Assembly (NCBI RefSeq): GCF_000744655.1
Contig: NZ_JQMJ01000004.1
Location: forward strand, 3,472,001 to 3,536,000
DNA from: Streptacidiphilus rugosus AM-16
Lineage (GTDB): Bacteria; Actinomycetota; Actinomycetes; Streptomycetales; Streptomycetaceae
DNA length: 64,000 bases
Reading direction: 5' to 3'
This document shows, one piece after another, positions 1 to 64,000 of the stretch (position 1 is the stretch's first letter; each line of letters starts with the position of its first letter). Under the pieces are notes generated by a model. The model ran no database searches. It was given only the letters and a program-made list of their open reading frames with translations, and was not told the origin of the DNA. A program made the translations under genes and the position numbers.

Positions 1-2
1 TC

Positions 3-356
3 CGCACCAACACCGTCCGCTGGGACTACCGTCCGCGGTTCCTGGCCCGTGCCTACAGCCCCGGCGTGGTGGTGACCGAGTTCGGCCCCGAGAACGACGT
101 GCAGGTGATCGTGACGGGAGCTGTGCCCACCGCCGGAGGCTGCACGGCCAGGGTGGCCGTCGCCGTCAGGGAGAACCAGCACGGCGCGCTGCCGGTCCTG
201 ATCGAGGGCAGCCGCAAGGCGCTGGCCGAGGACAAGGTCGTCTGGGAACACCTGGTGCCCGGCGCGCCGGAACGGCTGGACGGCCGGGACGCGCCGGTCG
301 TCGCCTTCCGCGACTTCTGCGCGGACTTCCCCGCGGCGCCGGAGGCCTTCCGGTGA
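3..356 (+). CDS. Rieske-type aromatic-ring oxygenase alpha subunit, C-terminal part (5' end outside window)
   Basis: Only the last 117 codons are present; the frame is open to the left edge, so the N-terminal Rieske [2Fe-2S] domain is not in view. The visible part fits the C-terminal catalytic (SRPBCC-like) domain of Rieske oxygenases: a beta-rich stretch, then an acidic helix containing EDKVVWEHLVPG and the closing DAPVVAFRDFC, which resembles the family's 'D-x-x-x-x-E ... DxPVxxFR' ending. The stop overlaps the GTG of the next hydrolase gene (GTGA), so the two are translationally coupled. Proposed role (inference): hydroxylation or demethylation of a small-molecule or peptide intermediate of the cluster. 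The assignment rests on the C-terminal third only. Confidence 0.6.
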   Translation, partial: RTNTVRWDYRPRFLARAYSPGVVVTEFGPENDVQVIVTGAVPTAGGCTARVAVAVRENQHGALPVLIEGSRKALAEDKVVWEHLVPGAPERLDGRDAPVVAFRDFCADFPAAPEAFR

Positions 357-1129
357 CCGCGCACGGCCTGCACCTCACCGAGACGGGCACCGGCCCCGCC
401 GTGCTCTGGGTGCACGGCTACACCATGGACTCCTCGCTCTGGCGACCGCTGTGGGAGCTGCTGCCCGGCTGGCGGCACATCGGTGTCGACCTGCCGGGAC
501 ACGGTCGGTCCGAGCCGTTCCCACCCGGCCTGACCCTGCCGCAGGTGGCGGACCGGCTGGCCCTGGTCGCGACGGAGACCGGAGCACGGCGGGTGGTCGG
601 CCTCTCCTTCGGCTCCACCAGCGCGCTCCAACTCGCGATCCAGCGACCGGAGCTGGTCCAACGGCTGGTGGCGGCCGCCCCCACCCTGGCGGGGACCGCC
701 AACGAGCCCGCCGCCAAGCGGCGTTACCAGCAGCTGACCATGCTGCACCGGCTGACCGGCCCCGGCGAGCAGCTGACCGACCTGTGGATGCAGTCGCCCC
801 CCGACATCTTCCGTGGCACCGAGCGCCACCCCGAGCTGCGCCGTCGGGTCCGCGAGACGGTGCTTCGGCACCGCTGGACCGAACTGGCCGACGGCTCCAT
901 GGACACCCTCACCGCCCATCGGCACACCACGGCCGACCTGCGGCTGATCAGCGCCGCGACGCTCGCCGTGGTCGGCGCCGAGGACATGCCCGCCTTCACC
1001 GCCAACGCCGAACTGCTCAGGGACACCGTCCCCGACTGCCGGATGCTGACGGTGCCCGACTCCGGCCATCTTCCCCTGCTGGAACGGCCGGAGACGGTGG
1101 CCGACGCCCTCGCCGAACACCTGCGTTGA
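353..1129 (+). CDS. alpha/beta-hydrolase fold protein
   Basis: 258-residue cytoplasmic hydrolase with the usual fold markers: the oxyanion HG motif (WVHGYT, about residues 19-24), LPGHGRS, and the nucleophile elbow GLSFGS with Ser85. A candidate acid is Asp211, and the catalytic His239 lies in DSGHLP near the C-terminus. The length is normal for the family. The GTG start lies in the stop of the upstream Rieske gene (GTGA). It probably cleaves an ester, lactone or thioester made by its neighbours. The substrate is not readable from sequence. It sits in a plus-strand run with the oxygenase and the halogenase-like gene 36 bp downstream. Confidence 0.85.
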   Translation: MTAHGLHLTETGTGPAVLWVHGYTMDSSLWRPLWELLPGWRHIGVDLPGHGRSEPFPPGLTLPQVADRLALVATETGARRVVGLSFGSTSALQLAIQRPELVQRLVAAAPTLAGTANEPAAKRRYQQLTMLHRLTGPGEQLTDLWMQSPPDIFRGTERHPELRRRVRETVLRHRWTELADGSMDTLTAHRHTTADLRLISAATLAVVGAEDMPAFTANAELLRDTVPDCRMLTVPDSGHLPLLERPETVADALAEHLR

Positions 1130-1164
1130 CCCGACGAACGCGTTGACCCGACGAAACGGAGAGA

Positions 1165-2589
1165 ATGTCGATGTCCCCCAGAGTCCTGGTCGTAGGCGGC
1201 GGCCCCGCCGGCTCGACCGCTGCCGCGCTGCTCGCCCGCGAGGGGCTGGAGGTCCAGCTGCTGGAGCGCGCCCACTTCCCGCGCTACCACGTCGGCGAGT
1301 CCATCTCCCCCTCCTGCCGGGCCATCATGGAGTTCTCCGGCGTCCACGAGAAGGTCGCCGCCCGCGGCTACACGGTCAAGCGGGGCGTGCTGCTGCGCTG
1401 GGGGGCCGAGCAGGACTGGGCGGTGAACTGGCAGGAGATGTTCGGTGAGGACATCCGTTCCTGGCAGGTCGACCGTGCCGACTTCGACAAGGTGCTGCTG
1501 GACCACGCCGCCGAGCTGGGCGCGCAGGTGCGGCAGGGCGCCCAGGTCCGCGCGATCCGCTTCGAGGGCGAGCGCGCGGTGGCGGCGGAGTGGACCTCCG
1601 ACCAGGACCCGGGGCGGACCCGGACGACGGAGTTCGACTTCCTGGTGGACGCCTCCGGCCGGGCGGGCCTGCTCTCCACCCGGTACCTGCACAACCGGCA
1701 CTCCCACGAGGTCTTCCGCAACGTCGCCATCTGGGCCTACTACCAGGGCGGTTCGCTGCTCCCCGGGACGCCGTCGGGCGGGATCGACGTGATCTCCTCG
1801 CCCGAGGGCTGGTACTGGGTCATCCCGCTGGCCGAGGGCCAGTACAGCGTCGGCTTCGTGACCCACCAGGACCGCTTCCTGCAGCGGCGTCCGGAGTTCG
1901 CCTCGCTCGAGGAGATGTTCCACGCGCTGGTCGACGAGAGCGAGACGGTGCGCGGACTGGTCGCGGACGGCGAGTTCCAGGGTCCGGTCCGGGTCGAGCA
2001 GGACTTCTCCTACGCCGCGGACAGCTTCTGCGGCCCCGGCTGGTTCATGGCCGGCGACGCCGGCTGCTTCCTCGACCCGCTGCTCTCCACCGGCGTGCAC
2101 CTCGCGATGTTCAGCGGGATGCTGTCGGCCGCCGCCATCAACGCGACGGTCACCGGCTCCGTCACCGAGCAGGAGGCCCGCGACTTCCACGAGGCGCTCT
2201 ACCGCAACGCCTACGCCCGGCTGCTGACGCTGGTGTCCGGGATGTACCAGAAGTACCAGGGCAAGCAGAGCTACTTCTGGCTGGCGCAGCGGCTGCTGGG
2301 CAACAGCGCGAGCCGTCACCGTCCCGACAACGCCTTCGGCGCCATCGTGGCCGGTCTCAGCGACCTGCACGACGCGGAGACGACGGAGGTGGCCCCGATG
2401 ACGGGCCTGCGCGAGGCCGCAGACCACGCCCGCGAGCGCGCGACCGGCGGCGCGGCGGCCTCCGACGTCACCACCGCGCCCATGCGCATGGATCCCAACG
2501 ACCTCTACGACGCGGCGTCGGGACTCCACCTGGTCACCACCCCGGCCCTGGGCATCCGCCGCGCGGCGCTCCCGCTCGCGACGGCCTGA
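1165..2589 (+). CDS. FAD-dependent halogenase-like monooxygenase (CmlS/PltA/CndH-type)
   Basis: 474 residues. The N-terminal Rossmann motif is VVGGGPAGSTAA (about 9-20), followed by PRYHVGES, which is typical of flavin-dependent halogenases. Lys72 in YTVKRGVLLRWG aligns by position and context with the catalytic lysine of the 'KxGxxxxWG' segment. The WxWxIP signature is present as WYWVIP (about 212-217). The FAD-binding GDAGCFLDPLLSTGVHL follows at about 293-309. These residues point to a reduced-flavin halogenase rather than a simple hydroxylase, although relatives that lost halogenation exist. ATG at 1165 and at 1171 are both possible; the GGAGAG upstream suits 1171 at least as well. A strong palindromic terminator follows. 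Likely substrate: an electron-rich ring, or a carrier- or peptide-bound group. Confidence 0.75.
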   Translation: MSMSPRVLVVGGGPAGSTAAALLAREGLEVQLLERAHFPRYHVGESISPSCRAIMEFSGVHEKVAARGYTVKRGVLLRWGAEQDWAVNWQEMFGEDIRSWQVDRADFDKVLLDHAAELGAQVRQGAQVRAIRFEGERAVAAEWTSDQDPGRTRTTEFDFLVDASGRAGLLSTRYLHNRHSHEVFRNVAIWAYYQGGSLLPGTPSGGIDVISSPEGWYWVIPLAEGQYSVGFVTHQDRFLQRRPEFASLEEMFHALVDESETVRGLVADGEFQGPVRVEQDFSYAADSFCGPGWFMAGDAGCFLDPLLSTGVHLAMFSGMLSAAAINATVTGSVTEQEARDFHEALYRNAYARLLTLVSGMYQKYQGKQSYFWLAQRLLGNSASRHRPDNAFGAIVAGLSDLHDAETTEVAPMTGLREAADHARERATGGAAASDVTTAPMRMDPNDLYDAASGLHLVTTPALGIRRAALPLATA

Positions 2590-2620
2590 GCCGGCACGAC
2601 CGACCCGGCGAACACGACGA

Positions 2621-2670
2621 ACACGACGAAGGGGCCGGTCCACCTCGGTGGACCGGCCCCTTCGTCGTGT
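2621..2670. terminator. Bidirectional terminator, 24-bp perfect inverted repeat
   Basis: Arms 2621-2644 and 2647-2670 are exact reverse complements around a 2-nt loop. The hairpin lies between the convergent halogenase-like and YCII genes. The arms end in AAGG/CCTT plus CGTCGTGT, so no clear U-tract exists, as is common for actinomycete terminators. Confidence 0.85.
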
Positions 2671-2696
2671 CTCGTGCCATCGTGTCTGTTCGTACG

Positions 2697-3053
2697 TCAG
2701 GTCGCGCGGACCGGGCGGATCTCGACGAGGTCCCCGGGCGCGTAGGGCATCCGGCGGGCCCACTCCTCGGCCTCGGCCTGGCCGGGCAGGTCGAGCACCC
2801 ACAGGCCGCCCAGCTGCTCCCGGCCCTCGGCGTAGGGGCCGTCGACGACGGGCCCGGAGAGGACCGGGCCGGGGGCGCGCACCAGGCGCGACGCCCGGCT
2901 GCGGGCCAGGCCGCAGCCGTAGACGACCTTGACGCCGGCCTCGTGCAGTTCACGGCCGAAACGGGCGTGCGAGGCGTCCATGCGGGCCTCGTCCGCCTCG
3001 GACATGGCGTCCCAGACCTTCTCGTCCCCGTGGATCAGGAAGACGAATTCCAT
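2697..3053 (-). CDS. YCII/DGPF-domain protein (distal copy)
   Basis: 118-residue YCII-family protein: MEFVFLIHGDEKVWDAMS at the N-terminus, a central VVDGPYAEGREQLGGLWVLD (the DGPF-like core) and a C-terminal ferredoxin-like half. The family is a small dimeric alpha/beta barrel with a His/Asp pair and is often next to sigma factors or regulators; its chemistry is mostly unknown. This is the last gene of the minus-strand operon, 3 bp after a paralogue. Tandem YCII genes behind a RiPP exporter suggest a tailoring, hydrolytic or self-protection role, but nothing here proves that. Confidence 0.85.
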   Translation of the reverse strand: MEFVFLIHGDEKVWDAMSEADEARMDASHARFGRELHEAGVKVVYGCGLARSRASRLVRAPGPVLSGPVVDGPYAEGREQLGGLWVLDLPGQAEAEEWARRMPYAPGDLVEIRPVRAT

Positions 3054-3056
3054 CGT

Positions 3057-3392
3057 TCAGTTCTCCTCACGTCGGCGCGGCCCGTCGCAGCGCCTCAGCT
3101 CAACCCGGTTCTCGCCGAAGACCGGGACCCGGTCGGCCCAGGTGCGGGCCTCCTCCTCGGTCTCCACGTCGATCAGCCACATCCCGCCCAGCTCCAGCAC
3201 GCCCTCGCCGGCGCGGGGCTCCGCCTCGGCGAAGTCCGGACGGGCCAGCCGGGCGCCGTACACGACCCGGACGCCGGCCTCGAACATCGCCCGGCCGAAG
3301 GCCCGGTTGGCGGTGAAGCGCTCCTCGCGCTCGTTCTCCGACATCTCGTCCCAGGCCACCTCGGGCCCGTAGATGAGCAATGCGTACTCCAT
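3057..3392 (-). CDS. YCII/DGPF-domain protein (proximal copy)
   Basis: 111-residue YCII-family protein (MEYALLIYGPEVAWDEMSEN; core LELGGMWLIDVETEEEARTWADRVPVF). It is related to the next downstream gene, so this is a tandem duplication with divergence. It starts 46 bp after the ABC transporter gene and reads in the same direction, so it probably belongs to the operon. The C-terminus is unusually basic and acidic (RRCDGPRRREEN). Function is not established. Confidence 0.85.
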   Translation of the reverse strand: MEYALLIYGPEVAWDEMSENEREERFTANRAFGRAMFEAGVRVVYGARLARPDFAEAEPRAGEGVLELGGMWLIDVETEEEARTWADRVPVFGENRVELRRCDGPRRREEN

Positions 3393-3438
3393 GTGCTGCC
3401 TCCCTTGCGACTACTGCGACTTCGCGGGGTCGACTTCG

Positions 3439-6345
3439 TCACATCTGGCGGCTCGCCAGCCGGGCGAACAGGCCCTCGGCATCGGCGAGCAGCTCCTGGT
3501 AGGTGCCCTGCTGCACCACACGGCCGTGGTCCAGCACGATGATCCGGTCCGCCTCCGCCACGGTGGAGAGGCGGTGGGCGATCACGATCCGGGTGGCCTT
3601 GAGCCGTCGGGTGCTCTCGGTGACCAGGCGCTGGGTCGGGTTGTCCAGGGCGCTGGTGGCCTCGTCGAAGAAGACGATGCGGGGCCGGGAGACGAGCGCG
3701 CGGGCGATCATCAGGCGCTGTCGCTGGCCGCCGGACAGGGTGCTGGTGCCCTCGGACAGGACGGTGTTCATGCCCATCGGCATGGCCGCGATGTCCTCGG
3801 AGATGCCCGCCATCTCGGCCGCCGCCCAGGCGTCGTCCACGGTGTGGTTGCTGCTGCCGATGATGTTGGCCTTGATGTCCCCGGCCAGCAGGGCTCCGTG
3901 CTGGAGCACCACGCCGCACTGCCGTCGCACCGCCGAGATCTCCAGCTCCGCCAGGTCCTGGCCGTCGTAGAGGACGGTCCCCGACTCCGGCCGCTCGAAG
4001 CCGAGCAGCAGGCGCAGCACCGTCGACTTGCCGCTGCCCGAGGGCCCGACCAGGGCCACGAACTCCCCGGGCTCCACCTGGACTGTGACGTCCTGCAGCA
4101 CCGGCGGGCCGTCCTGCCCGTAGCGGAACGAGACGTGGTTGAGCCCCACCCGTCCGGACAGGTCGCCGGGTTCGGCCTTGGTGTCGTCGACCTCGGGCTC
4201 CTCGCTGAGGATCGGCCTGAGTTTCTCCAGCATCGGCACCACGCCCATCGCGGTCACCGCCGCGGAGGTGAACTGCAGGCTGGACGCGATCAGCAGGTTG
4301 AAGGCGGTGAAGAAGGAGAGGAAGACCGGGATCGACACCTGCCCCTTCAGCGGCCCGCCGATCACCGCGAAGATGACGACCGAACAGACCAGCGGGAACC
4401 CGGCGTTGAAGGTCGTGACCAGGTTCTGGATGCGCCGCGAGGAGGCCGCCAGGCTGCGGCCCCGGCTGAACTGGCCGGCCCAGACCCCGAACACCCGGTC
4501 CTCGACCGCGGTGACCCGCAGCTTCGGCACCGCGGTGAGCAGTTGGAAGACCCGCGAGGACATCGCCTGCTCGTGCGCGTACAGGCGGCGCTGCCAGCGG
4601 ATCTCGATCCGGCCCGCCAGCGCCGCGAAGAGCGCGCCGGCCAGTACCAGCGCGGTGGCCAGGCCGGCCAGGCGCAGGTCGTAGAAATAGACCAGGACCA
4701 GGTTGGCCAGCCCGGTGAGCAGACCCAGGGTGGCCGTGGTCATCATGCCGGAGAGCGTCTCCTGCGCGGCGCTGACGCCGAGCACGGTGGTGCCCAGCTC
4801 GCCGGTGGACCACCCGGAGAAGAAGGAGGCGGGCAGGGAGAGCAGCCGGGTCCAGATGCCGACCTGCATGGCGGCGGCCGAGCGGCTCTCGATCCGCAAC
4901 ACGGCGATGTTCTGCACCACCGACAGCGCCGCGACCGCCAGCGCCGAGCCGATCACCACCAGCGAGCCCTCGACGATCAGGTTCCGCTGGGCGTGCGCGA
5001 CGAAGGTGCCGAGCACCTCCCCGGTCATCACCGGGACCAGCAGGCCGATCAGGGCCACCAGGGTGCCCATCCCGGCGAACATCCACAGGTCGCGGCGGTT
5101 GTTGCGCAGCCCGAAGCGGAGCAGGCCGCCGACGCTGCGGACGCTGTGCGGCAGCGGCTGGTAGAGCACGGTGGCACGGTTCTCCAGCTCGGCCGCCAGG
5201 CCGGGGCCCAGCGGCGTCACCGTGCCGGCCTCGGCCACCACGTAGCGGCCGCCGACCGGCAGCAGCGCCACGGCGGCGCCGCCCTTGCGGTAGCCGACCA
5301 TCGGGCCGAGGTCCTTGCGCCACCAGCGTCCGTCCAGACGGACCGGGCGGGTGCGCACGCCGGAGGCGAGCGCGATGGCCTGGAGCTGGTCCAGATGGCG
5401 GTCGTGGCCCGGTCCGGCGACCGGCGCCTTGACGGTGAAGCCGAGCTGCGAGGCGACCAGCCGGGCGGCGGCCAGCGTGGGCGGGTCGGCGGCGGCGTCG
5501 GCCAGGCGGACCCGGGAGGCGGTGTCGCGCAGGACCGTGTCGAAGCCGCGCGCGGACTCGCCCAGGGTGCCCGCGTCGCGTTCGGCGCGGGCGGCGAACA
5601 GCTCCTGCTCCTGGGCCCGCTGGCGCTCGACCCTGCGGTCGACGGTGAACAGCAGGCGTCCGCTGTGGACGGTCAGCTGCTCCCAGAGCCGGCCCTGTTC
5701 GAGCAGCTCGCGCAGCGAGCAGGCGGTCACCCGGGCCGGGCCGCCGGCGACGAGCCAGTCGCGGTCGGTCAGGAAGAGCTGCTCGCCGGCGGTGAGCTCC
5801 CCGGCGACGCCCTCCGGCATCTCGACCGTGCCCGACTCGATCCGTACCCAGCGCACCCCGTCGACCGACCTGAGCGCCTGGCCCTTCGTCAGTTCGGTGC
5901 TGCCGCTCGGGTCGAGCGGGACGAACTCGCGCGGCGGCAGGCCGTCCCGCAGCGAGCCGGCCAGGCCGCTGATCCCGCGCTCCAGCCCGCTGACGCACTG
6001 CTCGACGGCGCGCTGCCCGGCGTCAGGACCGGACAGCTGCTCCAGACGCCGGGTCGGCACCAGCGCGACGCGGGCGCCGAGCACCGGACGGGCCACGATG
6101 CCGTGCCGGGGACCGGTGGGCGCGCCGGGCAGCAGGGTGCCCGTCCCGATCCGGCACAGGAAGGTCCACCGGCCCACCGGGGCACCGTCCTCCAGCTGGA
6201 CCGCGAAGAGATCCACGGCCCCCTGCTCCACCAGCAACACCTGACGCGGGTCGTCCAGGACCAGGTGCCGGTCGGCGCTGGGCGTCGCGGCGTCGGTGAA
6301 GAACTCGTCGAGCGCCGCTTCGCGTTCGACCACAGGGCTGCTCAC
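3439..6345 (-). CDS. NHLM-type bacteriocin export ABC transporter (non-peptidase subunit)
   Basis: 968 residues from a GTG that overlaps the stop of the upstream peptidase-ABC gene (GTGA). The N-terminal third is a soluble domain of the kind found in NHLM system transporters, including a cupin/cNMP-like stretch (LLVEQGAVDLFAVQL). A six-helix transmembrane domain follows (about 550-800). The C-terminal ATPase carries Walker A GPSGSGKST, signature LSGGQRQRL and Walker B IVFFDEATSALD. Together with the C39-peptidase ABC protein and the HlyD-like protein this makes the three-component exporter known from nitrile-hydratase-leader and Nif11-leader microcin clusters. It probably exports the modified peptide as a heterodimer with its neighbour. 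Confidence 0.9.
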   Translation of the reverse strand: MSSPVVEREAALDEFFTDAATPSADRHLVLDDPRQVLLVEQGAVDLFAVQLEDGAPVGRWTFLCRIGTGTLLPGAPTGPRHGIVARPVLGARVALVPTRRLEQLSGPDAGQRAVEQCVSGLERGISGLAGSLRDGLPPREFVPLDPSGSTELTKGQALRSVDGVRWVRIESGTVEMPEGVAGELTAGEQLFLTDRDWLVAGGPARVTACSLRELLEQGRLWEQLTVHSGRLLFTVDRRVERQRAQEQELFAARAERDAGTLGESARGFDTVLRDTASRVRLADAAADPPTLAAARLVASQLGFTVKAPVAGPGHDRHLDQLQAIALASGVRTRPVRLDGRWWRKDLGPMVGYRKGGAAVALLPVGGRYVVAEAGTVTPLGPGLAAELENRATVLYQPLPHSVRSVGGLLRFGLRNNRRDLWMFAGMGTLVALIGLLVPVMTGEVLGTFVAHAQRNLIVEGSLVVIGSALAVAALSVVQNIAVLRIESRSAAAMQVGIWTRLLSLPASFFSGWSTGELGTTVLGVSAAQETLSGMMTTATLGLLTGLANLVLVYFYDLRLAGLATALVLAGALFAALAGRIEIRWQRRLYAHEQAMSSRVFQLLTAVPKLRVTAVEDRVFGVWAGQFSRGRSLAASSRRIQNLVTTFNAGFPLVCSVVIFAVIGGPLKGQVSIPVFLSFFTAFNLLIASSLQFTSAAVTAMGVVPMLEKLRPILSEEPEVDDTKAEPGDLSGRVGLNHVSFRYGQDGPPVLQDVTVQVEPGEFVALVGPSGSGKSTVLRLLLGFERPESGTVLYDGQDLAELEISAVRRQCGVVLQHGALLAGDIKANIIGSSNHTVDDAWAAAEMAGISEDIAAMPMGMNTVLSEGTSTLSGGQRQRLMIARALVSRPRIVFFDEATSALDNPTQRLVTESTRRLKATRIVIAHRLSTVAEADRIIVLDHGRVVQQGTYQELLADAEGLFARLASRQM

Positions 6346-8627
6346 AGCTCGTCCTCCTCGTCGCGCCTGGCCGACTCGATCAGCGCGGCGTAGCGCCCGT
6401 CGAGGGCCAACAGCTGGTCGTGGGTGCCGCGTTCGGCGATCTCGCCGCGCTCGAGCACGATGATCTCGTCGGCGTCGCGGACGGTGGAGAGGCGGTGCGC
6501 GATGATCAGGCAGGCGCAGCCGCGGCGGCGCAGGTTGTCCATGATCACGCGCTCGGTCTCCGGGTCCAGCGCGCTGGTGGCCTCGTCCAGCACCAGCAGG
6601 GTGGGCTGGGCGGCCAGGGCGCGGGCCAGTTCGAGCCGCTGCCGCTGTCCGCCGCTGAAGTTGCGGCCGCCCTCCAGCACCATGCTGTGGATGCCGCCGG
6701 GCCTGGTCATCACGGTCTCGAAGACGGCGGCGTCGTCGAGCGCCGCGGAGACCGCCTCGTCGGGCACGTCGTCGTTCCAGAGCGTCAGGTTGTCCCTGAC
6801 GGTCCCCTCGAAGAGGGAGATCTCCTGGTCGACGTAGGCCAGCGAGGAGGCCAGCACGGTGCGCGCGATCTCCTCGCGGGGCTTGCCGTCCAGCAGGATG
6901 CGACCCGACCACGGCGTGTAGAGGCCCGTCAGCAGGCGCCCCAGCGTGGACTTGCCGCTGCCGGAGCCGCCGACCACCGCCACCCTGCTGCCGGGGAGCA
7001 CGGTCAGCGAGAGGTCCTTGATGACCGGCTCGCCGAGCGGGCTGTAGCCGAAGCGGACGTGCTCGAACTCCAGCCGCCCGTCCAGCCGGGGACCGGCCGC
7101 GGGCTCGGGCCGGGAGAAGACCTCCGCGACGGGGTAGCGCTCCACGTCGTAGAGCCGCTTGATGTCCGCCGTGACGTCCTGCAGCCGGCCGCCCAGGTTG
7201 GTCAGCTGCGTGACCGGGCGGCTCAGCGCCACCAGCAGGGTCTGGAAGGAGACCAGCAGACCCACGCTCATCGCGCCGTCCACCACCCGCTGCCCGCCGA
7301 CCAGCAGGATCAGCCCGCTGTTGAGGGCGGCCAGCATGGGCGGGATGACGGTCAGCACCGCGGTCGGCACGCCCAGCTTCTGCTTGGCGGTGACGACCTT
7401 GGCCATGAAGCCGGCCCAGCGGCTGAACGCGTCGGGCTCGGCGCCGGTGGCCTTGACCGTCTCGATCAGGCTCAGCGTGGTGAAGGTGGTGGCGGTGAGG
7501 TTGCCCCGGTCGGTGCGCAGCGCCGCGACCGCGTCGGTGCGGGAGCGGGAGACGGAGCGCAGCACGACGATGTTGAGCAGCGCCATGCTGACGCCGATGA
7601 CGCCGAGCAGCACGTCGTCGCGGATCAGCAGCACCGCGTAGAAGAGCACCAGGACCAGGTTGACCACGGTCAGCACGAAGTCACGGGAGAGGATCTCCGC
7701 GACCACGTCGTTGCCGGAGACCCGCTTGGCCACCTCCGCCGGGCGCCGCTGCAGGTAGAAGTCGACCGGCAGCCGCAGCAGGTGCCGGAAGAAGCGGGCC
7801 GAGCTGACCAGCCCCATCCGGATCTCCAACCGCAGCAGGTAGTGCCGCTGCACGGAGGTGAGGACGAAGGTGGCCAGGGCGGTGAAGGACATCGCCGCCA
7901 GCAGCGGCACGAAGTAGCCGGTGCCGCTGCCGGAGAGCACCCGGTCGATGTAGACGCGGGTGAACGCGGGCACCGCGAGACCGGGGACGACCAGCAGGAT
8001 GCTGGCCATCAGCACCAGCGGCATGGCGCGGCCGCTGGGCAGCCGCCGTTCCAGCAGAGCGAGTCCGATGCCGCCCTTGTCGCCGCCGGGCCGGAAGTCG
8101 GGGCCCGGCTCGAAGGAGAGGACGATGCCGGTGAAGCCGGAGTCGAACTCCTCCCAGTCCATCAGCCGCGGGCCGCTGGCCGGGTCGTTGACCGCGACCA
8201 CGGTGCGTCCGTACCGGCTGCGCACCCCCTCGACCACCATGAAGTGCTGGAAGGCCCAGAAGATGATGACCGGTCCGGTCAGGTCCTTGAGCTGGTCCGC
8301 CTCGGTCTGGTAGCCGCGGGCCACCAGGCCGTAGCTGCGGGCCGCACCCAGGACGCTGGAGGCCCTGGCCCCGTCGCGGGAGACACCGCAGGCGCTGCGC
8401 AGGTCCTCGAGCGGGACGTGGCGGCCGTAGTGGCCGAGGATCATGGCCAGGCTGGCCGCGCCGCACTCCACCGACTCCATCTGCAGCACGGTCGGCACGG
8501 TGTAGCGCCAGCCCCGCGAGGGTCTGGGCCGCCCGCCGCGCTGCCGCAGGCCGCGGCGGCTCCGGCGGGGCGGCTCGGGAGCCTCGGGCGGAGCCCCGGT
8601 CGTACCTCTGGCAAGGGTGTCCGTCAT
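6342..8627 (-). CDS. NHLM-type peptidase-containing ABC transporter (C39 leader peptidase + TMD + ATPase)
   Basis: 761 residues. The N-terminal C39 double-glycine-type peptidase carries the full catalytic set: Cys55 in QMESVECGAAS, His128 in QHFMVVEG and Asp148 in NDPASG. Six transmembrane helices follow (about 190-470), then an ATPase with GGSGSGKST, FSGGQRQRL and LLVLDEATSALD. It should bind the precursor, cut the leader after a GG-like site and export the core. An intact C39 domain implies that a peptide substrate with such a leader exists in the genome, although none is visible here. A good GGGGGGCGGAAG ribosome site precedes the ATG. Confidence 0.93.
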   Translation of the reverse strand: MTDTLARGTTGAPPEAPEPPRRSRRGLRQRGGRPRPSRGWRYTVPTVLQMESVECGAASLAMILGHYGRHVPLEDLRSACGVSRDGARASSVLGAARSYGLVARGYQTEADQLKDLTGPVIIFWAFQHFMVVEGVRSRYGRTVVAVNDPASGPRLMDWEEFDSGFTGIVLSFEPGPDFRPGGDKGGIGLALLERRLPSGRAMPLVLMASILLVVPGLAVPAFTRVYIDRVLSGSGTGYFVPLLAAMSFTALATFVLTSVQRHYLLRLEIRMGLVSSARFFRHLLRLPVDFYLQRRPAEVAKRVSGNDVVAEILSRDFVLTVVNLVLVLFYAVLLIRDDVLLGVIGVSMALLNIVVLRSVSRSRTDAVAALRTDRGNLTATTFTTLSLIETVKATGAEPDAFSRWAGFMAKVVTAKQKLGVPTAVLTVIPPMLAALNSGLILLVGGQRVVDGAMSVGLLVSFQTLLVALSRPVTQLTNLGGRLQDVTADIKRLYDVERYPVAEVFSRPEPAAGPRLDGRLEFEHVRFGYSPLGEPVIKDLSLTVLPGSRVAVVGGSGSGKSTLGRLLTGLYTPWSGRILLDGKPREEIARTVLASSLAYVDQEISLFEGTVRDNLTLWNDDVPDEAVSAALDDAAVFETVMTRPGGIHSMVLEGGRNFSGGQRQRLELARALAAQPTLLVLDEATSALDPETERVIMDNLRRRGCACLIIAHRLSTVRDADEIIVLERGEIAERGTHDQLLALDGRYAALIESARRDEEDEL

Positions 8628-8640
8628 GCTTCCGCCCCCC

Positions 8641-9486
8641 TCATCGGCCGAGGAACATGTCGAACGGGGTCTGGTGGCCCAGGTCGATGGTCGCCGTGAC
8701 GGAGACCTGGGTGGTCAGCCGGCCCGGCGGTCCGCTGGCCGAGGTCCAGGCGAAACCCGTCGGCGTGTGCGGATCGGGCAGCAGGTCCACCACCACCAGG
8801 CGCGGCGGCGAGCTTCCCGCGTAGGCGCCGGCCGCCAGGTCGCCGCCGACCAGGCCGGAGACCGCCTCCCTGGTCAGCGGGTAGGGGCTGACCGACTCGA
8901 TGGTGCCGCGCAGCAGCCCGAAGGCGCCCGCCGGCGCCGTGGAGACGGACAGGTCGACCGGCTCGCCGGGGGCGAGTCCGATCGCGCGGGCGGCCGGGAC
9001 GAAGACCATCGCCACCACGTCACCGCCGGAACCGGTGGCCGAGCCGTCGGCGGAGGAGCCGCCGACGTCGGTGCGCTCGATCGCGGCCACCGTGGAGCCC
9101 GGCTGGACCACCTCGCCGTCGCCCACAGGAACGCCGACCACCTGTCCGGCGAACGGGGCGCTGACCACCCGCACGTGCCCGGAGTCGTCCTCGACCCTGG
9201 CCAGCGCCTGACCCTGCGTCACCGTGTCGGCCGGCTGGGCCAGCACCTCCTGGACCATCCCCGCGTACGGGCTCTGCACCAGCGCGGTGCCGCCGTGCCG
9301 GGTCAGCAGCCCGGGCGCGTCCACGCTGATCGGAATGCGCCCGACGAACACCCACAGCAGCGCCGCACCCATCGTGATCATGACCACGAAGAGCGCGATC
9401 CAGCCGCGCGGCGCGGCCAGCAGCGTCGGCGAGTCCAGCTCGTCGGGCTCCCGCATGCGCTGCAGCGCCTTGAAGCGGAACTTCAT
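8641..9486 (-). CDS. HlyD-family secretion protein of the NHLM exporter
   Basis: 281 residues. After a short cytoplasmic tail there is one transmembrane helix (WIALFVVMITMGAALLWVFV, about 29-48). A biotinyl-lipoyl-like half follows (SPYAGMVQEVLAQPADTVTQGQALARVEDD) with its second half (APFAGQVVGVPVGDGEVVQPG), which is the membrane-fusion adaptor plan. It is shorter than Gram-negative HlyD, as expected for a Gram-positive NHLM adaptor. It lies between the SagB-type gene and the C39-ABC gene, 13 bp upstream of the latter, with a strong GGGGGGAGAAGGG ribosome site. Confidence 0.9.
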   Translation of the reverse strand: MKFRFKALQRMREPDELDSPTLLAAPRGWIALFVVMITMGAALLWVFVGRIPISVDAPGLLTRHGGTALVQSPYAGMVQEVLAQPADTVTQGQALARVEDDSGHVRVVSAPFAGQVVGVPVGDGEVVQPGSTVAAIERTDVGGSSADGSATGSGGDVVAMVFVPAARAIGLAPGEPVDLSVSTAPAGAFGLLRGTIESVSPYPLTREAVSGLVGGDLAAGAYAGSSPPRLVVVDLLPDPHTPTGFAWTSASGPPGRLTTQVSVTATIDLGHQTPFDMFLGR

Positions 9487-9523
9487 CGCCCTTCTCCCCC
9501 CAAGCGTCTCATCTGCCCGCGTC

Positions 9524-11095
9524 TCATCTGCGGGCTTCTCTTCTGGGCACGCCGATGTCCTGACGCAAGGTCGCCGGACGGCTGCCCACCACGAACTCGC
9601 CGACCGTTCCCTCGGTCAGCCAGTCGAGTCCGCTGGCCGTCGCGAAGTCCGCGGCATCCCCACCGCCCAGCCCGCAGACCGCCAGTCCCATCGCCGTGCC
9701 CGTCAGGTAGAGGCTCTGGTAGAGCACGCCGACATGCTTGAGGATCAGCGGGTAGGCCACCGCCTCGTACTTCCACATCACCCGGCCGAAGCGCGCGGTG
9801 ATCAGCAGCAGCACCTGCGGATCCGCGGTCATCAGGGAGGTCTCCCTGGCCGCGGTCAGCAGCGCCGCGGTGGCCGGTCCCGGCTCGGCGACGCGCTCCA
9901 GCTCGTGCCGGTCGGTCGCGTAGTGCCACAGTCCGGCGGGCACCCCGGCGCAGGAGCCGACCAGCGGGTAGACCTCCAGCTCGTGCACCGCTCCCCCGCT
10001 GGGGCAGGGCCGGTCGGCCAGCTCCTGGCCGTCGCTGCCGACGAAGGTCTGCCGGCGGCGCACCGTGCGGTAGAGCAGCTCCGCCAGCTGGTCGACCGTC
10101 AGCGGTTCCTCGTCGTGGTCGCGGATCGAGCGGCGGTCCTCCAGGATCTGGGCGAACGGACGCTCGCGCCCGGCCGCCAGCTCCAGGTCCGGGACCGGGA
10201 GCGCGATCCGCTCGCCGGGGAACGGCGGGGGCGAGGCGGGCTCGGGCGCGAAGCGCGCGGCGCCCGGATAGGTGCCGCCCGACGCCGCCACTGTGCCGGG
10301 GAACCGGGTGTGCGCGTGGAAGGCCAGGTCCGCGGCGGACCACTGGGCCAGACGCCGCTCCTCGGGCTGCTCGCGGCCCGGCCCGCCCTGGGTCAGCAGG
10401 CCCGCGGCGGCGAAGAGCCGCAGCGCCTGCCGCACCGCGTCCAACGGCAGGCTGCCGGCCCGGTGGGCCAGCAGCGCCGGGGTGGTCCAGTCCGCCAGTG
10501 CGCCGAGCAGCACCGCGCCGGCCGGCCCCAGCTCGACCGCGAGCGGGTTGCCGGGGGCGCGGACGGCCAGCAGGCCGTCCTGGGGCGTGGCGGTGGCGAA
10601 TCTGGACAGCCTCAGCCGTCCGGCCGGGTCCGGCGCGGGGCCCGGAGCGCCCGCGCCGCGGCCGACCACGCGCAGCCGCGCCACCGGCCGGACCTGCTGC
10701 GGGGCGTGCGCCTCGGCGTCCGGACGGTCCAGGTGCAGCGCGTGCTCCAGCAGGCCGTGGCCGTCCAGCTTGCGCAGCATCAGGTGCCAGCGCAGCAGTC
10801 CGGCCTCGCCGTCCCGCCGCACCACCGTCGCGGCCAGCTCGTCCTCGGACCGCTCGCCGCCCGCCAGGGCGGCCAGCGCCGCCCGGATCCCGGCCGGCGG
10901 CGCGCCCAGGGCCAGCGCCCCGAACGGCGCGGTCACCTGGAGCGTGCCGCCGGGACGGCTCGAGTCGAGCTCGGCGTCCCGGCGCAGTCCCAGCCGCCAG
11001 TGCACGGCGCCGTGCTCGGCCTCCGGCCCGACCTCCGGCCCGGCCTCGGGCCTGGCGCCGGTCTCCTCGCCGACGTACTCCGAGGCGATCGTCAT
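9524..11095 (-). CDS. SagB-type FMN-dependent azoline dehydrogenase
   Basis: 523 residues from the ATG preceded by GGAGGGAAACCG. The C-terminal nitroreductase-like domain (about 300-515) starts with ILEDRRSIRDHDEEPLTVDQLAELL and contains DRPCPSGGAVHELEVYPLV and VGVLYQSLYLTGTAMGLAVCGLGGG, the hallmark of SagB/ThcOx thiazole-oxazole oxidases. The N-terminal part (about 20-290) looks like the winged-helix accessory region of large SagB forms. It oxidises thiazolines and oxazolines, formed by the adjacent cyclodehydratase from Cys/Ser/Thr, to aromatic azoles using FMN. It starts 20 bp after the YcaO gene ends. Confidence 0.92.
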   Translation of the reverse strand: MTIASEYVGEETGARPEAGPEVGPEAEHGAVHWRLGLRRDAELDSSRPGGTLQVTAPFGALALGAPPAGIRAALAALAGGERSEDELAATVVRRDGEAGLLRWHLMLRKLDGHGLLEHALHLDRPDAEAHAPQQVRPVARLRVVGRGAGAPGPAPDPAGRLRLSRFATATPQDGLLAVRAPGNPLAVELGPAGAVLLGALADWTTPALLAHRAGSLPLDAVRQALRLFAAAGLLTQGGPGREQPEERRLAQWSAADLAFHAHTRFPGTVAASGGTYPGAARFAPEPASPPPFPGERIALPVPDLELAAGRERPFAQILEDRRSIRDHDEEPLTVDQLAELLYRTVRRRQTFVGSDGQELADRPCPSGGAVHELEVYPLVGSCAGVPAGLWHYATDRHELERVAEPGPATAALLTAARETSLMTADPQVLLLITARFGRVMWKYEAVAYPLILKHVGVLYQSLYLTGTAMGLAVCGLGGGDAADFATASGLDWLTEGTVGEFVVGSRPATLRQDIGVPRREARR

Positions 11096-11115
11096 CGGTT
11101 TCCCTCCGGCCCGCT

Positions 11116-13395
11116 CTAGAAGAAGACGTTCTTGGGGTTGAGCTCCGCCTCGGTCCTGGGCGCGTCCAGCCAGCGCTGGCGGACCGGGACGTCGAAGAGC
11201 CGGCCGGGACCGGTGCGGCGCCAGAAGTGCCGCATGCCGGGGGCGATCACCTTGACCACGCTGAGATCCAGGTCTGGGCGGCTCTGGTCCAGCACGATCA
11301 CCTCGACCCCGCACGCGCGGGCGCGGGCCACACAGTCCGCGACGTGCCCGGCCAGGTCGTGCCCGACCAGCGGGGCGAAGTCGGCCACGGTGGAGGGCCT
11401 GGCCGTCGGGTCGGGCCGGAGCCAGGGCTCGTCGGCGACCTTGGCCTCCCGGCACCACGCCAGGGTCTCCAGGTCGTCGGTGCGGTAGACCGTGGCGCCG
11501 TTCTCGTCCCTGCGGTCGACGAACGGGAGGAACTGGTTGACCTCGGTCAGCGCCCGGATCGCGGCGATCCGCGGGTCGGGGTGCGCGCCGAAGCCGACCA
11601 TCACGTCCTCGACCTCGTGGTCCCGCCGCGAGATCGCCGCGAAGGTGGGCACGCCCAGGTCGGAGGTGATGTCCAGGACCCACAGCTCGCGGTCCATCGA
11701 CGCGTAGAAGGCGCGCATCGTGTCGACGTAGGGATCGCCCAGCGAGTCCAGGTCGAACGCCGGGCGGGCCAGCCGGTTGTACCACCAGAGCGCCACCGCG
11801 TCGCGCTCAACGACCTCGCAGAAGCCCTGGAGGACGGCCTCCTCGACGGTGTTGCCGCTGGCGCAGCCGTTGGAGTCGCTGACGCAGTAGAAGTGCCGCG
11901 CCATGTCCGGGTGTCCGTACCAGGCGTAGCCGGCCGGGACCAGGCGCTCGGTCTCGTGGGTCAGCGACCAGGCGGTGGACCAGTCCAGCTGCAGCTCGGT
12001 GCGGAAGGGGTCCGGCACCAGGTGGAGCCGGTGCATCGGGTTGGCGTTCCACTCCAGCCGGTGGGCGAACTGCTCCGGCGAGAAGAGCAGCAGCTCGTCC
12101 ATGTGCAGCGCCACGGCCGGGTCGAGGTCCTGGTAGGCGGCGTGGACCACGCGCTCCTCGCCGCGCCAGACCGCCGAGTACCGCTCGATGGCCTCGCAGA
12201 CGGCGCTGACCTTGGCCTGGATCTCCGAGCGCCCCTTGCCGCCGCTCTGGCCGCGCATGTTGCGGCGCAGCAGGTCCATGTTGTCGTTGACCATGGCGAA
12301 GTTGTGGCCGGCGGTGAAGCTGAAGGTGATCCCGTTGCCGGTCTCCTCGTGCGCGCCCAGCTTGGTGATGGCGCCGAGGTAGGGGCTGATGTGCTTCTTC
12401 AGCCGGTCGTAGGTGGCCTGCGGGGCCTGCACCCGGTAGCCGCCGTCGGTGGTGTGGCGGGCGGGACGGGCGGTCAGCACCACCTTGGGGCTGCGCTCGC
12501 CGATCAGTCCGGGGTCGCCGCAGGAGGGGCACTGGGGCTGGCGGATCAGCACGTGTTCCTCGGTGCCGAGCGTCGGCAGGTCCAGGCTGATCATGCGGCC
12601 GTCCAGCCGCTCCGACGCGCCGGTCGCCAGCAGCTTCGCCGTCTCCGCGGCCAGCAGCTGGGCCACCGTCCGCGGCCCGGCCGGCACGGCGGCGGTGGCG
12701 GGGTGGAACGGGACCGTCTGGCCGCGCTTGCCGCTCAGGTAGCGCTCCACCTGGCGGTTGCCACTGATCCGCTGCCGGATGCAGCTCCAGCAGCCGGTGC
12801 TGCCAGGACGCAGCAGCGGGCCCAGCCAGGGTGCGGTGCCGGTGGGCCGGGCCAGCAGCCACGGCCGGCCGTCCGCGAGCCGGGCCTGGTTGAGGCGGTC
12901 CAGCAGCGGGTCGAGGTAGTCGTCGACCAGCACCACGGTCATGGTGTCGGGTCCGGCCAGGACCGCCTGCTCGTGGTCCACCTCCCTGGCCCGCAGTCCC
13001 ATGGCGCGCAGCGCGTCGAGGAAGGGCGCGGTCTCGGCCAGGCCAGAGGCGGTGACCAGGAGTTCGGTCCGCTCGGCGGCGGCCACCACCTGGGCAGGGT
13101 CGATCCCCTGGGCGTCCCAGTAGGCGAGCGCGGCGTCGGGGAGGTCGGGGCGGCCCTCGGCCAGGTGGCCGGCCACCTCGTAACGGCGCAGGGCGGTGAG
13201 CGCGGGGCCGAGGGACAGCGTCCCGCTCAGCTGCTCCAGGATCTCCGCGACGGTACGGCGCCCGTCCAGATACGGCAGCAGGTGCACCGCCGCGGCGCCC
13301 TGGACCAGATAGTCCTGGCCCTCGCCCAGCAGGAAGACCTTGGACCCGTCCACCACTTCGGTCAGGAAATGCGCTTTGAGGCGCGGTCGCTCCAT
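11116..13395 (-). CDS. TOMM cyclodehydratase: leader-binding E1-like domain fused to YcaO
   Basis: 759 residues from the ATG with GGGGGATCC upstream; an upstream in-frame ATG at 13443 lacks a ribosome site. Order: an N-terminal RRE/PqqD-like leader-binding region (about 1-90), an E1/ThiF-like domain with two zinc CxxC pairs (GCWSCIRQR and CPSCGDPG), then a YcaO domain from about residue 370. The YcaO ATP-site helices are visible: SEIQAKVSAVCEAIERYSA, TVEEAVLQGFCEVVERDA and IRALTEVNQFL. It should activate backbone amides of Cys/Ser/Thr with ATP to make azolines. The protein ends NPKNVFF rather than in a proline-rich PxPxP tail. First gene of the minus-strand operon, divergent from the LAL regulator. 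Confidence 0.93.
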   Translation of the reverse strand: MERPRLKAHFLTEVVDGSKVFLLGEGQDYLVQGAAAVHLLPYLDGRRTVAEILEQLSGTLSLGPALTALRRYEVAGHLAEGRPDLPDAALAYWDAQGIDPAQVVAAAERTELLVTASGLAETAPFLDALRAMGLRAREVDHEQAVLAGPDTMTVVLVDDYLDPLLDRLNQARLADGRPWLLARPTGTAPWLGPLLRPGSTGCWSCIRQRISGNRQVERYLSGKRGQTVPFHPATAAVPAGPRTVAQLLAAETAKLLATGASERLDGRMISLDLPTLGTEEHVLIRQPQCPSCGDPGLIGERSPKVVLTARPARHTTDGGYRVQAPQATYDRLKKHISPYLGAITKLGAHEETGNGITFSFTAGHNFAMVNDNMDLLRRNMRGQSGGKGRSEIQAKVSAVCEAIERYSAVWRGEERVVHAAYQDLDPAVALHMDELLLFSPEQFAHRLEWNANPMHRLHLVPDPFRTELQLDWSTAWSLTHETERLVPAGYAWYGHPDMARHFYCVSDSNGCASGNTVEEAVLQGFCEVVERDAVALWWYNRLARPAFDLDSLGDPYVDTMRAFYASMDRELWVLDITSDLGVPTFAAISRRDHEVEDVMVGFGAHPDPRIAAIRALTEVNQFLPFVDRRDENGATVYRTDDLETLAWCREAKVADEPWLRPDPTARPSTVADFAPLVGHDLAGHVADCVARARACGVEVIVLDQSRPDLDLSVVKVIAPGMRHFWRRTGPGRLFDVPVRQRWLDAPRTEAELNPKNVFF

Positions 13396-13503
13396 ATAGG
13401 ATCCCCCGGAGTCTGAGTACCCGTCGATTCGACGATCGGCCACTCATTCGAGCACGCCGCCAAAACGGCTGTACATACTGCACATTCGGTATCGGTACCC
13501 GCG

Positions 13504-13558
13504 TACGTATCGGCGCCGGCGGGGTATTGCGCGACCGGGATACGTACGCCGATACGTA
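13504..13558. promoter_or_regulatory. 12-bp inverted repeat in the ycaO/LAL divergent promoter region
   Basis: TACGTATCGGCG (13504-13515) and CGCCGATACGTA (13547-13558) are exact reverse complements 31 bp apart. Related pieces (TATCGG, GATACGTACG) repeat around them. The site sits midway between the operon start and the LAL regulator start and is the best candidate operator for joint control. Confidence 0.6.
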
Positions 13559-13572
13559 TTCGTCCGGTCGCG

Positions 13573-13601
13573 TTGACACACCGCGGGCTCCCGCCAAGAC
13601 T
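13573..13601 (+). promoter_or_regulatory. Housekeeping-type promoter for the LAL regulator
   Basis: TTGACA at 13573-13578, a 17-bp spacer and AAGACT at 13596-13601 fit the HrdB-type -35/-10 pattern. The start would fall about 25 bp before the ATG at 13635, which has ACGGGGGATC as ribosome site. Confidence 0.6.
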
Positions 13602-13634
13602 GGGGGTGCCGTGCGTCGAGTGACGGGGGATCAA

Positions 13635-16145
13635 ATGTCGACGGGCCGCCTGCTGCATCGTGAACGCGAACTGGCCGCACTTGAACGAGCCCTGGCCGGG
13701 CTGGCCGAGGGCCGGCCCTCGGTGCTGGTGCTGAGTGGACCGAGGGGGATCGGGAGGACCGCGCTGCTGCGCGCCATGACGGCCAGGGCCGCCGCCGGGG
13801 AGGCGGTGCCGATGCGCGCCCGCTGCCACCAGAACGAACGTGATTTCCCCTACGGCGTGGTGCGCCAGCTCTTCGACCCCTTCACCCACCGCTCGGCGCA
13901 GCGCGAAACTCCGCTGATGGAATTCTCCGCGCAATCCGCGGACGCAATTCCGGGACAGGGCGAAAGCACTCCGGGCGGCGAACAGGCGGTGCTGGACGAA
14001 CTGTTCCGCGCGGCCCGCAACCTCAGCAGCAGCCGGCCCGTGCTGCTGGCCATCGACGACCTGCACCTCGCCGATCCGCAGTCGCTGCAGTGGTGCACCT
14101 ATCTGGCCCGGAGGCTCGACGGCCTGCCGGTCCTGCTGATCACCACCGTCGACTCCGACGCGGACCCGCGGATCGCCGCCGAACTCGGCGCCCTCGCCCA
14201 CGCCACCATCCTCAAGCCCGAGCCGCTGTGCGACAGTTGCAGCACGGACCGGCTGGCCGAGGGGCTCGGCGCGCCGGTCGATCCCGAGCTGGCGGCCCTC
14301 TGCCACACCCTGTCCCAGGGCAATCCGCTGATCCTGGCGGAGCTGACCTCACGCCTGACCGCGGAGCAGGTCTCCCCCGGCACCCCCGAACCGGACGCGG
14401 TGCGCCGGATCGGCGCGGCGACCCTGGCCGACACCGCGCTGGCCTGGCTGCGGCAGCGCAACCCGGACGCCTTCGAACTGCTCACCGCCCTGGCGGTGCT
14501 GGGCCCGGAGGCGACGATGGCCGGCGCCGCGATGCTGGCCGGCCAGGGCGACCTGGTCGCCGACGAGGCCCGCACCGCGCTGCGCCGCACCGGCCTGGTG
14601 GACCCGGGGCCGCCGGAGGCGCTCCGGCACGACCTGGTGCGCAGCGCCGTTCTGGCCGGGACGGACGCCGGGGCCCTGGTGAACCTGCACGAGCGCGCCG
14701 GCGAGCTGATGGTCCGCCTCGGCGCACCGGCCGCCCGCGCCGCCGAGCACCTGCTCAACTCCGGTTCGACGGGCCTGGACTGGGCCCTTCCGGTGCTGCG
14801 GGCGGCGGCCAGGGACGCCGCGGAGAACAGCAGCTGGGACCTGGCGGCACGGTACCTGCGGCGCAGCCTGGCGGAGCCGGGGCCCGAGGAGACGGTGCGG
14901 CAGCTCACCGTGCAGCTGGGCGCGGTCGAGCTGCACCGGGACCTGCCGGCCGCGGCCCGTTGCGTGGTGGCGGCGGCGGAGGCGGCGTCCGATCCGGTGG
15001 AGCGGGCGCAGACCCTGCTGCCCTTCGCCGGTCCGGTTCTGGCCCTCTCCGCGACCTCGGCGACCGAGCCCTTCGCGGAGGCGGCCAGCGCGCTCGCGGC
15101 GCTGCCGTCCCCGCCCAGGGAGCTGCTGCTGTCGATGAGCGCCCAGGCCACGCTGGTCGGCCACCGCACCGGGCTGCGGCGCGCGGTCCGGGCGCTGGGC
15201 ACCGGTCGGCCGGACCCGGCCGGCCAGGCGTTCCTCGGTGCGCTCGCCGCCATGACCGCGGCGGGCGGGCGCTCGCACCGGCGGGCGGTCCGACTGGCGA
15301 TGCGCTGCGTGCGGTCGGCCTCCGCGGCGGAGGCGGGCAGCGGCGTGCTGGGCGCGGCGATGGCCCTGGCCTGGTCCGGCCGCCTGGACGAGGCCGCGGT
15401 CTGGGCGGGCCGCGCGGTCCGTTCGGCGCAGCGCTGGAACCGGCCGGGCGAGCTCGCGCTGGCGCTGCTGGCCCGCGCGGACATCGCGGCCAGGCAGGGC
15501 CGTCCGGCCGCGGCGGAGGAGGACGCGCGGGCTGCGCAGGAGCTGACCGAGCAGCAGATCCAGGCCCCCGCGCTCCGTGCCGCGGCGGCCGCCGTCCAGC
15601 TGCGCCTGGCGGTCCGCCGGGGCGACGCGCCCGCCCGCCCGGACCTGCCCGAACCGCCGGCCGACGCGCATCCGCTGCTGCGCGGTCTGGTGCTGGAGGC
15701 CGCCGGCCTGGCCGCGGCGGCGCGGGGCGACCACACGGAGGCGCTGCGGCTCTTCCTCGAGTGCGGCCACCAGCTGGCGGTCCGCGGCATCGCCAATCCC
15801 GCCTGCATCCCGTGGCGCGCCCATGCCGCCGCGTCGTACCACGCCCTGGGCGAGCCGGGCGCCGCCCGTACCATCGCGGCCGAGCCGACGGCGGGCGTCT
15901 CGCCGCCGCACCACCCCACCGGCGACCACGCTCCGGCCATCGGCCGCACCGCGGCCGCGCCGGTCCGGCTCACCCCCAGCGAACGCCGGGTGACCGAGCT
16001 CGTCCTTCAGGGCCTCAGCAATCTGGAGGTGGCCGAGCGGCTCTGCCTCAGCAAGCGCACCGTCGACACGCACCTGGGCCGGATCTACCGCAAGCTCGCG
16101 ATCAAGGGCCGTCCGGAACTGGCTGCCGCGGTCAAGACCCTGTGA
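13635..16145 (+). CDS. LAL-type LuxR family transcriptional regulator
   Basis: 836 residues. The N-terminal AAA/ATPase region starts RLLHRERELAALERAL. Its P-loop reads GPRGIGRTALL, so the usual Lys of GxxxxGK[ST] is Arg. Walker B is intact (VLLAIDDLHLAD). A long helical TPR-like middle follows, and the C-terminus is a LuxR helix-turn-helix (LTPSERRVTELVLQGLSNLEVAERL ... RTVDTHLGRIYRKL). Large LAL proteins are usually pathway activators of biosynthetic clusters. The gene is divergent from the RiPP operon and shares an operator-like region with it. The Arg P-loop may weaken ATP use. Its end overlaps the convergent VOC gene by 14 bp. Confidence 0.9.
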   Translation: MSTGRLLHRERELAALERALAGLAEGRPSVLVLSGPRGIGRTALLRAMTARAAAGEAVPMRARCHQNERDFPYGVVRQLFDPFTHRSAQRETPLMEFSAQSADAIPGQGESTPGGEQAVLDELFRAARNLSSSRPVLLAIDDLHLADPQSLQWCTYLARRLDGLPVLLITTVDSDADPRIAAELGALAHATILKPEPLCDSCSTDRLAEGLGAPVDPELAALCHTLSQGNPLILAELTSRLTAEQVSPGTPEPDAVRRIGAATLADTALAWLRQRNPDAFELLTALAVLGPEATMAGAAMLAGQGDLVADEARTALRRTGLVDPGPPEALRHDLVRSAVLAGTDAGALVNLHERAGELMVRLGAPAARAAEHLLNSGSTGLDWALPVLRAAARDAAENSSWDLAARYLRRSLAEPGPEETVRQLTVQLGAVELHRDLPAAARCVVAAAEAASDPVERAQTLLPFAGPVLALSATSATEPFAEAASALAALPSPPRELLLSMSAQATLVGHRTGLRRAVRALGTGRPDPAGQAFLGALAAMTAAGGRSHRRAVRLAMRCVRSASAAEAGSGVLGAAMALAWSGRLDEAAVWAGRAVRSAQRWNRPGELALALLARADIAARQGRPAAAEEDARAAQELTEQQIQAPALRAAAAAVQLRLAVRRGDAPARPDLPEPPADAHPLLRGLVLEAAGLAAAARGDHTEALRLFLECGHQLAVRGIANPACIPWRAHAAASYHALGEPGAARTIAAEPTAGVSPPHHPTGDHAPAIGRTAAAPVRLTPSERRVTELVLQGLSNLEVAERLCLSKRTVDTHLGRIYRKLAIKGRPELAAAVKTL

Positions 16146-16989
16146 CCGCCGCGACCCCGACGGGCCCGAGCGCGAACACGGCCCCGGCGGGGTCGCGCAG
16201 CAGGGTGGGCCCGTGCGGCACGGCGTGCAGGACCTGCGCGCCGAGCGCGACGGCACGGGCGACGGCGTCCTGGACGGACGCGTCGGAGGCCTCGGAGGCG
16301 TCGGGGACTTCGGAGGCGTCGAGGGTTTCGGAGGTGTCGAGGGCTTCGGCTGCGCCGGGCACGCCGAAGTGCGGCAGCCAGTGCGGGTGTTCGCCGAGCC
16401 CGATCCGGGTGAGCCTGGCCTGCGGCACGCCGCCCAGGTCCAGGGTCTCGTGCGGGTCCTGTTCGCCGGCCAGGTCCAGGGTCTCGTGGCGGTTCGGCGC
16501 GCCGAGCGTGTAGCCGAACAGACCCCCGTAGAACTGTTCGGCCCGCTCCGGCCAGGGCGTGCGCAGCTCGAAGTCGCAGACCGCGCCCGCCTCGTCGGCC
16601 AGCACCACGCCGACGTTGTGGTGCCCCTCCCAGAAGCCGACCGGCGCGCCGCTCGGGTCCACCGCGAGGAAGAGCCGTCCGTCCTCGCCCGCCGCCACCG
16701 GTCCCATCACCGTCCGGCCGCCCAGCTCCCGCACCTGGGCACAGGTCGTGTCGGCGTCCTTGGTGGCCAGATAGACCGTCCAGATGGCGGCGGGCGGCAG
16801 ACCCGGCGGGGAGGCGCCGAGTCCGCCGATGATCTCCCCGCCGAGCCGGATCAGCTGGTACCCGATCCCCTCCTCGGTGAACTCCCAGCCGAACAGCTCC
16901 CGGTAGAACCGCTGTGTGCCGGTCAGGTCAGGAGTGATGCAGTCAACCCAGCAGGGACTGCCGGGCTGGTAGCCGGTACGTCGAGGCAT
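16132..16989 (-). CDS. Two-domain VOC (glyoxalase/bleomycin-resistance fold) protein
   Basis: 285 residues with two vicinal-oxygen-chelate repeats: PCWVDCITPDLTGTQRFYRELFGW at the N-terminus and CDFELRTPWPERAEQFYGGLFGY in the second half. Such proteins act as resistance (binding) proteins, dioxygenases or isomerases. Inside a biosynthetic cluster, self-resistance or a tailoring step are the usual options; neither is shown here. An unusual acidic insert (about residues 204-230) is built from near-repeats of (S)E-x-LDAS. The start is supported by GAAGGACGACG. It overlaps the 3' end of the upstream HPr-kinase-like gene by 67 bp in another frame. Confidence 0.82.
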   Translation of the reverse strand: MPRRTGYQPGSPCWVDCITPDLTGTQRFYRELFGWEFTEEGIGYQLIRLGGEIIGGLGASPPGLPPAAIWTVYLATKDADTTCAQVRELGGRTVMGPVAAGEDGRLFLAVDPSGAPVGFWEGHHNVGVVLADEAGAVCDFELRTPWPERAEQFYGGLFGYTLGAPNRHETLDLAGEQDPHETLDLGGVPQARLTRIGLGEHPHWLPHFGVPGAAEALDTSETLDASEVPDASEASDASVQDAVARAVALGAQVLHAVPHGPTLLRDPAGAVFALGPVGVAAVTGS

Positions 16990-17810
16990 GCGTCGTCCTT
17001 CTTCCGCGTGAGTTCTGCGTCAATGAGCCCGGCCGCCTCCTCGGCTCCGTTCGCCGAGGCCAGCTCCAGCTGGTACCTCGGCGCCTCCGCGAAGGCCGCG
17101 GAGGACTCCGGCGGCCACACGTGCGGGGTGAACTCCGACGGCGTCAGCCGCACTCCCTCGCCCGCGCTGCGGCAGAGCCGCACCAGGGTCGGCATCTCCA
17201 CCCGGGCGTGCACCGGCACGACGCCGCCCAGGCACTCGGGACGGATCAGCAGCAGCTCGCCGTCGGCGGCCGAGGGCACCGAGCGGCACCCCTCCTCCGG
17301 CAGCCCCGCGGCGCGCATCCGGGCGGCGGCACGCCCCCGCGCCTCCAGGGGCAGCAGGAACGGCATGACCTGACGGTTCGCCAGGTCCAGCACGAGCAAC
17401 TGCCCGGAGACGAACCGCCAGGAGCGATGCGCCAGCGCGGCGGCCACACTCAGCTTCTCCGAGTAGGGGCCGCCCACCAGCGCCACCGTGTGCGTCCGGT
17501 CGGCCAGCACGACCGCCTGCAGCAGGGCGAAGCGGTCCCGCATCACCGCGAACGGCGGGAGCGCCGGCGGCAGGTTGCCCCAGCCGCGGAAGGCGCGCCG
17601 GAGCAGCGGGGTCCCGTCGCTGTGCCGCACCAGGAACTGGGGCTCGCCGGCGACATTCCCCGGCGCCGACGGCGCCGGAACCATGAATTCCACCCGAACT
17701 GATGCCACCGATCCTGAGTCCCGCACCACGTGGGGGCCGAACAGGAAAGAGATCTCTGAATAGTCAGGGGAGGTCACTTCGACCTCGATGCCGGAAAATC
17801 GTAGGATCAT
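16923..17810 (-). CDS. HPr-kinase-like protein with degraded P-loop
   Basis: 295 residues. The middle (VALVGGPYSEKLSVAAALA ... WRFVSGQLLVLD, about 109-142) has the layout of the HPr-kinase-like P-loop proteins found in RiPP clusters. The nucleotide loop is altered: GGPYSEKLS, with Glu and Leu where Gly and Ser/Thr are expected. The usual acidic pair after the next strand is SGQ here. It may therefore be a non-catalytic binding protein. Family membership is my inference from the pattern. It overlaps the VOC gene, which suggests translational coupling, and lies between regulators on the cluster's right side. Confidence 0.55.
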   Translation of the reverse strand: MILRFSGIEVEVTSPDYSEISFLFGPHVVRDSGSVASVRVEFMVPAPSAPGNVAGEPQFLVRHSDGTPLLRRAFRGWGNLPPALPPFAVMRDRFALLQAVVLADRTHTVALVGGPYSEKLSVAAALAHRSWRFVSGQLLVLDLANRQVMPFLLPLEARGRAAARMRAAGLPEEGCRSVPSAADGELLLIRPECLGGVVPVHARVEMPTLVRLCRSAGEGVRLTPSEFTPHVWPPESSAAFAEAPRYQLELASANGAEEAAGLIDAELTRKKDDACLDVPATSPAVPAGLTASLLT

Positions 17811-17918
17811 CTGCCGTCACCGTGCCTCGGCAGCTTCTCCCGCGGTGATTCCCCGGACTGTTCCATCGGTGTTGCCACGGCACCGGAGAGGGTCATTCTT
17901 CCTCCTGCCGCCTGCATG

Positions 17919-18119
17919 TCAGTCCCAGTTCTGGTTCGCGCTGCAGACGCTCGCGATCGCGGCCACCGCCTGCGGCGGAACCCAACCGGGCACCGGCTGA
18001 CCGGCCAGGACGGGACAGATCGCGGGCTGCGGCGGAGCCGCCTCGGCGACGGAACTCAGACAGACCGCCGCAGTGAAGGCCAGCCCGATGGTCCCGGCAA
18101 TTTTTCCGAACGTACGCAT
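17919..18119 (-). CDS. Small exported two-cysteine peptide
   Basis: 66 codons, with AGGGGGAAGC directly before the ATG. The N-terminus is a Sec signal peptide: MRTFGK, a hydrophobic stretch IAGTIGLAFTAAVCLSSV, then an AEA cleavage site. The predicted secreted part is about 39 residues, proline-rich, with two cysteines that could form one disulfide (AICPV ... ASVCSANQ). I do not recognise the family. The gene is divergent from the TrmB/LuxR regulator and separated from it by two palindromes, so it may be that regulator's target. With few Ser/Thr/Cys and a Sec signal it is a poor candidate for the missing azole precursor. Confidence 0.7.
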   Translation of the reverse strand: MRTFGKIAGTIGLAFTAAVCLSSVAEAAPPQPAICPVLAGQPVPGWVPPQAVAAIASVCSANQNWD

Positions 18120-18220
18120 GCTTCCCCCTGAAAACAATGTGCGTGATTTCCCGGGGGCATTTCGCGCCTCCCGGTGATCTGTAGTCTGCGCGAACCGACG
18201 CGGGTGGCGGAAGACTTCTC

Positions 18221-18297
18221 GGCTGGCATGAAGATCCGGCTGGCACTTTCGTGCCAGCCGAGGAAGCTGTGCTACCGGATTGTCCGCATGGCGGACA
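18221..18297. promoter_or_regulatory. Palindromes in the exported-peptide/TrmB-LuxR intergenic region
   Basis: GGCTGGCAC-tttc-GTGCCAGCC (18238-18259) is a perfect 9-bp inverted repeat; another GGCTGGCA lies just upstream at 18221. A second perfect palindrome, TGTCCGC-atg-GCGGACA, spans 18281-18297. Both are 70-150 bp upstream of the regulator start and suit operators of a dimeric regulator, possibly autoregulation. Confidence 0.5.
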
Positions 18298-18368
18298 GTT
18301 GGCATGATGGGCGCCGGCGCCGCAAGATCCCCTGCGGCGAGGGGGCTGCACGTGGGGTGGGAGAGGCC

Positions 18369-19364
18369 ATGTCCTTCATCAGGAGTCTTGGAAGCTCTGC
18401 CCAGGCGGTCTATCGCCTGATTCTGACGGATCACCAGCTCGACGCGGCCGGACTCGCCCGGCGCCTGGACCTCAGCGAGACCGAGGTGCACGCCGCCCTC
18501 GACGAACTGTGCGTCCTGCGGCTGCTCCGGCGCTCCGAGGAGATCCCCGGAGAGGCCCCCGGCAGCCTGCGCCCGGTCGACCCGCGCGTCGGCCTGCCGA
18601 CGCTGCTGCAGCACAACGAGGCCTTCCTCGAGCGCAGCAGACGCGAGTTCGAGCAGAACCAGGAAGCCATCGCGCGGATGCTGGCCGAGTTCACCGAGCC
18701 CCGGACGGCGGGCGACTCCTACCGGACGGAGTACCTGACCGGCGTGGTCACCGTGCAGGCGCGGCTCGAGGAGCTCTCCCTCGGATGTGCCGTCGAATGC
18801 CGCACGCTCAACCCCGGCGGCGCCCAGTCCGCCGCCTCCCTGGAGGCGAGCAAGCCCCTGGACCGGCAGCTGCTCGAACGTGGCGTCGCCATGAAGACGA
18901 TCTACCTCGACAGCCTCCGCAACGACCGCACCACGACGGACTACGCCGACTGGCTGACCAACCTGGGCGGCGAGGTGCGCACCGCCCCCAGCCTCCCGCT
19001 GCGGATGCTCATCTTCGACGGCGAGACCGCCCTGGTCCCGATCGACCCGGCCCACACCCGGGCAGGCGCCGTCCAGATCACCGGCCCCGGCGTGCTGGCC
19101 GCGCTGATGGCCCTGTTCGACCGGATCTGGGTCGACGCCACGCCGATCAGCAACCCCACCGAGCGCGACGACCACGGCCTCAGCGCCCAGGAACGGGAGC
19201 TGCTGCGCCTGCTCAGCCAGGGCCTGACCGACGAGGCCGCCGGCAAGAGCCTCGGCCTCAGCCTGCGGACGGTCCGCCGCATGATGGCGGACCTGATGGA
19301 GCGCCTCGGCGCCCACAGCCGCTTCGAGGCCGGCCTCCACGCCGGCCGCCGCGGCTGGCTGTGA
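18369..19364 (+). CDS. TrmB-like / LuxR-family transcriptional regulator
   Basis: 331 residues from the ATG after GGAGAGGCC. The N-terminus is a TrmB-type winged helix (SSAQAVYRLILTDHQLDAAGLARRLDLSETEVHAALDELCVLRLL). A coiled region and a ligand-binding-like middle (VQARLEELSLGCAVECRTLNPG ... LPLRMLIFDGETALVPID) follow. The C-terminus is a LuxR helix-turn-helix (LSAQERELLRLLSQGLTDEAAGKSLGLSLRTVRRMMADLMERLG). This architecture is common in streptomycete biosynthetic clusters. The stop lies 10 bp before the left island repeat, so the gene marks the cluster's right-hand end. Confidence 0.88.
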   Translation: MSFIRSLGSSAQAVYRLILTDHQLDAAGLARRLDLSETEVHAALDELCVLRLLRRSEEIPGEAPGSLRPVDPRVGLPTLLQHNEAFLERSRREFEQNQEAIARMLAEFTEPRTAGDSYRTEYLTGVVTVQARLEELSLGCAVECRTLNPGGAQSAASLEASKPLDRQLLERGVAMKTIYLDSLRNDRTTTDYADWLTNLGGEVRTAPSLPLRMLIFDGETALVPIDPAHTRAGAVQITGPGVLAALMALFDRIWVDATPISNPTERDDHGLSAQERELLRLLSQGLTDEAAGKSLGLSLRTVRRMMADLMERLGAHSRFEAGLHAGRRGWL

Positions 19365-19374
19365 ACGCCCGCCC

Positions 19375-19482
19375 CCGCACATGCGAGAGGCCCCGGACCG
19401 TTTGTGCTGGTCCGGGGCCTCTCGGCTTCCACGTGGCGGGTGCAGGGTTCGAACCTGCGTAGCTTGCGCGACAGATTTACAG
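19375..19482. repeat. Left attachment repeat (tRNA-Tyr 3' fragment + terminator)
   Basis: Identical over 108 bp to 24946-25053. It includes the tRNA terminator hairpin (16-bp stem, 19384-19399/19409-19424) and the tRNA-Tyr 3' half to the anticodon loop. Beyond 19482 the sequence differs, so the anticodon stem cannot form and this copy is not a working tRNA. Confidence 0.93.
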
Positions 19483-19601
19483 ACCGCGCGCCGAACCATG
19501 CCTGACCTGCCGTGACGCCCAAGCCCGGCCGGGCGGCCCCACACATGCCCCACCGCGAACGTCGGCTATCCCCGGTTGGGCGTGTGGGGCACGATTCGGT
19601 C

Positions 19602-19880
19602 ATGGATTTTCGGATCGAGTGGCCTACGTCCATGGACGAGTACGACTGGGCAGTTCAGGAGGCCAAAGGCTGGCTGAATGTGACCGTCGCGTGGGACGGG
19701 GGCCGGCAAGTGGTCGAGGTGTACGATCCGGTCCGACTTGCACAGGCAGTGGCCGACGAGACTGCTCGGCTCGGTCTCTTCACAGCCAGACGCCTGCTGG
19801 TGGTCCCGAGTGTCACGCGCGAGAACATCGAATCTGCCATCTCCGCGATCGCAGGCAAGGATTTCTTCGATCACGGATAG
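19602..19880 (+). CDS. Hypothetical protein, island gene
   Basis: 92 residues starting MDFRIEWPTSMDEYDWAVQEAKGW. It reads as a compact alpha/beta protein: a strand-rich N-terminal half with WLNVTVAWDGGRQVVEVYDPVRLAQAVADE, then a C-terminal helix pair. No signal peptide, transmembrane segment or recognised motif. Codon use is less GC-rich than in the flanking chromosome, as for other genes of the island. I do not recognise the family. First gene inside the left attachment repeat. Confidence 0.6.
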   Translation: MDFRIEWPTSMDEYDWAVQEAKGWLNVTVAWDGGRQVVEVYDPVRLAQAVADETARLGLFTARRLLVVPSVTRENIESAISAIAGKDFFDHG

Positions 19881-19967
19881 CCCGATGCGGCGCGGCGGCC
19901 TGCTGCGCCCGCCACCCCAGTCGTCGGAGACGGCACCGTATCCTTCGAACGACTGAAGGGGGGCGCC

Positions 19968-20294
19968 ATGACAGAAGCCCAGCAGCACTTCCCGAAACGG
20001 CCAGTCACCTGTGAACTACGAAGCGGCGAACGTGTGATCGGCCTGCTCGTCGAGGTCAGTGTCGACCAACCCTGGATCTGGTGCGACTTCACTCCCGGGC
20101 CCGCCTGGGAAGAGGTCAGCTGGGTCTTCAGCGGCATGAAGGGCGAGCTCGCCGCTCAGTTCCCGGGCAGGAGCCGCGAAGCCATGACTGCCTATCGGGG
20201 ACTTGGGCTACTGCTGCACCCCTTGAGCAAAGGTGACGTGATCAAGCCAGCCATCGTCTGGATCGAAGGCAGCTCGGCGCGCTACCGCTACTGA
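19968..20294 (+). CDS. Hypothetical protein, island gene
   Basis: 108 residues (MTEAQQHFPKRPVTCELRSGERVIGLLVEV), preceded by GAAGGGGGGCGCC, a strong ribosome site. Strand-rich N-terminus, one tryptophan-rich stretch (QPWIWCDFTPGPAWEEVSWVF) and no membrane segment. It lies 87 bp after the previous gene in the same direction. Family and role are not recognised. Confidence 0.65.
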   Translation: MTEAQQHFPKRPVTCELRSGERVIGLLVEVSVDQPWIWCDFTPGPAWEEVSWVFSGMKGELAAQFPGRSREAMTAYRGLGLLLHPLSKGDVIKPAIVWIEGSSARYRY

Positions 20295-20905
20295 GAGCGC
20301 CTCCGTCCACCCTGGCCTGTGAGCAAGTGCGACGCCCAACTGGGTATCGGTTGCAGCCGGAGCCCGCAACGGGGCAGGACCTGTCTACCGCGAGCACGGT
20401 GAGGCGGCAGTCTGATCATTGCCGCGCTGCCGCGCTGTGATGACTTTCTCTACTGAATCAAGACGACCACGCCGCGCCATGCGCGGCGCGGCCCGCCCCG
20501 CCGCTCGGGCCCGCTCTCGTCTTCGCCGCCGCGTGCCCGGCGGCAGGCGGCCCGCCGCACAACGACGAGCCACACCAGTGCAAACCCCCACAAGGGGCGG
20601 TCGCTGCGCGATCAACAGCCTTTTCGCAGAGCGGACGCGGGGACCGCCGAGAGTCCAGCCAGCCAGTGGCGACGCCCACGGTCACGAGGACGGTCACGAC
20701 TCAGGACCGGGGCGGCAGCAGTGCGCCGGCCAACCGCAGATCATGGCTCCGCCCCAAACCCCGGCCCTCCTCGGAGGGGCCACGCTCCGCAGAGAGCTGC
20801 GGGTGGTGGTGGGTTGGGATTGGGGGGGTCGTGGGGTGCGGCGGAGCAGCCGAGGGCGACAAGCTATGTTGCCCGCTGAGACGGATGCCCCGGAGGGGGG
20901 ACTAC
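20295..20905. other. 611-bp island interval without a supportable gene
   Basis: Several short frames exist on both strands but none has convincing codon bias plus a ribosome site. A 7-bp palindrome, GCCGCGC-cat-GCGCGGC, is at 20471-20487. The interval is probably eroded DNA of the island. Confidence 0.5.
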
Positions 20906-21202
20906 ATGGAACAGCGGGTGATTGCGCACTTCACCCTTGGCGGTGCTGGCTTCGGAGACCCGGAACAGCGCAAGACCATGTTCGAGGCCGAGAAGCGCCT
21001 CCGCGCGTTGGTTGCAGAGGCGAGTGTCGGCGCAGTCGATGGCAACGAGTACGGCGGTGGCAGGGTCGCGCTCTATGCGTACGGCGCCGACGCGGATGCT
21101 TTGTTCGCAGCGATGGAGACTGAGTTGCGCGCAGTGCCCTTCCGGCCTGCGCACGTGTATGTCGTCTACAGTGACGACTCTTCAAGGCGTGTGGATCTCT
21201 AG
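20906..21202 (+). CDS. Hypothetical protein, island gene
   Basis: 98 residues after a near-perfect GGAGGGGGGACTAC ribosome site. It starts MEQRVIAHFTLGGAGFGDPEQRKTM and contains GAVDGNEYGGGRVALYAYGADADALFAAM. The strand-helix alternation suggests a small alpha/beta (ferredoxin-like) fold similar in plan to small immunity proteins. I do not recognise the family. No membrane segment or cysteine. Confidence 0.7.
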   Translation: MEQRVIAHFTLGGAGFGDPEQRKTMFEAEKRLRALVAEASVGAVDGNEYGGGRVALYAYGADADALFAAMETELRAVPFRPAHVYVVYSDDSSRRVDL

Positions 21203-21577
21203 CCATGGGCGTGCGCGGCGTGCCACTGGCGTGCCAGATTGGTCGGGATGGGGCGGGGACTCCCGGGGACTCGCGGGAGAAGCGCGACCGTTGCCGCAGT
21301 TCGCAGAAGCGCAGATTGGCCTAGGTTACCTAGACGGAGCCTCCTAAAGCCGGTGTCACAAGGAGCGGTAGAGTGCCGCAACCACATCGCTTACGGGACG
21401 GCTGGACGTACATACCCTCTTCGTCGATCGCCTGATTCCACTGGCGGTCGCCGGTCTCATCTGGCGCTTGGTGATCCAACCGCCGCTTGATCGCTGGGCA
21501 GCCCCCAAGATCGCCAGACAGCAGGAGCGAGTCCGAGCCCGCCGAGCGGAACGGAAGCGGTAACCCACTCGCGCAGT
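21203..21577. other. 375-bp island interval, no confident gene; one integrase-arm-like site
   Basis: Contains GTGCCA-N5-GTGCCAGA at 21220-21238, which recurs near the right attachment repeat. A frame open from 21372 to 21563 encodes a hydrophobic segment (LIPLAVAGLIWRLV) and a basic tail but has no usable in-frame start at its head, so it may be a gene fragment cut off upstream. Confidence 0.5.
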
Positions 21578-21594
21578 GGCGCGCTGAGCAATAG

Positions 21595-22038
21595 TCAAGA
21601 GTTGTGGGTGGGGCCTTCCGACGCGGTGATCTCGGCTGCCGCGAGCCGGGCGTCCTCACGCACTCGCGGGTCGGGGTGGTGGAGGAACGGCTCGATCAGC
21701 AGCCGGGCCCGCGGGTCGTGGGTGGCGCCGAGGATGTAGAGGGCGTGTTCGAGGAGCTCGGACTCCATTGTCGGCATGGCGATCGCCAGCGGTTCGACGA
21801 GGTCCAGGGGCAGGCGGTGGTGGTTGAAGGCCTCGCTGATGGAGTTCAGGGCGGACTCGCGGACCTTGGTCTCCGGTTCGTTGAAGGCCAGGCTGATCAG
21901 GCGTCCGACGACGAGGTGGGCGGTGTCCGTGTCGAGCGCGGTGTCGCGCAGGAGGTCCCCGAGTGTGTCGGCTGCGGCATCCCGACGGTTCGGATCGCGG
22001 TCGGTCAGCGCTTCAAGCGCCGTGATCATGTCGCTCAT
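21595..22038 (-). CDS. HEAT-repeat protein, passenger of the IS256-family element
   Basis: 147 residues from an ATG that overlaps the transposase stop (ATGA). About four HEAT-like helical pairs can be read, each with the D/E-P-x-x-x-R-x-x-A pattern: TDRDPNRRDAAADTLGDLL, NEPETKVRESALNSISEAF, a middle one around ESELLEHALYILGA, and HPDPRVREDARLAAAEI. There are no catalytic motifs, so it is probably a protein- or nucleic-acid-binding scaffold. Coupling to the transposase suggests a role in transposition control, target choice or stability; this is inference. Its last codons form part of the left inverted repeat. Confidence 0.85.
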   Translation of the reverse strand: MSDMITALEALTDRDPNRRDAAADTLGDLLRDTALDTDTAHLVVGRLISLAFNEPETKVRESALNSISEAFNHHRLPLDLVEPLAIAMPTMESELLEHALYILGATHDPRARLLIEPFLHHPDPRVREDARLAAAEITASEGPTHNS

Positions 22039-23285
22039 GCTGCCACCTCGGACCGCTCGACCAGGACGCCGTTCTCGAAGCGAGCGCCGGCGCGGACCAG
22101 GGACACCAGGTGAGCTCCGGTGATCGCGCGCCATCGCGCCTGAGCGGACTCGACCAGCTTGAACACCATCGCCAGCGCCGCCGCCGGGCTGCCCGCACCG
22201 CGGGTGACCTTGGTGCGGAGTTTGACCGTGGAGAAGGTCGACTCGATGGGGTTCGTGGTCCGCAGGTGGATCCAGTGCTCGGCCGGGAAGTCGTAGAACG
22301 CGAGGAGCTCGTCCCGGTCGTCGGTGATCTTCGCGACAGCCTTCGGGAACTTGGCCCCGTAGGCCTTCGCGAACGCCTCGATCGCTTTCTCGGCATGGCC
22401 GCGGTCCTCGGCGTTGTAGATCTCCTGCATCGCCTTCACAGCCCCAGGCTGTGCGGACTTGGGCAGGCAGTTGGTGACGTTGCGGGATTTGTGAACCCAG
22501 CACCTCTGCGGCCTCGCCGCCGGGAACACCTCGGCCAGCGCCCGCCAAAGGCCCATCGCGCCGTCGCCGACCACCAGCTCGGGGTCGCGCATGCCCCGTC
22601 GGCGGCAGTCGCACAGCAGGTCGGCCCACGACTCGGTCGACTCCCGCAGGCCCTCGGCCAGCGCGATGAGCTCCTTCGTGCCGTCCAGGCGGACGCCGAG
22701 CAGGACCAGGACACACGAATGGGCCTGCCCGAGTCGGACCTTCGGGTGCACGCCGTCGGCCCAGACGTAGACGAAGTCGCGATCGGACAGGTCCCGGGCC
22801 TGGAAGGCGGCGTGGTCCTCGCTCCACTGCTTCGTCAGCCGGGTCACGGTCGCGGCCGACAGGCCGGCGGTGCCGCCGAGGAACTGCTCCAGCGCGGGCA
22901 CGAAGTCCCCGGACGACAGTCCGTGCAGGTAGAGCAGCGGCAGCACCTCGGAGATTTTCGGTGACTTGCGGCACCACGGCGCCAGGATCTTCGAGGAGAA
23001 CCGCTTGCGCTCGCCGGTGGCGTCGTCGACGCGGCGGTCGTTCACCCGCGGGGCCTTCACCTCGACCGGTCCGGCGGCGGTGACCACGGTGCGGGGCCGG
23101 TGGTGGCCGTTGCGGACGACCAGGCGACGCCCATGCTCGTCGGTCTCGGCGGTCAACTCGGCTATGTACTGGTTGACTTCCGCTTCCAGCGCGGCGGCCA
23201 GCATCCTGCGGGCGCCCTCGCGGACGATCTCGTCGATCAGGGAGCCGGACTGGGTGGAGCCGTCGTCGGTGACTACGCTGAGCAC
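22035..23285 (-). CDS. IS256 family (mutator-type) transposase
   Basis: 416 residues, full length. The DDE catalytic residues are visible: Asp in VYVWADGVHPKV, Asp in LVVGDGAMGLW and Glu in TTNPIESTFSTVKLRTK. The family's C-x2-H region is present as RCWVHKSRNVTNCLPK. Both inverted repeats and the reading frame are intact, so the element looks competent. The gene ends in an ATGA overlap with the HEAT-repeat gene. The start is ATG at 23285, giving an N-terminus with STQSGSLIDEIVREGARRML. Confidence 0.95.
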   Translation of the reverse strand: MLSVVTDDGSTQSGSLIDEIVREGARRMLAAALEAEVNQYIAELTAETDEHGRRLVVRNGHHRPRTVVTAAGPVEVKAPRVNDRRVDDATGERKRFSSKILAPWCRKSPKISEVLPLLYLHGLSSGDFVPALEQFLGGTAGLSAATVTRLTKQWSEDHAAFQARDLSDRDFVYVWADGVHPKVRLGQAHSCVLVLLGVRLDGTKELIALAEGLRESTESWADLLCDCRRRGMRDPELVVGDGAMGLWRALAEVFPAARPQRCWVHKSRNVTNCLPKSAQPGAVKAMQEIYNAEDRGHAEKAIEAFAKAYGAKFPKAVAKITDDRDELLAFYDFPAEHWIHLRTTNPIESTFSTVKLRTKVTRGAGSPAAALAMVFKLVESAQARWRAITGAHLVSLVRAGARFENGVLVERSEVAA

Positions 23286-23497
23286 GGGCGTGCCTTCCCG
23301 ACCCGCGCTGCAACGCGGGCCTACTCGGAGACCATCAAAGGATCATTCGGGAAGGTACGCCTTCCGCGTGCCTGCCGGCACTGATCCACAGGTCTCCAGC
23401 ATTGCTCGGCGCGCTCCACCTGGACATCAGGGGGGCGAGAGCGGACTGTAAAGCCGCCCCCTCTGGGGGCTAAACTCCCGCCGGATAGGGAGGCGCC

Positions 23498-23773
23498 ATG
23501 TCGGCATGGATCATGTTGGTCGTCGGCTGCACGTTCATCGTTGGTGGCGTCTCTGTCCTCAATGGCTGGCGAGCGGCGACATACTCAGACAAGCGCCTAA
23601 GTGGCTGGGGCAACATCGCGGTGGGGGCGGGCTTCACGCTGGATGGCTTGCCAAAGATCGTTGGATCATCCGACGCCGTTGGCCTGCTCTTTGCCATCGC
23701 TGGGCTTGCCCTCATCGTCGTGGGCGTTGTGCTTGGTGCCCGCGACTTGCGGCGCCGGCGGGGCAACGCCTGA
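23498..23773 (+). CDS. Small membrane protein, island gene
   Basis: 91 residues with ATAGGGAGGCGCC before the ATG. Three hydrophobic segments: WIMLVVGCTFIVGGVSVL, GNIAVGAGFTLDGLPKIV (weak) and VGLLFAIAGLALIVVGVVLGA. The end is strongly basic (RDLRRRRGNA), predicting a cytoplasmic C-terminus. No recognised family. It is the first gene to the right of the IS and is preceded by a tRNA-anticodon-arm-like sequence. Confidence 0.7.
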   Translation: MSAWIMLVVGCTFIVGGVSVLNGWRAATYSDKRLSGWGNIAVGAGFTLDGLPKIVGSSDAVGLLFAIAGLALIVVGVVLGARDLRRRRGNA

Positions 23774-23951
23774 GACCGTGCCCGCTGCGTGCCCGTCACG
23801 AAGGCAATGGGTGGCACATAGCGGTAACTGGCGGTCATCCCCTTGAGACTGTGCAGGTCAACGCCGTCGCACGTCAGTCCACATCCGGCATAGAGTCTTC
23901 CCAAGCTCAGAGCCTTTGCCTCCCGGAGACTCAGTCTGATCGGATCGGTTG

Positions 23952-24173
23952 ATGGACGCTTATTCAGGCGACTACTCGGAGGTCACGCCAGCCCTCAGGG
24001 AGTACGCCGCCCAGTTCGCAGGGGCGATCGCCGAGGTTCGTGCCGAGCATTCGGGCAAGGACTACGACATCGTGCGCGAGGCCCTGGCCGTCCGTCTGAG
24101 GTCCGTTGGTATCGCACCAGTGCCTCAGGTCCTTGACGACCTCTCCCGCCAGATCCACGCCGGCGAGCGCTGA
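23952..24173 (+). CDS. Small helical hypothetical protein, island gene
   Basis: 73 residues from ATG 23952 (a TTG one codon earlier is also possible). Mostly helical and amphipathic: EVTPALREYAAQFAGAIAEVRAEHSGKDYDIVREALAVRLRSVGI, ending in QVLDDLSRQIHAGER. No signal peptide or catalytic motif. The pattern resembles small DNA- or partner-binding proteins of plasmid-derived elements, but I cannot name a family. The ribosome site is weak. Confidence 0.5.
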   Translation: MDAYSGDYSEVTPALREYAAQFAGAIAEVRAEHSGKDYDIVREALAVRLRSVGIAPVPQVLDDLSRQIHAGER

Positions 24174-24478
24174 CTGTTGCGGCTACGCCAATGTCAGCGT
24201 GCGGGGGTCACGCCCTCAGGCCGTGAGGCTTCCAGCAAGATCCGGACCAGGCACGGACCAGAGCCCCGCACGTGTCAGGCGCAAGACGACCTCGTGCAGG
24301 TCAGGGCGCTTGACCCACCGATTTGCGGAGCGGCCTGTAAATCCGCCGCATAGAGACCCCGCCCGGCCCGGCTCGAACTCGGCTGGTCCCCTCCACAACG
24401 GGCCGGGCTTGGGGGTCTCCAGCAGCCGGCCGACGCGGGTAAGCACGACTATATGAGGCGGTTCGGGAGCCAGGGAGG
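24174..24478. other. 305-bp island interval with a tRNA-like fragment
   Basis: GAGCGGCCTGTAAATCCGCC (24329-24348) resembles the anticodon arm of tRNA-Tyr and is followed some 25 bp later by GGCTCGAACTCGG, a T-arm-like sequence. The rest shows no convincing gene; a minus-strand frame at 24216-24506 lacks support. Confidence 0.4.
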
Positions 24479-24871
24479 TCAGTTCTGCCCCGCAGCCTGC
24501 TCCCAAGCCGCCAAGTCGTTCCTGTCCCCCACGAAGGCCGCCCTACAGCCAGGGGGCAGGTGCTCCACGACGAGGGCCGCCGCTGCCTGAGCGGAGTCCG
24601 CTGGCCCTACCGCTTCAATCCGGGACGGCCCTGCGACAAGGAAGCCACCACCCTTCATAGGGGCGATGTAGGGCACGTCTCAGGTACAGGGATGCTGGGT
24701 GCAACGGCTGAAGTGCAGCTCCCACATCCCGACCCAGGGGAAGAGCTGCCGCAGTCGCGGTTGCTCGTAGGCCGCCCGGACCATCAACGGGTCCACCCTG
24801 TCCTCGGCCGTCAGCAGTCGTTGCCACTCAGCTTCTACTACGTCGGCGCCGTGGCCGAGCTCTTCGCTCAT
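24479..24871 (-). pseudogene. DUF6193-like gene interrupted by an in-frame TGA
   Basis: Two minus-strand halves lie in one frame, separated only by TGA at 24680-24682. The first half starts MSEELGHGADVVEAEWQRLL and ends LRQLFPWVGMWELHFSRCT plus QHPCT. The second continues DVPYIAPMKGGGFLVAGPSR and ends VVEHLPPGCRAAFVGDRNDL. Together they read as one protein of about 129 residues resembling, from memory, the DUF6193 family of actinomycetes. The TGA sits where an aromatic residue, probably Trp (TGG), would be expected, so a single nonsense change fits. The second half also has its own GTG (24676), so a split product is possible but unlikely. Confidence 0.6.
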
Positions 24872-24945
24872 GGCAGAAGTCTGCCGTGCCATTCGCGTGC
24901 CAGACAGACCGGGGAACGGCGGGGAGCTACGGGGTAGAGCGGGGA

Positions 24946-25053
24946 CCGCACATGCGAGAGGCCCCGGACCGTTTGTGCTGGTCCGGGGCCTCTCGGCTTC
25001 CACGTGGCGGGTGCAGGGTTCGAACCTGCGTAGCTTGCGCGACAGATTTACAG
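24946..25053. repeat. Right attachment repeat
   Basis: Identical to 19375-19482. It covers the tRNA-Tyr 3' half from the anticodon loop (25053) outward through the terminator hairpin (24955-24970/24980-24995). Identity ends exactly in the anticodon loop, where crossovers of SLP1-like elements occur. Confidence 0.93.
24955..24995 (-). terminator. tRNA-Tyr terminator hairpin
   Basis: 16-bp perfect stem around a 9-nt loop, immediately 3' of the tRNA on the minus strand. It is duplicated in the left attachment repeat. Confidence 0.8.
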
Positions 25054-25085
25054 TCTGCTCCCTTTGGCCGCTCGGGCAACCCGCC
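25005..25085 (-). tRNA. tRNA-Tyr (anticodon GUA)
   Basis: Acceptor stem GGCGGGT/ACCCGCC closes perfectly. The anticodon stem-loop is CAGA-CTGTAAA-TCTG with GTA at 25051-25049. A long class II variable arm and the T-arm CAGGTTCGAACCCTG follow. CCA is not encoded. It serves as the integration site of the island on its 3' side, and the 3' half is restored by the repeat, so the gene stays functional. Confidence 0.97.
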
Positions 25086-25259
25086 AGGGATGGTGTCTCG
25101 CGGTCTCCCGCTCGACGTCGTAAACCATACCCGATGGTGGGGGGTGCTTCGCCACTCGGTTGATCAGTGTGGGGGCGGGCATGAGGCCGAGTGGGTGGCT
25201 AGGCTGGTTCGGCCGCCGTTCCCGGGCGGGAACCGAATCACCAAGGAGACTCAACGATC

Positions 25260-25748
25260 ATGGCCGACTCCAGTTTCGACATCGTTTCGAAGGTCGAGCG
25301 GCAGGAGGTCGACAACGCGCTCAACCAGACCGGCCGCGAGATCGCCACGCGCTTCGACTTCAAGAACGTCGGCGCCTCCATCGAGTGGTCCGGCGACAAG
25401 ATCGAGATGCGGGCCAACGGCGAGGAGCGGGTCAAGGCCATCCTCGACGTGTTCCAGGGCAAGCTGGTCAAGCGTGGCATCTCGCTGAAGTCGCTCGACG
25501 CCGGTGAGCCGCAGCTGTCGGGCAAGGAGTACAAGATCTTCGCGACGATCGAGGAGGGCATCTCCCAGGAGAACGCCAAGAAGGTCTCGAAGATCATCCG
25601 CGACGAGGGCCCCAAGGGCGTCAAGGCCCAGGTGCAGGGTGACGAGCTCCGCGTGACGTCGAAGAGCCGCGACGACCTGCAGGCCGTCCAGGCGCTGCTC
25701 AAGGGCAAGGACCTGGACTTCGCGATCCAGTTCGTGAACTACCGCTAG
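25260..25748 (+). CDS. yajQ: YajQ family protein (nucleotide-binding, UPF0234)
   Basis: 162 residues, full-length Yaj[21 protein letters not shown] at the N-terminus, [18 protein letters not shown], then [27 protein letters not shown] and the C-terminal [16 protein letters not shown]. It has two ferredoxin-like folds. Some bacterial members bind cyclic di-GMP; the actinobacterial role is not settled. The ribosome site is AAGGAGACTC. Its position beside tRNA-Tyr matches the gene order around the SLP1 site in S. coelicolor. Confidence 0.95.
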
Positions 25749-25792
25749 ACCCCCACGCTGACCTGCGGAAACGCATGGTCCGAGCGACCTCG

Positions 25793-25845
25793 GGGCACAA
25801 CGGGGGCCCGGCGGACACCGACTCCGCCGGGCCCTCGTTGTGCCC
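25793..25845 (+). terminator. Terminator after yajQ
   Basis: Inverted repeat of 23 bp with one mismatch (25793-25815 and 25823-25845) around a 7-nt loop, about 45 bp after the yajQ stop. Confidence 0.8.
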
Positions 25846-25870
25846 GTGTCGTTCCGCCACTGGGAAGCCC

Positions 25871-25901
25871 TTGCACCTCCAGCGGCTGGAGGTCGCAGAC
25901 T
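25871..25901 (+). promoter_or_regulatory. MerR-type promoter/operator with 19-bp spacer
   Basis: TTGCAC (25871-25876) and CAGACT (25896-25901) are separated by 19 bp, the elongated spacing typical of MerR-activated promoters. The palindrome ACCTCCAG-CGG-CTGGAGGT (25875-25893) lies within the spacer. The predicted start falls at or next to the ATG at 25909, so the mRNA is probably leaderless. Confidence 0.75.
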
Positions 25902-25908
25902 CGGACCC

Positions 25909-26865
25909 ATGGACGGCACACACGCGGCAGCGTCGCCGCTGCTGAGCATCGGCGACCTCGCCCGCCGGACCGGGCTGCCGGTACGCACGATCCGGTACTG
26001 GTCCGAGACCGGCGTGGTGCCCGAGGCGACGCGCAGCGCGGGCGGGCACCGGCTCTACGACGCGGCCGGCGTGGCCCGACTGGAGCTGGTGGCCACGCTG
26101 CGGGAGCTCGGGCTGAGCCATGCCGAGGTCCACCGCGTGCTGAACCGCGAGAGCACCGTGGCCGAGGTGGCGGCGATCCATGTGCGGGCGCTCGACGCCC
26201 AGATCGCCACGCTGCGGCTGCGCCGGGCCGTGCTGTCCGCCGTCGCCGCAGGGGACCGGGAGGAGCCAGGACACATGGATCGTCTGAACCGTTTGGCACG
26301 GATGTCGGCACAGGAGCGGCAGCAGACCATCGACGACTTCGCAGCCGAGGCCTGCGCGGGCTTGGAGGCCGAGCCGCAGCTGCGGGACCGGCTCAGGGAG
26401 CGGTTGCGCGGCGGAGGCCACCGGCTGCCGGACGCCCCGACCCAGGATCAGCTGGACGCCTGGCTGGAGCTGTCCGAGCTGATGCAGGATCAGGAGTTCC
26501 GGCGGCTGGCGCGGCGCGCCGTCGAACGGAGTTCCGAGCCTGACCGGCATCGCTTCTTCAGCCAGAATCTCGACCGGACCGTCGGAGCGGCGATGCGCGA
26601 GGGGGTCGAGCCGGATTCGGCGCGGGCGGCGGCCGTCGTCGACGAGTTGCTCGACCGCCCCGGCCCGGATCGTCGCAGGGCCGTCCGCGACCGGCTCCGG
26701 GCCCAGCTGGACGCGGGCCCCGACGTCCGCCTGGAGCGCTACCGGCACCTGCTGGCGGTCATGCAGGGCCGGCAGCCCCCGTCTACCCGCAGTGCTCTGT
26801 ACGCGTGGCTGGCCGACGCCATCGACGCGGGGGCGGCGGGGGCCGGTCCCCGGTCCGACGGGTGA
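25909..26865 (+). CDS. MerR family transcriptional regulator
   Basis: 318 residues. The N-terminal MerR winged helix is clear: LLSIGDLARRTGLPVRTIRYWSETGVVPEATRSAGGHRLY, about 12-51. A dimerisation helix follows (SHAEVHRVLNRESTVAEVAAIHVRALDAQI). The long C-terminal part is helical (DDFAAEACAGLEAEPQLRDRLRERL ...) and larger than in metal-sensing MerR proteins, suggesting a small-molecule or stress sensor. No ribosome site precedes the ATG, and the upstream MerR-type promoter places the transcript start at the start codon. Autoregulation through the spacer palindrome is likely. Confidence 0.88.
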   Translation: MDGTHAAASPLLSIGDLARRTGLPVRTIRYWSETGVVPEATRSAGGHRLYDAAGVARLELVATLRELGLSHAEVHRVLNRESTVAEVAAIHVRALDAQIATLRLRRAVLSAVAAGDREEPGHMDRLNRLARMSAQERQQTIDDFAAEACAGLEAEPQLRDRLRERLRGGGHRLPDAPTQDQLDAWLELSELMQDQEFRRLARRAVERSSEPDRHRFFSQNLDRTVGAAMREGVEPDSARAAAVVDELLDRPGPDRRRAVRDRLRAQLDAGPDVRLERYRHLLAVMQGRQPPSTRSALYAWLADAIDAGAAGAGPRSDG

Positions 26866-26908
26866 CACCGGCCGACGCCGTACGCGCCGGCGGTGCGAGA
26901 CTGTGCCG

Positions 26909-27451
26909 GTGAAGCCCACCGCAGAGCAGCTCGCCGCCGCGCAGGACCGCACCATCGAGGACGTCATCGGGCCGGATCTGCGGGTGCTGTTCTGCGGGAT
27001 CAATCCGGGGCTCTGGTCGGGGGCGACGGGGCATCACTTCGCCCGGCCCGGCAACAGGTTCTGGCCGGCGCTGCACCGCGGCGGGTTCACCCCGCGGCAG
27101 CTGGCGCCGGAGGAGCAGGGCGAGCTGCTCGGGCTCGGCCTCGGGATCACCAACGTCGTCGCCCGGACGACCGCGAAGGCCGACGAGCTCAGCGCCGAGG
27201 AGTACCGCGTCGGCGGCAAGGCGCTCGTCGCGCGCGTGGAGCGGTGGCGGCCGCGGACGCTCGCCGTCCTCGGGATCGGGGCGTACCGGACCGCGTTCGG
27301 GCGGCCCAGGGCCGCCGTGGGGCGGCAGGAGGAGGGACTGGGCGGCACGGAGGTGTGGGTGCTGCCCAATCCCAGCGGGCTCAACGCCCACTACACGCCG
27401 GACGGAATCGCGGCGGAGTTCCGCCGACTGAGGGACGCCGTCGGCGACTGA
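26909..27451 (+). CDS. mug: G/U mismatch-specific DNA glycosylase (Mug/TDG family)
   Basis: 180 residues from GTG 26909; GTG 26903, two codons earlier, is also possible. Family motifs are visible: FCGINPGLWSGATGHHFARPGNRFWPAL at about 32-59 and VLPNPSGLNAHYT near the C-terminus, which correspond to the catalytic GINPG and the intercalating NPSGLN loops. It removes uracil and related bases mispaired with G, starting base-excision repair. The length is normal for Mug. It follows the MerR gene by 43 bp without obvious coupling. Confidence 0.92.
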   Translation: MKPTAEQLAAAQDRTIEDVIGPDLRVLFCGINPGLWSGATGHHFARPGNRFWPALHRGGFTPRQLAPEEQGELLGLGLGITNVVARTTAKADELSAEEYRVGGKALVARVERWRPRTLAVLGIGAYRTAFGRPRAAVGRQEEGLGGTEVWVLPNPSGLNAHYTPDGIAAEFRRLRDAVGD

Positions 27452-27536
27452 GGCGACGACCGAGGCGAACCGGCGGCGCCGGACGGTTGCCGGCCGCCGG
27501 TTGCCGGCCGCCGGACGCAGCCGCCCGCCGCCCGCG

Positions 27537-27938
27537 TCACCAGCCGGCGAAGCGCTCGTCGGTCGAGACGATCTCGCGCCCCAGCGGCATCAGCGAGATC
27601 GGGATCATCTTGAGGTTGGCCCAGGCGAAGGGCAGCCCGATGATCGTCACGGCCAGCGCGATGCTGGTCGCCAGATGGCCCAGGGCCAGCCACCAGCCGG
27701 CGAAGATCAGCCAGATCACGTTGCCCGCACAGGAGGCCGCACCGGCGTCCTGGCGCTCGCGGGTCATCCGGCCGAAGGGCCAGAGCACGTAGCCCGCGAT
27801 CCGGAACGAGGCGATGGCCCACGGGATGGTGATGATCAGGATGAAGCAGATGATCCCCGCGACGGCATAGGCGATCGCCATCCAGAGGCCGCAGAGCAGA
27901 AGCCAGAGCACGTTGAGGACGAGGTTGATGACCTTCAC
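27537..27938 (-). CDS. YccF domain membrane protein
   Basis: 133 residues from GTG 27938, giving the usual start (M)KVINLVLNVLWLLLCGLWMA. Two YccF repeats, each a hydrophobic helix pair followed by a FAWANLKMIPISLMPLGRE-type or AIASFRIAGYVLWPFGR-type segment. Integral membrane protein of unknown function. The longer in-frame extension to 28007 is Arg/Lys-rich and unlikely to be translated. Confidence 0.85.
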   Translation of the reverse strand: MKVINLVLNVLWLLLCGLWMAIAYAVAGIICFILIITIPWAIASFRIAGYVLWPFGRMTRERQDAGAASCAGNVIWLIFAGWWLALGHLATSIALAVTIIGLPFAWANLKMIPISLMPLGREIVSTDERFAGW

Positions 27939-28069
27939 GCGTGAGTCCCGTCTCTTCCGAAGTCCTTTGAAGTCCCGACGTTCGTTCCTACCTTCGGAGT
28001 CTGCCACGGTGGGCGCACCCCCGCCCGGGGGCCGTGGGCTGGACCGATGGCGCGGCCCCCACCGGCACG

Positions 28070-28203
28070 GGTAGAATCCGCCAGGTTGTCAGCGGCACAC
28101 CTCAGTTCGGTGAGGCGCCGGGGACATCTCTTTCATTTGAGGTGCCGGCCGCTCCTTGCCGAGTCGTAGCGACGCCAGGGCGTCAAGGCGTCACCGACCG
28201 GAA
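28070..28203 (+). promoter_or_regulatory. Candidate M-box-like magnesium riboswitch leader
   Basis: The leader contains GTTCGGTGAGGCGCC and, after a variable stem, GGCCGCTCCTTGCC, which resemble the conserved GGTGAGGC and GGCCGCTGCC strands of the M-box (ykoK) aptamer. A hairpin CGACGCCAGGGCGTC follows, then GGAAGGAGG of the leader ORF. The downstream genes are an MgtE-domain protein and an NRAMP-like transporter, fitting Mg2+ control. The match is partial and judged by eye. Confidence 0.5.
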
Positions 28204-28214
28204 GGAGGCGAGCG

Positions 28215-28307
28215 ATGGACAGTAGTCCGGGCCATAGTCAGCCCTACCCCAGTCACGCCTCGTCCTCCGCATTCTCCTGCCGCACGAGGCCGGTCTCCCT
28301 GCGCTAG
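28215..28307 (+). CDS. 30-residue leader peptide upstream of the mgtE-N/nramp operon
   Basis: A short ORF with a perfect ribosome site (GGAAGGAGGCGAGCG) starts MDSSPGHSQPYPSHASSSAF and ends at TAG, 96 bp before the MgtE-domain gene. It has prolines at positions 5, 10, 12 and 26 and many serines. In enterobacterial mgtA, a proline-codon leader peptide senses Mg2+-dependent translation; by analogy this ORF could act as a translation sensor between the aptamer-like leader and the operon. That function is inference. Confidence 0.55.
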   Translation: MDSSPGHSQPYPSHASSSAFSCRTRPVSLR

Positions 28308-28403
28308 GCGCGCTCCCCCACATCGCGCCGCCATGCCCAGCCGAGGTCTGCCGGTCGCGTGCTGCCCTGCTCCCGCGTTCGCGGGTCTTGGGGGTGTTTC
28401 CGC

Positions 28404-29771
28404 ATGACGTCCAACACCATGCTGATGTCCACGACGGCCAAGCTGCGCGGCCGCCGCGTGCAACTGGTGCGCCAGGCCACCGCCACGCGCTCGGTGCGCG
28501 AGACGCTGGTCTCCCTCGCCGGGCTGACCGGCCGGCCGGTGCTCAACCCGATGGGTGACGAGGTCGGCCGCGTGGTCGACGTCGTGGCCCGGCTCTACGG
28601 CAACGACGCCTACCCGCCGGTGACCGGACTCGTCGTCCGCGTGGGCCGACGCCGCTCCTTCCTCGCCGCCTCCGCCATCGGGCAGATCGCCGGCGACCGG
28701 GTGCGGCTCAGCAGCGCGCGGATGGATCTCAGTGAGTTCGTCCGCCGACCCGGTGAGGTGCTGCTCGGCCGCGATGTGCTGGACCATCAACTCGTCGACG
28801 TGGACGGGGTGCAGGTGAACCGCGCCGCCGACCTCTACCTCGCGCCGGTCGGCGGCCGGGTGCTGCTGGTCGGCGTCGACGTCAGCCTCCCCACACTGCT
28901 TCGGCGGCTCGGCCCGCGCCGCTGGCAGGCGCGCGCCACACCCGAAAGGGTGGTGGACTGGCAGACCGTCGCCCCCTTCGCCGAGAACGCGACCGACGGC
29001 CCGGCCGAGGTCCGGCTGCGCTCCTCGCGCGGGGCCCTGCACCGGCTGCGCCCGGCAGAGCTGGCGGACCTGCTGGAGGACCTGGGCCGGGCCGAGCGCC
29101 AGCAGCTGCTGGCCATGCTCGACCCCGGCCACGCCGCCGACGCGCTGGAGGAGATGGAGCCCGCCGAGCTGGAGAACCTGCTCCGCGAGGCGCCGCCCGA
29201 GCGCGCCGCCCGGCTGGTCGAGGAGATGGAGCCGGACGAGGCCGTGGAGGCCCTGCGCGACCTGCACACCGACGAGCGCGAACAACTGCTCACCCGGATC
29301 CCCGACGCCGAGGCGGCCCAGCTGCGCGGCCTCCTCGCCTACCCCGAGGACACCGCGGGCGGCTCGATGACCACGCGTCTGGTGACCGCCGTGCGCGACC
29401 AGACCGTCGCCGAGCTGCGCGCAGAACTGGCGACCTCCGCCGAGCACCGCACCGAGATCGACGCGGTGGCGCTGGTCAGCGCCGACGGGCGGCTGCTCGC
29501 CGACATCCCGCTCTTCGACCTGGCCGTCGCCGACGACCGCACCACCCTGGGCGAGCTCGCCGACTGGCTGGCCCAGTTCGGCGGGCACGACGCGGTGCAG
29601 GCCGGCGCGCGGCTCGGCGAGGTGGCCGAGCAGCTGGTCGCGGCCCGCGCCTCCTCGCTGCTGGTCGTGGACGAGCAGCAGCGCCCGCTCGGCCGGATCC
29701 TCGCCGACGACGTCCTCGACTACCTGCTGCCCGCCCGTGGCCGCCTGCACTTCCGGAGGTTCCTGCAGTGA
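28404..29771 (+). CDS. MgtE N-terminal + CBS domain protein without membrane domain
   Basis: 455 residues. The first about 210 residues include PRC-barrel-like segments (LVSLAGLTGRPVLNPMGDEVGRVVDVVARLYG). Then comes the MgtE N-terminal superhelical domain with its repeated motif (ADLLEDLGRAERQQLLAMLDP, LEEMEPAELENLLREAPPERAARLVEEMEPDEAVEAL, LLAYPEDTAGGSMTTRLVTA). It ends with CBS-like repeats (LLVVDEQQRPLGRILADDVLDYL). The MgtE transmembrane domain is absent. The stop overlaps the GTG of an NRAMP-like transporter (GTGA). The pair therefore looks like a Mg2+-sensing regulatory subunit plus a separate channel or carrier. Confidence 0.85.
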   Translation: MTSNTMLMSTTAKLRGRRVQLVRQATATRSVRETLVSLAGLTGRPVLNPMGDEVGRVVDVVARLYGNDAYPPVTGLVVRVGRRRSFLAASAIGQIAGDRVRLSSARMDLSEFVRRPGEVLLGRDVLDHQLVDVDGVQVNRAADLYLAPVGGRVLLVGVDVSLPTLLRRLGPRRWQARATPERVVDWQTVAPFAENATDGPAEVRLRSSRGALHRLRPAELADLLEDLGRAERQQLLAMLDPGHAADALEEMEPAELENLLREAPPERAARLVEEMEPDEAVEALRDLHTDEREQLLTRIPDAEAAQLRGLLAYPEDTAGGSMTTRLVTAVRDQTVAELRAELATSAEHRTEIDAVALVSADGRLLADIPLFDLAVADDRTTLGELADWLAQFGGHDAVQAGARLGEVAEQLVAARASSLLVVDEQQRPLGRILADDVLDYLLPARGRLHFRRFLQ

Positions 29772-31159
29772 GCCTGGACACCGACAGCACGCCGGACAGC
29801 ACGCCCGACAGCGCGGCGCAGAGCGCCCGCGTCGGGGAGACGACCGCCTCGGGGCCCGCCGTGGCCAGCAGCGGGCTGACCCGCGGCCTGGCCCGGGTGC
29901 CGTTGCTGGGCCGGGTGACCCGCTGGAACCGTTGGGCCAGGCTGGCCGCCCTCGCGGGCGTGGCCGGCCCAGGCCTGGTCGCGGCCAACGCGGGGAACGA
30001 CGCGGCGGGGATCGCCACCTACGCGAGCGCGGGGTCGCAGTACGTCTACGGGACGCTCTTCTTCATGGTGCTGGTCACCGTCGCCCTGGTGCTGGTGCAG
30101 GAGATGGCGGTCCGGCTCGGCGCCTTCACCGGCAAGGGCCTGGGCGCGCTGATCCGCGAGCAGTTCAGCCTGCGCGCCACCGCGCTGGCGCTGACCTGCC
30201 TGCTGCTGGCCAACACCGGCCTGGTGGTCTCCGAGTTCGCGGGCATCGGCGCCGCGTTCGAGCTGCTCGGCGTGCCGAAGTGGGCGATCATCCCGCCCGC
30301 CGCGCTGCTGCTGTGGGCACTGGTGCTGTTCGGCTCCTACCGGTACGCCGAGCGGATCTTCCTGGTGATGTCGCTGGTCTTCTTCGCATACCCGATCGCG
30401 ATGATCCTCGGCCACCCGAACTGGGGGAAGGTCGGCCACAGCCTGGTCGTTCCGCACCTGCAGGGCGACAAGGGCTTCATCCTGCTCGCGGTGGCCCTGA
30501 TCGGCACGACGGTCAGCCCCTACATGCAGTTCTACGCCGCGGCCGGGGTCGTGGACCGGGGCACCAAGGTCGCCGACTACCCGCTGATCCGCGCCGACGC
30601 GATCATCGGCGCGGTCTTCGCCTGCGGCATCAGCCTGACGATCATCATCGCCACGGCGACGACGATCGGCGGCACCGGTCCGCTGGCCTCGGCGGCGCAG
30701 GCCGCCAAGGCGCTGGAGCCGGTGGCCGGGCAGAGCGCGGAGGTGCTCTTCGCCGTCGGCCTGATCGGCGCCTCCGCGCTGGCGGGCGCGGTGGTGCCGC
30801 TGTCGGCCAGCTACGCGATCGGCGAGGCGGCCGGGGTCGAGCGGTCGGTCTCCCGCAGGTTCAGGGACGCGCCGTTCTTCCTGAGCCTGTTCACGGCGCA
30901 GATCGCGCTCGGCGCGGCGGTCGCGATGACGCCGATCGACGTGATCCAGCTGCTGATCGGCACTCAGGTGCTGCAGGGTCTGATCACCCCGGTGGTGCTG
31001 GTCTACCTGCTGATCCTCACCAACCGGCGCAGTGTGCTGGGCGCGGCGGCGAACGGGCCGAGGTACCGGATCGCGGCGACGGTGGTGGTGGTCGGCGTGG
31101 CGGCCATGTCGACGATCCTGCTGGTCCAGACGGTGCTCAGCTGGTTCGGCCTGGGCTGA
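29768..31159 (+). CDS. NRAMP-family divalent metal transporter (NRMT-like, probably Mg2+)
   Basis: 463 residues with about 11 transmembrane helices. In TM1 the canonical metal-binding DPGN is NAGN (VAANAGNDAAGIATY). In TM6 the usual MPHN region reads TTVSPYMQFYAAAG. Both canonical Asp and Met ligands are thus changed, as in NRAMP-related magnesium transporters that use a wider, hydrated site. The coupling to an MgtE regulatory domain supports Mg2+ as substrate. The N-terminal tail is Ser/Thr-rich (DTDSTPDSTPDSAAQ). GTG start inside the upstream stop. Confidence 0.85.
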   Translation: MSLDTDSTPDSTPDSAAQSARVGETTASGPAVASSGLTRGLARVPLLGRVTRWNRWARLAALAGVAGPGLVAANAGNDAAGIATYASAGSQYVYGTLFFMVLVTVALVLVQEMAVRLGAFTGKGLGALIREQFSLRATALALTCLLLANTGLVVSEFAGIGAAFELLGVPKWAIIPPAALLLWALVLFGSYRYAERIFLVMSLVFFAYPIAMILGHPNWGKVGHSLVVPHLQGDKGFILLAVALIGTTVSPYMQFYAAAGVVDRGTKVADYPLIRADAIIGAVFACGISLTIIIATATTIGGTGPLASAAQAAKALEPVAGQSAEVLFAVGLIGASALAGAVVPLSASYAIGEAAGVERSVSRRFRDAPFFLSLFTAQIALGAAVAMTPIDVIQLLIGTQVLQGLITPVVLVYLLILTNRRSVLGAAANGPRYRIAATVVVVGVAAMSTILLVQTVLSWFGLG

Positions 31160-31182
31160 CGCCGCGGAGGGGCGGCGTCAGC
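31155..31182. terminator. Bidirectional terminator between nramp and htpX
   Basis: GCTGACGCCGC (31155-31165) and GCGGCGTCAGC (31172-31182) form an 11-bp perfect stem that overlaps the stop codons of both convergent genes. Confidence 0.65.
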
Positions 31183-32056
31183 GCTGCGACGGGTAGCCGG
31201 CCATCTGCTCGAGCCTGGCGATCCGCTCCGGCATGGGCGGGTGGGTCGAGAACAGCTTGGTGGCCAGCCCGCCGCCGGAACCGGCCCGGAACGGGTTGGC
31301 GATCATCATGTGGCTCGTGGTCTCCAGCTCGGGCCGGGCCGGCAACGGCAACTGCTGCGTGCCGCGCTCCAGCTTGCGCAGCGCACTGGCCAGGGCCAGC
31401 GGGTCTCCGGTGAGCTGGGCCCCGGACGCGTCGGCCTGGTACTCGCGGGAGCGGCTGACGGCGAGCTGGATGATGCCCGCCGCGAGCGGGCCCAGGATCA
31501 TGATCAGCAGCATGCCGACCAGGCCGGGCCCCTCGTCGTCGTCGCTCCGGCCGATCGGGATCAGCCAGGCGAAGTTGACCAGGAACATCACCACGGAGGC
31601 GAGCGCGCCGGCGACCGAGGAGATCAGGATGTCCCGGTTGTAGACGTGGGAGAGCTCGTGGCCGAGGACGCCGCGCAGCTCGCGCTCGTCGAGCAGGTTC
31701 AGGATGCCCTGGGTGCAGCAGACCGCCGCGTTGCGCGGATTGCGGCCGGTGGCGAAGGCGTTGGGGGCGTCCGTCGGGGAGATGTAGAGCCGCGGCATGG
31801 GCTGGCGTGCGGAGGTGGAGAGCTCGCGCACGATCCGGTACATCACCGGCGCCTCGATCTCGCTGACCGGGCGTGCCCGCATGGAGCGCAGCGCCAGCTT
31901 GTCGCTGTTCCAGTAGGCGAAGCCGTTCGTCGCCAGGGCGACGAGGAGGCCGAGGAGGAGCCCCGTGCGGCCCCAGAAGCTGCCGATCACGATGATCAGC
32001 GCGGACATCGCGCCGAGGAGTACGGCCGTCTTGAGACCGTTGTGCTGGCGGTGCAC
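31178..32056 (-). CDS. htpX: HtpX family membrane zinc metalloprotease
   Basis: 292 residues from GTG 32056, which has GGAGGGCATCC before it. Upstream in-frame ATGs would add an Arg-rich tail without ribosome site. Two N-terminal transmembrane helices ([37 protein letters not shown]) precede the M48 motif HELSH (133-137) in [14 protein letters not shown]. Two further helices and the third ligand ([10 protein letters not shown]) follow. It degrades damaged membrane proteins. Its place downstream of nuoN matches other streptomycetes. Confidence 0.95.
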
Positions 32057-32231
32057 GGATGCCCTCCGGGACGTGCGTCGGTGGGTGTCTTTCACAGCCC
32101 GTTCGGACATTTCAACGGGTGAGACGGACTTTCTAGTTCCCTTCTCACCTGTGGCGGGCTCGCGCGCAACTCGGGCGGCGGCGGTGCCCGGACGGCGGCG
32201 CGCCGCCCGGCGGGCGACCCGGAGGGTCCCG

Positions 32232-32258
32232 GGTGCGGGCGGCGCCGCCGCCCGCACC
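32232..32258 (-). terminator. Terminator at the end of the nuo operon
   Basis: GGTGCGGGCGGC (32232-32243) and GCCGCCCGCACC (32247-32258) form a 12-bp perfect stem with a 3-nt loop, 15 bp after the nuoN stop. Confidence 0.75.
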
Positions 32259-32272
32259 GGAACGCCCCGGCG

Positions 32273-33817
32273 TCAGCCGAAGAGGGTGCCGGAGGCGAGC
32301 TGCAGGACGAGCTGCGGGGCGAGGGACAGCGCCACGCCCAGCACCGTCGCCACGGCGACCGCCGCGGTGAGCGCGGCGGGAAGCCTGCGGCGCCCCTCGG
32401 CCGAAGCGGCCGGAACGCCCGGCGCGCCCGGCGCGGGCTGGAACAGCTTCGCCGTCCAGGTCAGGTAGTAGTACAGGGCGATGACGACGTTGACCGCCAT
32501 GATGACGGCCAGCCAGCCGAGCCCCGCGTCCACGGCGGCGCGGAAGACCACGACCTTGCCGAAGAGACCGACGATGCCGGGCGGCAGGCCGGCCAGGTTG
32601 AGCAGGAAGAACGCCATCGCCAGGGCCACGGCGGGCCGACGGGCGAACAGGCCCTGGTAGCCGTCGAGGCGGGTGCCGCCGAGCATGACGACCGCGAACG
32701 CGCCGAGGTTGACCAGGCCGTAGATCAGTCCGAAGGCCACCGTCGAGCCGATAGCGCCCGCCCCCGCGCCGCGGTCGAAGCCGGCCGCGGCGATCGGGAC
32801 CAGCAGGTAGCCGGCCTGGGCGACGGAGGACCAGGCCAGCAGGCGCACCGCGCTGTGCGGGGCGTCGGCCTTCTGCCGCAGCGCACCGACGTTGCCGACG
32901 GTCATGGTCAGCGCGGCCAGGACGGCGAGCGCGGTCCCCCAGTCTCGCCCGTACGAGTGAAAACCCAGGACGGCGATGGCGGCGAGGCCCGCCAGTCCGG
33001 CAGCCTTGCCGACCACGGAGAGATACGCGGCGACGGGGACGGGGGCGCCGGCGTAGGTGTCCGGCACCCAGAAGTGGAACGGCGCGGCCGCCGTCTTGAA
33101 GGCGAAGCCCACCAGCGTGAGCACGGCGCCGACGACGGCGAGCGTCCCCAGCTGCGGCTGGACGTGCGGCAGGGCGGCGGAGATCCGGTCGAGGTAGAGG
33201 CTGCCGGTCGCGGCGTAGACGAAGCTGACGCCGAGCAGGGTGACCGCGGTGGCCGTCACCGACGACAGGAAGAACTTCAGCGCGGCCTCGGCCCCGCGTC
33301 CGTCGCGGCGCAGCGCGACGAGCGCGAAGGCCGGCAGCGAGGCGAGTTCGAGCGCGACGACGAGCGAGGCCAGGTCCCGGCAGGCGGGCAGCAGGGCCGC
33401 GCCGCAGGCCGAGGCGAGCAGCAGGAACCAGTATTCCCCGGCGGGGAGGCGGTCCTGGTCCACGGCGAACAGCGAGAGCAGTGCGACCAGCAACGCTCCC
33501 GCCACCACCAGGAGTTGGAAGGCCAGCGCGAAGTGGTCGGCGACGTAGGAGCAGGAGCCTGCCGCGTCACCGGGGACGACGGCCCTGGTGCAGAAGGTCG
33601 AGCGGTGGCCGTTCCACAGCGGGATCAACAGCGCCAGCGCGGCAACGAATCCGGCCACGGAGAGCCACCCGAGCAGCGCCTTCCTGGCGGGCGGGAGGAA
33701 GAGGTCGGCCACCAGGACGAGGAGCGCCACGACGGCGAGCGCGAGCGGGGGCGCGACGGCGAGCCAGTCGACCGACTGGATCAGCGAGCCTGCGGCGGGG
33801 ACGGCGATGTTCAGCAT
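32273..33817 (-). CDS. nuoN: NADH-quinone oxidoreductase subunit N-like antiporter subunit
   Basis: 514 residues, about 14 transmembrane helices of the Mrp-antiporter-like ND2 family. Conserved pieces include FLSSVTATAVTLLGVSFVYAATGSLYL, the charged helix region VGFAFKTAAAPFHFWVPDTYAGAPVPVAAYLSVVGKAAG with its Lys, and LLAWSSVAQAGYLLV. Last gene of the nuoABCHIJKLMN operon, 3 bp after nuoM. It forms part of the proton-pumping membrane arm. Confidence 0.95.
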   Translation of the reverse strand: MLNIAVPAAGSLIQSVDWLAVAPPLALAVVALLVLVADLFLPPARKALLGWLSVAGFVAALALLIPLWNGHRSTFCTRAVVPGDAAGSCSYVADHFALAFQLLVVAGALLVALLSLFAVDQDRLPAGEYWFLLLASACGAALLPACRDLASLVVALELASLPAFALVALRRDGRGAEAALKFFLSSVTATAVTLLGVSFVYAATGSLYLDRISAALPHVQPQLGTLAVVGAVLTLVGFAFKTAAAPFHFWVPDTYAGAPVPVAAYLSVVGKAAGLAGLAAIAVLGFHSYGRDWGTALAVLAALTMTVGNVGALRQKADAPHSAVRLLAWSSVAQAGYLLVPIAAAGFDRGAGAGAIGSTVAFGLIYGLVNLGAFAVVMLGGTRLDGYQGLFARRPAVALAMAFFLLNLAGLPPGIVGLFGKVVVFRAAVDAGLGWLAVIMAVNVVIALYYYLTWTAKLFQPAPGAPGVPAASAEGRRRLPAALTAAVAVATVLGVALSLAPQLVLQLASGTLFG

Positions 33818-33820
33818 GGC

Positions 33821-35371
<1,551 letters not shown>

Positions 35372-35420
35372 CGGGTGGTCGCCTCCGGGGCGGGCGCGGG
35401 CACGCGGGTGCGGGCGGCGG

Positions 35421-37367
35421 TCACTGCGCCACCGCCACGAGGACGGCGAGGATGACGACCCCGGCGAGCAGCGCGTTCAGGTAGCCCTGGGCGTTGCCGT
35501 TCTGGGCACGCCGCACGGCGCGGCCGAGCAGACCGGGGCTGACCGCGGCGCCCTTGACGTAGGTCTCGACGACCTCGCGGTCGAGGAAGGCCACCAGCCG
35601 CGCCGCGGCGACGAAGGGGCGGACGAAGACGCGGTCGTAGAGCCGGTCGACGCCGAAGCCGTCCCTGGCGGGCGCGAAGAGCGGTCCGAGCAGCACCGGT
35701 CCCGGGTCGGCGACGACGCCCTCCGCCGCCCTGGCGGCGGACCGCCGCCAGGCGGCGTAGCCGAGGCCGAGGCCGAGCAGCGCCACGCAGGTGCCGAGGA
35801 CGCCGGTGAGCAGCGAGGGGGTGAGCGAGACGCCGTTCAGCCAGGCCGGCAGCCAGCTGGCCCGGAGCCCGACCAGGCCGAGCGCGAGGCTCAGCACGGC
35901 GAGCACCCAGAGCGGCCACCGCATCGCCGCGGGCTCGGCGGTGGCGACCGCCGTGCCGTCCGCCTCCGCCGACAGCGCCGCCCCGGCCTCGGCCGAGGTG
36001 CCGCGCGGGTGGAAGGCCAGCAGCCAGAGGCGCGCGGCGTAGGCGGCCGTCAGCAGCGCGGTGAGCAGCCCGCCGACCAGGACGGTCCAGCCCAGCCAGC
36101 ACGGCACGTTGCCGGCCGGGCCCAACCCGCCGGTCACCGCCTCGCCCCGCGCCGCGTGCTCGGCGGCGGTGAGGATCGACTCCTTGCTGAAGAAGCCGGA
36201 GAAGGGCGGCAGTCCGGCGAGCGCCAGCAGGCCGATGCCCATCGTCGCGTACGCGTCGGGGACGCGGCGGCGCAGGCCCGGGGTCCTGGCCATGGCGGTG
36301 AGCGAGTTGGTGTGGGCGGCGTGGATGACGACGCCCGCCGCGAGGAAGAGCAGGGCCTTGAACGCGCCGTGCGTCAGCAGGTGGAAGAGCGCGGCGTCGC
36401 GGTCGCCGACGGCGAGCGCCGCCGCCATGTAGCCGAGCTGACCGATCGTCGAGTAGGCCAGGACCCGCTTCATGTCGTCCTGGGCCAGCGCGCAGAGCCC
36501 CGAGCCGATCATCGTGATCACGGCCATCAGGCCCAGCACCGCCAGCGCGACGGTGGAGAGCAGGAAGACCGGCAGCAGCCGGGCCACCAGGTAGACGCCG
36601 GCGGCGACCATCGTCGCCGCGTGGATGAGCGCGGACACGGGGGTCGGGCCCGCCATCGCGTCCGGGAGCCAGGTGTGCAGCGGGAACTGCGCGGACTTGC
36701 CGGCGACGCCGCCGAGCAGCAGCAGCGCGGCGAGCGTCGCGTGCTGCAGGTGGCCGGAGGCCGCCGCGCCCAGGATGCCGTTGATCTGGAAGGTCCCGGC
36801 GTCCGCGGAGAGGACGAAGATGCCGAAGAGGAAGGGGACGTCGCCCAGCTTGGTGACCAGGAACGCCTTGATCGAGGCGGACCGGGCGTCGGGTCGCTCC
36901 CAGTGATGGCCCACCAGGAAGTACGAACAGATGCCCATCACCTCCCAGCCGACCAGCAGCACGATCAGGTCGCCGGAGAAGACGACCAGCAGCATCGCCG
37001 CGGTGAAGAGCGAGACCAGCGCCGCGTAGGAGGGGTAGCGCGGGTCCTCGCGCAGGTACGCGGTCGAGTAGATCTGCACACAGCTCGCGACCAGGGTGAC
37101 CAGCACGGCGAGCAGGACGGCGATGCCGTCCAGGTGCAGCGAGAGCGTGATCGGCAGGCCGCCGGTCGGGGTGAGCCGGGTGGCGGAGTCGAGGTGACCG
37201 CCGGCGCCGAGTCTCGCGGCGAGGATCACCGCGAGAACGGCCGAGGTCAGCGTCGGCAGCACCGCCAGCGGGCGGACCAGCCCCGGCGCGCGGCGGCCGG
37301 AGGCCAGTCCGGCGAGCGCGCCGAGGAAGGGCAGCAGCGGAACGAGGATCGCGAGAGCGAGGGTCAT
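35421..37367 (-). CDS. nuoL: NADH-quinone oxidoreductase subunit L-like antiporter subunit
   Basis: 648 residues of the ND5 family. Conserved blocks include [22 protein letters not shown] (key Glu), [39 protein letters not shown] (key Lys and His) and [16 protein letters not shown] long C-terminal region with further helices holds the lateral-helix part. The ATG overlaps the nuoK stop (ATGA), so translation is coupled. Distal proton-pumping subunit. Confidence 0.95.
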
Positions 37368-37738
37368 CCGACGGTGGCCTTCCCCTGGAGCTCCGGATCT
37401 GCGGCCGCCGACGCGGCGGGCTCGGCCTCGTCGCCGTCGGTGAGCCGTCCGACGCGGTCGACGTCGGCGGTGCCGCGGTTGCGGAAGATCAGCAGCACGA
37501 TGGCCAGACCGAGACCGATCTCGGCGGCGGCCACGGTGATCGTGAACAGCGTCAGCGCCTGGCCCGCGTGCAGGGTGTCGCGCAGCCACACGTCGAAGGC
37601 GACGAGGTTGAGGTTGACCGCGTTGAGCATCAGCTCGACGGACATGAGCATCAGCACGGCGTTGCGCCGCGCCAGCACGCCGTAGAGGCCGACGCAGAAC
37701 AGCAGGGCCGCGAGGACGGCCGGACAGACGAGATGCAC
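37364..37738 (-). CDS. nuoK: NADH-quinone oxidoreductase subunit K
   Basis: 124 residues, somewhat longer than the usual about 100 because of a C-terminal acidic tail ([21 protein letters not shown]). Three transmembrane helices; the second carries the conserved Glu in [18 protein letters not shown], essential for the central proton path. GTG start 5 bp after nuoJ; the stop overlaps nuoL. Confidence 0.95.
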
Positions 37739-37743
37739 CGCGC

Positions 37744-38292
37744 TCAGCGCTCCTCTCGGTGGCGGCGGGAGAGCACGATGGCCCCGACGAGTGCGGCCAG
37801 CAGCAGGACGGAGAGCGCTTCGAAGGGCAGCACCCAGTAGCGGAACAGGGTCACGCCGTTCGCCTGGGTGCTGCCCGCGACGGTGCCGAGGTCGATCCAG
37901 GTGCTGCGGAAGGCGTCGACGACGAGGGTGACCAGCGTGGCGGCGGCGGCGAGGGCGACACCGAGGGCCACCCAGCGGTTGCCGGAGTCGGCGTCGGGCG
38001 AGACGCCGATGGGCGCGCGGGTCAGCATCAGCCCGAACAGGACGAGCACGACCACGGCGCCGACGTAGATCAGCACCTGCACCCAGGCGATGAACTCCGC
38101 CGTCAGCAGCAGGTACTCGATCGCGAGCCCGCCGAGCGCGACGACCAGCCAGAGCGCGGCGTGCACCAGCTGCTTGGTGGTCACGGTCAGCAGCGCCGCG
38201 CCGAGGACGGCGAGGCCGACCAGCACGAAGACGATCTCGACGCCGCCGGGGGAAAGGAAGGAGTGCGCGGCGGAGGCCGCCATCGGGTTCAC
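37744..38292 (-). CDS. nuoJ: NADH-quinone oxidoreductase subunit J
   Basis: 182 residues from the GTG within the nuoI stop (GTGA); an internal ATG three codons later is an alternative. Five transmembrane helices of the ND6 family, with the conserved TM3 motif [24 protein letters not shown] (pi-bulge helix that moves during turnover). It binds at the junction of the membrane arm. Confidence 0.93.
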
Positions 38293-38882
38293 TCTCCGGC
38301 CTCCTTCTCGTTCTCCTGTGCGGCCTGCTCCTGTGCGGCCTGCTCCTCTGCGGCGACCTGGGCCGCGGCCGCCTTCTCCGCGGACTTGCGGGCGGCGGCG
38401 ATCTCCTTCGGCTCCTCGGCGGCCGGGTCCAGCGCGGGCGGCGCGGGCACGGTCCACATCCACTCGCGCAGGCGGTCGCGCTCGTGGGTGAGGTCGAGGA
38501 TGTCCTCCTCCGCGTACTCGAACTCCGGCGACCAGAAGAGCGCGTCGAAGGGGCAGACCTCGATGCAGATGCCGCAGTACATGCAGAGCGAGAAGTCGAT
38601 CGCGAAGCGGTCCAGCACGTTGCGGGTGCGGGCGCGGGCGTTCGGCTCGGCGGCGGGCAGCGTCTCCTTGTGGGAGTCGATGTAGATGCACCAGTCCGGG
38701 CACTCGCGGGCGCACAGCATGCAGACCGTGCAGTTCTCCTCCAGCAGCGCGATGACGCCGCGCGAGCGCGGCGGCAGTTCGGGCTGCACGTCGGGGTACT
38801 GCGCGGTGACGGTCTTCTTCGTCATCGTGCGCAGGGTGACGGCGAGGCCCTTGGCCAGACCTCGGCCGGGGATGGGCGCCAC
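38289..38882 (-). CDS. nuoI: NADH-quinone oxidoreductase subunit I, 2x[4Fe-4S]
   Basis: 197 residues. Two complete ferredoxin motifs: [14 protein letters not shown] and [15 protein letters not shown], which hold clusters N6a and N6b in complex I. The C-terminal tail is unusual: a charged Ala/Glu/Gln-rich stretch ([19 protein letters not shown]...) likely forms a helix or coiled coil and has no counterpart in standard NuoI. The GTG start overlaps the nuoH stop by one base. Confidence 0.95.
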
Positions 38883-39841
38883 TAGGAGATCACCACCTTG
38901 ACGACGCCGGTGAGGGCGAGCTGGGCGAGGGCGAGCGGGATGAGCACGGTCCAGGCGAAGCGCATGAGCTGGTCCTCGCGCAGCCGGGGATAGGTGACCC
39001 GCAGCCAGATGACGACGAAGGCGAGCGCGAAGGTCTTCAGCAGCATCCACAGCCAGCCGAGGGTGTCCGCCATCGGCCCGTGCCAGCCGCCGAGGAAGAG
39101 CACGGCGGTCAGCGCGGAGACGACGAGGATGCCGGCGTACTCGGAGAGCAGGAACAGCGCGAAGCGCAGGCCGGTGTACTCGGTGTAGGCGCCGAAGATG
39201 ATCTCGGAGTCGGCGACCGGCATGTCGAACGGCGGCCGCTGGAGCTCTGCGAGACCGGAGACGAAGAAGACGAACCCGCCGACGATCTGCCACGGCACCC
39301 ACCACCAGTGGAACTCGCCGAGGATCCCGGTGAGGGACACCGTCCCGGCGGCCATCGCGACGGACGCGGCGGCGAGCAGCATCGGCAGCTCGTACGCCAT
39401 CAGCTGGGCGGCGGTGCGGATGCCGCCGAGCAGGGAGAACTTGTTCGCCGACGCCCACCCGGCCATCAGCGAGCCGAGCACGCCGACGCCCATCACGGCG
39501 AGCACGAAGAACAGCCCGGCGTCGATGGACTGTCCGACCAGGTCCCCCGGCCCGAGCGGGATCGCGAGCAGGGCGAGCAGGTAGGGCAGCAGCGCGACCG
39601 CGGGCGCGAGCTGGAAGATCTTCCGGTCCGCACCGGCGGGGACAACGTCCTCCTTCTGCGCGAACTTCACGCCGTCGGCGACGAGCTGCGCCCAGCCGTG
39701 GAACCCTCCGGCGTACATGGGGCCGAGCCGGCCCTGCATGTGGGCCATGGCCTTGTGCTCGGTCTGCCCGATGACGAGCGGCACGACCAGAAAGGCCAGC
39801 AGCACGGCGAGGCAGCGCAGAAGCGCTTCCAGCGTGGTCAC
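38882..39841 (-). CDS. nuoH: NADH-quinone oxidoreductase subunit H
   Basis: 319 residues of the ND1 family with about eight transmembrane helices. Conserved quinone-site loops are present: [30 protein letters not shown] near the N-terminus, [11 protein letters not shown] and [32 protein letters not shown]. Its GTG overlaps the nuoC stop (GTGA). It anchors the peripheral arm and forms the quinone chamber. Confidence 0.95.
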
Positions 39842-41064
39842 GCCCGGCCCTCCTCGGGATCAGTGGTGGTCCCGCCCTCGTCCGACGCCTCCGGCGCGGA
39901 CTCCTCGACGGCAGGCTCCGGCGCGGTCGCGGGCGCAGCGCCCGACTCGACCCCCTCCACCGGAGCCGCCTCCCCCTCCTGCCCGGCGGACTCCGCCGCC
40001 GCAGGCTCGTCCGGACCGGACGATGCAGGAGCGGCGACCGAACCGGAGCCGGAGGTCGGCGCAGCCTGGCGGCCCGCCTCGTCGGCCGCCTCGTCGGCAA
40101 CCGCGGGCGCGGACGGCTCAGCGGTCTCACCGACGGACTCCGCCGCAGGCGCAGGCTCACCGGCGACAGCCGGACCCGGCGCAGCGGCCGAGGCGGGGCC
40201 GGTGGTCGGCGCGGTGTCTTCGGCCTGCTCGGGCTGCGCCGCCTGCGGAGCGGGGGTCGGCTCCGGCGGGGGCTGGCTGACGCTGCCGTCGGAGACGGAG
40301 CGGGCGCGGCGGGGGCGGGTGGTCGGGGGCTCGGGGGACTGCCAGGGCGCGTCGGGCGTGGCCGGCTGCGGTTCCGTCTGGCTGGTGCTGCCGGAGGAGA
40401 CGGAGCGGGTGCGGCGGGGGCGGTCGGCGGCCGGGCCGGCGGCCGCGGCACGGGCGCCGCGGGCCGGGCGTTCCGGCGCGGGCGGGAGGGTGCCCTTGAG
40501 GGGACCCCACTCGTTCGGGTCGGGAACCCCCGGCGGCAGCATGCGGCGGCGGGCGCCCTCGGCGGGAGCGTGGTCGCTCTCCCCCGGCTCCTTCGCGCCC
40601 GGCCAGGCCTTCGCCACCCGCGCGGCCAGGACGAACTCCTTGCGCAGCGGGTATCCCTCGAAGCCGTCCGGCAGCAGCAGCGTGACCAGGTGCGGGTGTC
40701 CCTCGAAGCCGATACCGAACATCTCGTGCGTCTCGCGCTCGTGCCACGCCGCACCGGCGTAGACGCCGACGGCGGTCGGCAGCGTCGCCGCCTCGCGCGG
40801 GACGCGCGTACGCAGCAGCAGGCGTGCGGTCGCGCCCTCGCCGACGCGGGCCAGGTGGGCGCAGACGGAGAAGCCCTCACCGAGCTCGTCGACGGCCGAG
40901 AGCCAGTCGAAGTAGCGCAGGCCGAGCCCGTCCCTGCAGGCCGTCAGCGCCTCGATCCAGTGCTCGGCGGGCACGTCAACCGTCAGCAGCTCGTACGACT
41001 CCGCCGCCGTGGCCCACGGCCCGACCGCGGCTGCGATCTCCTCATGGGAGAGGTCGAAGCTCAC
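39838..41064 (-). CDS. nuoC: NADH-quinone oxidoreductase subunit C with long disordered tail
   Basis: 408 residues. The first about 160 are NuoC (30-kDa subunit): [44 protein letters not shown] followed by [15 protein letters not shown], the diagnostic WxERExxDxxGIxFxGHP-type signature. The remaining about 240 are low-complexity Pro/Ala/Glu, including two near-copies of RPRRxRSVSxGSxSQ around residues 215-265. That tail is not part of the standard subunit. The gene lies between nuoB and nuoH, where nuoD would follow, but no nuoD is present. GTG start inside the nuoB stop. Confidence 0.88.
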
Positions 41065-41693
41065 GCCGGACCACCCTCCGACCCCGGGCCCTGCACCAGC
41101 GGACGGGCGAGCGCGGCGGCGGAGACGGCAGCGGCGGGCGCCGCCGGCGCGGCGTACTGCTCGGCCAGCGACTCGCGCGCGATCTTCTCCTGGAGCTTCA
41201 GGATCCCCTGCAGCAGCGCCTCCGGCCGCGGCGGGCAGCCGGGCACGTAGACGTCGACGGGGATGATCTGGTCCACGCCCTTGGTCACGGAGTAGGAGTC
41301 CCAGTACGGGCCGCCCGAGTTCGAGCAGGCGCCGAAGGAGATGACGTACTTCGGCTCCGGCATCTGCTCGTAGAGCCGCTTGATCGCCGGGGCCATCTTG
41401 TCCGTGACCGTGCCGGAGACGATCATCAGGTCCGCCTGGCGCGGGCCGGGCGCGAAGGGGATGACGCCGAGCCGGATGAAGTCGTGCTTGGCCATCGACG
41501 CCGCGATGAACTCGATCGCGCAACAGGCCAGCCCGAAGTTGAAGACCCACAGGCTGTACCGGCGGCCCCAGTTCAGCACCACCTTGATCGGGTCCGGCGC
41601 CATCCGCGCCAACGGACCCAGCCGCCGCGGTTCCACCGCCGAGGCGGGTCCGCCCGGCCGGGACGGGTCCGGCGTACCGAGGTTCACGACCAT
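41061..41693 (-). CDS. nuoB: NADH-quinone oxidoreductase subunit B, [4Fe-4S] N2
   Basis: 210 residues. All four N2 ligands are present: tandem Cys in [10 protein letters not shown], Cys in [10 protein letters not shown] and Cys in [12 protein letters not shown]. After the catalytic core an Ala-rich tail of about 30 residues extends the C-terminus. It overlaps nuoA by 10 bp. N2 reduces quinone in complete complex I together with subunit D, which this operon lacks. Confidence 0.95.
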
Positions 41694-42085
41694 TCCAGGA
41701 CGCCCTTCTTCCAGGCGTAGAGCAGACCGACGGCCAGGAAGCCGATGAAGAGGAACATCTCCACCAGCGTCGCCGCACCGAAACCCGACTGGGCGTAGAC
41801 CGTGGCCCAAGGGAAGAGGTAGATCGCGTCCACCGCGAAGATCACGTACAGGAAGGCGTAGACGTAGTACCGGATCTGGGTCTGCGCCCAGCCCTCCCCC
41901 ACCGGGTCCACGCCGCACTCGTACGCGAGCAGCTTCTCCGGCGTCGGCGCGAAGGGTCGCAGCAACTGGTTGGCGGCGAACGAGGTGCCGACGAAGAGGA
42001 CGCCGATCAACGCCATCAGGCCGACGGCGGAGTAGGCGCGGAAGTATCCCGTGTGGGATGCCGCCAATGCCTGCACGGCCTGCAT
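41684..42085 (-). CDS. nuoA: NADH-quinone oxidoreductase subunit A
   Basis: 133 residues, ND3 family, three transmembrane helices. The conserved loop is [45 protein letters not shown] with its Cys and the acidic residues of TM2. First gene of the operon, with GGAGG before the ATG. The promoter must lie in 42086-42328, shared with the divergent kinase. Confidence 0.95.
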
Positions 42086-42251
42086 GCTCGGTCGCCTCCG
42101 GAGTGGGTGCTCAGCGGGTGTTCTGCGGTCGTTCGGTCGGTACTCAGCAAATTCTTGTCTTTACGGCGCATGAGTCTAGGTCCCAGCCGGTCCGAGCTGT
42201 GAACCCCGCCCACCCGATGGGACGTGCGCTGAGACGGCGCCGCCCTGCACG

Positions 42252-42273
42252 GGGGTAGGGCTGTCCCTACCCC
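42252..42273. promoter_or_regulatory. GGGGTAGGG palindrome upstream of the sensor kinase
   Basis: GGGGTAGGG-ctgt-CCCTACCCC is a perfect 9-bp inverted repeat, 56 bp before the kinase ATG and in the nuoA/kinase intergenic region. A close relative lies before the stand-alone sensor-domain gene (45114-45137). Confidence 0.6.
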
Positions 42274-42328
42274 GGACCGGCGACCTGCCCCATGGCGCCG
42301 AGGACCCCCGACCCGCCAGCCTGGGATC

Positions 42329-43495
42329 ATGGACCTGATGAAGACCGAGCCCGCGCGCCGCCCCCGCTTCGACGCCCGCATGTGGCAGGAGGTCGCCTAC
42401 CTGCTCAGCAGCTTCCCGGTCGGCCTGGCCGGCTTCATCGTCACGGTCGTGCTGATCACGGTGAGCATCGGCACGGTCTTCACCGTCATCGGCATCTGGC
42501 TGCTCGCGGCCACGCTCCTCGGTCTGCGCTCCGCCTCCCAGCTGGAGCGGGGCCGTGCCCGCGCGCTGCTGGGCGAGGCGCCGGGCGAGCCGCTGCCGGT
42601 GCAGCCGACGAAGACCGGCAGGCTGAGCCGCGCGCTCGCCGTGCTCAGCGACGGTCTGGCCTGGCGGTCGGTGCTGTACTTCGTCGTGATGCTGCCCTGG
42701 GGCATCATCACCTTCACCATCGGCCTGGTCTCCGTGATCACGCTGTTCCCGTTCCTGCCCTGGATCGCGTGGGGGCTGACGCGGGTGAGCCGGGCGCTGG
42801 TCGGGGCGCTGCTCTCGCCCGGCGCGCTGAACGAGCGCGTCCGCGAACTGGAGGACGACCGTGGCACGGTCGTCGACTCCGCCGCCGCGGACCTGCGCCG
42901 GATCGAGCGCGACCTGCACGACGGCGCGCAGGCGCGGCTGGTGGCCCTGGCCATGGACCTCGGCCTGGCCAAGGAGAAACTGACGGAGGATCCCGAGTCG
43001 GCGGCACGGATGGTCTCCGACGCGCACAGCGAGGTGAAGCTGGCCCTCCAGGAACTGCGCGACCTGGCTCGCGGCATCCACCCCGCCGTGCTGACCGACC
43101 GGGGCCTGGACGCGGCGCTCTCCTCCGTCGCCTCGCGCTGCCCGATCCCGGGCGGGGTCAGGGTCAGCGTCGAGCTCGACGAGCGGCCGGCCTCGGCGAT
43201 CGAGGGCATCGCCTACTTCACCGTCAGCGAGCTGCTCACCAACGCGGCGAAGCACGCGAAGGCGCAGACCGCGCACGTCGAGGTCTGGCGCAGCGGCGAA
43301 CGCCTGATGCTGCAGGTGCGGGACGACGGCGTCGGCGGCGCGGAGGAGCGCCCTGGCGGCGGCCTGGCGGGTCTCGCGGAGCGGATCCGCGCGGTGGACG
43401 GCGTCTTCGTGGTCGGCAGCCCGATCGGCGGCCCGACCGTCGTGACGGCGGAGCTCCCCTGGCGGACCCGGGGCGGGACGGCTACGACGTCCTGA
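42329..43495 (+). CDS. Sensor histidine kinase (HisKA_3 / NarL-partner type)
   Basis: 388 residues. The N-terminus is the membrane 'Sensor' domain with two helix pairs (LAGFIVTVVLITVSIGTVFTVIGIWLLA; VLYFVVMLPWGIITFTIGLVSVITLF). The HisKA_3 motif is IERDLHDGAQARL with phosphoacceptor His197. The HATPase has VSELLTNAAKHAKA, VRDDGVGGA and GGGLAGLAERI. The expected LuxR-type response regulator is not adjacent. The upstream palindrome suggests control by that missing regulator. Confidence 0.92.
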   Translation: MDLMKTEPARRPRFDARMWQEVAYLLSSFPVGLAGFIVTVVLITVSIGTVFTVIGIWLLAATLLGLRSASQLERGRARALLGEAPGEPLPVQPTKTGRLSRALAVLSDGLAWRSVLYFVVMLPWGIITFTIGLVSVITLFPFLPWIAWGLTRVSRALVGALLSPGALNERVRELEDDRGTVVDSAAADLRRIERDLHDGAQARLVALAMDLGLAKEKLTEDPESAARMVSDAHSEVKLALQELRDLARGIHPAVLTDRGLDAALSSVASRCPIPGGVRVSVELDERPASAIEGIAYFTVSELLTNAAKHAKAQTAHVEVWRSGERLMLQVRDDGVGGAEERPGGGLAGLAERIRAVDGVFVVGSPIGGPTVVTAELPWRTRGGTATTS

Positions 43496-43677
43496 CGTGC
43501 GGTCGGGACGGATCGGGCGTCAGCGGCGGTGCGAAACGCCGGTTTTGACCGGACCTTGATCACGCTTGAACGGCTGTGCCGACACGGTTACGTCTCGGTC
43601 GCGTCGTTGACCCTCGGTGATCAATAGTCTGCGGCGTTCGACCGTCCACAGCCAGCGCACAACCAACGAGGGAACCC

Positions 43678-44085
43678 GTGACCACTCCTCCCCCCACCGT
43701 CCAGGGTCAAAACGCCAGCGGCTACCCGGTGGCCCCGCAGCCGACCTCGAAGAAGAAGGCCGTCCTCGGTGGCCTCGGAGCGCGAATCGTCGGCGGCATC
43801 ATCGTCTTCGCGGTGATCTCCGGTGGCTACTGGGCCTACGACCAGATGAGCGGTGGCGCCGACACGGCGAAGGTCGGCGACTGCGTGCAGAACTCCGGCA
43901 CGGACAGCAGCCCCGACGTGTCCGTCGTGAAGTGCACGGACGCCAACGCCAAGTACAAGGTGCTGAAGGTCGTCGACGGAACCGACGACTCCAAGTGCTC
44001 GGGCTCCGGCGCCACCATGGCCTACGTCCAGAGCGGCGGCCGCGGCACGAGCGACGTCGTCCTCTGCCTCACCGACAACAAGTAG
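43678..44085 (+). CDS. LppU/SCO3897-like membrane-anchored protein (copy 1)
   Basis: 135 residues from GTG after GAGGGAACCC. A short polar N-terminus, a lysine patch (TSKKKAVLGG), one transmembrane helix (RIVGGIIVFAVISGGYWAY) and an extracytoplasmic domain with four cysteines: KVGDCVQNSGTDSSPDVSVVKCTD ... DDSKCSGSG ... VVLCLTDNK. The GDCVQNxGTDxxPDV pattern fits the LppU family. No catalytic residues are evident. The next gene is a paralogue, so this is a tandem duplication. Confidence 0.8.
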   Translation: MTTPPPTVQGQNASGYPVAPQPTSKKKAVLGGLGARIVGGIIVFAVISGGYWAYDQMSGGADTAKVGDCVQNSGTDSSPDVSVVKCTDANAKYKVLKVVDGTDDSKCSGSGATMAYVQSGGRGTSDVVLCLTDNK

Positions 44086-44100
44086 TCGGCCGGCTCACCG

Positions 44101-44514
44101 ATGACCACGCCCCCGCCCGCGTACGAGGCGGAGTACGAGTCCAACCCGTATCTCGCCGACGCCGAGCCGCCGGCCGCCGTGGAGGAGGCTCCGAAGCCGA
44201 AGTCGGGGCTGCTCAAGCAGTCGCTGGTCTTCCTCGGCGTCGGGGCGCTGGTCCTGGGCGGGCTGCTCTGGGCCAGCCTGTCCTCGAACGACCCGACGGC
44301 GGCGCGGGCCGGTGACTGCGTGCAGAACGCCGGCACGGACGCGGCTCCGGACGTCACCGTCGTGGACTGCGCGAGCAGCGCCGCCCAGTACAAGGTGATC
44401 AAGACCTTCCAGAGCAGCGACATGAACGTCTGCAAGGACGTGCCGGGATCCGAGGCCGCGTACGTGCAGACGCAGGGCGGCTACGGTTTCGTCCTGTGTC
44501 TGGGTCAGAAGTAA
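44101..44514 (+). CDS. LppU/SCO3897-like membrane-anchored protein (copy 2)
   Basis: 137 residues, 15 bp after copy 1. Same plan: MTTPPP N-terminus, one transmembrane helix (SLVFLGVGALVLGGLLWASL) and an outer domain with four matching cysteines (AGDCVQNAGTDAAPDVTVVDC, MNVCKDV, FVLCLGQK). The transmembrane region and linker differ clearly from copy 1 while the outer-domain motifs are kept. The function of the family is unknown. The 3' end overlaps the GNAT gene by 19 bp. Confidence 0.8.
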   Translation: MTTPPPAYEAEYESNPYLADAEPPAAVEEAPKPKSGLLKQSLVFLGVGALVLGGLLWASLSSNDPTAARAGDCVQNAGTDAAPDVTVVDCASSAAQYKVIKTFQSSDMNVCKDVPGSEAAYVQTQGGYGFVLCLGQK

Positions 44515-45101
44515 CGCACACCGCATTCCCGACGAGGGTCGTCCGCCATCCCGAGGCCGACGTGCCGCCCGAGCTCCGCGCGCAGGCCCTGCGCCTGCAG
44601 GAGCAGGCGTGGCCGTCCGAGCCCGGCGAGGCGGGCGACCCTTCGCACGACCCGGCCCTGGCCCCCTACTCGCTCCTGCTGGTCGACGGGGCCGGGACGG
44701 TGCTCGCCGCGCTGGACGTGCTGAGCAAGGAGATCGGGCACGCAGGGGAGGGCTGGCGGGTCGCCGGTCTCAGCCGGGTGGTGACCGACCGGACCCGGCA
44801 GCGCGCGGGCCACGGGCGAACGCTGGTCGCCGCCGCGCTGGCGGAGATCCGCGCCGACGGCGCCGACCTGGGGATCTTCACCTGCGACCGCCCGCTGCGC
44901 GGCTTCTACACGAGCGCGGGCTGGCGGGAGCTGCCCGGCTCGGTCCTGGTCGGCGGCACGCCGGAGGCGCCGTTCCCCAGCGACCAGTGGGACAAGGTGA
45001 CCATGGCGGCCTTCCTCACCCCCCGCGCCCGGGCGGCCGCCCCGCGCTTCACCGGGGCGCGGATCGGGCTCTACCCCGGTGACGTCGACAGACTCTGGTG
45101 A
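44496..45101 (+). CDS. GNAT family N-acetyltransferase
   Basis: 201 residues, single GNAT domain. Acetyl-CoA-binding motif A is visible as VAGLSRVVTDRTRQRAGHGRTLVAAALAEI (QRAGHG loop), then DLGIFTCDRPLRGFYTSAGWRELPG as motif B. Proposed start GTG 44496, inside the previous gene; the next candidate start would remove the first 23 residues. Substrate unknown. Confidence 0.82.
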   Translation: MSGSEVTHTAFPTRVVRHPEADVPPELRAQALRLQEQAWPSEPGEAGDPSHDPALAPYSLLLVDGAGTVLAALDVLSKEIGHAGEGWRVAGLSRVVTDRTRQRAGHGRTLVAAALAEIRADGADLGIFTCDRPLRGFYTSAGWRELPGSVLVGGTPEAPFPSDQWDKVTMAAFLTPRARAAAPRFTGARIGLYPGDVDRLW

Positions 45102-45113
45102 TCTCCCTCGGAC

Positions 45114-45137
45114 CGGGGTAGGGGTAGCCCCACCCCG
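45114..45137. promoter_or_regulatory. GGGGTAGGGG palindrome upstream of the stand-alone sensor gene
   Basis: CGGGGTAGGGG-tag-CCCCACCCCG, an inverted repeat with one bulged base, 103 bp before the ATG at 45240. It resembles the perfect palindrome before the sensor kinase at 42252. Confidence 0.5.
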
Positions 45138-45239
45138 AAGACACCGAGGCACCCCAGTGTTCCCCCGCCTCTCGCACGGCAGTCTGGAGTGCAGAAGGAA
45201 GCAGCAGGACGCCGCGAGGACGAGGGAGCCGAAACCATC

Positions 45240-45932
45240 ATGAGCAGCAGCACCGCGGAGTACGGCATGACCACCCGAACGGGCGGCGGCGACACGGTCC
45301 GGCGCGAGCCGCGGTTCCTTCTCGCGCCCTTCTCCGGACGCACCTGGCGCGAGACCCTGCACCTGGTGCTGGACCTGCCGGTCGGCGTCGCCGCCTTCAG
45401 CTACGTGATCACCACGCTCGTGGCCGGGATCGGCACGGTGCTGACCTTCGTCGGCTTCCCCGTCCTGGCGGCGTCCCTGGGCGGTGCACGCGGGATCGGC
45501 GCGATGGAGCGCGCCCGCGCACGGGCCCTGCTGGGCACGGACGTCCCTGCGCCGGTCCAGCCGAAGCCGAACCGGCCGGGACCGGTGGCCTGGCTCGGCG
45601 CGGTGCTGAAGAGCGGCGCGAACTGGCGGGCGGCGCTGTACAGCGTGCTGATGCTGCCGGTGGGGATCTTCAACTTCACGGTGGCGGTGGTGCTGTGGAG
45701 CGTGTCGCTCACGACGGCGCTGTATCCGCTGTACCACTGGGTGTTCCCGACGTACGTGGGGTGGCCGGGTTACCGGTTGTGGGAGAACAACGGCCACGTC
45801 CACTACATCTCGACGCTGCCGGAGATCGCGGGCACGTGCGTGGCGGGGATCGTGCTGACGCTGCTCACCGCCCAGGTCGTCCGTGGCCTGGCCGGCGTCC
45901 GCCGGGCGATGGTCTCCGGCCTGCTCCGGTAG
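45240..45932 (+). CDS. Stand-alone sensor-domain membrane protein
   Basis: 230 residues, homologous over its length to the N-terminal domain of the kinase at 42329. Shared pieces: LPVGVAAFSYVITTLVAGIGTVLTFVGFPVLAASLGG, ERARARALLG, ...PVQPKPNR..., and NWRAALYSVLMLPVGIFNFTVAVV. It ends without DHp or ATPase domains. It probably arose from the kinase by duplication and truncation, or is a regulator competing for the same signal. Four or more transmembrane helices. No enzymatic motif. Confidence 0.82.
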   Translation: MSSSTAEYGMTTRTGGGDTVRREPRFLLAPFSGRTWRETLHLVLDLPVGVAAFSYVITTLVAGIGTVLTFVGFPVLAASLGGARGIGAMERARARALLGTDVPAPVQPKPNRPGPVAWLGAVLKSGANWRAALYSVLMLPVGIFNFTVAVVLWSVSLTTALYPLYHWVFPTYVGWPGYRLWENNGHVHYISTLPEIAGTCVAGIVLTLLTAQVVRGLAGVRRAMVSGLLR

Positions 45933-45957
45933 AGACAAGGTCCGGTCGCACCACCTC

Positions 45958-46060
45958 AGGGGCGCGGGGAACTGCGCGACAAGCCACCCGCGTGCGCATG
46001 GTCCTCACCGAACAGGGCCATCCGCACCGGGTGGTTTCTCGCGCAGTTCCCCTCGCCCTT
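45958..46060. repeat. Long imperfect palindrome of the GCGCGGGGAACTGCGCG family
   Basis: Arms 45958-45990 and 46028-46060 match at 29 of 33 positions as inverted repeats, with a 37-bp loop region between them. This is a common interspersed hairpin of streptomycete intergenic regions. It lies between two convergent genes and probably acts as terminator. A related half-copy is at about 52336-52364. Confidence 0.7.
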
Positions 46061-46071
46061 GGGTAGTGCGA

Positions 46072-47814
46072 CTAACCCCTGGTCGACACGGTCCTCGTGT
46101 CACGCCCGGAGCGGAGCACCGTGCCCGGCACCGCGCCGGTCAGCTTCGTCTCCCGGACCGTCTCGACCCCGTTGACGCGGACCGCCACCACGCCCTCCGG
46201 GCGGGAGTCGAGGCGGGGGCTGTCGCCAGGGAGGTCGTGGACCAGGGTCGCCGGGCCGGCGTCGATACGGTCGGGGTCGAAGAGGACCAGGTCCGCGAAG
46301 TTCCCGACGGCGACCGTGCCCCGGCCGCGCAGGCCGAACAGCTCGGCCGGGTCGGAGGTCAGCATCCTGACCGCCTGCTCCAGCGGGACCAGCCGGCGCC
46401 GCCGCAGGCAGTCGCCGAGGAAGCGGGTGGTGTACGGCGCGCCGCACATCCGGTCCAGGTGCGCGCCCGCGTCCGAGCCGCCCAGCATGACGTCCTCGTG
46501 CTGCCAGGTGGCGCGGCGCAGCTCCCAGCTGTCCGGGTCGTTGTCCGTCGGCATCGGCCACAGCACCGTGCGCAGCCGGTCGTTGACGCAGATCTCCACC
46601 AGCGTCGCGAAGGGGTCCTGGCCCCGCTCCGCGGCGATGTCGCGGACGACCCGGCCGGAGACGCCGATGTTGGCGTCCGAGTAGGTGTCCCCGATGACGT
46701 ACCGGCCGAAGTCGGCCAGCCGCCGGAAGACGCCCGCCTCCGGGCTGTCCGCCCGGCGCAGCATCTCGGCGCGGACCTCGGGACGCTGGAGCCGGGCGAT
46801 CCGCTCGGGCACCGGCAGGCCGAGGATCTCGCCCCACCCGGGGATCAGGTTGAGCGCGCAGAAGGTGCCCAGGCTCATGTTCATCGGGGTGAGGATCGGC
46901 ATGGTCAGCGCGACGATGCGGCCGCCCGCCTCCCGCGCCCGCTGCGAGGCGAGGAGCTGGCGCGGGACCCGGCCCGGCACGGCGGCGTCGATGGTGAGGA
47001 CGTTCCAGTTGAGCGGGCGGCCGGCCACCGCGCTCATCTCGACCAGCAGGTCGATCTCCTCGTCCGCGAACATGTCCAGGCAGCCCGCCACGATCGCCTC
47101 GATCTGGGTGCCAGGGGCCTCTCCCACGGCCCGGCACAGGGCGAGCATCTCCTCGCGCCGAGCGTGGCGCGAGGCGACCGGCTTGCCGTCGCCGTCCGAG
47201 TGGGTGCCGGACTGCGTCGTGGAGAGCCCCCACGCGCCCTCCGTCATGGCCTGCTTGAGCAGCGCGGTCATCGCGTCGAGCTGTGCGGGCGTCGGCTGCC
47301 CGCCGACCGCGTCCGGGCCCATGACGTAGCGGCGCAGCGCGCAGTGGCCGACCATGAAGCCCGCGTTGACGGCGATCCTGCCCTCCAGTGCGGCGAGGTA
47401 CTCGCCGAAGGAGGACCACCCCCACGGCACGCCCTCCTCCAGCGCGGCCAGCGCCATGCCCTCCACCCGCGCCATCATCCGGCGGGTGTAGTCGGCGTCG
47501 TCCGGCCGGGCCGGGTTGAGCGGGGCGAGGGTGAAGCCGCAGTTGCCGCCGGCGACGGTGGTGACGCCGTGGTCCAGCGAGGGCGTGGCGTACGGGTCCC
47601 AGAAGAGCTGGGCGTCGTAGTGGGTGTGCGGGTCGACGAAGCCGGGGCTCAGCACCAGGCCGGTCGCGTCCTCCACCGAGACGGCGGACTCCTGGCAGCG
47701 GCCGGCCTCCGCGATGACGGCGATCCTGCCGTCCTTCAGTCCCACGTCCGCGCCACGCGCCGCCGCGCCGGTGCCGTCGACGAGCGTCGCGCCCTTGATC
47801 AGATGGTCGAGCAT
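46072..47814 (-). CDS. D-aminoacylase / N-acyl-D-amino-acid deacylase family amidohydrolase
   Basis: 580 residues. N-terminal beta-sandwich (LDHLIKGATLVDGTGAAARGADVGLKDGRIAVIAEAG), then the metal-binding GFVDPHTHYDAQLFWDP with the HxH pair, HCALRRYVMG, HEDVMLGGSDAGAHLDRMCG and the C-terminal FADLVLFDPDRIDAG. The family removes acyl groups from D-amino acids or hydrolyses related cyclic amides and carbamates using zinc. Last gene of a minus-strand pair with the luciferase-like gene, 12 bp after it. Confidence 0.9.
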   Translation of the reverse strand: MLDHLIKGATLVDGTGAAARGADVGLKDGRIAVIAEAGRCQESAVSVEDATGLVLSPGFVDPHTHYDAQLFWDPYATPSLDHGVTTVAGGNCGFTLAPLNPARPDDADYTRRMMARVEGMALAALEEGVPWGWSSFGEYLAALEGRIAVNAGFMVGHCALRRYVMGPDAVGGQPTPAQLDAMTALLKQAMTEGAWGLSTTQSGTHSDGDGKPVASRHARREEMLALCRAVGEAPGTQIEAIVAGCLDMFADEEIDLLVEMSAVAGRPLNWNVLTIDAAVPGRVPRQLLASQRAREAGGRIVALTMPILTPMNMSLGTFCALNLIPGWGEILGLPVPERIARLQRPEVRAEMLRRADSPEAGVFRRLADFGRYVIGDTYSDANIGVSGRVVRDIAAERGQDPFATLVEICVNDRLRTVLWPMPTDNDPDSWELRRATWQHEDVMLGGSDAGAHLDRMCGAPYTTRFLGDCLRRRRLVPLEQAVRMLTSDPAELFGLRGRGTVAVGNFADLVLFDPDRIDAGPATLVHDLPGDSPRLDSRPEGVVAVRVNGVETVRETKLTGAVPGTVLRSGRDTRTVSTRG

Positions 47815-47826
47815 CGTGCCCTCTCC

Positions 47827-48951
47827 TCAGCTCGCGGCCTGCCGGAACCGCGTGGTGCGGTGGACCGGATCGGTGTCGATCTTGGGAATGACGTGCTCGC
47901 CGATCAGGCTGATGGTCTGCGCGGTCTGCTCCGGCGGGATGCCGATCGGCAGACCGAAGACGAGCTGGTCCGCGCCGGCCGACTCCCAGCGCTTGCACTG
48001 TCGCAGCACCTCGTCGGGGTCGCCGCAGATCATCAGCTCCTCGGCGATCAGCAGGTCGATGAGCTCCTCGTTGTACTCGGGCAGCAGCTCCGGCCAGACC
48101 GGGATGCCCTCGGGGCGGGGGAAGGTGTCGTGATAGCGGAAGAGCAGCGACTGCAGGTAGTTGAGCCCGCCGTTGACCGCGATCCGCCTCGCCTCCGCGG
48201 AGGTCTCGGCGCAGATCGCGGTCGAGGTGACCATCACGTTGTCGTTGACGAAGGCGCCGACCGGCTCCGCCTCGCGGATCGCGTGCTTGTAGCTCTCGAC
48301 GACCCACTCCATGTCGGAGACCTTCTGCACGCTGAAGCCGAGGACCCCCAGGCCCTTGCGCGCGGCCATCTCGTACGAGGAGGGGCTGCCGGCCGCGTAC
48401 CACATGGCCGGGTGGGAGGCCCCGTACGGCTTGGGCAGCACCTTGCGCGGCGGCAGCGACCAGTGCTTGCCGCTGAAGCCCGGGTACTCCTCGTTCAGCC
48501 ACATCCTGGGGAACTCGCCGATCGTCTCCTCCCACATCTCCTTGGTGGCGTTCATGTCGGTCACCTCGGGGAGGAAGCCGAGGATCTCGTGGCTGCCCGC
48601 GCCGCGACCGGTCCCGAACTCGAAGCGCCCGCCGGAGAGATGGTCGAGCATGGCGACCCGCTCGGCGACCTTGACCGGGTGGTTGACCCTGGGCAGCGGG
48701 TTGAAGATGCCCGAGCCGACGTGGATCCGCTCGGTGGCGTGCGCGAGGTAGCCGATCACCACGTCGTTGGCGGAGATGTGCGAGTACTCCTCCAGGAAGT
48801 GATGTTCGGTGATCCACGCGTACTTGAACCCGGCCCGGTCGGCCTGGACGACGTAGTCCATCTCCTCCATGAGGGCGTGGTGCTCGGCCAGCGGATCGGC
48901 CAGGGAGCGACTTCTGGGCACGTAGCCCTGGATGAAGATGCCGAACTCCAT
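47827..48951 (-). CDS. Luciferase-like (LLM class) flavin-dependent oxidoreductase
   Basis: 374 residues. Typical TIM-barrel LLM features: AWITEHHFLEEYSHISANDVVIGYLA, RIHVGSGIFNPLPRVNHPVKVAERVAMLDHLSGGRFEFGTGRG and the C-terminal FGLPIGIPPEQTAQTISLIGEHVIPKI. The TEHH motif suggests the FMN-dependent monooxygenase branch. The promoter carries the palindrome GCATGATCTGACG-atc-CGTCAGATCATGC, so it is likely under TetR-type control together with the SDR and amidohydrolase genes. Confidence 0.9.
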   Translation of the reverse strand: MEFGIFIQGYVPRSRSLADPLAEHHALMEEMDYVVQADRAGFKYAWITEHHFLEEYSHISANDVVIGYLAHATERIHVGSGIFNPLPRVNHPVKVAERVAMLDHLSGGRFEFGTGRGAGSHEILGFLPEVTDMNATKEMWEETIGEFPRMWLNEEYPGFSGKHWSLPPRKVLPKPYGASHPAMWYAAGSPSSYEMAARKGLGVLGFSVQKVSDMEWVVESYKHAIREAEPVGAFVNDNVMVTSTAICAETSAEARRIAVNGGLNYLQSLLFRYHDTFPRPEGIPVWPELLPEYNEELIDLLIAEELMICGDPDEVLRQCKRWESAGADQLVFGLPIGIPPEQTAQTISLIGEHVIPKIDTDPVHRTTRFRQAAS

Positions 48952-49015
48952 CGGTTCACCGTCCTGTCTGCGTGCGGACTCCAGCGGACCCCAGTTGATC
49001 CGGCGCGACTCGGAT

Positions 49016-49044
49016 GCATGATCTGACGATCCGTCAGATCATGC
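49016..49044. promoter_or_regulatory. TetR-type operator, 13-bp perfect palindrome
   Basis: GCATGATCTGACG-atc-CGTCAGATCATGC, 65-93 bp upstream of the luciferase-like start. The strongest of three copies of the CTGACG-N3-CGTCAG core in this region. Confidence 0.75.
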
Positions 49045-49081
49045 AAGACCCGTCCCAGCCTGCCACTCGGCACGCGACGCG

Positions 49082-49918
49082 TCAGCCGATACTGACGCCC
49101 GCCATCCAGCCGCCGTCGGCGACCAGGGGCTGGCCGGTGAGATAGGAGGAGTCGGCGGAGGTCAGGAAGAGGGCCAGCTTCGCCATCTCCTCCGGGCGGC
49201 CGATCCGGCCGAGCGGGACGGCCTTGGCGTAGAGCTCGTGCGTCGCCGCCGCGATCGCCGCCGCGTCCTCCGCGCTCATCAGCGGCGCGCCGCTCTCGCC
49301 GACGAAGGCGTTGGCCGGGTCGGACATCGGGGTGTCGATCGCTCCCGGGCAGATCGCGTTGACCCGGATGCCCTTCGGAGCCAGCTCCAGCGCCGCGACG
49401 CGGGTCATCGCGACGATCGCGCCCTTGGTGGCCGCATAGGAGGTCAGTAGCGCCATGCCGGTGAGTGCGGTGTAGGAGGCGGTGTTGACGATGCTGCCAC
49501 CGCCCGCGGCCTCGATCGCGGGCGCGGCGGCGCGCATGCCGAGGAAGCAGCCGATCTGGTTGACCCGCACCACCGTGAGGTACTCCTCCAGCGGGGTGCT
49601 GACCAGCTCGTTGAAGCGCAGGATGCCGGCGTTGTTCAGCAGGCCGTCGAGCTTGCCGAAGGCGGAGACGGCGGCGTCGACCGCGGCGGCCCAGTCCTCC
49701 TCGCTGCCGACGTCCAGATGCTGGTAGCGGACCCGATCCTCGCCGAGCTCCAGCTGCAGCTCCTTGGCCAGGGCCTCGCCCTGGTCGTCCAGGACGTCGC
49801 CGAGCAGCACCTGGGCGCCCTCGGCGGCGAAGAGGCGGGCCTCGGCCTCGCCCTGACCGCGCGCGGCGCCGGTGATCAGGACGGTGCGGCCGGCGAGACG
49901 ACCGGAAGGTGCGGACAT
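49082..49918 (-). CDS. Short-chain dehydrogenase/reductase (SDR)
   Basis: 278 residues from ATG 49918; a longer frame to 50008 is without a ribosome site. Cofactor motif VLITGAARGQGEAEARLFA (TGxxxGxG), LLNNAGILRFNEL, catalytic Ser148, Tyr161 and Lys165 (TASYTALTG ... SYAATKGA), and a normal C-terminus with GQPLVADGGWMAG. Asp after the second strand (LLGDV) suggests NAD(H). It probably oxidises an alcohol intermediate of the same degradation pathway. An operator copy lies 25 bp upstream of the start. Confidence 0.92.
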   Translation of the reverse strand: MSAPSGRLAGRTVLITGAARGQGEAEARLFAAEGAQVLLGDVLDDQGEALAKELQLELGEDRVRYQHLDVGSEEDWAAAVDAAVSAFGKLDGLLNNAGILRFNELVSTPLEEYLTVVRVNQIGCFLGMRAAAPAIEAAGGGSIVNTASYTALTGMALLTSYAATKGAIVAMTRVAALELAPKGIRVNAICPGAIDTPMSDPANAFVGESGAPLMSAEDAAAIAAATHELYAKAVPLGRIGRPEEMAKLALFLTSADSSYLTGQPLVADGGWMAGVSIG

Positions 49919-49942
49919 GTACGGGCTCCCCTCGGAGATCAT

Positions 49943-49957
49943 CTGACGGTTCGTCAG
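49943..49957. promoter_or_regulatory. TetR-type operator upstream of the SDR gene
   Basis: CTGACG-gtt-CGTCAG, perfect 6-bp arms, 25-39 bp before the start codon; same core as at 49016 and 52194. Confidence 0.65.
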
Positions 49958-50032
49958 TTCTGATCCCAGTCTCCGCCGGAAGCCCGTACAAGGGAAGACC
50001 CGCAGCACCGCGCCCGACGCCGGCCCGGAACC

Positions 50033-50950
50033 TCAGACGAGCGGCAGCACGTCCGTGGCGATGAGCTCCAGCTGGGCCAGGTACTCGGCCAGGTCGCGGC
50101 TGCGCGGCCGCAGCTGGAGATGGGTGACGCCCACGGCCAGGTACTTCCGCAGCAGCTCGGCCAGCGCGTCCGGCTTGCCGGAGACGGAGCGACGCCCGAT
50201 CGCCCAGCCGGGCTCGCCGACGTACAGCGGCGGCGCGATGGCGTTGACCACGAAGTCGCCCCCGCGGCCGGCGCGTTCGCGCGTGGTGCGGATCAGCTCC
50301 AGCTGCGCGGGCAGCGTCTCCAGCGTGTCGCCCTGCGACAGCCAGCCCTCCCCCTGCGCCGCGGCCCGCCGCACCGCGGCCGGGGCCGAACCGCCGACCC
50401 AGATCGGCGGTCGCGGCGACTGGACGGGCCGTGGACTGACCGCCAGGTCGCGGAACGGGAAGCGCGGGCCCTCGTGCACCGGGTACTCGTCCGTCAGCGC
50501 GACGTCGAGCGCGGTGATCGTCTCGGTCAGGATCTCCCCGCGCCGGTGGAAGTCCACGCCGAGCGTCTCGAACTCCTCCAGCACGTGGCCCGCCCCGACC
50601 CCGAGGATCAGCCGGCCGCCGCTGAGCCGGTCCAGCGTCGCGTACTGCTTGGCGGAGAGCAGCGGGTGGCGCAGGGGTGCGACGGCGACGTGCGAGAGCA
50701 GGCGGGTGCGGGTGGTCAGCGCGGCGAGGTAGCCGAGCGTGGAGACCGGGTCGTACCAGGTCGCCCCCATCGGCCCGGCCAGCCTGCGCGGGATCGCGAC
50801 GTGGTCGCAGCAGGCGACGTACGCGTAGCCGAGCCGGTCGGCCGCCTGCGCGACGGCGGCGAGCTCGGTCGGGCCGGCCTCGGCCTCCCAGGGCTCGACG
50901 AACATCGTGCTCTGCGCCTGGACCGGCAGCTGGATCCCGAACTCAGCCAC
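50033..50950 (-). CDS. F420-dependent LLM class oxidoreductase
   Basis: 305 residues. Signature stretches: AYVACCDHVAIPRR, PVSTLGYLAALTTRTRLLSHVAVAPLRHPLLSAKQYATLDRLSGGRLILGVGAGHVLEEFETLGV and PPIWVGGSAPAAVRRAAAQGEGWL, typical of the F420-dependent subgroup with a C-terminal GVTHLQLRPRSRDLAEYLAQLE. Probably reduces or oxidises a pathway intermediate. The ATG overlaps the amidohydrolase stop by 8 bp, so both are co-translated. Confidence 0.88.
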   Translation of the reverse strand: MAEFGIQLPVQAQSTMFVEPWEAEAGPTELAAVAQAADRLGYAYVACCDHVAIPRRLAGPMGATWYDPVSTLGYLAALTTRTRLLSHVAVAPLRHPLLSAKQYATLDRLSGGRLILGVGAGHVLEEFETLGVDFHRRGEILTETITALDVALTDEYPVHEGPRFPFRDLAVSPRPVQSPRPPIWVGGSAPAAVRRAAAQGEGWLSQGDTLETLPAQLELIRTTRERAGRGGDFVVNAIAPPLYVGEPGWAIGRRSVSGKPDALAELLRKYLAVGVTHLQLRPRSRDLAEYLAQLELIATDVLPLV

Positions 50951-52172
50951 GGCCCGCCCCCGCCCACAGGCCCTCGGCCGTCAGCCCGAGCAGGCCGATC
51001 GCGTTGCCGCGCACCAGCTGCTCGACGACCGGCGCCTCCAGATGGCCCATCTGCTCCTCGCCGACCTCCCGGCTCCTGGGCCAGGTGGAGTCCGAGTGCG
51101 GGTAGTCGGTCTCGTAGAGGACGTTGGCGGCGCCGATGGCGTCGAGATTGCGCAGCCCGTGCGGGTCGTCGAAGAAGCAGCCGTAGATGTGCTCGGCGAA
51201 GAGCTCGCTGGGCCTGGTCAGCACCTTGTCGGCGACGCCGCCCCAGGCGCGGTTCTCCTCCCAGACCACGTCGGCGCGGGCCAGGATGTAGGGGATCCAG
51301 CCGATCTGCCCCTCGGCGTACATGATCTTGAGGCCGGGGAAGCGGTCGAACTTGCCGCTCATCAGCCAGTCGACCATCGAGAAGCAGCAGTTGGCGAAGG
51401 TGATGGTCGAACCGACGGCGGGCGGCGCGTCGGCGGAGGTCGACGGCATCCGCGAGGAGCTGCCGATGTGCATGGCGATGACGGTCTGCGTCTCCTCGCA
51501 GGCCCGCAGGAACGGGTCCCAGGCGTCGGTGTGGATGCTGGGCAGGCCCAGGTGCGGGGGTATCTCGCTGAAGCAGACGGCCCGGAACCCGCGCGCCGCG
51601 TTGCGCCGGACCTCGGCGGCGGCGAGCTCGGCGTCCCAGAGCGGCACGATGCCGAGCGGGATCATCCGCCCCTGTGCGGCGGGGCCGCACCACTCCTCCA
51701 CCATCCAGTCGTTGTAGGCCCGGATGCAGAGCAGCCCGAGCTCGTGGTCCTTGGCCTCGGTGAAGGTCTGCCCGCAGAAGCGGGGGAAGGTCGGGAAGCA
51801 GAGAGCGGACTGGACATGGTTGACATCCATGTCGGCGAGGCGCTCGGGTATGGAGAAGGAGCCGGGGCGCATCTGCTCGTAGGTGATCGCCTCCAGTCGC
51901 ACCTCCTCGCGCGGGTAGCCGACGGCGGTGTCGAGCCGGGTGAGCGGACGGCGCAGGTCCTCGTAGACCCACCAGTCGGCGACGGGGCCCTCACTGCCGG
52001 GCTCGCCCATCCTGGGCGCGAAGCGGCCGCCGACGAAGGTCATCTCGGCGAGCGGGGCCCGGACGATGCGCGGGCCGAGCTCGCGGTACTTGGCGGGCAG
52101 CCGGTCCTGCCAGACGCCCGGCGGCTCGACGGTATGGTCGTCCACCGAAATGATCCAGGGGAAGCTCTCCAT
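50943..52172 (-). CDS. Amidohydrolase-2 family metal-dependent hydrolase/decarboxylase
   Basis: 409 residues from ATG 52172; the in-frame extension to 52292 reads through the operator and is unlikely. Amidohydrolase-2 markers: SVDDHTVEPPGVWQDRLP, SALCFPTFPRFCGQTF, AMHIGSSSRMPSTSADAPP with a ligand His, and NVLYETDYPHSDSTWP with the C-terminal Asp and His. The family includes ACMSD-like decarboxylases and hydrolases of aromatic or lactone substrates. First gene of a two-gene unit with the F420 enzyme. Confidence 0.9.
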   Translation of the reverse strand: MESFPWIISVDDHTVEPPGVWQDRLPAKYRELGPRIVRAPLAEMTFVGGRFAPRMGEPGSEGPVADWWVYEDLRRPLTRLDTAVGYPREEVRLEAITYEQMRPGSFSIPERLADMDVNHVQSALCFPTFPRFCGQTFTEAKDHELGLLCIRAYNDWMVEEWCGPAAQGRMIPLGIVPLWDAELAAAEVRRNAARGFRAVCFSEIPPHLGLPSIHTDAWDPFLRACEETQTVIAMHIGSSSRMPSTSADAPPAVGSTITFANCCFSMVDWLMSGKFDRFPGLKIMYAEGQIGWIPYILARADVVWEENRAWGGVADKVLTRPSELFAEHIYGCFFDDPHGLRNLDAIGAANVLYETDYPHSDSTWPRSREVGEEQMGHLEAPVVEQLVRGNAIGLLGLTAEGLWAGAGRG

Positions 52173-52193
52173 GCGGGCCAGGCTACGCCGAAT

Positions 52194-52208
52194 CTGACGA
52201 TCCGTCAG
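52194..52208. promoter_or_regulatory. TetR-type operator upstream of the amidohydrolase gene
   Basis: CTGACG-atc-CGTCAG, perfect arms, 22-36 bp before the start codon at 52172; third copy of the shared motif. Confidence 0.65.
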
Positions 52209-52279
52209 GAGTCGCGAGGCAGGGACTTGCACGATCCGGGGGCGCGAGGCTCTGCCGATGTGCGGCTCCACCGCGTGGG

Positions 52280-52364
52280 CGCGACAAGCCACTGACGGCA
52301 GTTGGTCCGCAACGTGCAGGGCCGCCCGCGTCGGAGGCTTGCTCGCGCAGTTCCCCGCGCCCCT
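52280..52364. repeat. Degenerate streptomycete palindromic repeat
   Basis: GCGCGACAAGCC (about 52280) and a right arm around CTCGCGCAGTTCCCCGCGCC (52342-52361) belong to the same family as the palindrome at 45958-46060. The left arm is eroded. It lies next to the stop of the protease gene and may terminate it. Confidence 0.5.
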
Positions 52365-52370
52365 GTCGAA

Positions 52371-53438
52371 CTACCCCAGCGTGCCCAGGGTGACCGTCAC
52401 GGTCCTGGACGCGCCGTCGCGGACGAAGGTGACCGGGACCTTGTCGCCCGGCTTCTCGGAGGCCAGCGCCGCGGACAGCGTCGCCGCGCTGTCGATCGGG
52501 GTGTCGCCGAGCTTGGTGATCACGTCTCCCGCCTGGAGGCCCGCCGTGGCCGCGGGGCCGCCGGGCGTCACCGAGACCACGCCGGCGCCGCTGCTGCCGC
52601 CCTGGGTGACCACCGTTCGCGTCGTGATCCCCAGCGCCGCGCGGCCGGAGTTGGTGACCTTGCCGCTCTGGATCATCTGGTCGGCGAGATTGATCACCGT
52701 CGCCGCGGGGATGGCGAAGCCGATGCCCGGCGCCTGACCGCTGCCGCTGCTGTCCACCGCCGCCAGCGTGTTGACGCCGATGACCTGGTCGGACAGGTTC
52801 ACCAGCGCGCCGCCGCTGTTGCCCGGGTTGATCGCCGCGCTCGTCTGGACCATGTTCGGGATGGTCGCGCCCTGCGGGTTCTCCTGGGTCCCGGCCTCGC
52901 TGACGGTCCGGCCGACCGCCGAGACGATGCCCTGCGTCACGCTGGAGGAGAGCCCCAGCGGGTTGCCCATCGCCAGCACGATCTGACCCACCTGGACCTT
53001 CGTGGTGTCACCGAAGACGGCCGGCTTGAGCCCGGACGGCGGACTGGTCAGCTTGATCACCGCGAGGTCGTTCGCCGGGTAGGAGTAGACCAGGCTCGCC
53101 GGCAGCGTCTTGGACTGGTCGGAGAGGGTCACCTGGAAGCTCTTGGCGCCCCCGACGACATGGGCGTTGGTGACGATGTCGCCCTTCGTGTCGTAGACGA
53201 TGCCGGTCCCCAGGCTGCCCTCGGCCGTGATCTGCACGATCGACGGGAGCACCGCCTTCACGGTGTTCTGGTAGTCGGTCTGCAGATCGTTGCTGACGCT
53301 CGGCGCGGGCGCGGCGCTGCCCCCGTCGGAGGACTTCGCACTGCTGCCGCCGCCACCGCCGGTGCAGGCGGTGGCGGTCAGCAGCAGTGACGCCGCGGCG
53401 ACGGCGGCGGGGACGAGGCGACGTGCCGTGGTCTCCAT
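52371..53438 (-). CDS. HtrA/DegP-like S1C serine protease with PDZ domain, lipoprotein
   Basis: 355 residues. A lipoprotein signal peptide ends LLLTATAC with lipobox Cys25, followed by a Gly/Ser linker. The trypsin-like domain has the triad His93 (VTNAHVVG), Asp124 (YPANDLAVIK) and Ser208 (AINPGNSGGALV). A single PDZ domain fills about 255-345 (GGPAATAGLQAGDVITKLGDTPI). It acts outside the membrane in protein quality control. All catalytic residues are present. A monocistronic gene. Confidence 0.95.
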   Translation of the reverse strand: METTARRLVPAAVAAASLLLTATACTGGGGGSSAKSSDGGSAAPAPSVSNDLQTDYQNTVKAVLPSIVQITAEGSLGTGIVYDTKGDIVTNAHVVGGAKSFQVTLSDQSKTLPASLVYSYPANDLAVIKLTSPPSGLKPAVFGDTTKVQVGQIVLAMGNPLGLSSSVTQGIVSAVGRTVSEAGTQENPQGATIPNMVQTSAAINPGNSGGALVNLSDQVIGVNTLAAVDSSGSGQAPGIGFAIPAATVINLADQMIQSGKVTNSGRAALGITTRTVVTQGGSSGAGVVSVTPGGPAATAGLQAGDVITKLGDTPIDSAATLSAALASEKPGDKVPVTFVRDGASRTVTVTLGTLG

Positions 53439-53512
53439 GGGGCGCGACCTTCACTGTGGATGACATTTTCTCCACATTGTCCCTTTTGTCGGAAAGGATC
53501 CCCGGAGGCGCG

Positions 53513-55600
53513 CTAGCTCGCCCTCGCCTTTGTCAGGTCGTAGACGGTCACCCCGTTCACGGTCGTCGAGCTGTAGTTCTTGGCCACCCAGGCCACGATC
53601 TGCGCCGAGTCGCCGGAGCCGGAGCTCGCCCCGCCCATGGAGAGGGTGCCGCCGAGGAAGTAGTGGATCTTTCCGGCCCGCACGTCGTTCTCGAACTGGG
53701 CGAGGGTGGGCGACGGGTCGGTGCCGTTGAAGCCGCCGACCGCCATGACCGGGGCGTCCGAGGCGAGCTGGTAGCCGGCCGCGTTCTGGGACCCGACGGT
53801 GGCGGCGGTCCAGGTGTACGTCGACGCGTCCTGCTTGAGCAGCGCGGTGAGCGCCGCCCCCGGCGTAGTGCCGTTCAGCAGCCCGCCCGCACCGCCACCA
53901 CCGCCGCCGCGCATGCCACCGGCCCCGCCCGGCATCCCGCCGCCGGTGGTACCGGTCCCGGTCCCGGTGCCGCCGGGGAAGCCGCCGCGTCCGGCCGTCC
54001 CGCCCTGCGCGCCCGCACCGCCGGGGAAGCCGCCGAAGCCGCCGCGGGCACCCGTGTGCGTCCCGCCGGGCATGCCGCCCGGCATGCCGCCGCCGAAACC
54101 GCCGCCCTGGACCGACGGGCCGGCCGAGGGCAGCGAGCCCGCGTGCGTCGTGCCCGCCGTCTCCACGCTGTACGCGGCCGGACCGGCCAGGCCGGAGGCG
54201 ATCGCCGCCGCGGCCACGACCAGGGCGATCCTGCGTCCGAGCAGCGGTCCGAAGGCCAGGCCGAGCGCCGCGGCCAGGCCCACCAGGAGCACCGCCCAGC
54301 GCAGCCACGGCATCCAGTCGGCGCTCCGCGCCAGCAGCACGTAGGACCAGACCGCCGTCACCGCGACCACGACCCCGGCGAGACCGGACACCGTCCAGGA
54401 CCGCCGCTGCTCCCACAGCAGGCCCGCGCCCATGCCCACCACGACCGCGATGTACGGCGCGAGGGCGACGTTGTAGTAGGGGTGGAAGATCCCCTGCATC
54501 TCGCTGAAGACCAGGAAGGTGGTGAGCAGCGCCGTCCCCCAGAGGGCGAGCGCGGCCCGGCGCCCGTCCGTGCGGCCGGCCCGGCGGGTCAGCCAGAGGC
54601 CGCCGACCAGGAGCAGCAGCGACGCCGGAAGCAGCCAGGCGATCTGACCTCCCATCTCGGAGCCGAAGAGCCGGGTCAGCCCGGTGCTCCCCCACATGCT
54701 GCCGCCGCCGGCCCCGCCGCCCCCGCCGCCGACGCTGCCGGTCTCCGAGCCGGTGATCCGGCCGAAGCCGTTGTAGCCGAAGGTCAGCTCCAGGAAGGAG
54801 TCGGTCTGGCTCCCCCCGATGTACGGCCGGTACTGCACCGGCGTCAGCTCGACGATCGCCACCCACCAGCCGGAACTGACGACCAGCACGACGGCCGCCA
54901 GCAGCAACTGCCGCACCCGCCGCCAGAAGCCGGTCGGCGCGAACAGCAGGTACACCAGCGCGAAGGCGGGCAGGACCAGGAACGCCTGCAGGGTCTTGGT
55001 CAGGAAGGCCAGGCCCACGCAGCCCGCGGCCAGCAGCAGCCACCTGGTCCGCGCCTGCTCCTGGGCGCGCTGCACGGCGTAGCCGGCCAGCGCGAGCAGC
55101 AGCGCCAGCAGCGCGTCGGGGTTGTTGAAGCGGAACATCAGCGCCGCGACGGGCGTCAGCGCGAGCACCGCGCCCGCCAGCAGCGCGGGTCCCGCGGCGA
55201 AGCGCCGCTTGACCGCCGCGTACACGACGGCCACCGCGGCGACGCCTTCCAGGGCCTGCGGCACCAGGATCGACCAGGCGTTGACGCCGAAGACCCGGGC
55301 GGAGAGCTCCATCACCCACAGGGACGCCGGTGGTTTGTCGACGGTGATGGCGTTGGCGGCGTCCGAGGAGCCGAAGAACATCGCCTTCCAGTTGTGCGCT
55401 CCGGCCTGGACGGCCGCCGAGTAGAACTGGTTGGCCCAGCCCGACGCCCCGAGATCCCAGAGGTAGAGCAGCGCGGTGAGCGCCAGCAGGGCGAGGAGGG
55501 CGGGCCGGACCCAGCGCGGGTCACCGGACGTCGGGGGGACGGACGGCGGCGCGGGCTGGTCCGGTTGGTCCAGGTTCGGCTCAGGCAGCGTGGTGGTCAT
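53513..55600 (-). CDS. GT39/GT83-like membrane glycosyltransferase (ArnT/PMT family)
   Basis: 695 residues. The first about 460 carry many transmembrane helices and the typical early loops: WDLGASGWANQFYSAAVQAG with the acidic catalytic region, and ITVDKPPASLWVMELSARVFGVN. A Gly-rich low-complexity stretch (about 495-575, repeats of GGxPGG and GGFGG) follows. The soluble C-terminal domain (ALTALLKQDASTYTWTAATVGSQNAAGY ...) may bind the acceptor. It likely transfers a lipid-linked sugar to an extracytoplasmic target. It is 72 bp downstream of the response regulator/kinase pair, a frequent neighbour of this gene type. Confidence 0.88.
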   Translation of the reverse strand: MTTTLPEPNLDQPDQPAPPSVPPTSGDPRWVRPALLALLALTALLYLWDLGASGWANQFYSAAVQAGAHNWKAMFFGSSDAANAITVDKPPASLWVMELSARVFGVNAWSILVPQALEGVAAVAVVYAAVKRRFAAGPALLAGAVLALTPVAALMFRFNNPDALLALLLALAGYAVQRAQEQARTRWLLLAAGCVGLAFLTKTLQAFLVLPAFALVYLLFAPTGFWRRVRQLLLAAVVLVVSSGWWVAIVELTPVQYRPYIGGSQTDSFLELTFGYNGFGRITGSETGSVGGGGGGAGGGSMWGSTGLTRLFGSEMGGQIAWLLPASLLLLVGGLWLTRRAGRTDGRRAALALWGTALLTTFLVFSEMQGIFHPYYNVALAPYIAVVVGMGAGLLWEQRRSWTVSGLAGVVVAVTAVWSYVLLARSADWMPWLRWAVLLVGLAAALGLAFGPLLGRRIALVVAAAAIASGLAGPAAYSVETAGTTHAGSLPSAGPSVQGGGFGGGMPGGMPGGTHTGARGGFGGFPGGAGAQGGTAGRGGFPGGTGTGTGTTGGGMPGGAGGMRGGGGGGAGGLLNGTTPGAALTALLKQDASTYTWTAATVGSQNAAGYQLASDAPVMAVGGFNGTDPSPTLAQFENDVRAGKIHYFLGGTLSMGGASSGSGDSAQIVAWVAKNYSSTTVNGVTVYDLTKARAS

Positions 55601-55672
55601 GCCTCCACCGTCGCCAAGGGCTCTGTACGGCCGGTATGGGGTAGCTGTGCGGAGCCCGTCAGCTTGCGGCGG

Positions 55673-57145
55673 CTACCGACCCGCGAGCGGCAGGCGGACG
55701 GTGAAGACCGTCTCACCGGGCTCACTGGTCACCCACACCTCGCCCCCGTGCGAGGAGACGACCGCCGCGACGATGGCCAGCCCCAGCCCGGTGCTGCCGG
55801 CCACGCGGGAACGCGAGCCGTCGCCGCGGGCGAAGCGCTCGAAGACGGTGGGCAGCAGTTCCTGCGGGATGCCGGGACCGTCGTCGGCGACGGTGAGCAC
55901 CGCCGCGCCGCCGTCCAGGGCGAGCGAGCCGGTGACCGTCGTGCCCTCGGGCGTGTGCTTGCCGGCGTTCGCCAGCAGGTTCACCAGCACCTGGTGCAGC
56001 CGGTGCTCGTCGCCGAGCACCTCGGCGGGCCCGTCGGTCTCCTCCTCCGGCAGCCGGACCTCCCACTTGTGGTCCGGCACGGCCGCGTGCGCGTCCCGCA
56101 CCGCGTCGACCAGGAGCGGCGCGAGATCCACGGGCTCCCGGTCCAGCGGGCGGCCCGCGTCGAGCCGCGCGAGCAGCAGCAGGTCCTCGACGAGCGCGGT
56201 CATCCGCGTCGCCTCGGACTCCACCCGGCTCAGCGCGTAGGCCGTGTCCGGCGGCACGGTCTCCCGGCTCCGCCGGGTCAGTTCGGCGTAGCCCTTGATC
56301 GAGGCCAACGGCGTGCGCAGCTCGTGACTGGCGTCCGCGACGAACTGCCGCACCCGCGTCTCACTCGCGTGCCGGGCCTCCAGCGCGGCGGAGACGTGGC
56401 CGATCATGCGGTTCAGCGAGGCGCCGACGAGGCCGGACTCGGTCCGGGGATCGGTGTCCTCGACGGGCACCCGGGCCAACGAGATGACCTCGCCCCGGTC
56501 CAGCGGCAGCGTGGAAATGCGGGCGGCGGTCGCAGCCACCCGGTCCAGCGGCCGCAGGGAGACCCGGATGAGACCGAAGCCGACAAAGCCGACGATGATC
56601 ACGCCGGTGACGCCGAGAACGGCCTCGGTGGTGACCAGGGTGCTGATTATGTTGTTGATGTCGCTGACCGGCAGGCCGACGACGCTCTTTCCGCCCCCGC
56701 GCGACTGCGGATCGCCCGTCCCGGGCGGACCGAACTCGACCAGATAGGTGCCGAGGCCCGGGATATCCACCAAGTGCGTGTCTCCGTCCGCCGGAACGGA
56801 GTCCAGCGCCGCGGTCTGGGCGGCGGTGAGCGCCTTTCCGGTGGCCCTGCTCCCGGATTCCACCGTGCCTTGGCTGTCGGTACGCACCGCGATGACGCCC
56901 TCGGAGAGACCCGGCAGTTGGAGCTGGTCGGCCAGGCTCATCGACTGACCCTGCGGACCCGGGTGCGGGCCGGCCATCACGCGCATGGCGGTGTCCCTGA
57001 CCTTGCTGTCCAGATTGCCCAGCATGTAGCTGCGCAGCTGAACCGTGGTCAGCCAGGCCATGGCCGTGAAGACCACGGCCAGCAGCACGGTCATGACGAC
57101 GACCAGTCGCGTGCGCAGCGGCCAGGTCGACCAGCGTCGGATCAC
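55673..57145 (-). CDS. Two-component sensor histidine kinase (OmpR-type partner)
   Basis: 490 residues. TM1 about 13-34, an extracytoplasmic region about 35-175, TM2 about 177-195, then HAMP (LIRVSLRPLDRVAATAARI). The DHp motif is DASHELRTPLASIKGYAELTRR with His274. The ATPase shows HQVLVNLLANAGKHTPEGT (N box), VADDGPGIP (G1) and GLGLAIVAAVVSSHGG (G2). Its ATG overlaps the response-regulator stop (ATGA). Confidence 0.95.
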   Translation of the reverse strand: MIRRWSTWPLRTRLVVVMTVLLAVVFTAMAWLTTVQLRSYMLGNLDSKVRDTAMRVMAGPHPGPQGQSMSLADQLQLPGLSEGVIAVRTDSQGTVESGSRATGKALTAAQTAALDSVPADGDTHLVDIPGLGTYLVEFGPPGTGDPQSRGGGKSVVGLPVSDINNIISTLVTTEAVLGVTGVIIVGFVGFGLIRVSLRPLDRVAATAARISTLPLDRGEVISLARVPVEDTDPRTESGLVGASLNRMIGHVSAALEARHASETRVRQFVADASHELRTPLASIKGYAELTRRSRETVPPDTAYALSRVESEATRMTALVEDLLLLARLDAGRPLDREPVDLAPLLVDAVRDAHAAVPDHKWEVRLPEEETDGPAEVLGDEHRLHQVLVNLLANAGKHTPEGTTVTGSLALDGGAAVLTVADDGPGIPQELLPTVFERFARGDGSRSRVAGSTGLGLAIVAAVVSSHGGEVWVTSEPGETVFTVRLPLAGR

Positions 57146-57900
57146 GACGCGGCCGCCTCCACCACCGCCGGCTTGAGCACGTAGCCCGCGCCGCGCATGG
57201 TGTGGATCATCGGGGCGCGGCCCGCGTCGATCTTGCGGCGCAGGTAGGAGATGTACAGCTCGACGACATTGCCCTGGCCGCCGAAGTCGTAGTTCCAGAC
57301 ACGGTCCAGGATCTGCGGCTTGCTCAGCACCCGGCGCGGGTTCCGCATCAGGAAGCGCAGCAGCTCGAACTCGGTGGCCGTCAGGCGGATCGAGGTGCCC
57401 GCGCGGTGGACCTCGCGGCTGTCCTCGTCCAGCGTCAGATCCCCCACCACCAGCAGCGACTCGCTCCGGGCCGCCGCCGCGCCGGAGCGGCGCAGCAGGC
57501 CGCGCAGGCGAGCGACGACCTCCTCCAGGCTGAACGGCTTGGTGACGTAGTCGTCCCCGCCCGCGGTCAGGCCGGCGATGCGGTCCTCGACGGCGTCCTT
57601 CGCGGTCAGGAAGAGCACCGGCACGTCGTGCTGCTCGGCGCGGAGGCGGCGCATGACCTCAAGCCCGTTGAGGTCCGGCAGCATGACGTCGAGGATCACC
57701 GCGTCGGGGCGGAAGTCGCGGGCGGCCCGGATCGCGGCCGCGCCGTCGCCGGCGGTCGTGGTCTGCCAGCCCTCGTAGCGCAGGGCCATGGAGAGCAGGT
57801 CGGCGAGGGGGGCCTCGTCGTCGACGACGAGCACCCGCACGGGGGTGCCGTCGGGACGGCGAAGCTCGGTGGCGGCGGCATCGGCGGGAGTCGTGGTCAT
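57142..57900 (-). CDS. OmpR/PhoB-family response regulator
   Basis: 252 residues from the ATG at 57900; an in-frame extension to 58008 lacks support. Receiver domain with acidic pocket VVDDEA, phosphorylated Asp71 in VILDVMLPDLNG, and the conserved Lys in DDYVTKPFS. The winged-helix output is ATEFELLRFLMRNPRRVLSKPQILDRVWNYDFGGQGNVVELYISYLRRKID. First gene of the regulator-kinase-glycosyltransferase set, which suggests cell-envelope control. Confidence 0.96.
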   Translation of the reverse strand: MTTTPADAAATELRRPDGTPVRVLVVDDEAPLADLLSMALRYEGWQTTTAGDGAAAIRAARDFRPDAVILDVMLPDLNGLEVMRRLRAEQHDVPVLFLTAKDAVEDRIAGLTAGGDDYVTKPFSLEEVVARLRGLLRRSGAAAARSESLLVVGDLTLDEDSREVHRAGTSIRLTATEFELLRFLMRNPRRVLSKPQILDRVWNYDFGGQGNVVELYISYLRRKIDAGRAPMIHTMRGAGYVLKPAVVEAAAS

Positions 57901-58011
57901 ACCGACACGGTGCCGTTGTTGAATGAGAAATTTATGAGCTGGGTCTACGGCTTCTCTGTGGATTTCCTGGCAGCTCGCGCTCCCACGGCACAGCCGCAGT
58001 GACAACACGCC

Positions 58012-58761
58012 TCACAGCAGGCCGAGGTCCCCGAGCTCCTTGTGCAGGTCGGAGCGGTCGAGCTCCTTGCCGGGCGCGGACGGGGCCGGCGCGCCACCGC
58101 CGCCGAACACCGGATCCGGCGCGGGTCCCGCCGGAACGGTCGCGGCCGCTCCGGCCGGACGGCGGTCCCGCAGCAGCCACGCGCCCGCGACGCCGCCGAC
58201 CAGCCCGCCCAGGTGCGCCAGCCAGCTGACGCCCGGCGTGCCGGGTACCGCGACGGTGAGGATGTAGGCGAAGGAGGCCGCCATGACCAGGCCGATCAGC
58301 GTGTCTATCAGGTGCCGGTCGAAGACCCCGCGCAGCACCACGTAGCCGAAGTACCCGAAGATGACGCCGCTCGCCCCGACCCCCACGGTGTTGCTGCCCT
58401 GGAAGATCCAGACCGCCATCCCGCTGGTGACCGTCACCAGCAGGGTCAGCCACAGGAAGCGGACCACACCCCGGTAGGCCGCCAGGAAGCCGAAGACGAA
58501 GAGCGGTCCCGAGTTGGACTCGATGTGGGCCCAGCTGAAGTGCAGGAACGGCGCGGCGAAGATGTCCTGCAGCCGGGAGACGTCGTGCGGGACCACGCCG
58601 TAGTCCGCGGAGAGGTGCTGGCCGTCCATCCAGTTGACGATCTGGAGGACCCAGACCACCACCATGAAGCCGAACATCACGAAGAACGCCTTGCGCGCCT
58701 CCGCGATCATCTGCTCCGGAGTGTCCAACTCCTTCGGCGCCCACAGCGGCCTGATCGCCAT
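58012..58761 (-). CDS. Rhomboid-family intramembrane serine protease
   Basis: 249 residues. Rhomboid core with catalytic Ser131 in GVGASGVIFGYFGY and His183 in WLAHLGGLVGG; the FLHFSWAHIESN loop is the expected HxxxxHxxxN region. Six transmembrane helices. The C-terminal 50 residues are a Pro/Ala/Gly-rich tail ending ELGDLGLL. It should cleave a membrane substrate within its helix; the substrate is unknown. Confidence 0.93.
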   Translation of the reverse strand: MAIRPLWAPKELDTPEQMIAEARKAFFVMFGFMVVVWVLQIVNWMDGQHLSADYGVVPHDVSRLQDIFAAPFLHFSWAHIESNSGPLFVFGFLAAYRGVVRFLWLTLLVTVTSGMAVWIFQGSNTVGVGASGVIFGYFGYVVLRGVFDRHLIDTLIGLVMAASFAYILTVAVPGTPGVSWLAHLGGLVGGVAGAWLLRDRRPAGAAATVPAGPAPDPVFGGGGAPAPSAPGKELDRSDLHKELGDLGLL

Positions 58762-58841
58762 CCTGGCCCACCCCCACCCGCAACTGTCCCTGCCAGCACT
58801 GTAGGCCGCGGGGAGCGCCGACCGACAGCGCCCGGGGCCCG

Positions 58842-59810
58842 CTACAGCGCGCTGATACCGAAACGGTGCACGACGCGGCCGCCCGGCTCGACGGAGAGCA
58901 GGTCCTCGCCGCTGGCGAAGGCGTTCGGCGGGCAGCTCATCGGCTCCACGGCGACGCCCGCGCGCCGGTAGTTCGGGCCGAGGGTGTCGCCGGTGTAGAG
59001 CTGGAGCCAGTCCATGCCCTCGCCGAGCCAGAGCTCGACGCCGCGGCCGCTCTTGGCCGACGTCAGCCGGACCCTGGCCCGGCCGTCCGCGTCGCGGGTC
59101 AGCCCGGTGTACGCCGTGTCCAGCTCGGTGGCCCCGATGGCGTGCGGCTTGCGGAAGTCGTAGGAGGTGCCGTCGACCGACGCGCGCCCCGTCGGGAGCT
59201 TGCGCTCGTCGACCGGCAGCCAGGTGTCCGCGGGGACCTCCAGCACCGCCTCGTCGATGCTGCCCGGGCCGCGACCGAGCGTCAGGTACGGGTGGGCGCC
59301 CAGGCCGTAGGGGGCGACCCGGTCGCCGACGTTGCGCGCGACGATCTCCACCGCCAGCCCGGCCTCGCTGAGCTCGTAGTGGGCCGTCAGCTCCAGGATG
59401 TGCGGGTAGCCGTGCGAGGGGTAGAGCCGCAGGCCGTAGCGGACGTAGGCCGAGCCCTGCCCGGCGTCCTCGGCGACCACGCGCCAGGGCAGCCAGCGGG
59501 TCAGTCCGTGGCTGGCGTTGCCCGTGGCCGGCTCGGAGAGGTCGAGCTGGCGGTCCTCGCCGTCGAAGCGGTAGCGGCCGTCGCGGATCCGGTTCGGCCA
59601 GGGGATCAGCAGCTGACCCGCGGCGCCCGGGGGCTGGATGCCGTCCGGGTACTTCACCACCAGCGGTCGCCCGCGGTGGCTCAGCCCGCGCAGCCCGGCT
59701 CCCACGCCGCTGATCACGGCCCGGTAGTCGCCTGCCTCGATCGCCTGCTGCGGCCCGTTGGGGGACAACCCGGCCGGGTGGGCCGCGTGGGAGAGCTTCG
59801 CGTCAGCCAT
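58842..59810 (-). CDS. Aldose 1-epimerase family protein
   Basis: 322 residues, galactose-mutarotase-like fold. Conserved points: PWPNRIRDGRYRFDG, NASHGLTRWLPW with the first catalytic-site His, PYGLGAHPYLTLG with the second, and the catalytic Glu in AVEPMSCPPNAFASGEDLLSVEPG. It interconverts anomers of a hexose or a phosphorylated or modified sugar. Read alone; no operon partner. Confidence 0.93.
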   Translation of the reverse strand: MADAKLSHAAHPAGLSPNGPQQAIEAGDYRAVISGVGAGLRGLSHRGRPLVVKYPDGIQPPGAAGQLLIPWPNRIRDGRYRFDGEDRQLDLSEPATGNASHGLTRWLPWRVVAEDAGQGSAYVRYGLRLYPSHGYPHILELTAHYELSEAGLAVEIVARNVGDRVAPYGLGAHPYLTLGRGPGSIDEAVLEVPADTWLPVDERKLPTGRASVDGTSYDFRKPHAIGATELDTAYTGLTRDADGRARVRLTSAKSGRGVELWLGEGMDWLQLYTGDTLGPNYRRAGVAVEPMSCPPNAFASGEDLLSVEPGGRVVHRFGISAL

Positions 59811-60014
59811 GCGGCCATCCTTACATCTGTTCGGCGCCCCCGTCGGCCCGGCGGGGCAGCGGTCTCACCCCCCGGACGGCCGACCGGACGGGAGTGCTAA
59901 CCTCACGCTCACATCTCACTGCCCCTCAGCTGTCCCCCGCGGGTCGTTCGGTCCCACCCGATCGGCCCAGCGGACCCGGTTCATCCGGTTATCGACCCCC
60001 CGCAGAGGCTTCCG

Positions 60015-62138
60015 TTGACGGCTCGACACGTCCGCAAACGGTCACGGCGCTGGATCGGCGCGGCCGTCACCCTCTCCGCAGGCGCACTGGTCGTCGGCGC
60101 GGTCGCCGAGGCGGCGCCCGGCCGGGCCACCGCCCAGAAGAGCACCGCGACCGCCGCGCCCGTCCGCGGCGCGCTGGCCTGGCCGCACATCCCGGTGCGC
60201 CCCACGGTCTCGCTGCAGCAGGACTTCACCACCGCCTCGGCCGAGTTCCACGTACCGGTCGAGGTGTTGATGGCGGTCTCCTACGAGGAGACCCTCTGGG
60301 AGTCCCACGGCGGCAGGCCCAGCACCACCGGCAACTACAACGTCATGGGCCTCACCCAGGTCTCCCCCGACGACCTGGTCGCCCCCGCCCAGTCCGCCGA
60401 CGGCAGCGGCGCGGACGGCGCCGCCTCCGGACAGTCCTCGGCCGCCTCGCTGACCCTGCTCCACACGGTGGACACGGCCTCCCCCGCGCTGCACACGCTG
60501 CAGACGGCGGCGGCGCTCGCGGGGGACTCGGTCGGCCAGGTGCAGACCGACATGGCGCAGAGCGTGCGCGGCGGCGCCGCCCTGCTCGCCTCCTACGAGC
60601 AGCGGCTGCGCCCGGCACCCGCCGCGCCGGGCGGCGTGCCGGCCGACGCGGCCCAGTGGTGGCCCGCGGTGGTCGCCTACGCGCAGGCCGAGACCCCGGC
60701 GGCGGGGCAGCAGTTCGCCGCCCGCGTGTACACGCTCGTCCAGCAGGGCGCGTCCCGGCTGACCGACGACAACCAGTCCGTGACGCTGACCGCCGAGCCG
60801 AAGGTCCGGCCGGCCGAGCTCGCCGCCGCGCTCTCCTCGCCGGTCTCCGCCTCGGGTTCGGGCTCGGCGTCGGTCTCCGCCGAGTGCCCGGCAGGACTGG
60901 CCTGCTCCTTCACCCCGGCCGCCTACGCGCGGACCGCCAAGGGCGCTGCCGCCGCGGGCGCCGGACAGAGCGCCGCCGGTGGCTACGGCAACTACGCCCG
61001 CGCCGACCGCCCCACCGACGGCGACCAGATCCAGTACCTCGTACTGCACGACACCGGCGGCTCGCGCAGCGGTTCCCTCGCCTACTTCCAGGACCCGACC
61101 GCCGAGGCCAGCACGCACTACCTCGTCGGCCGCGACGGCTCGGTGACGCAGCTGGTGCGGACGAAGGACATCGCCTGGCACGCGGGCAACCAGACCCTGA
61201 ACGCCCACTCGATCGGCATCGAGCAGGAGGGCTTCGCCCTGCTCGACGGCACCTGGTACAGCGAGTCCGAGTACCAGTCCTCGGCCGCGCTGGTGAAGTA
61301 CCTCGCCGCCCGCTTCGGCGTCCCGCTGGACCGTCAGCACCTGCTCGGCGACGACGACGTGCCGGGGCCGGTGCAGGCCAAGACCGCCACGATGCCCTGG
61401 GGTCCCGGTCCCTACTGGGACTGGAGCCATCTGCTCGCCCTGGTCGGCGCCCCGCTGACCGGCCTGCACGGCAAGCCGGTCGTCGGCGGCACCGTCACCG
61501 TGGCGCCGCCGTACAGCCGGGTCACCCAGCCGCGGATCACCGGCTGCGGCGCACCCGGCGCGACCTGCGCCGCTCACCCCGCCAACTTCGTCTACCTGCG
61601 CCTGGACCACGCCTCCGACGCCCCGCTGGCGGGCGAAGGCACCACCGACGCCTGGGACTGGACCGACCGCGCGGTGTACGGGCAGACCTTCGTCGTCGCG
61701 GGGGTCTACGAGGACTGGGTCTCCGTCTGGTACGGCGGCCGCCAGGTCTGGTTCGAGGATCCCGGCTGGTCCGACACGCTGGTCCCGGACGCGGCGGCCA
61801 ACGCCGCGCTGACGTTGGTCGCCCCGGCCGACGACAAGCCGATCCCGGTCTACGGCCGCGCCTACCCTGAGGCGTCCGCGTACCCGGCCGGGCTCGCCTC
61901 CCTGGCGGCCTCGCCCGACCAGCAGTTGAGCCCGCTGGCGGACACCATCGCCCCGGGACAGGCCTACCTGGCCGGTCCGCAGACCAGCGGTGACTTCTAC
62001 GCCCAGTCCTTCGACTGCGCGGGACCGGTCGGCTGCCAGGTGGTGATCGGGACGACGCAGTACTACCCGATCCGCTTCAACCACCGGCTGGCCTTCGTCC
62101 GCGCCTCCGACGTCCAGCTGATCACCCCCGCGGGCTGA
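60015..62138 (+). CDS. Exported N-acetylmuramoyl-L-alanine amidase-like protein with altered Zn ligands
   Basis: 707 residues from TTG. Basic N-terminus and hydrophobic segment (IGAAVTLSAGALVVGAV) with an AEA/APG cleavage region. An N-terminal lytic-transglycosylase-like part (VEVLMAVSYEETLWESHGG, NYNVMGLTQV) is followed at about 335-475 by an amidase_2 domain: YLVLHDTGG (His345), IAWHAGNQTLNAHSIGIEQEG. Two positions usually filled by metal ligands are changed: 'GHD' is GDDD (Asp446) and the later 'DPG' is GPG (Gly463). A C-terminal part may bind the cell wall. It may be inactive, use other ligands or only bind wall fragments. Confidence 0.85.
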   Translation: MTARHVRKRSRRWIGAAVTLSAGALVVGAVAEAAPGRATAQKSTATAAPVRGALAWPHIPVRPTVSLQQDFTTASAEFHVPVEVLMAVSYEETLWESHGGRPSTTGNYNVMGLTQVSPDDLVAPAQSADGSGADGAASGQSSAASLTLLHTVDTASPALHTLQTAAALAGDSVGQVQTDMAQSVRGGAALLASYEQRLRPAPAAPGGVPADAAQWWPAVVAYAQAETPAAGQQFAARVYTLVQQGASRLTDDNQSVTLTAEPKVRPAELAAALSSPVSASGSGSASVSAECPAGLACSFTPAAYARTAKGAAAAGAGQSAAGGYGNYARADRPTDGDQIQYLVLHDTGGSRSGSLAYFQDPTAEASTHYLVGRDGSVTQLVRTKDIAWHAGNQTLNAHSIGIEQEGFALLDGTWYSESEYQSSAALVKYLAARFGVPLDRQHLLGDDDVPGPVQAKTATMPWGPGPYWDWSHLLALVGAPLTGLHGKPVVGGTVTVAPPYSRVTQPRITGCGAPGATCAAHPANFVYLRLDHASDAPLAGEGTTDAWDWTDRAVYGQTFVVAGVYEDWVSVWYGGRQVWFEDPGWSDTLVPDAAANAALTLVAPADDKPIPVYGRAYPEASAYPAGLASLAASPDQQLSPLADTIAPGQAYLAGPQTSGDFYAQSFDCAGPVGCQVVIGTTQYYPIRFNHRLAFVRASDVQLITPAG

Positions 62139-62142
62139 TCCT

Positions 62143-62174
62143 GTCCGGGTTCCCCGCCTGCGGGGAACCCGGAC
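62143..62174 (+). terminator. Terminator after the amidase gene
   Basis: GTCCGGGTTCCCCGC (62143-62157) and its exact complement (62160-62174) form a 15-bp stem with a 2-nt loop, 4 bp after the stop. Confidence 0.85.
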
Positions 62175-62246
62175 GGCGCCCGCCACGTCCCAGGGCCGAC
62201 GAGAGCCGGCGGCACGCGGCCGACGGCGGGTCCCGGGGGTGCCGAG

Positions 62247-62849
62247 ATGGCGGATCCACGCAGAAGAGCAGCCCGACGCGCGACGGCCACGGCACTCGCT
62301 GTCGCAGCGCTGCTGACGGGCTGCGGCCTCGGCGGCCCGCAGTCGCAGACGACGGACCGGACCGCCGTCGCCGCCGCGCTCACCGCGGTGCGCACCGGCC
62401 ACTGCCCGGCCCAGCCTCCCGACCTGCAGGCGACCGATGTCACCGGCACCGGGGACACACTCGAACCGCTCGTCTCGGACCGGCTGCTGCTCTGCGGCTA
62501 CGGCCGCCCGCCCGGAGCTCCCAACGGCAGGGTGCTGCTCGCCTCCGCGGCGCTGACCGACCGAACGACGATCGAGGGCTTCCGGGTCGCCCTGGACGGC
62601 CTCGGGAAACCCCCCGGCGGCAACTGGAGCTGCCCCGGCGCCACCGGTGCCGGGGTGCTCGAGATCTTCACCGACGGCCGGCGCGAGGTCGAACTCGACC
62701 AGGACCTCAGCGGCTGCCAGGAGGTCACCAACGGCGTCAGGGACGGCTGGGTGGGCACCTCGGACCTCGCCTCGCGGGTCCTCCGCCTGATGCCGAGGAG
62801 CTTCTGCGCCGCGATCTGGGGGCCGAAGGAGTGCGCCTTCCTCGGCTGA
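62247..62849 (+). CDS. Putative lipoprotein of unknown function
   Basis: 200 residues. Lipoprotein signal: basic start ([12 protein letters not shown]), hydrophobic TATALAVAALL and lipobox LTGC. The mature part has several cysteines (HCPAQ, LLCGYG, NWSCPG, SGCQEV, SFCAAI, ECAFLG) that probably pair outside the membrane. No recognised domain. A separate transcription unit after the amidase terminator. Confidence 0.75.
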   Translation: MADPRRRAARRATATALAVAALLTGCGLGGPQSQTTDRTAVAAALTAVRTGHCPAQPPDLQATDVTGTGDTLEPLVSDRLLLCGYGRPPGAPNGRVLLASAALTDRTTIEGFRVALDGLGKPPGGNWSCPGATGAGVLEIFTDGRREVELDQDLSGCQEVTNGVRDGWVGTSDLASRVLRLMPRSFCAAIWGPKECAFLG

Positions 62850-63039
62850 CGCGGCGAGCGCTCTCCTCCGGTTCGGGAAGGCGGCCAAAGCCGGAGCCGG
62901 TCGGTCGGTCGGGAGCGTCAGCGGGCCCGGGCCGCCCCGCGACATCAGCGGCAGATCGCTCGTTCAGTGCCGCGGGCCTCGGTCGGCCACATGATGCGGG
63001 ACGGCTCACGTCGGGGCACTCTGGACACGGAGGCTACCG

Positions 63040-63075
63040 CCGATTAACTTAACGTTCGTTCGACAGGTTGTCTGA
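63040..63075 (+). promoter_or_regulatory. Candidate promoter/operator of the acyl-CoA dehydrogenase
   Basis: The stretch around TTAACTTAACGTTCGTTCGA (about 63045-63064) is the most AT-rich piece of the 256-bp gap and contains AACGTTCGTT, similar to TetR-type boxes seen before fatty-acid genes. The regulator is not in view. Confidence 0.35.
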
Positions 63076-63105
63076 CAGCCCAGTCCGTCCGAGAGGAGCG
63101 CCGTC

Positions 63106-64000
63106 GTGCGCCGCACCGTTTTCACCGAGGACCACGAGGCGTTCCGGGAGACCATCCGCGACTTCATCGCCAACGAGGTCGTGCCGGTCTACCCCGAGTG
63201 GGAGCAGGCGGGCCGCGCGCCCAAGGACTTCTACCTGAAGCTCGGCGAGCTGGGCGTCTTCGGCATCGAGGTGCCCGAGGAGTTCGGCGGGGCCGGCATG
63301 ACCGGCTTCAAGTACCAGGCCATCGTCACCGAGGAGTGCGCCCGCGCGGGCGTCAGCTTCGGCTCCGCCGGCGTGCACACCGGCCTCTGCCTGCCGTACA
63401 TCATGGAGTACGCCAACGAGGAGCAGAAGAAGCGCTGGCTGCCCAAGTTCGTCTCCGGCGAGATGATGACGGCCATCGCCATGACCGAGCCGGGCACCGG
63501 CTCCGACCTGGCCGGCATGACCACCACGGCCAAGCTCTCCGAGGACGGCACGCACTATGTCCTCAACGGCGCCAAGACCTTCATCACCGGCGGCGTCCAG
63601 GCCGACCTGATGCTGGTCGTCTGCCGCACCTCCCCCGCCTCCGCCGAGGACCGCCGCGGCGGTCTGTCGATCCTCTGCGTCGACACCACGCTGCCGGGCT
63701 ACTCGGTCGGCCGCAAGCTCGACAAGATCGGCCTGCGCACCTCCGACACCGGGGAGCTGGCCTTCGTCGACGTCAAGGTCCCGGTCGAGGACCTGCTGGG
63801 CGAGGAGGGCAAGGCGTTCTCCTACCTGGCCCACAACCTGGTCCAGGAGCGCCTGGCGATCGCCGTCGGCGCCTACGCCGCCGCCCGCGCCGCCGTCGAC
63901 CTGGCCGTCGCGTACACCAAGGACCGCAAGGTCTTCGGCCAGTCCGTGGCGTCCTTCCAGAACACCAAGTTCGAGCTGGCGGCCTGTGAGGCCGAGGTCG
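63106..64000 (+). CDS. Acyl-CoA dehydrogenase (3' end outside window)
   Basis: First 298 residues from GTG 63106, with GAGAGGAGCGCC upstream; the frame runs off the right edge. Family features: FTEDHEAFRETIRDFIANEVVPVYPEWE, AIAMTEPGTGSDLAGMTTTA (flavin-binding signature) and YVLNGAKTFITGGVQADLMLVVCR. Then KLDKIGLRTSDTGELAFVDVKVPVEDLLGEEGKAF, and RKVFGQSVASFQNTKFELA before the window ends. It oxidises an acyl-CoA at the alpha-beta bond using FAD. The catalytic Glu of the C-terminal domain is not in view. Confidence 0.93.
   Translation, partial: MRRTVFTEDHEAFRETIRDFIANEVVPVYPEWEQAGRAPKDFYLKLGELGVFGIEVPEEFGGAGMTGFKYQAIVTEECARAGVSFGSAGVHTGLCLPYIMEYANEEQKKRWLPKFVSGEMMTAIAMTEPGTGSDLAGMTTTAKLSEDGTHYVLNGAKTFITGGVQADLMLVVCRTSPASAEDRRGGLSILCVDTTLPGYSVGRKLDKIGLRTSDTGELAFVDVKVPVEDLLGEEGKAFSYLAHNLVQERLAIAVGAYAAARAAVDLAVAYTKDRKVFGQSVASFQNTKFELAACEAEV

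Follow-up and report, generated by a model that had tools for sequence, protein, structure and literature searches.

The IS256 family of insertion sequences (IS) is characterized by a common transposase family, terminal inverted repeats, and target duplications of 8-9 bp. It corresponds to p-MULT 1 in the survey of Guerillot et al. 2014 (PMC3942029); the accessible text of that survey describes 109 IS256-type elements, all of them plain ISs with 8-9 bp duplications. Insertion sequences that carry passenger genes are known as tIS. According to the accessible part of PMC7986276, such members occur in several IS families; the one example given there belongs to the IS6 family. The ISAzba1 and ISKra4 groups, as outlined in PMC3942029, have Mutator-related transposases and extra genes in some elements, which resembles the case described here; however, they are other transposase families. 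Composite transposons of the IS256 family, such as Tn4001 (named in PMC7986276), consist of two IS copies around a gene. In the titles and abstract openings listed by searches of the open literature, no report of cargo-carrying IS256 elements was evident; ISfinder and the subscription papers lay outside this scope, and some of these elements may already be catalogued.

The element analyzed here lies in a window of 64,000 nucleotides from Streptacidiphilus rugosus AM-16, the window being the whole stretch of DNA examined. The features of the element are listed in Table 1. Its transposase scores 296 bits with the NCBIfam IS256 model NF033543 (cut-off 150), and only 42.6 bits with the ISKra4 model (cut-off 205). 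The ISKra4 group is set apart by this model score, and the ISAzba1 group by its description. The family-model transposase, the terminal inverted repeats, and a duplication within the 8-9 bp range are all present, as in the IS256 family. In contrast to a plain IS, which has a transposase gene alone, and to the 109 plain elements in the accessible text of PMC3942029, the window element has a second gene within its ends. A passenger gene within the ends of a one-transposase IS is the arrangement of the tIS. The described tIS example is from the IS6 family, whereas the present set consists of numerous related IS256-type elements that carry many types of cargo and include possible capture intermediates. 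Cargo-carrying IS256 elements would be a new form of the already known tIS type. The window element is not a composite transposon, since it contains a single transposase and a single pair of ends rather than two complete flanking ISs. The two copies around a gene in Tn4001 represent a possible starting state, of which the present clade keeps at most a remnant of the second copy.

Table 1. Features of the IS256-type element and its target site (window positions).
Feature	Position	Strand	Remarks
IS256-type element, complete	21586-23407	genes on (-)	
Target duplication, left copy, 8 bp	21578..21585	.	GGCGCGCT
Target duplication, right copy, 8 bp	23408..23415	.	GGCGCGCT
Left terminal inverted repeat (cargo side)	21586..21610	+	GAGCAATAGTCAAGAGTTGTGG; provides the stop codon TGA in the HEAT frame
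HEAT-repeat cargo gene, 147 aa	21595..22038	-	Pfam PF02985, E 9e-9; AlphaFold; fold search
IS256-family (Mutator-type) transposase, 416 aa	22035..23285	-	PF00872, 3e-67; NF033543, 2e-88
Right end, transposase start to tip, 122 bp	23286..23407	.	similarity with L004 through to the tip
Right terminal inverted repeat	23383..23407	-	reverse complement GAGCAATGCTGGAGACCTGTGG

A preliminary description of this DNA had given the 8-bp duplication and both terminal repeats, and these were found again at exactly the same positions. Its assignment of the transposase, which has 416 residues, to the IS256 family was borne out by the matches to PF00872 and NF033543. The coupled HEAT-repeat gene of 147 residues was also recovered: its start overlaps the transposase stop as ATGA, and its stop codon is 9 nt inward from the left tip, within the terminal repeat. 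In one of its frames the left repeat reads TGA, and therefore unrelated cargo genes in the same frame stop there too (e.g. L063, L105, and L119). Similarity to L004, a relative with a different cargo, covers the right end of the window element as far as the tip.

The preliminary description had further placed the HEAT gene inside the mobile unit, and two lines of evidence substantiate this. An independent HEAT element in another genome (L060, at the same place as L026) is 92.6% identical to the window element across both genes. The identity spans from the left tip to 2 bp beyond the right tip, and the flanks are unrelated. L060 has no target duplication of its own. In addition, a fragment on contig C1 of the window's genome (96% DNA identity, 95% for the HEAT protein) starts within 2 bp of the left tip. 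The alternative that HEAT is a host gene adjoining a plain IS, outside the mobile unit, could appeal to the HEAT homologues without a transposase (L040 and L042-L047, 38-44% identical). It is extremely improbable, because the target duplication and the repeats enclose HEAT and the L060 identity covers both genes and stops within 2 bp of the tips. Among the loci read, no element ending between the transposase and HEAT was found. Some relatives lose similarity between the two genes, but they have another gene there, followed by their own left repeat. An empty site was sought by comparing window positions 20700-24300 with the genus; the 13 other genomes gave only short scattered flank matches.

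The HEAT protein scores 35.2 bits with PF02985 (gathering score 23.5). Its AlphaFold model contains 8 helices (pLDDT 91.8), and in Foldseek it is most similar to alpha-Rep and other proteins of the HEAT/armadillo type. Taken from this predicted fold, the product might be a protein-binding scaffold, which may serve the host or nothing essential to transposition. A defence role was considered and rejected, as the PADLOC matches were weak (E 0.0027 and 0.0042). The HEAT search of the family, which is presumably Streptomycetaceae, gave 29 matches in 25 of 394 genomes. A transposase match was found in the available flanks of 16 of these, and none in those of the other 13, including the remotest homologues (the L040 and L042-L047 group). 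No common neighbour of the free homologues was recognized by eye in six regions (L159-L164). The phage records contained no match. Nine of the 72,556 plasmid records matched; three were read, and one (L156) contains the transposase, HEAT, and both repeats, with no target duplication found. The omega values were 0.26-0.58 for HEAT (21 pairs) versus 0.09-0.20 for the transposase (15 pairs). HEAT is kept as a protein, with a looser constraint than that on the transposase.

Close relatives of the transposase (E 1e-100 or better) occur in 79 of 394 genomes of this family, with four candidates scored per genome. The loci read were those from the searches and 40 further stretches, which are a part of all matches. 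The slot survey left out 17 loci, mostly repeat entries of sites already included, and also L002 and L003, which are truncated HEAT copies without a left repeat in the window's genome. The left repeat was recognized in 63 loci and not recognized in 12 further sites (L062, L070, L076, L081, L087, L109, L113, L117, L121, L123, and the truncated L002 and L003). Where present, the nearest left repeat more than 200 nt away was chosen; inner candidates existed only in L102, L119, L120, and L122/L053. In 63/63 loci, there are 338-1457 nt between the left repeat and the point where the transposase match stops; in some loci this match is short. L065 and L086, which have identical flanks, are one insertion, and both are counted in the 63 loci and in the 52 two-ended loci below. 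Nearly all of the 63 slots hold a plausible gene; the HEAT frame of L069 is broken, and L115 is without a convincing gene. Judged by codon composition, the cargo may have either orientation.

The cargo genes are diverse. A Pfam scan of 40 cargo proteins placed 27 above the gathering score of some family, and many of these are mutually unrelated. These 27 comprise 2'-5' RNA ligase, SnoaL and its relatives, glyoxalase, AAA_33, HAD, HAD_SAK, GNAT acetyltransferase (five loci), APH-family phosphotransferase, methyltransferase, SDR, PALP, cytidylate-kinase-like, PNPOx, shikimate-kinase-like, amidohydrolase, and RibD_C proteins. Four proteins match Pfam below the gathering score only, among them HLX (HEAT_2, E 4e-4); a GyrB-like cargo is below the gathering score in Pfam and below the cut-off in NCBIfam. 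The remaining nine are without any match, including the recurrent small types MTVTD, MNEPL, and MDTPN (these three names and HLX are labels coined in this analysis). The HAD_SAK type was also seen to be shared by L118 and L128, which belong to two actinobacterial families and have transposases 81% and 68% identical to that of the window.

Both ends are present in 52 of the 63 loci. A perfect 9-bp duplication was found in 19/52, and 8 of 9 positions agree in 3/52; the other 29, L060 among them, show neither these nor the 8/8 match of the window. The 8-bp duplication of the window is thus an exception in the clade, where the perfect duplications are otherwise 9 bp (19 loci). More than 10 cargo types are enclosed by perfect duplications. 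In addition, three pairs of elements, each pair within one genome and with one cargo at both of its sites (L092/L093, L084/L088, and L095/L096), are 99.8-99.9% identical. Their identity stops at the repeats or within about 20 bp beyond them.

Transposases that are 93-95% identical precede unrelated genes in the same slot. Unrelated cargo beside near-identical transposases would imply that the passenger is dispensable for transposition. Since close relatives hold quite different genes in the same place, the element reads as a one-gene cargo carrier rather than as an IS with a special helper. On this comparison of sequences, it is very probably a cargo-carrying IS256-type IS, or one-gene unit transposon, with HEAT as the present cargo of an exchangeable slot. 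The preliminary description had proposed instead that HEAT is a transposition accessory, a target selector, or a self-limiting factor. Such a dedicated partner of the transposase would be in keeping with the ATGA coupling, with the transposase match beside 16/29 HEAT matches, and with some purifying selection on HEAT. This proposal is very unlikely, because unrelated genes lie behind transposases of up to 95% identity, plain relatives exist without any cargo gene (67-71% identical transposases, see below), the omega of HEAT is looser, and the transposases of the HEAT elements do not form one clade.

The last point comes from approximately unbiased (AU) tests, for which a DNA tree was built from 31 transposases with an identity of 83% or more to that of the window. 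This tree left out the matches below 83% identity or shorter than 320 aa, and also L088 and L122. A single clade was rejected for the seven HEAT elements (p 0.0005) and for the four HLX elements (p 0.004); the result was borderline for MNEPL (p 0.042), and a single clade was not rejected for MTVTD (p 0.317). On the transposase protein tree, which is without L119, L124, and L125 (too short), the fewest-changes count was 38 for 66 labelled rows; with 27 labels it cannot be below 26, and two of the labels, GNAT and SnoaL, denote superfamilies. For these two reasons, the argument for exchange of cargo between transposase lineages rests on the AU tests. Synonymous distances are similar in HEAT and the transposase for most HEAT pairs, so long co-inheritance fits too, which counts against the exchange reading.

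HLX homologues were found in 101/388 genomes. No transposase match accompanies 17 of 30 HLX loci retrieved, and three of these 17 encode proteins 73-80% identical to the IS-borne form. For at least some of the cargo, relatives exist outside the elements. This bears on another explanation, in which the recurrent small types (HEAT, HLX, MTVTD, MNEPL, and MDTPN) would be true element genes, e.g. for persistence or anti-silencing, and the enzymes would be ordinary cargo. These types do recur with several transposases and are often fused to the transposase stop, with an ATGA-type overlap in several loci for HEAT, HLX, and MNEPL. However, HLX has the free relatives just described, and HEAT and HLX could not be treated as one family, as their profiles show no detectable kinship (comparison probability 0.55%). 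The explanation is considered unlikely.

Relatives outside the family were identified by a class-wide transposase search, with matches in 29/394 genomes (E 1e-60). Nine loci (L127-L134 and L137), a part of these matches, were examined: five are plain ISs (L129-L133), three have cargo (L127, L128, and L137), and the ninth is L134. In the plain ISs the transposases are 67-71% identical, and the left tip is 31-33 nt past the transposase stop. A decayed left repeat was found 35-37 nt past the stop in six cargo loci (L119, L102, L085, L120, L092, and L093). These relic inner ends represent five different elements, as L092 and L093 are copies of one, and they have the position of the plain left end. 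When positions were scored for the left repeat, 5/63 cargo elements were above zero at offsets 30-40, versus 1/33290 positions elsewhere in the slots, and this sole position is the real inner repeat of L122. The scoring was done without L119, whose relic at 35 nt came from another scan; the relic of L120 is also at 35 nt. On the transposase protein tree, the relics are divided between two clades; in addition there is L119, which is too short for the tree. No relic inner end was found in the HEAT elements, and hence the capture step of HEAT itself is not visible.

In two loci, remnants of a second copy were found. In L137, a 117-bp second copy of the transposase 3' end (72.7%, E 6.6e-13) is located just inside the outer left repeat, the cargo is between the transposase and this remnant, and the duplication is 9/9. 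This element sits among the plain elements on the transposase tree, which suggests a separate capture. In L122, the 3' end of the inner cargo gene is found again, over 99 bp and with 92% identity, just inside the outer left repeat. An ORF between the inner and outer repeats is presumably phosphatase-like, judging by its motif. L122 is decayed, and a target duplication was sought there and not found. These remnants suggest that the outer left end derives from a second copy; they were seen in these two loci only. A self-comparison of 70 loci detected L137, L122, and L073, and also a 37-bp repeat in L112 that extends outside its element. A remnant search by DNA alignment was discarded: its top loci, L106 (z 5.0) and L116 (z 4.6), were read as GC-rich noise, and L137 and L122 were absent from its list. 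At positions 949-1104 of L073, just outside the left repeat of an MNEPL element, there is a remnant of a transposase 3' end with 67% identity to the window protein, which is perhaps an early capture stage. As a separate observation, the region G012:C1:3472875-3495854 (L051 and L122) contains three transposase relatives and a fragment in about 23 kb, one of them with nested left ends.

A possible course of events can be outlined. The single transposase gene at the right end would mobilize whatever lies between both terminal repeats. Initially, a host gene might have been flanked by a plain IS and, on its other side, by a second copy with the same orientation. The outer copy would then lose its right part, and the transposase would pair its own right end with the outer left end, while the inner left end would decay. 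Later, compaction would bring the cargo up to the transposase stop and the outer repeat, which might lead to its translation by coupling from the transposase mRNA. Cargo is also traded between transposase lineages. We lean towards a capture route in which cargo is taken up between the left ends of neighbouring copies. The chances seem evenly balanced for the wider reading. There, the clade in streptomycetes and other actinobacteria would be a continuing capture engine for single host genes that takes over the outer left end of a neighbouring copy, trims the cargo into a coupled two-gene unit, and trades cargo between lineages, with intermediate stages visible.

The surroundings of the window element contain other features. 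A 113-bp direct repeat (98%), at window positions 19375-19487 and 24946-25058, brackets about 5.5 kb, and the IS lies within. The right copy overlaps a tRNA-Tyr gene (25004-25085). These repeats are probably the attachment sites of an integrated element. Window positions 21696-28014 also match the end of the 100-kb contig C2 of G000 (L195, 2238-8532) with 99.4% identity, 27 gaps, and 4 mismatches, and the left junction of this match is that of the HEAT copy L003 on C1. The match may be due either to recombination through the IS or to an assembly artefact. L005 (G000:C1:384422-384944) is, by eye, a HEAT-element fragment between inverted copies of neighbouring sequence.

The wider family pattern is of more interest than the single case in the window. 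For genome annotation, it is a warning that an IS256-type element may also include the gene that follows its transposase. The relic ends and the second-copy remnants offer a testable account of how an IS becomes a transposon. With relatives in 79/394 genomes and room for a gene in 63/63 loci, single-gene mobility would commonly give rise to variation in these bacteria.
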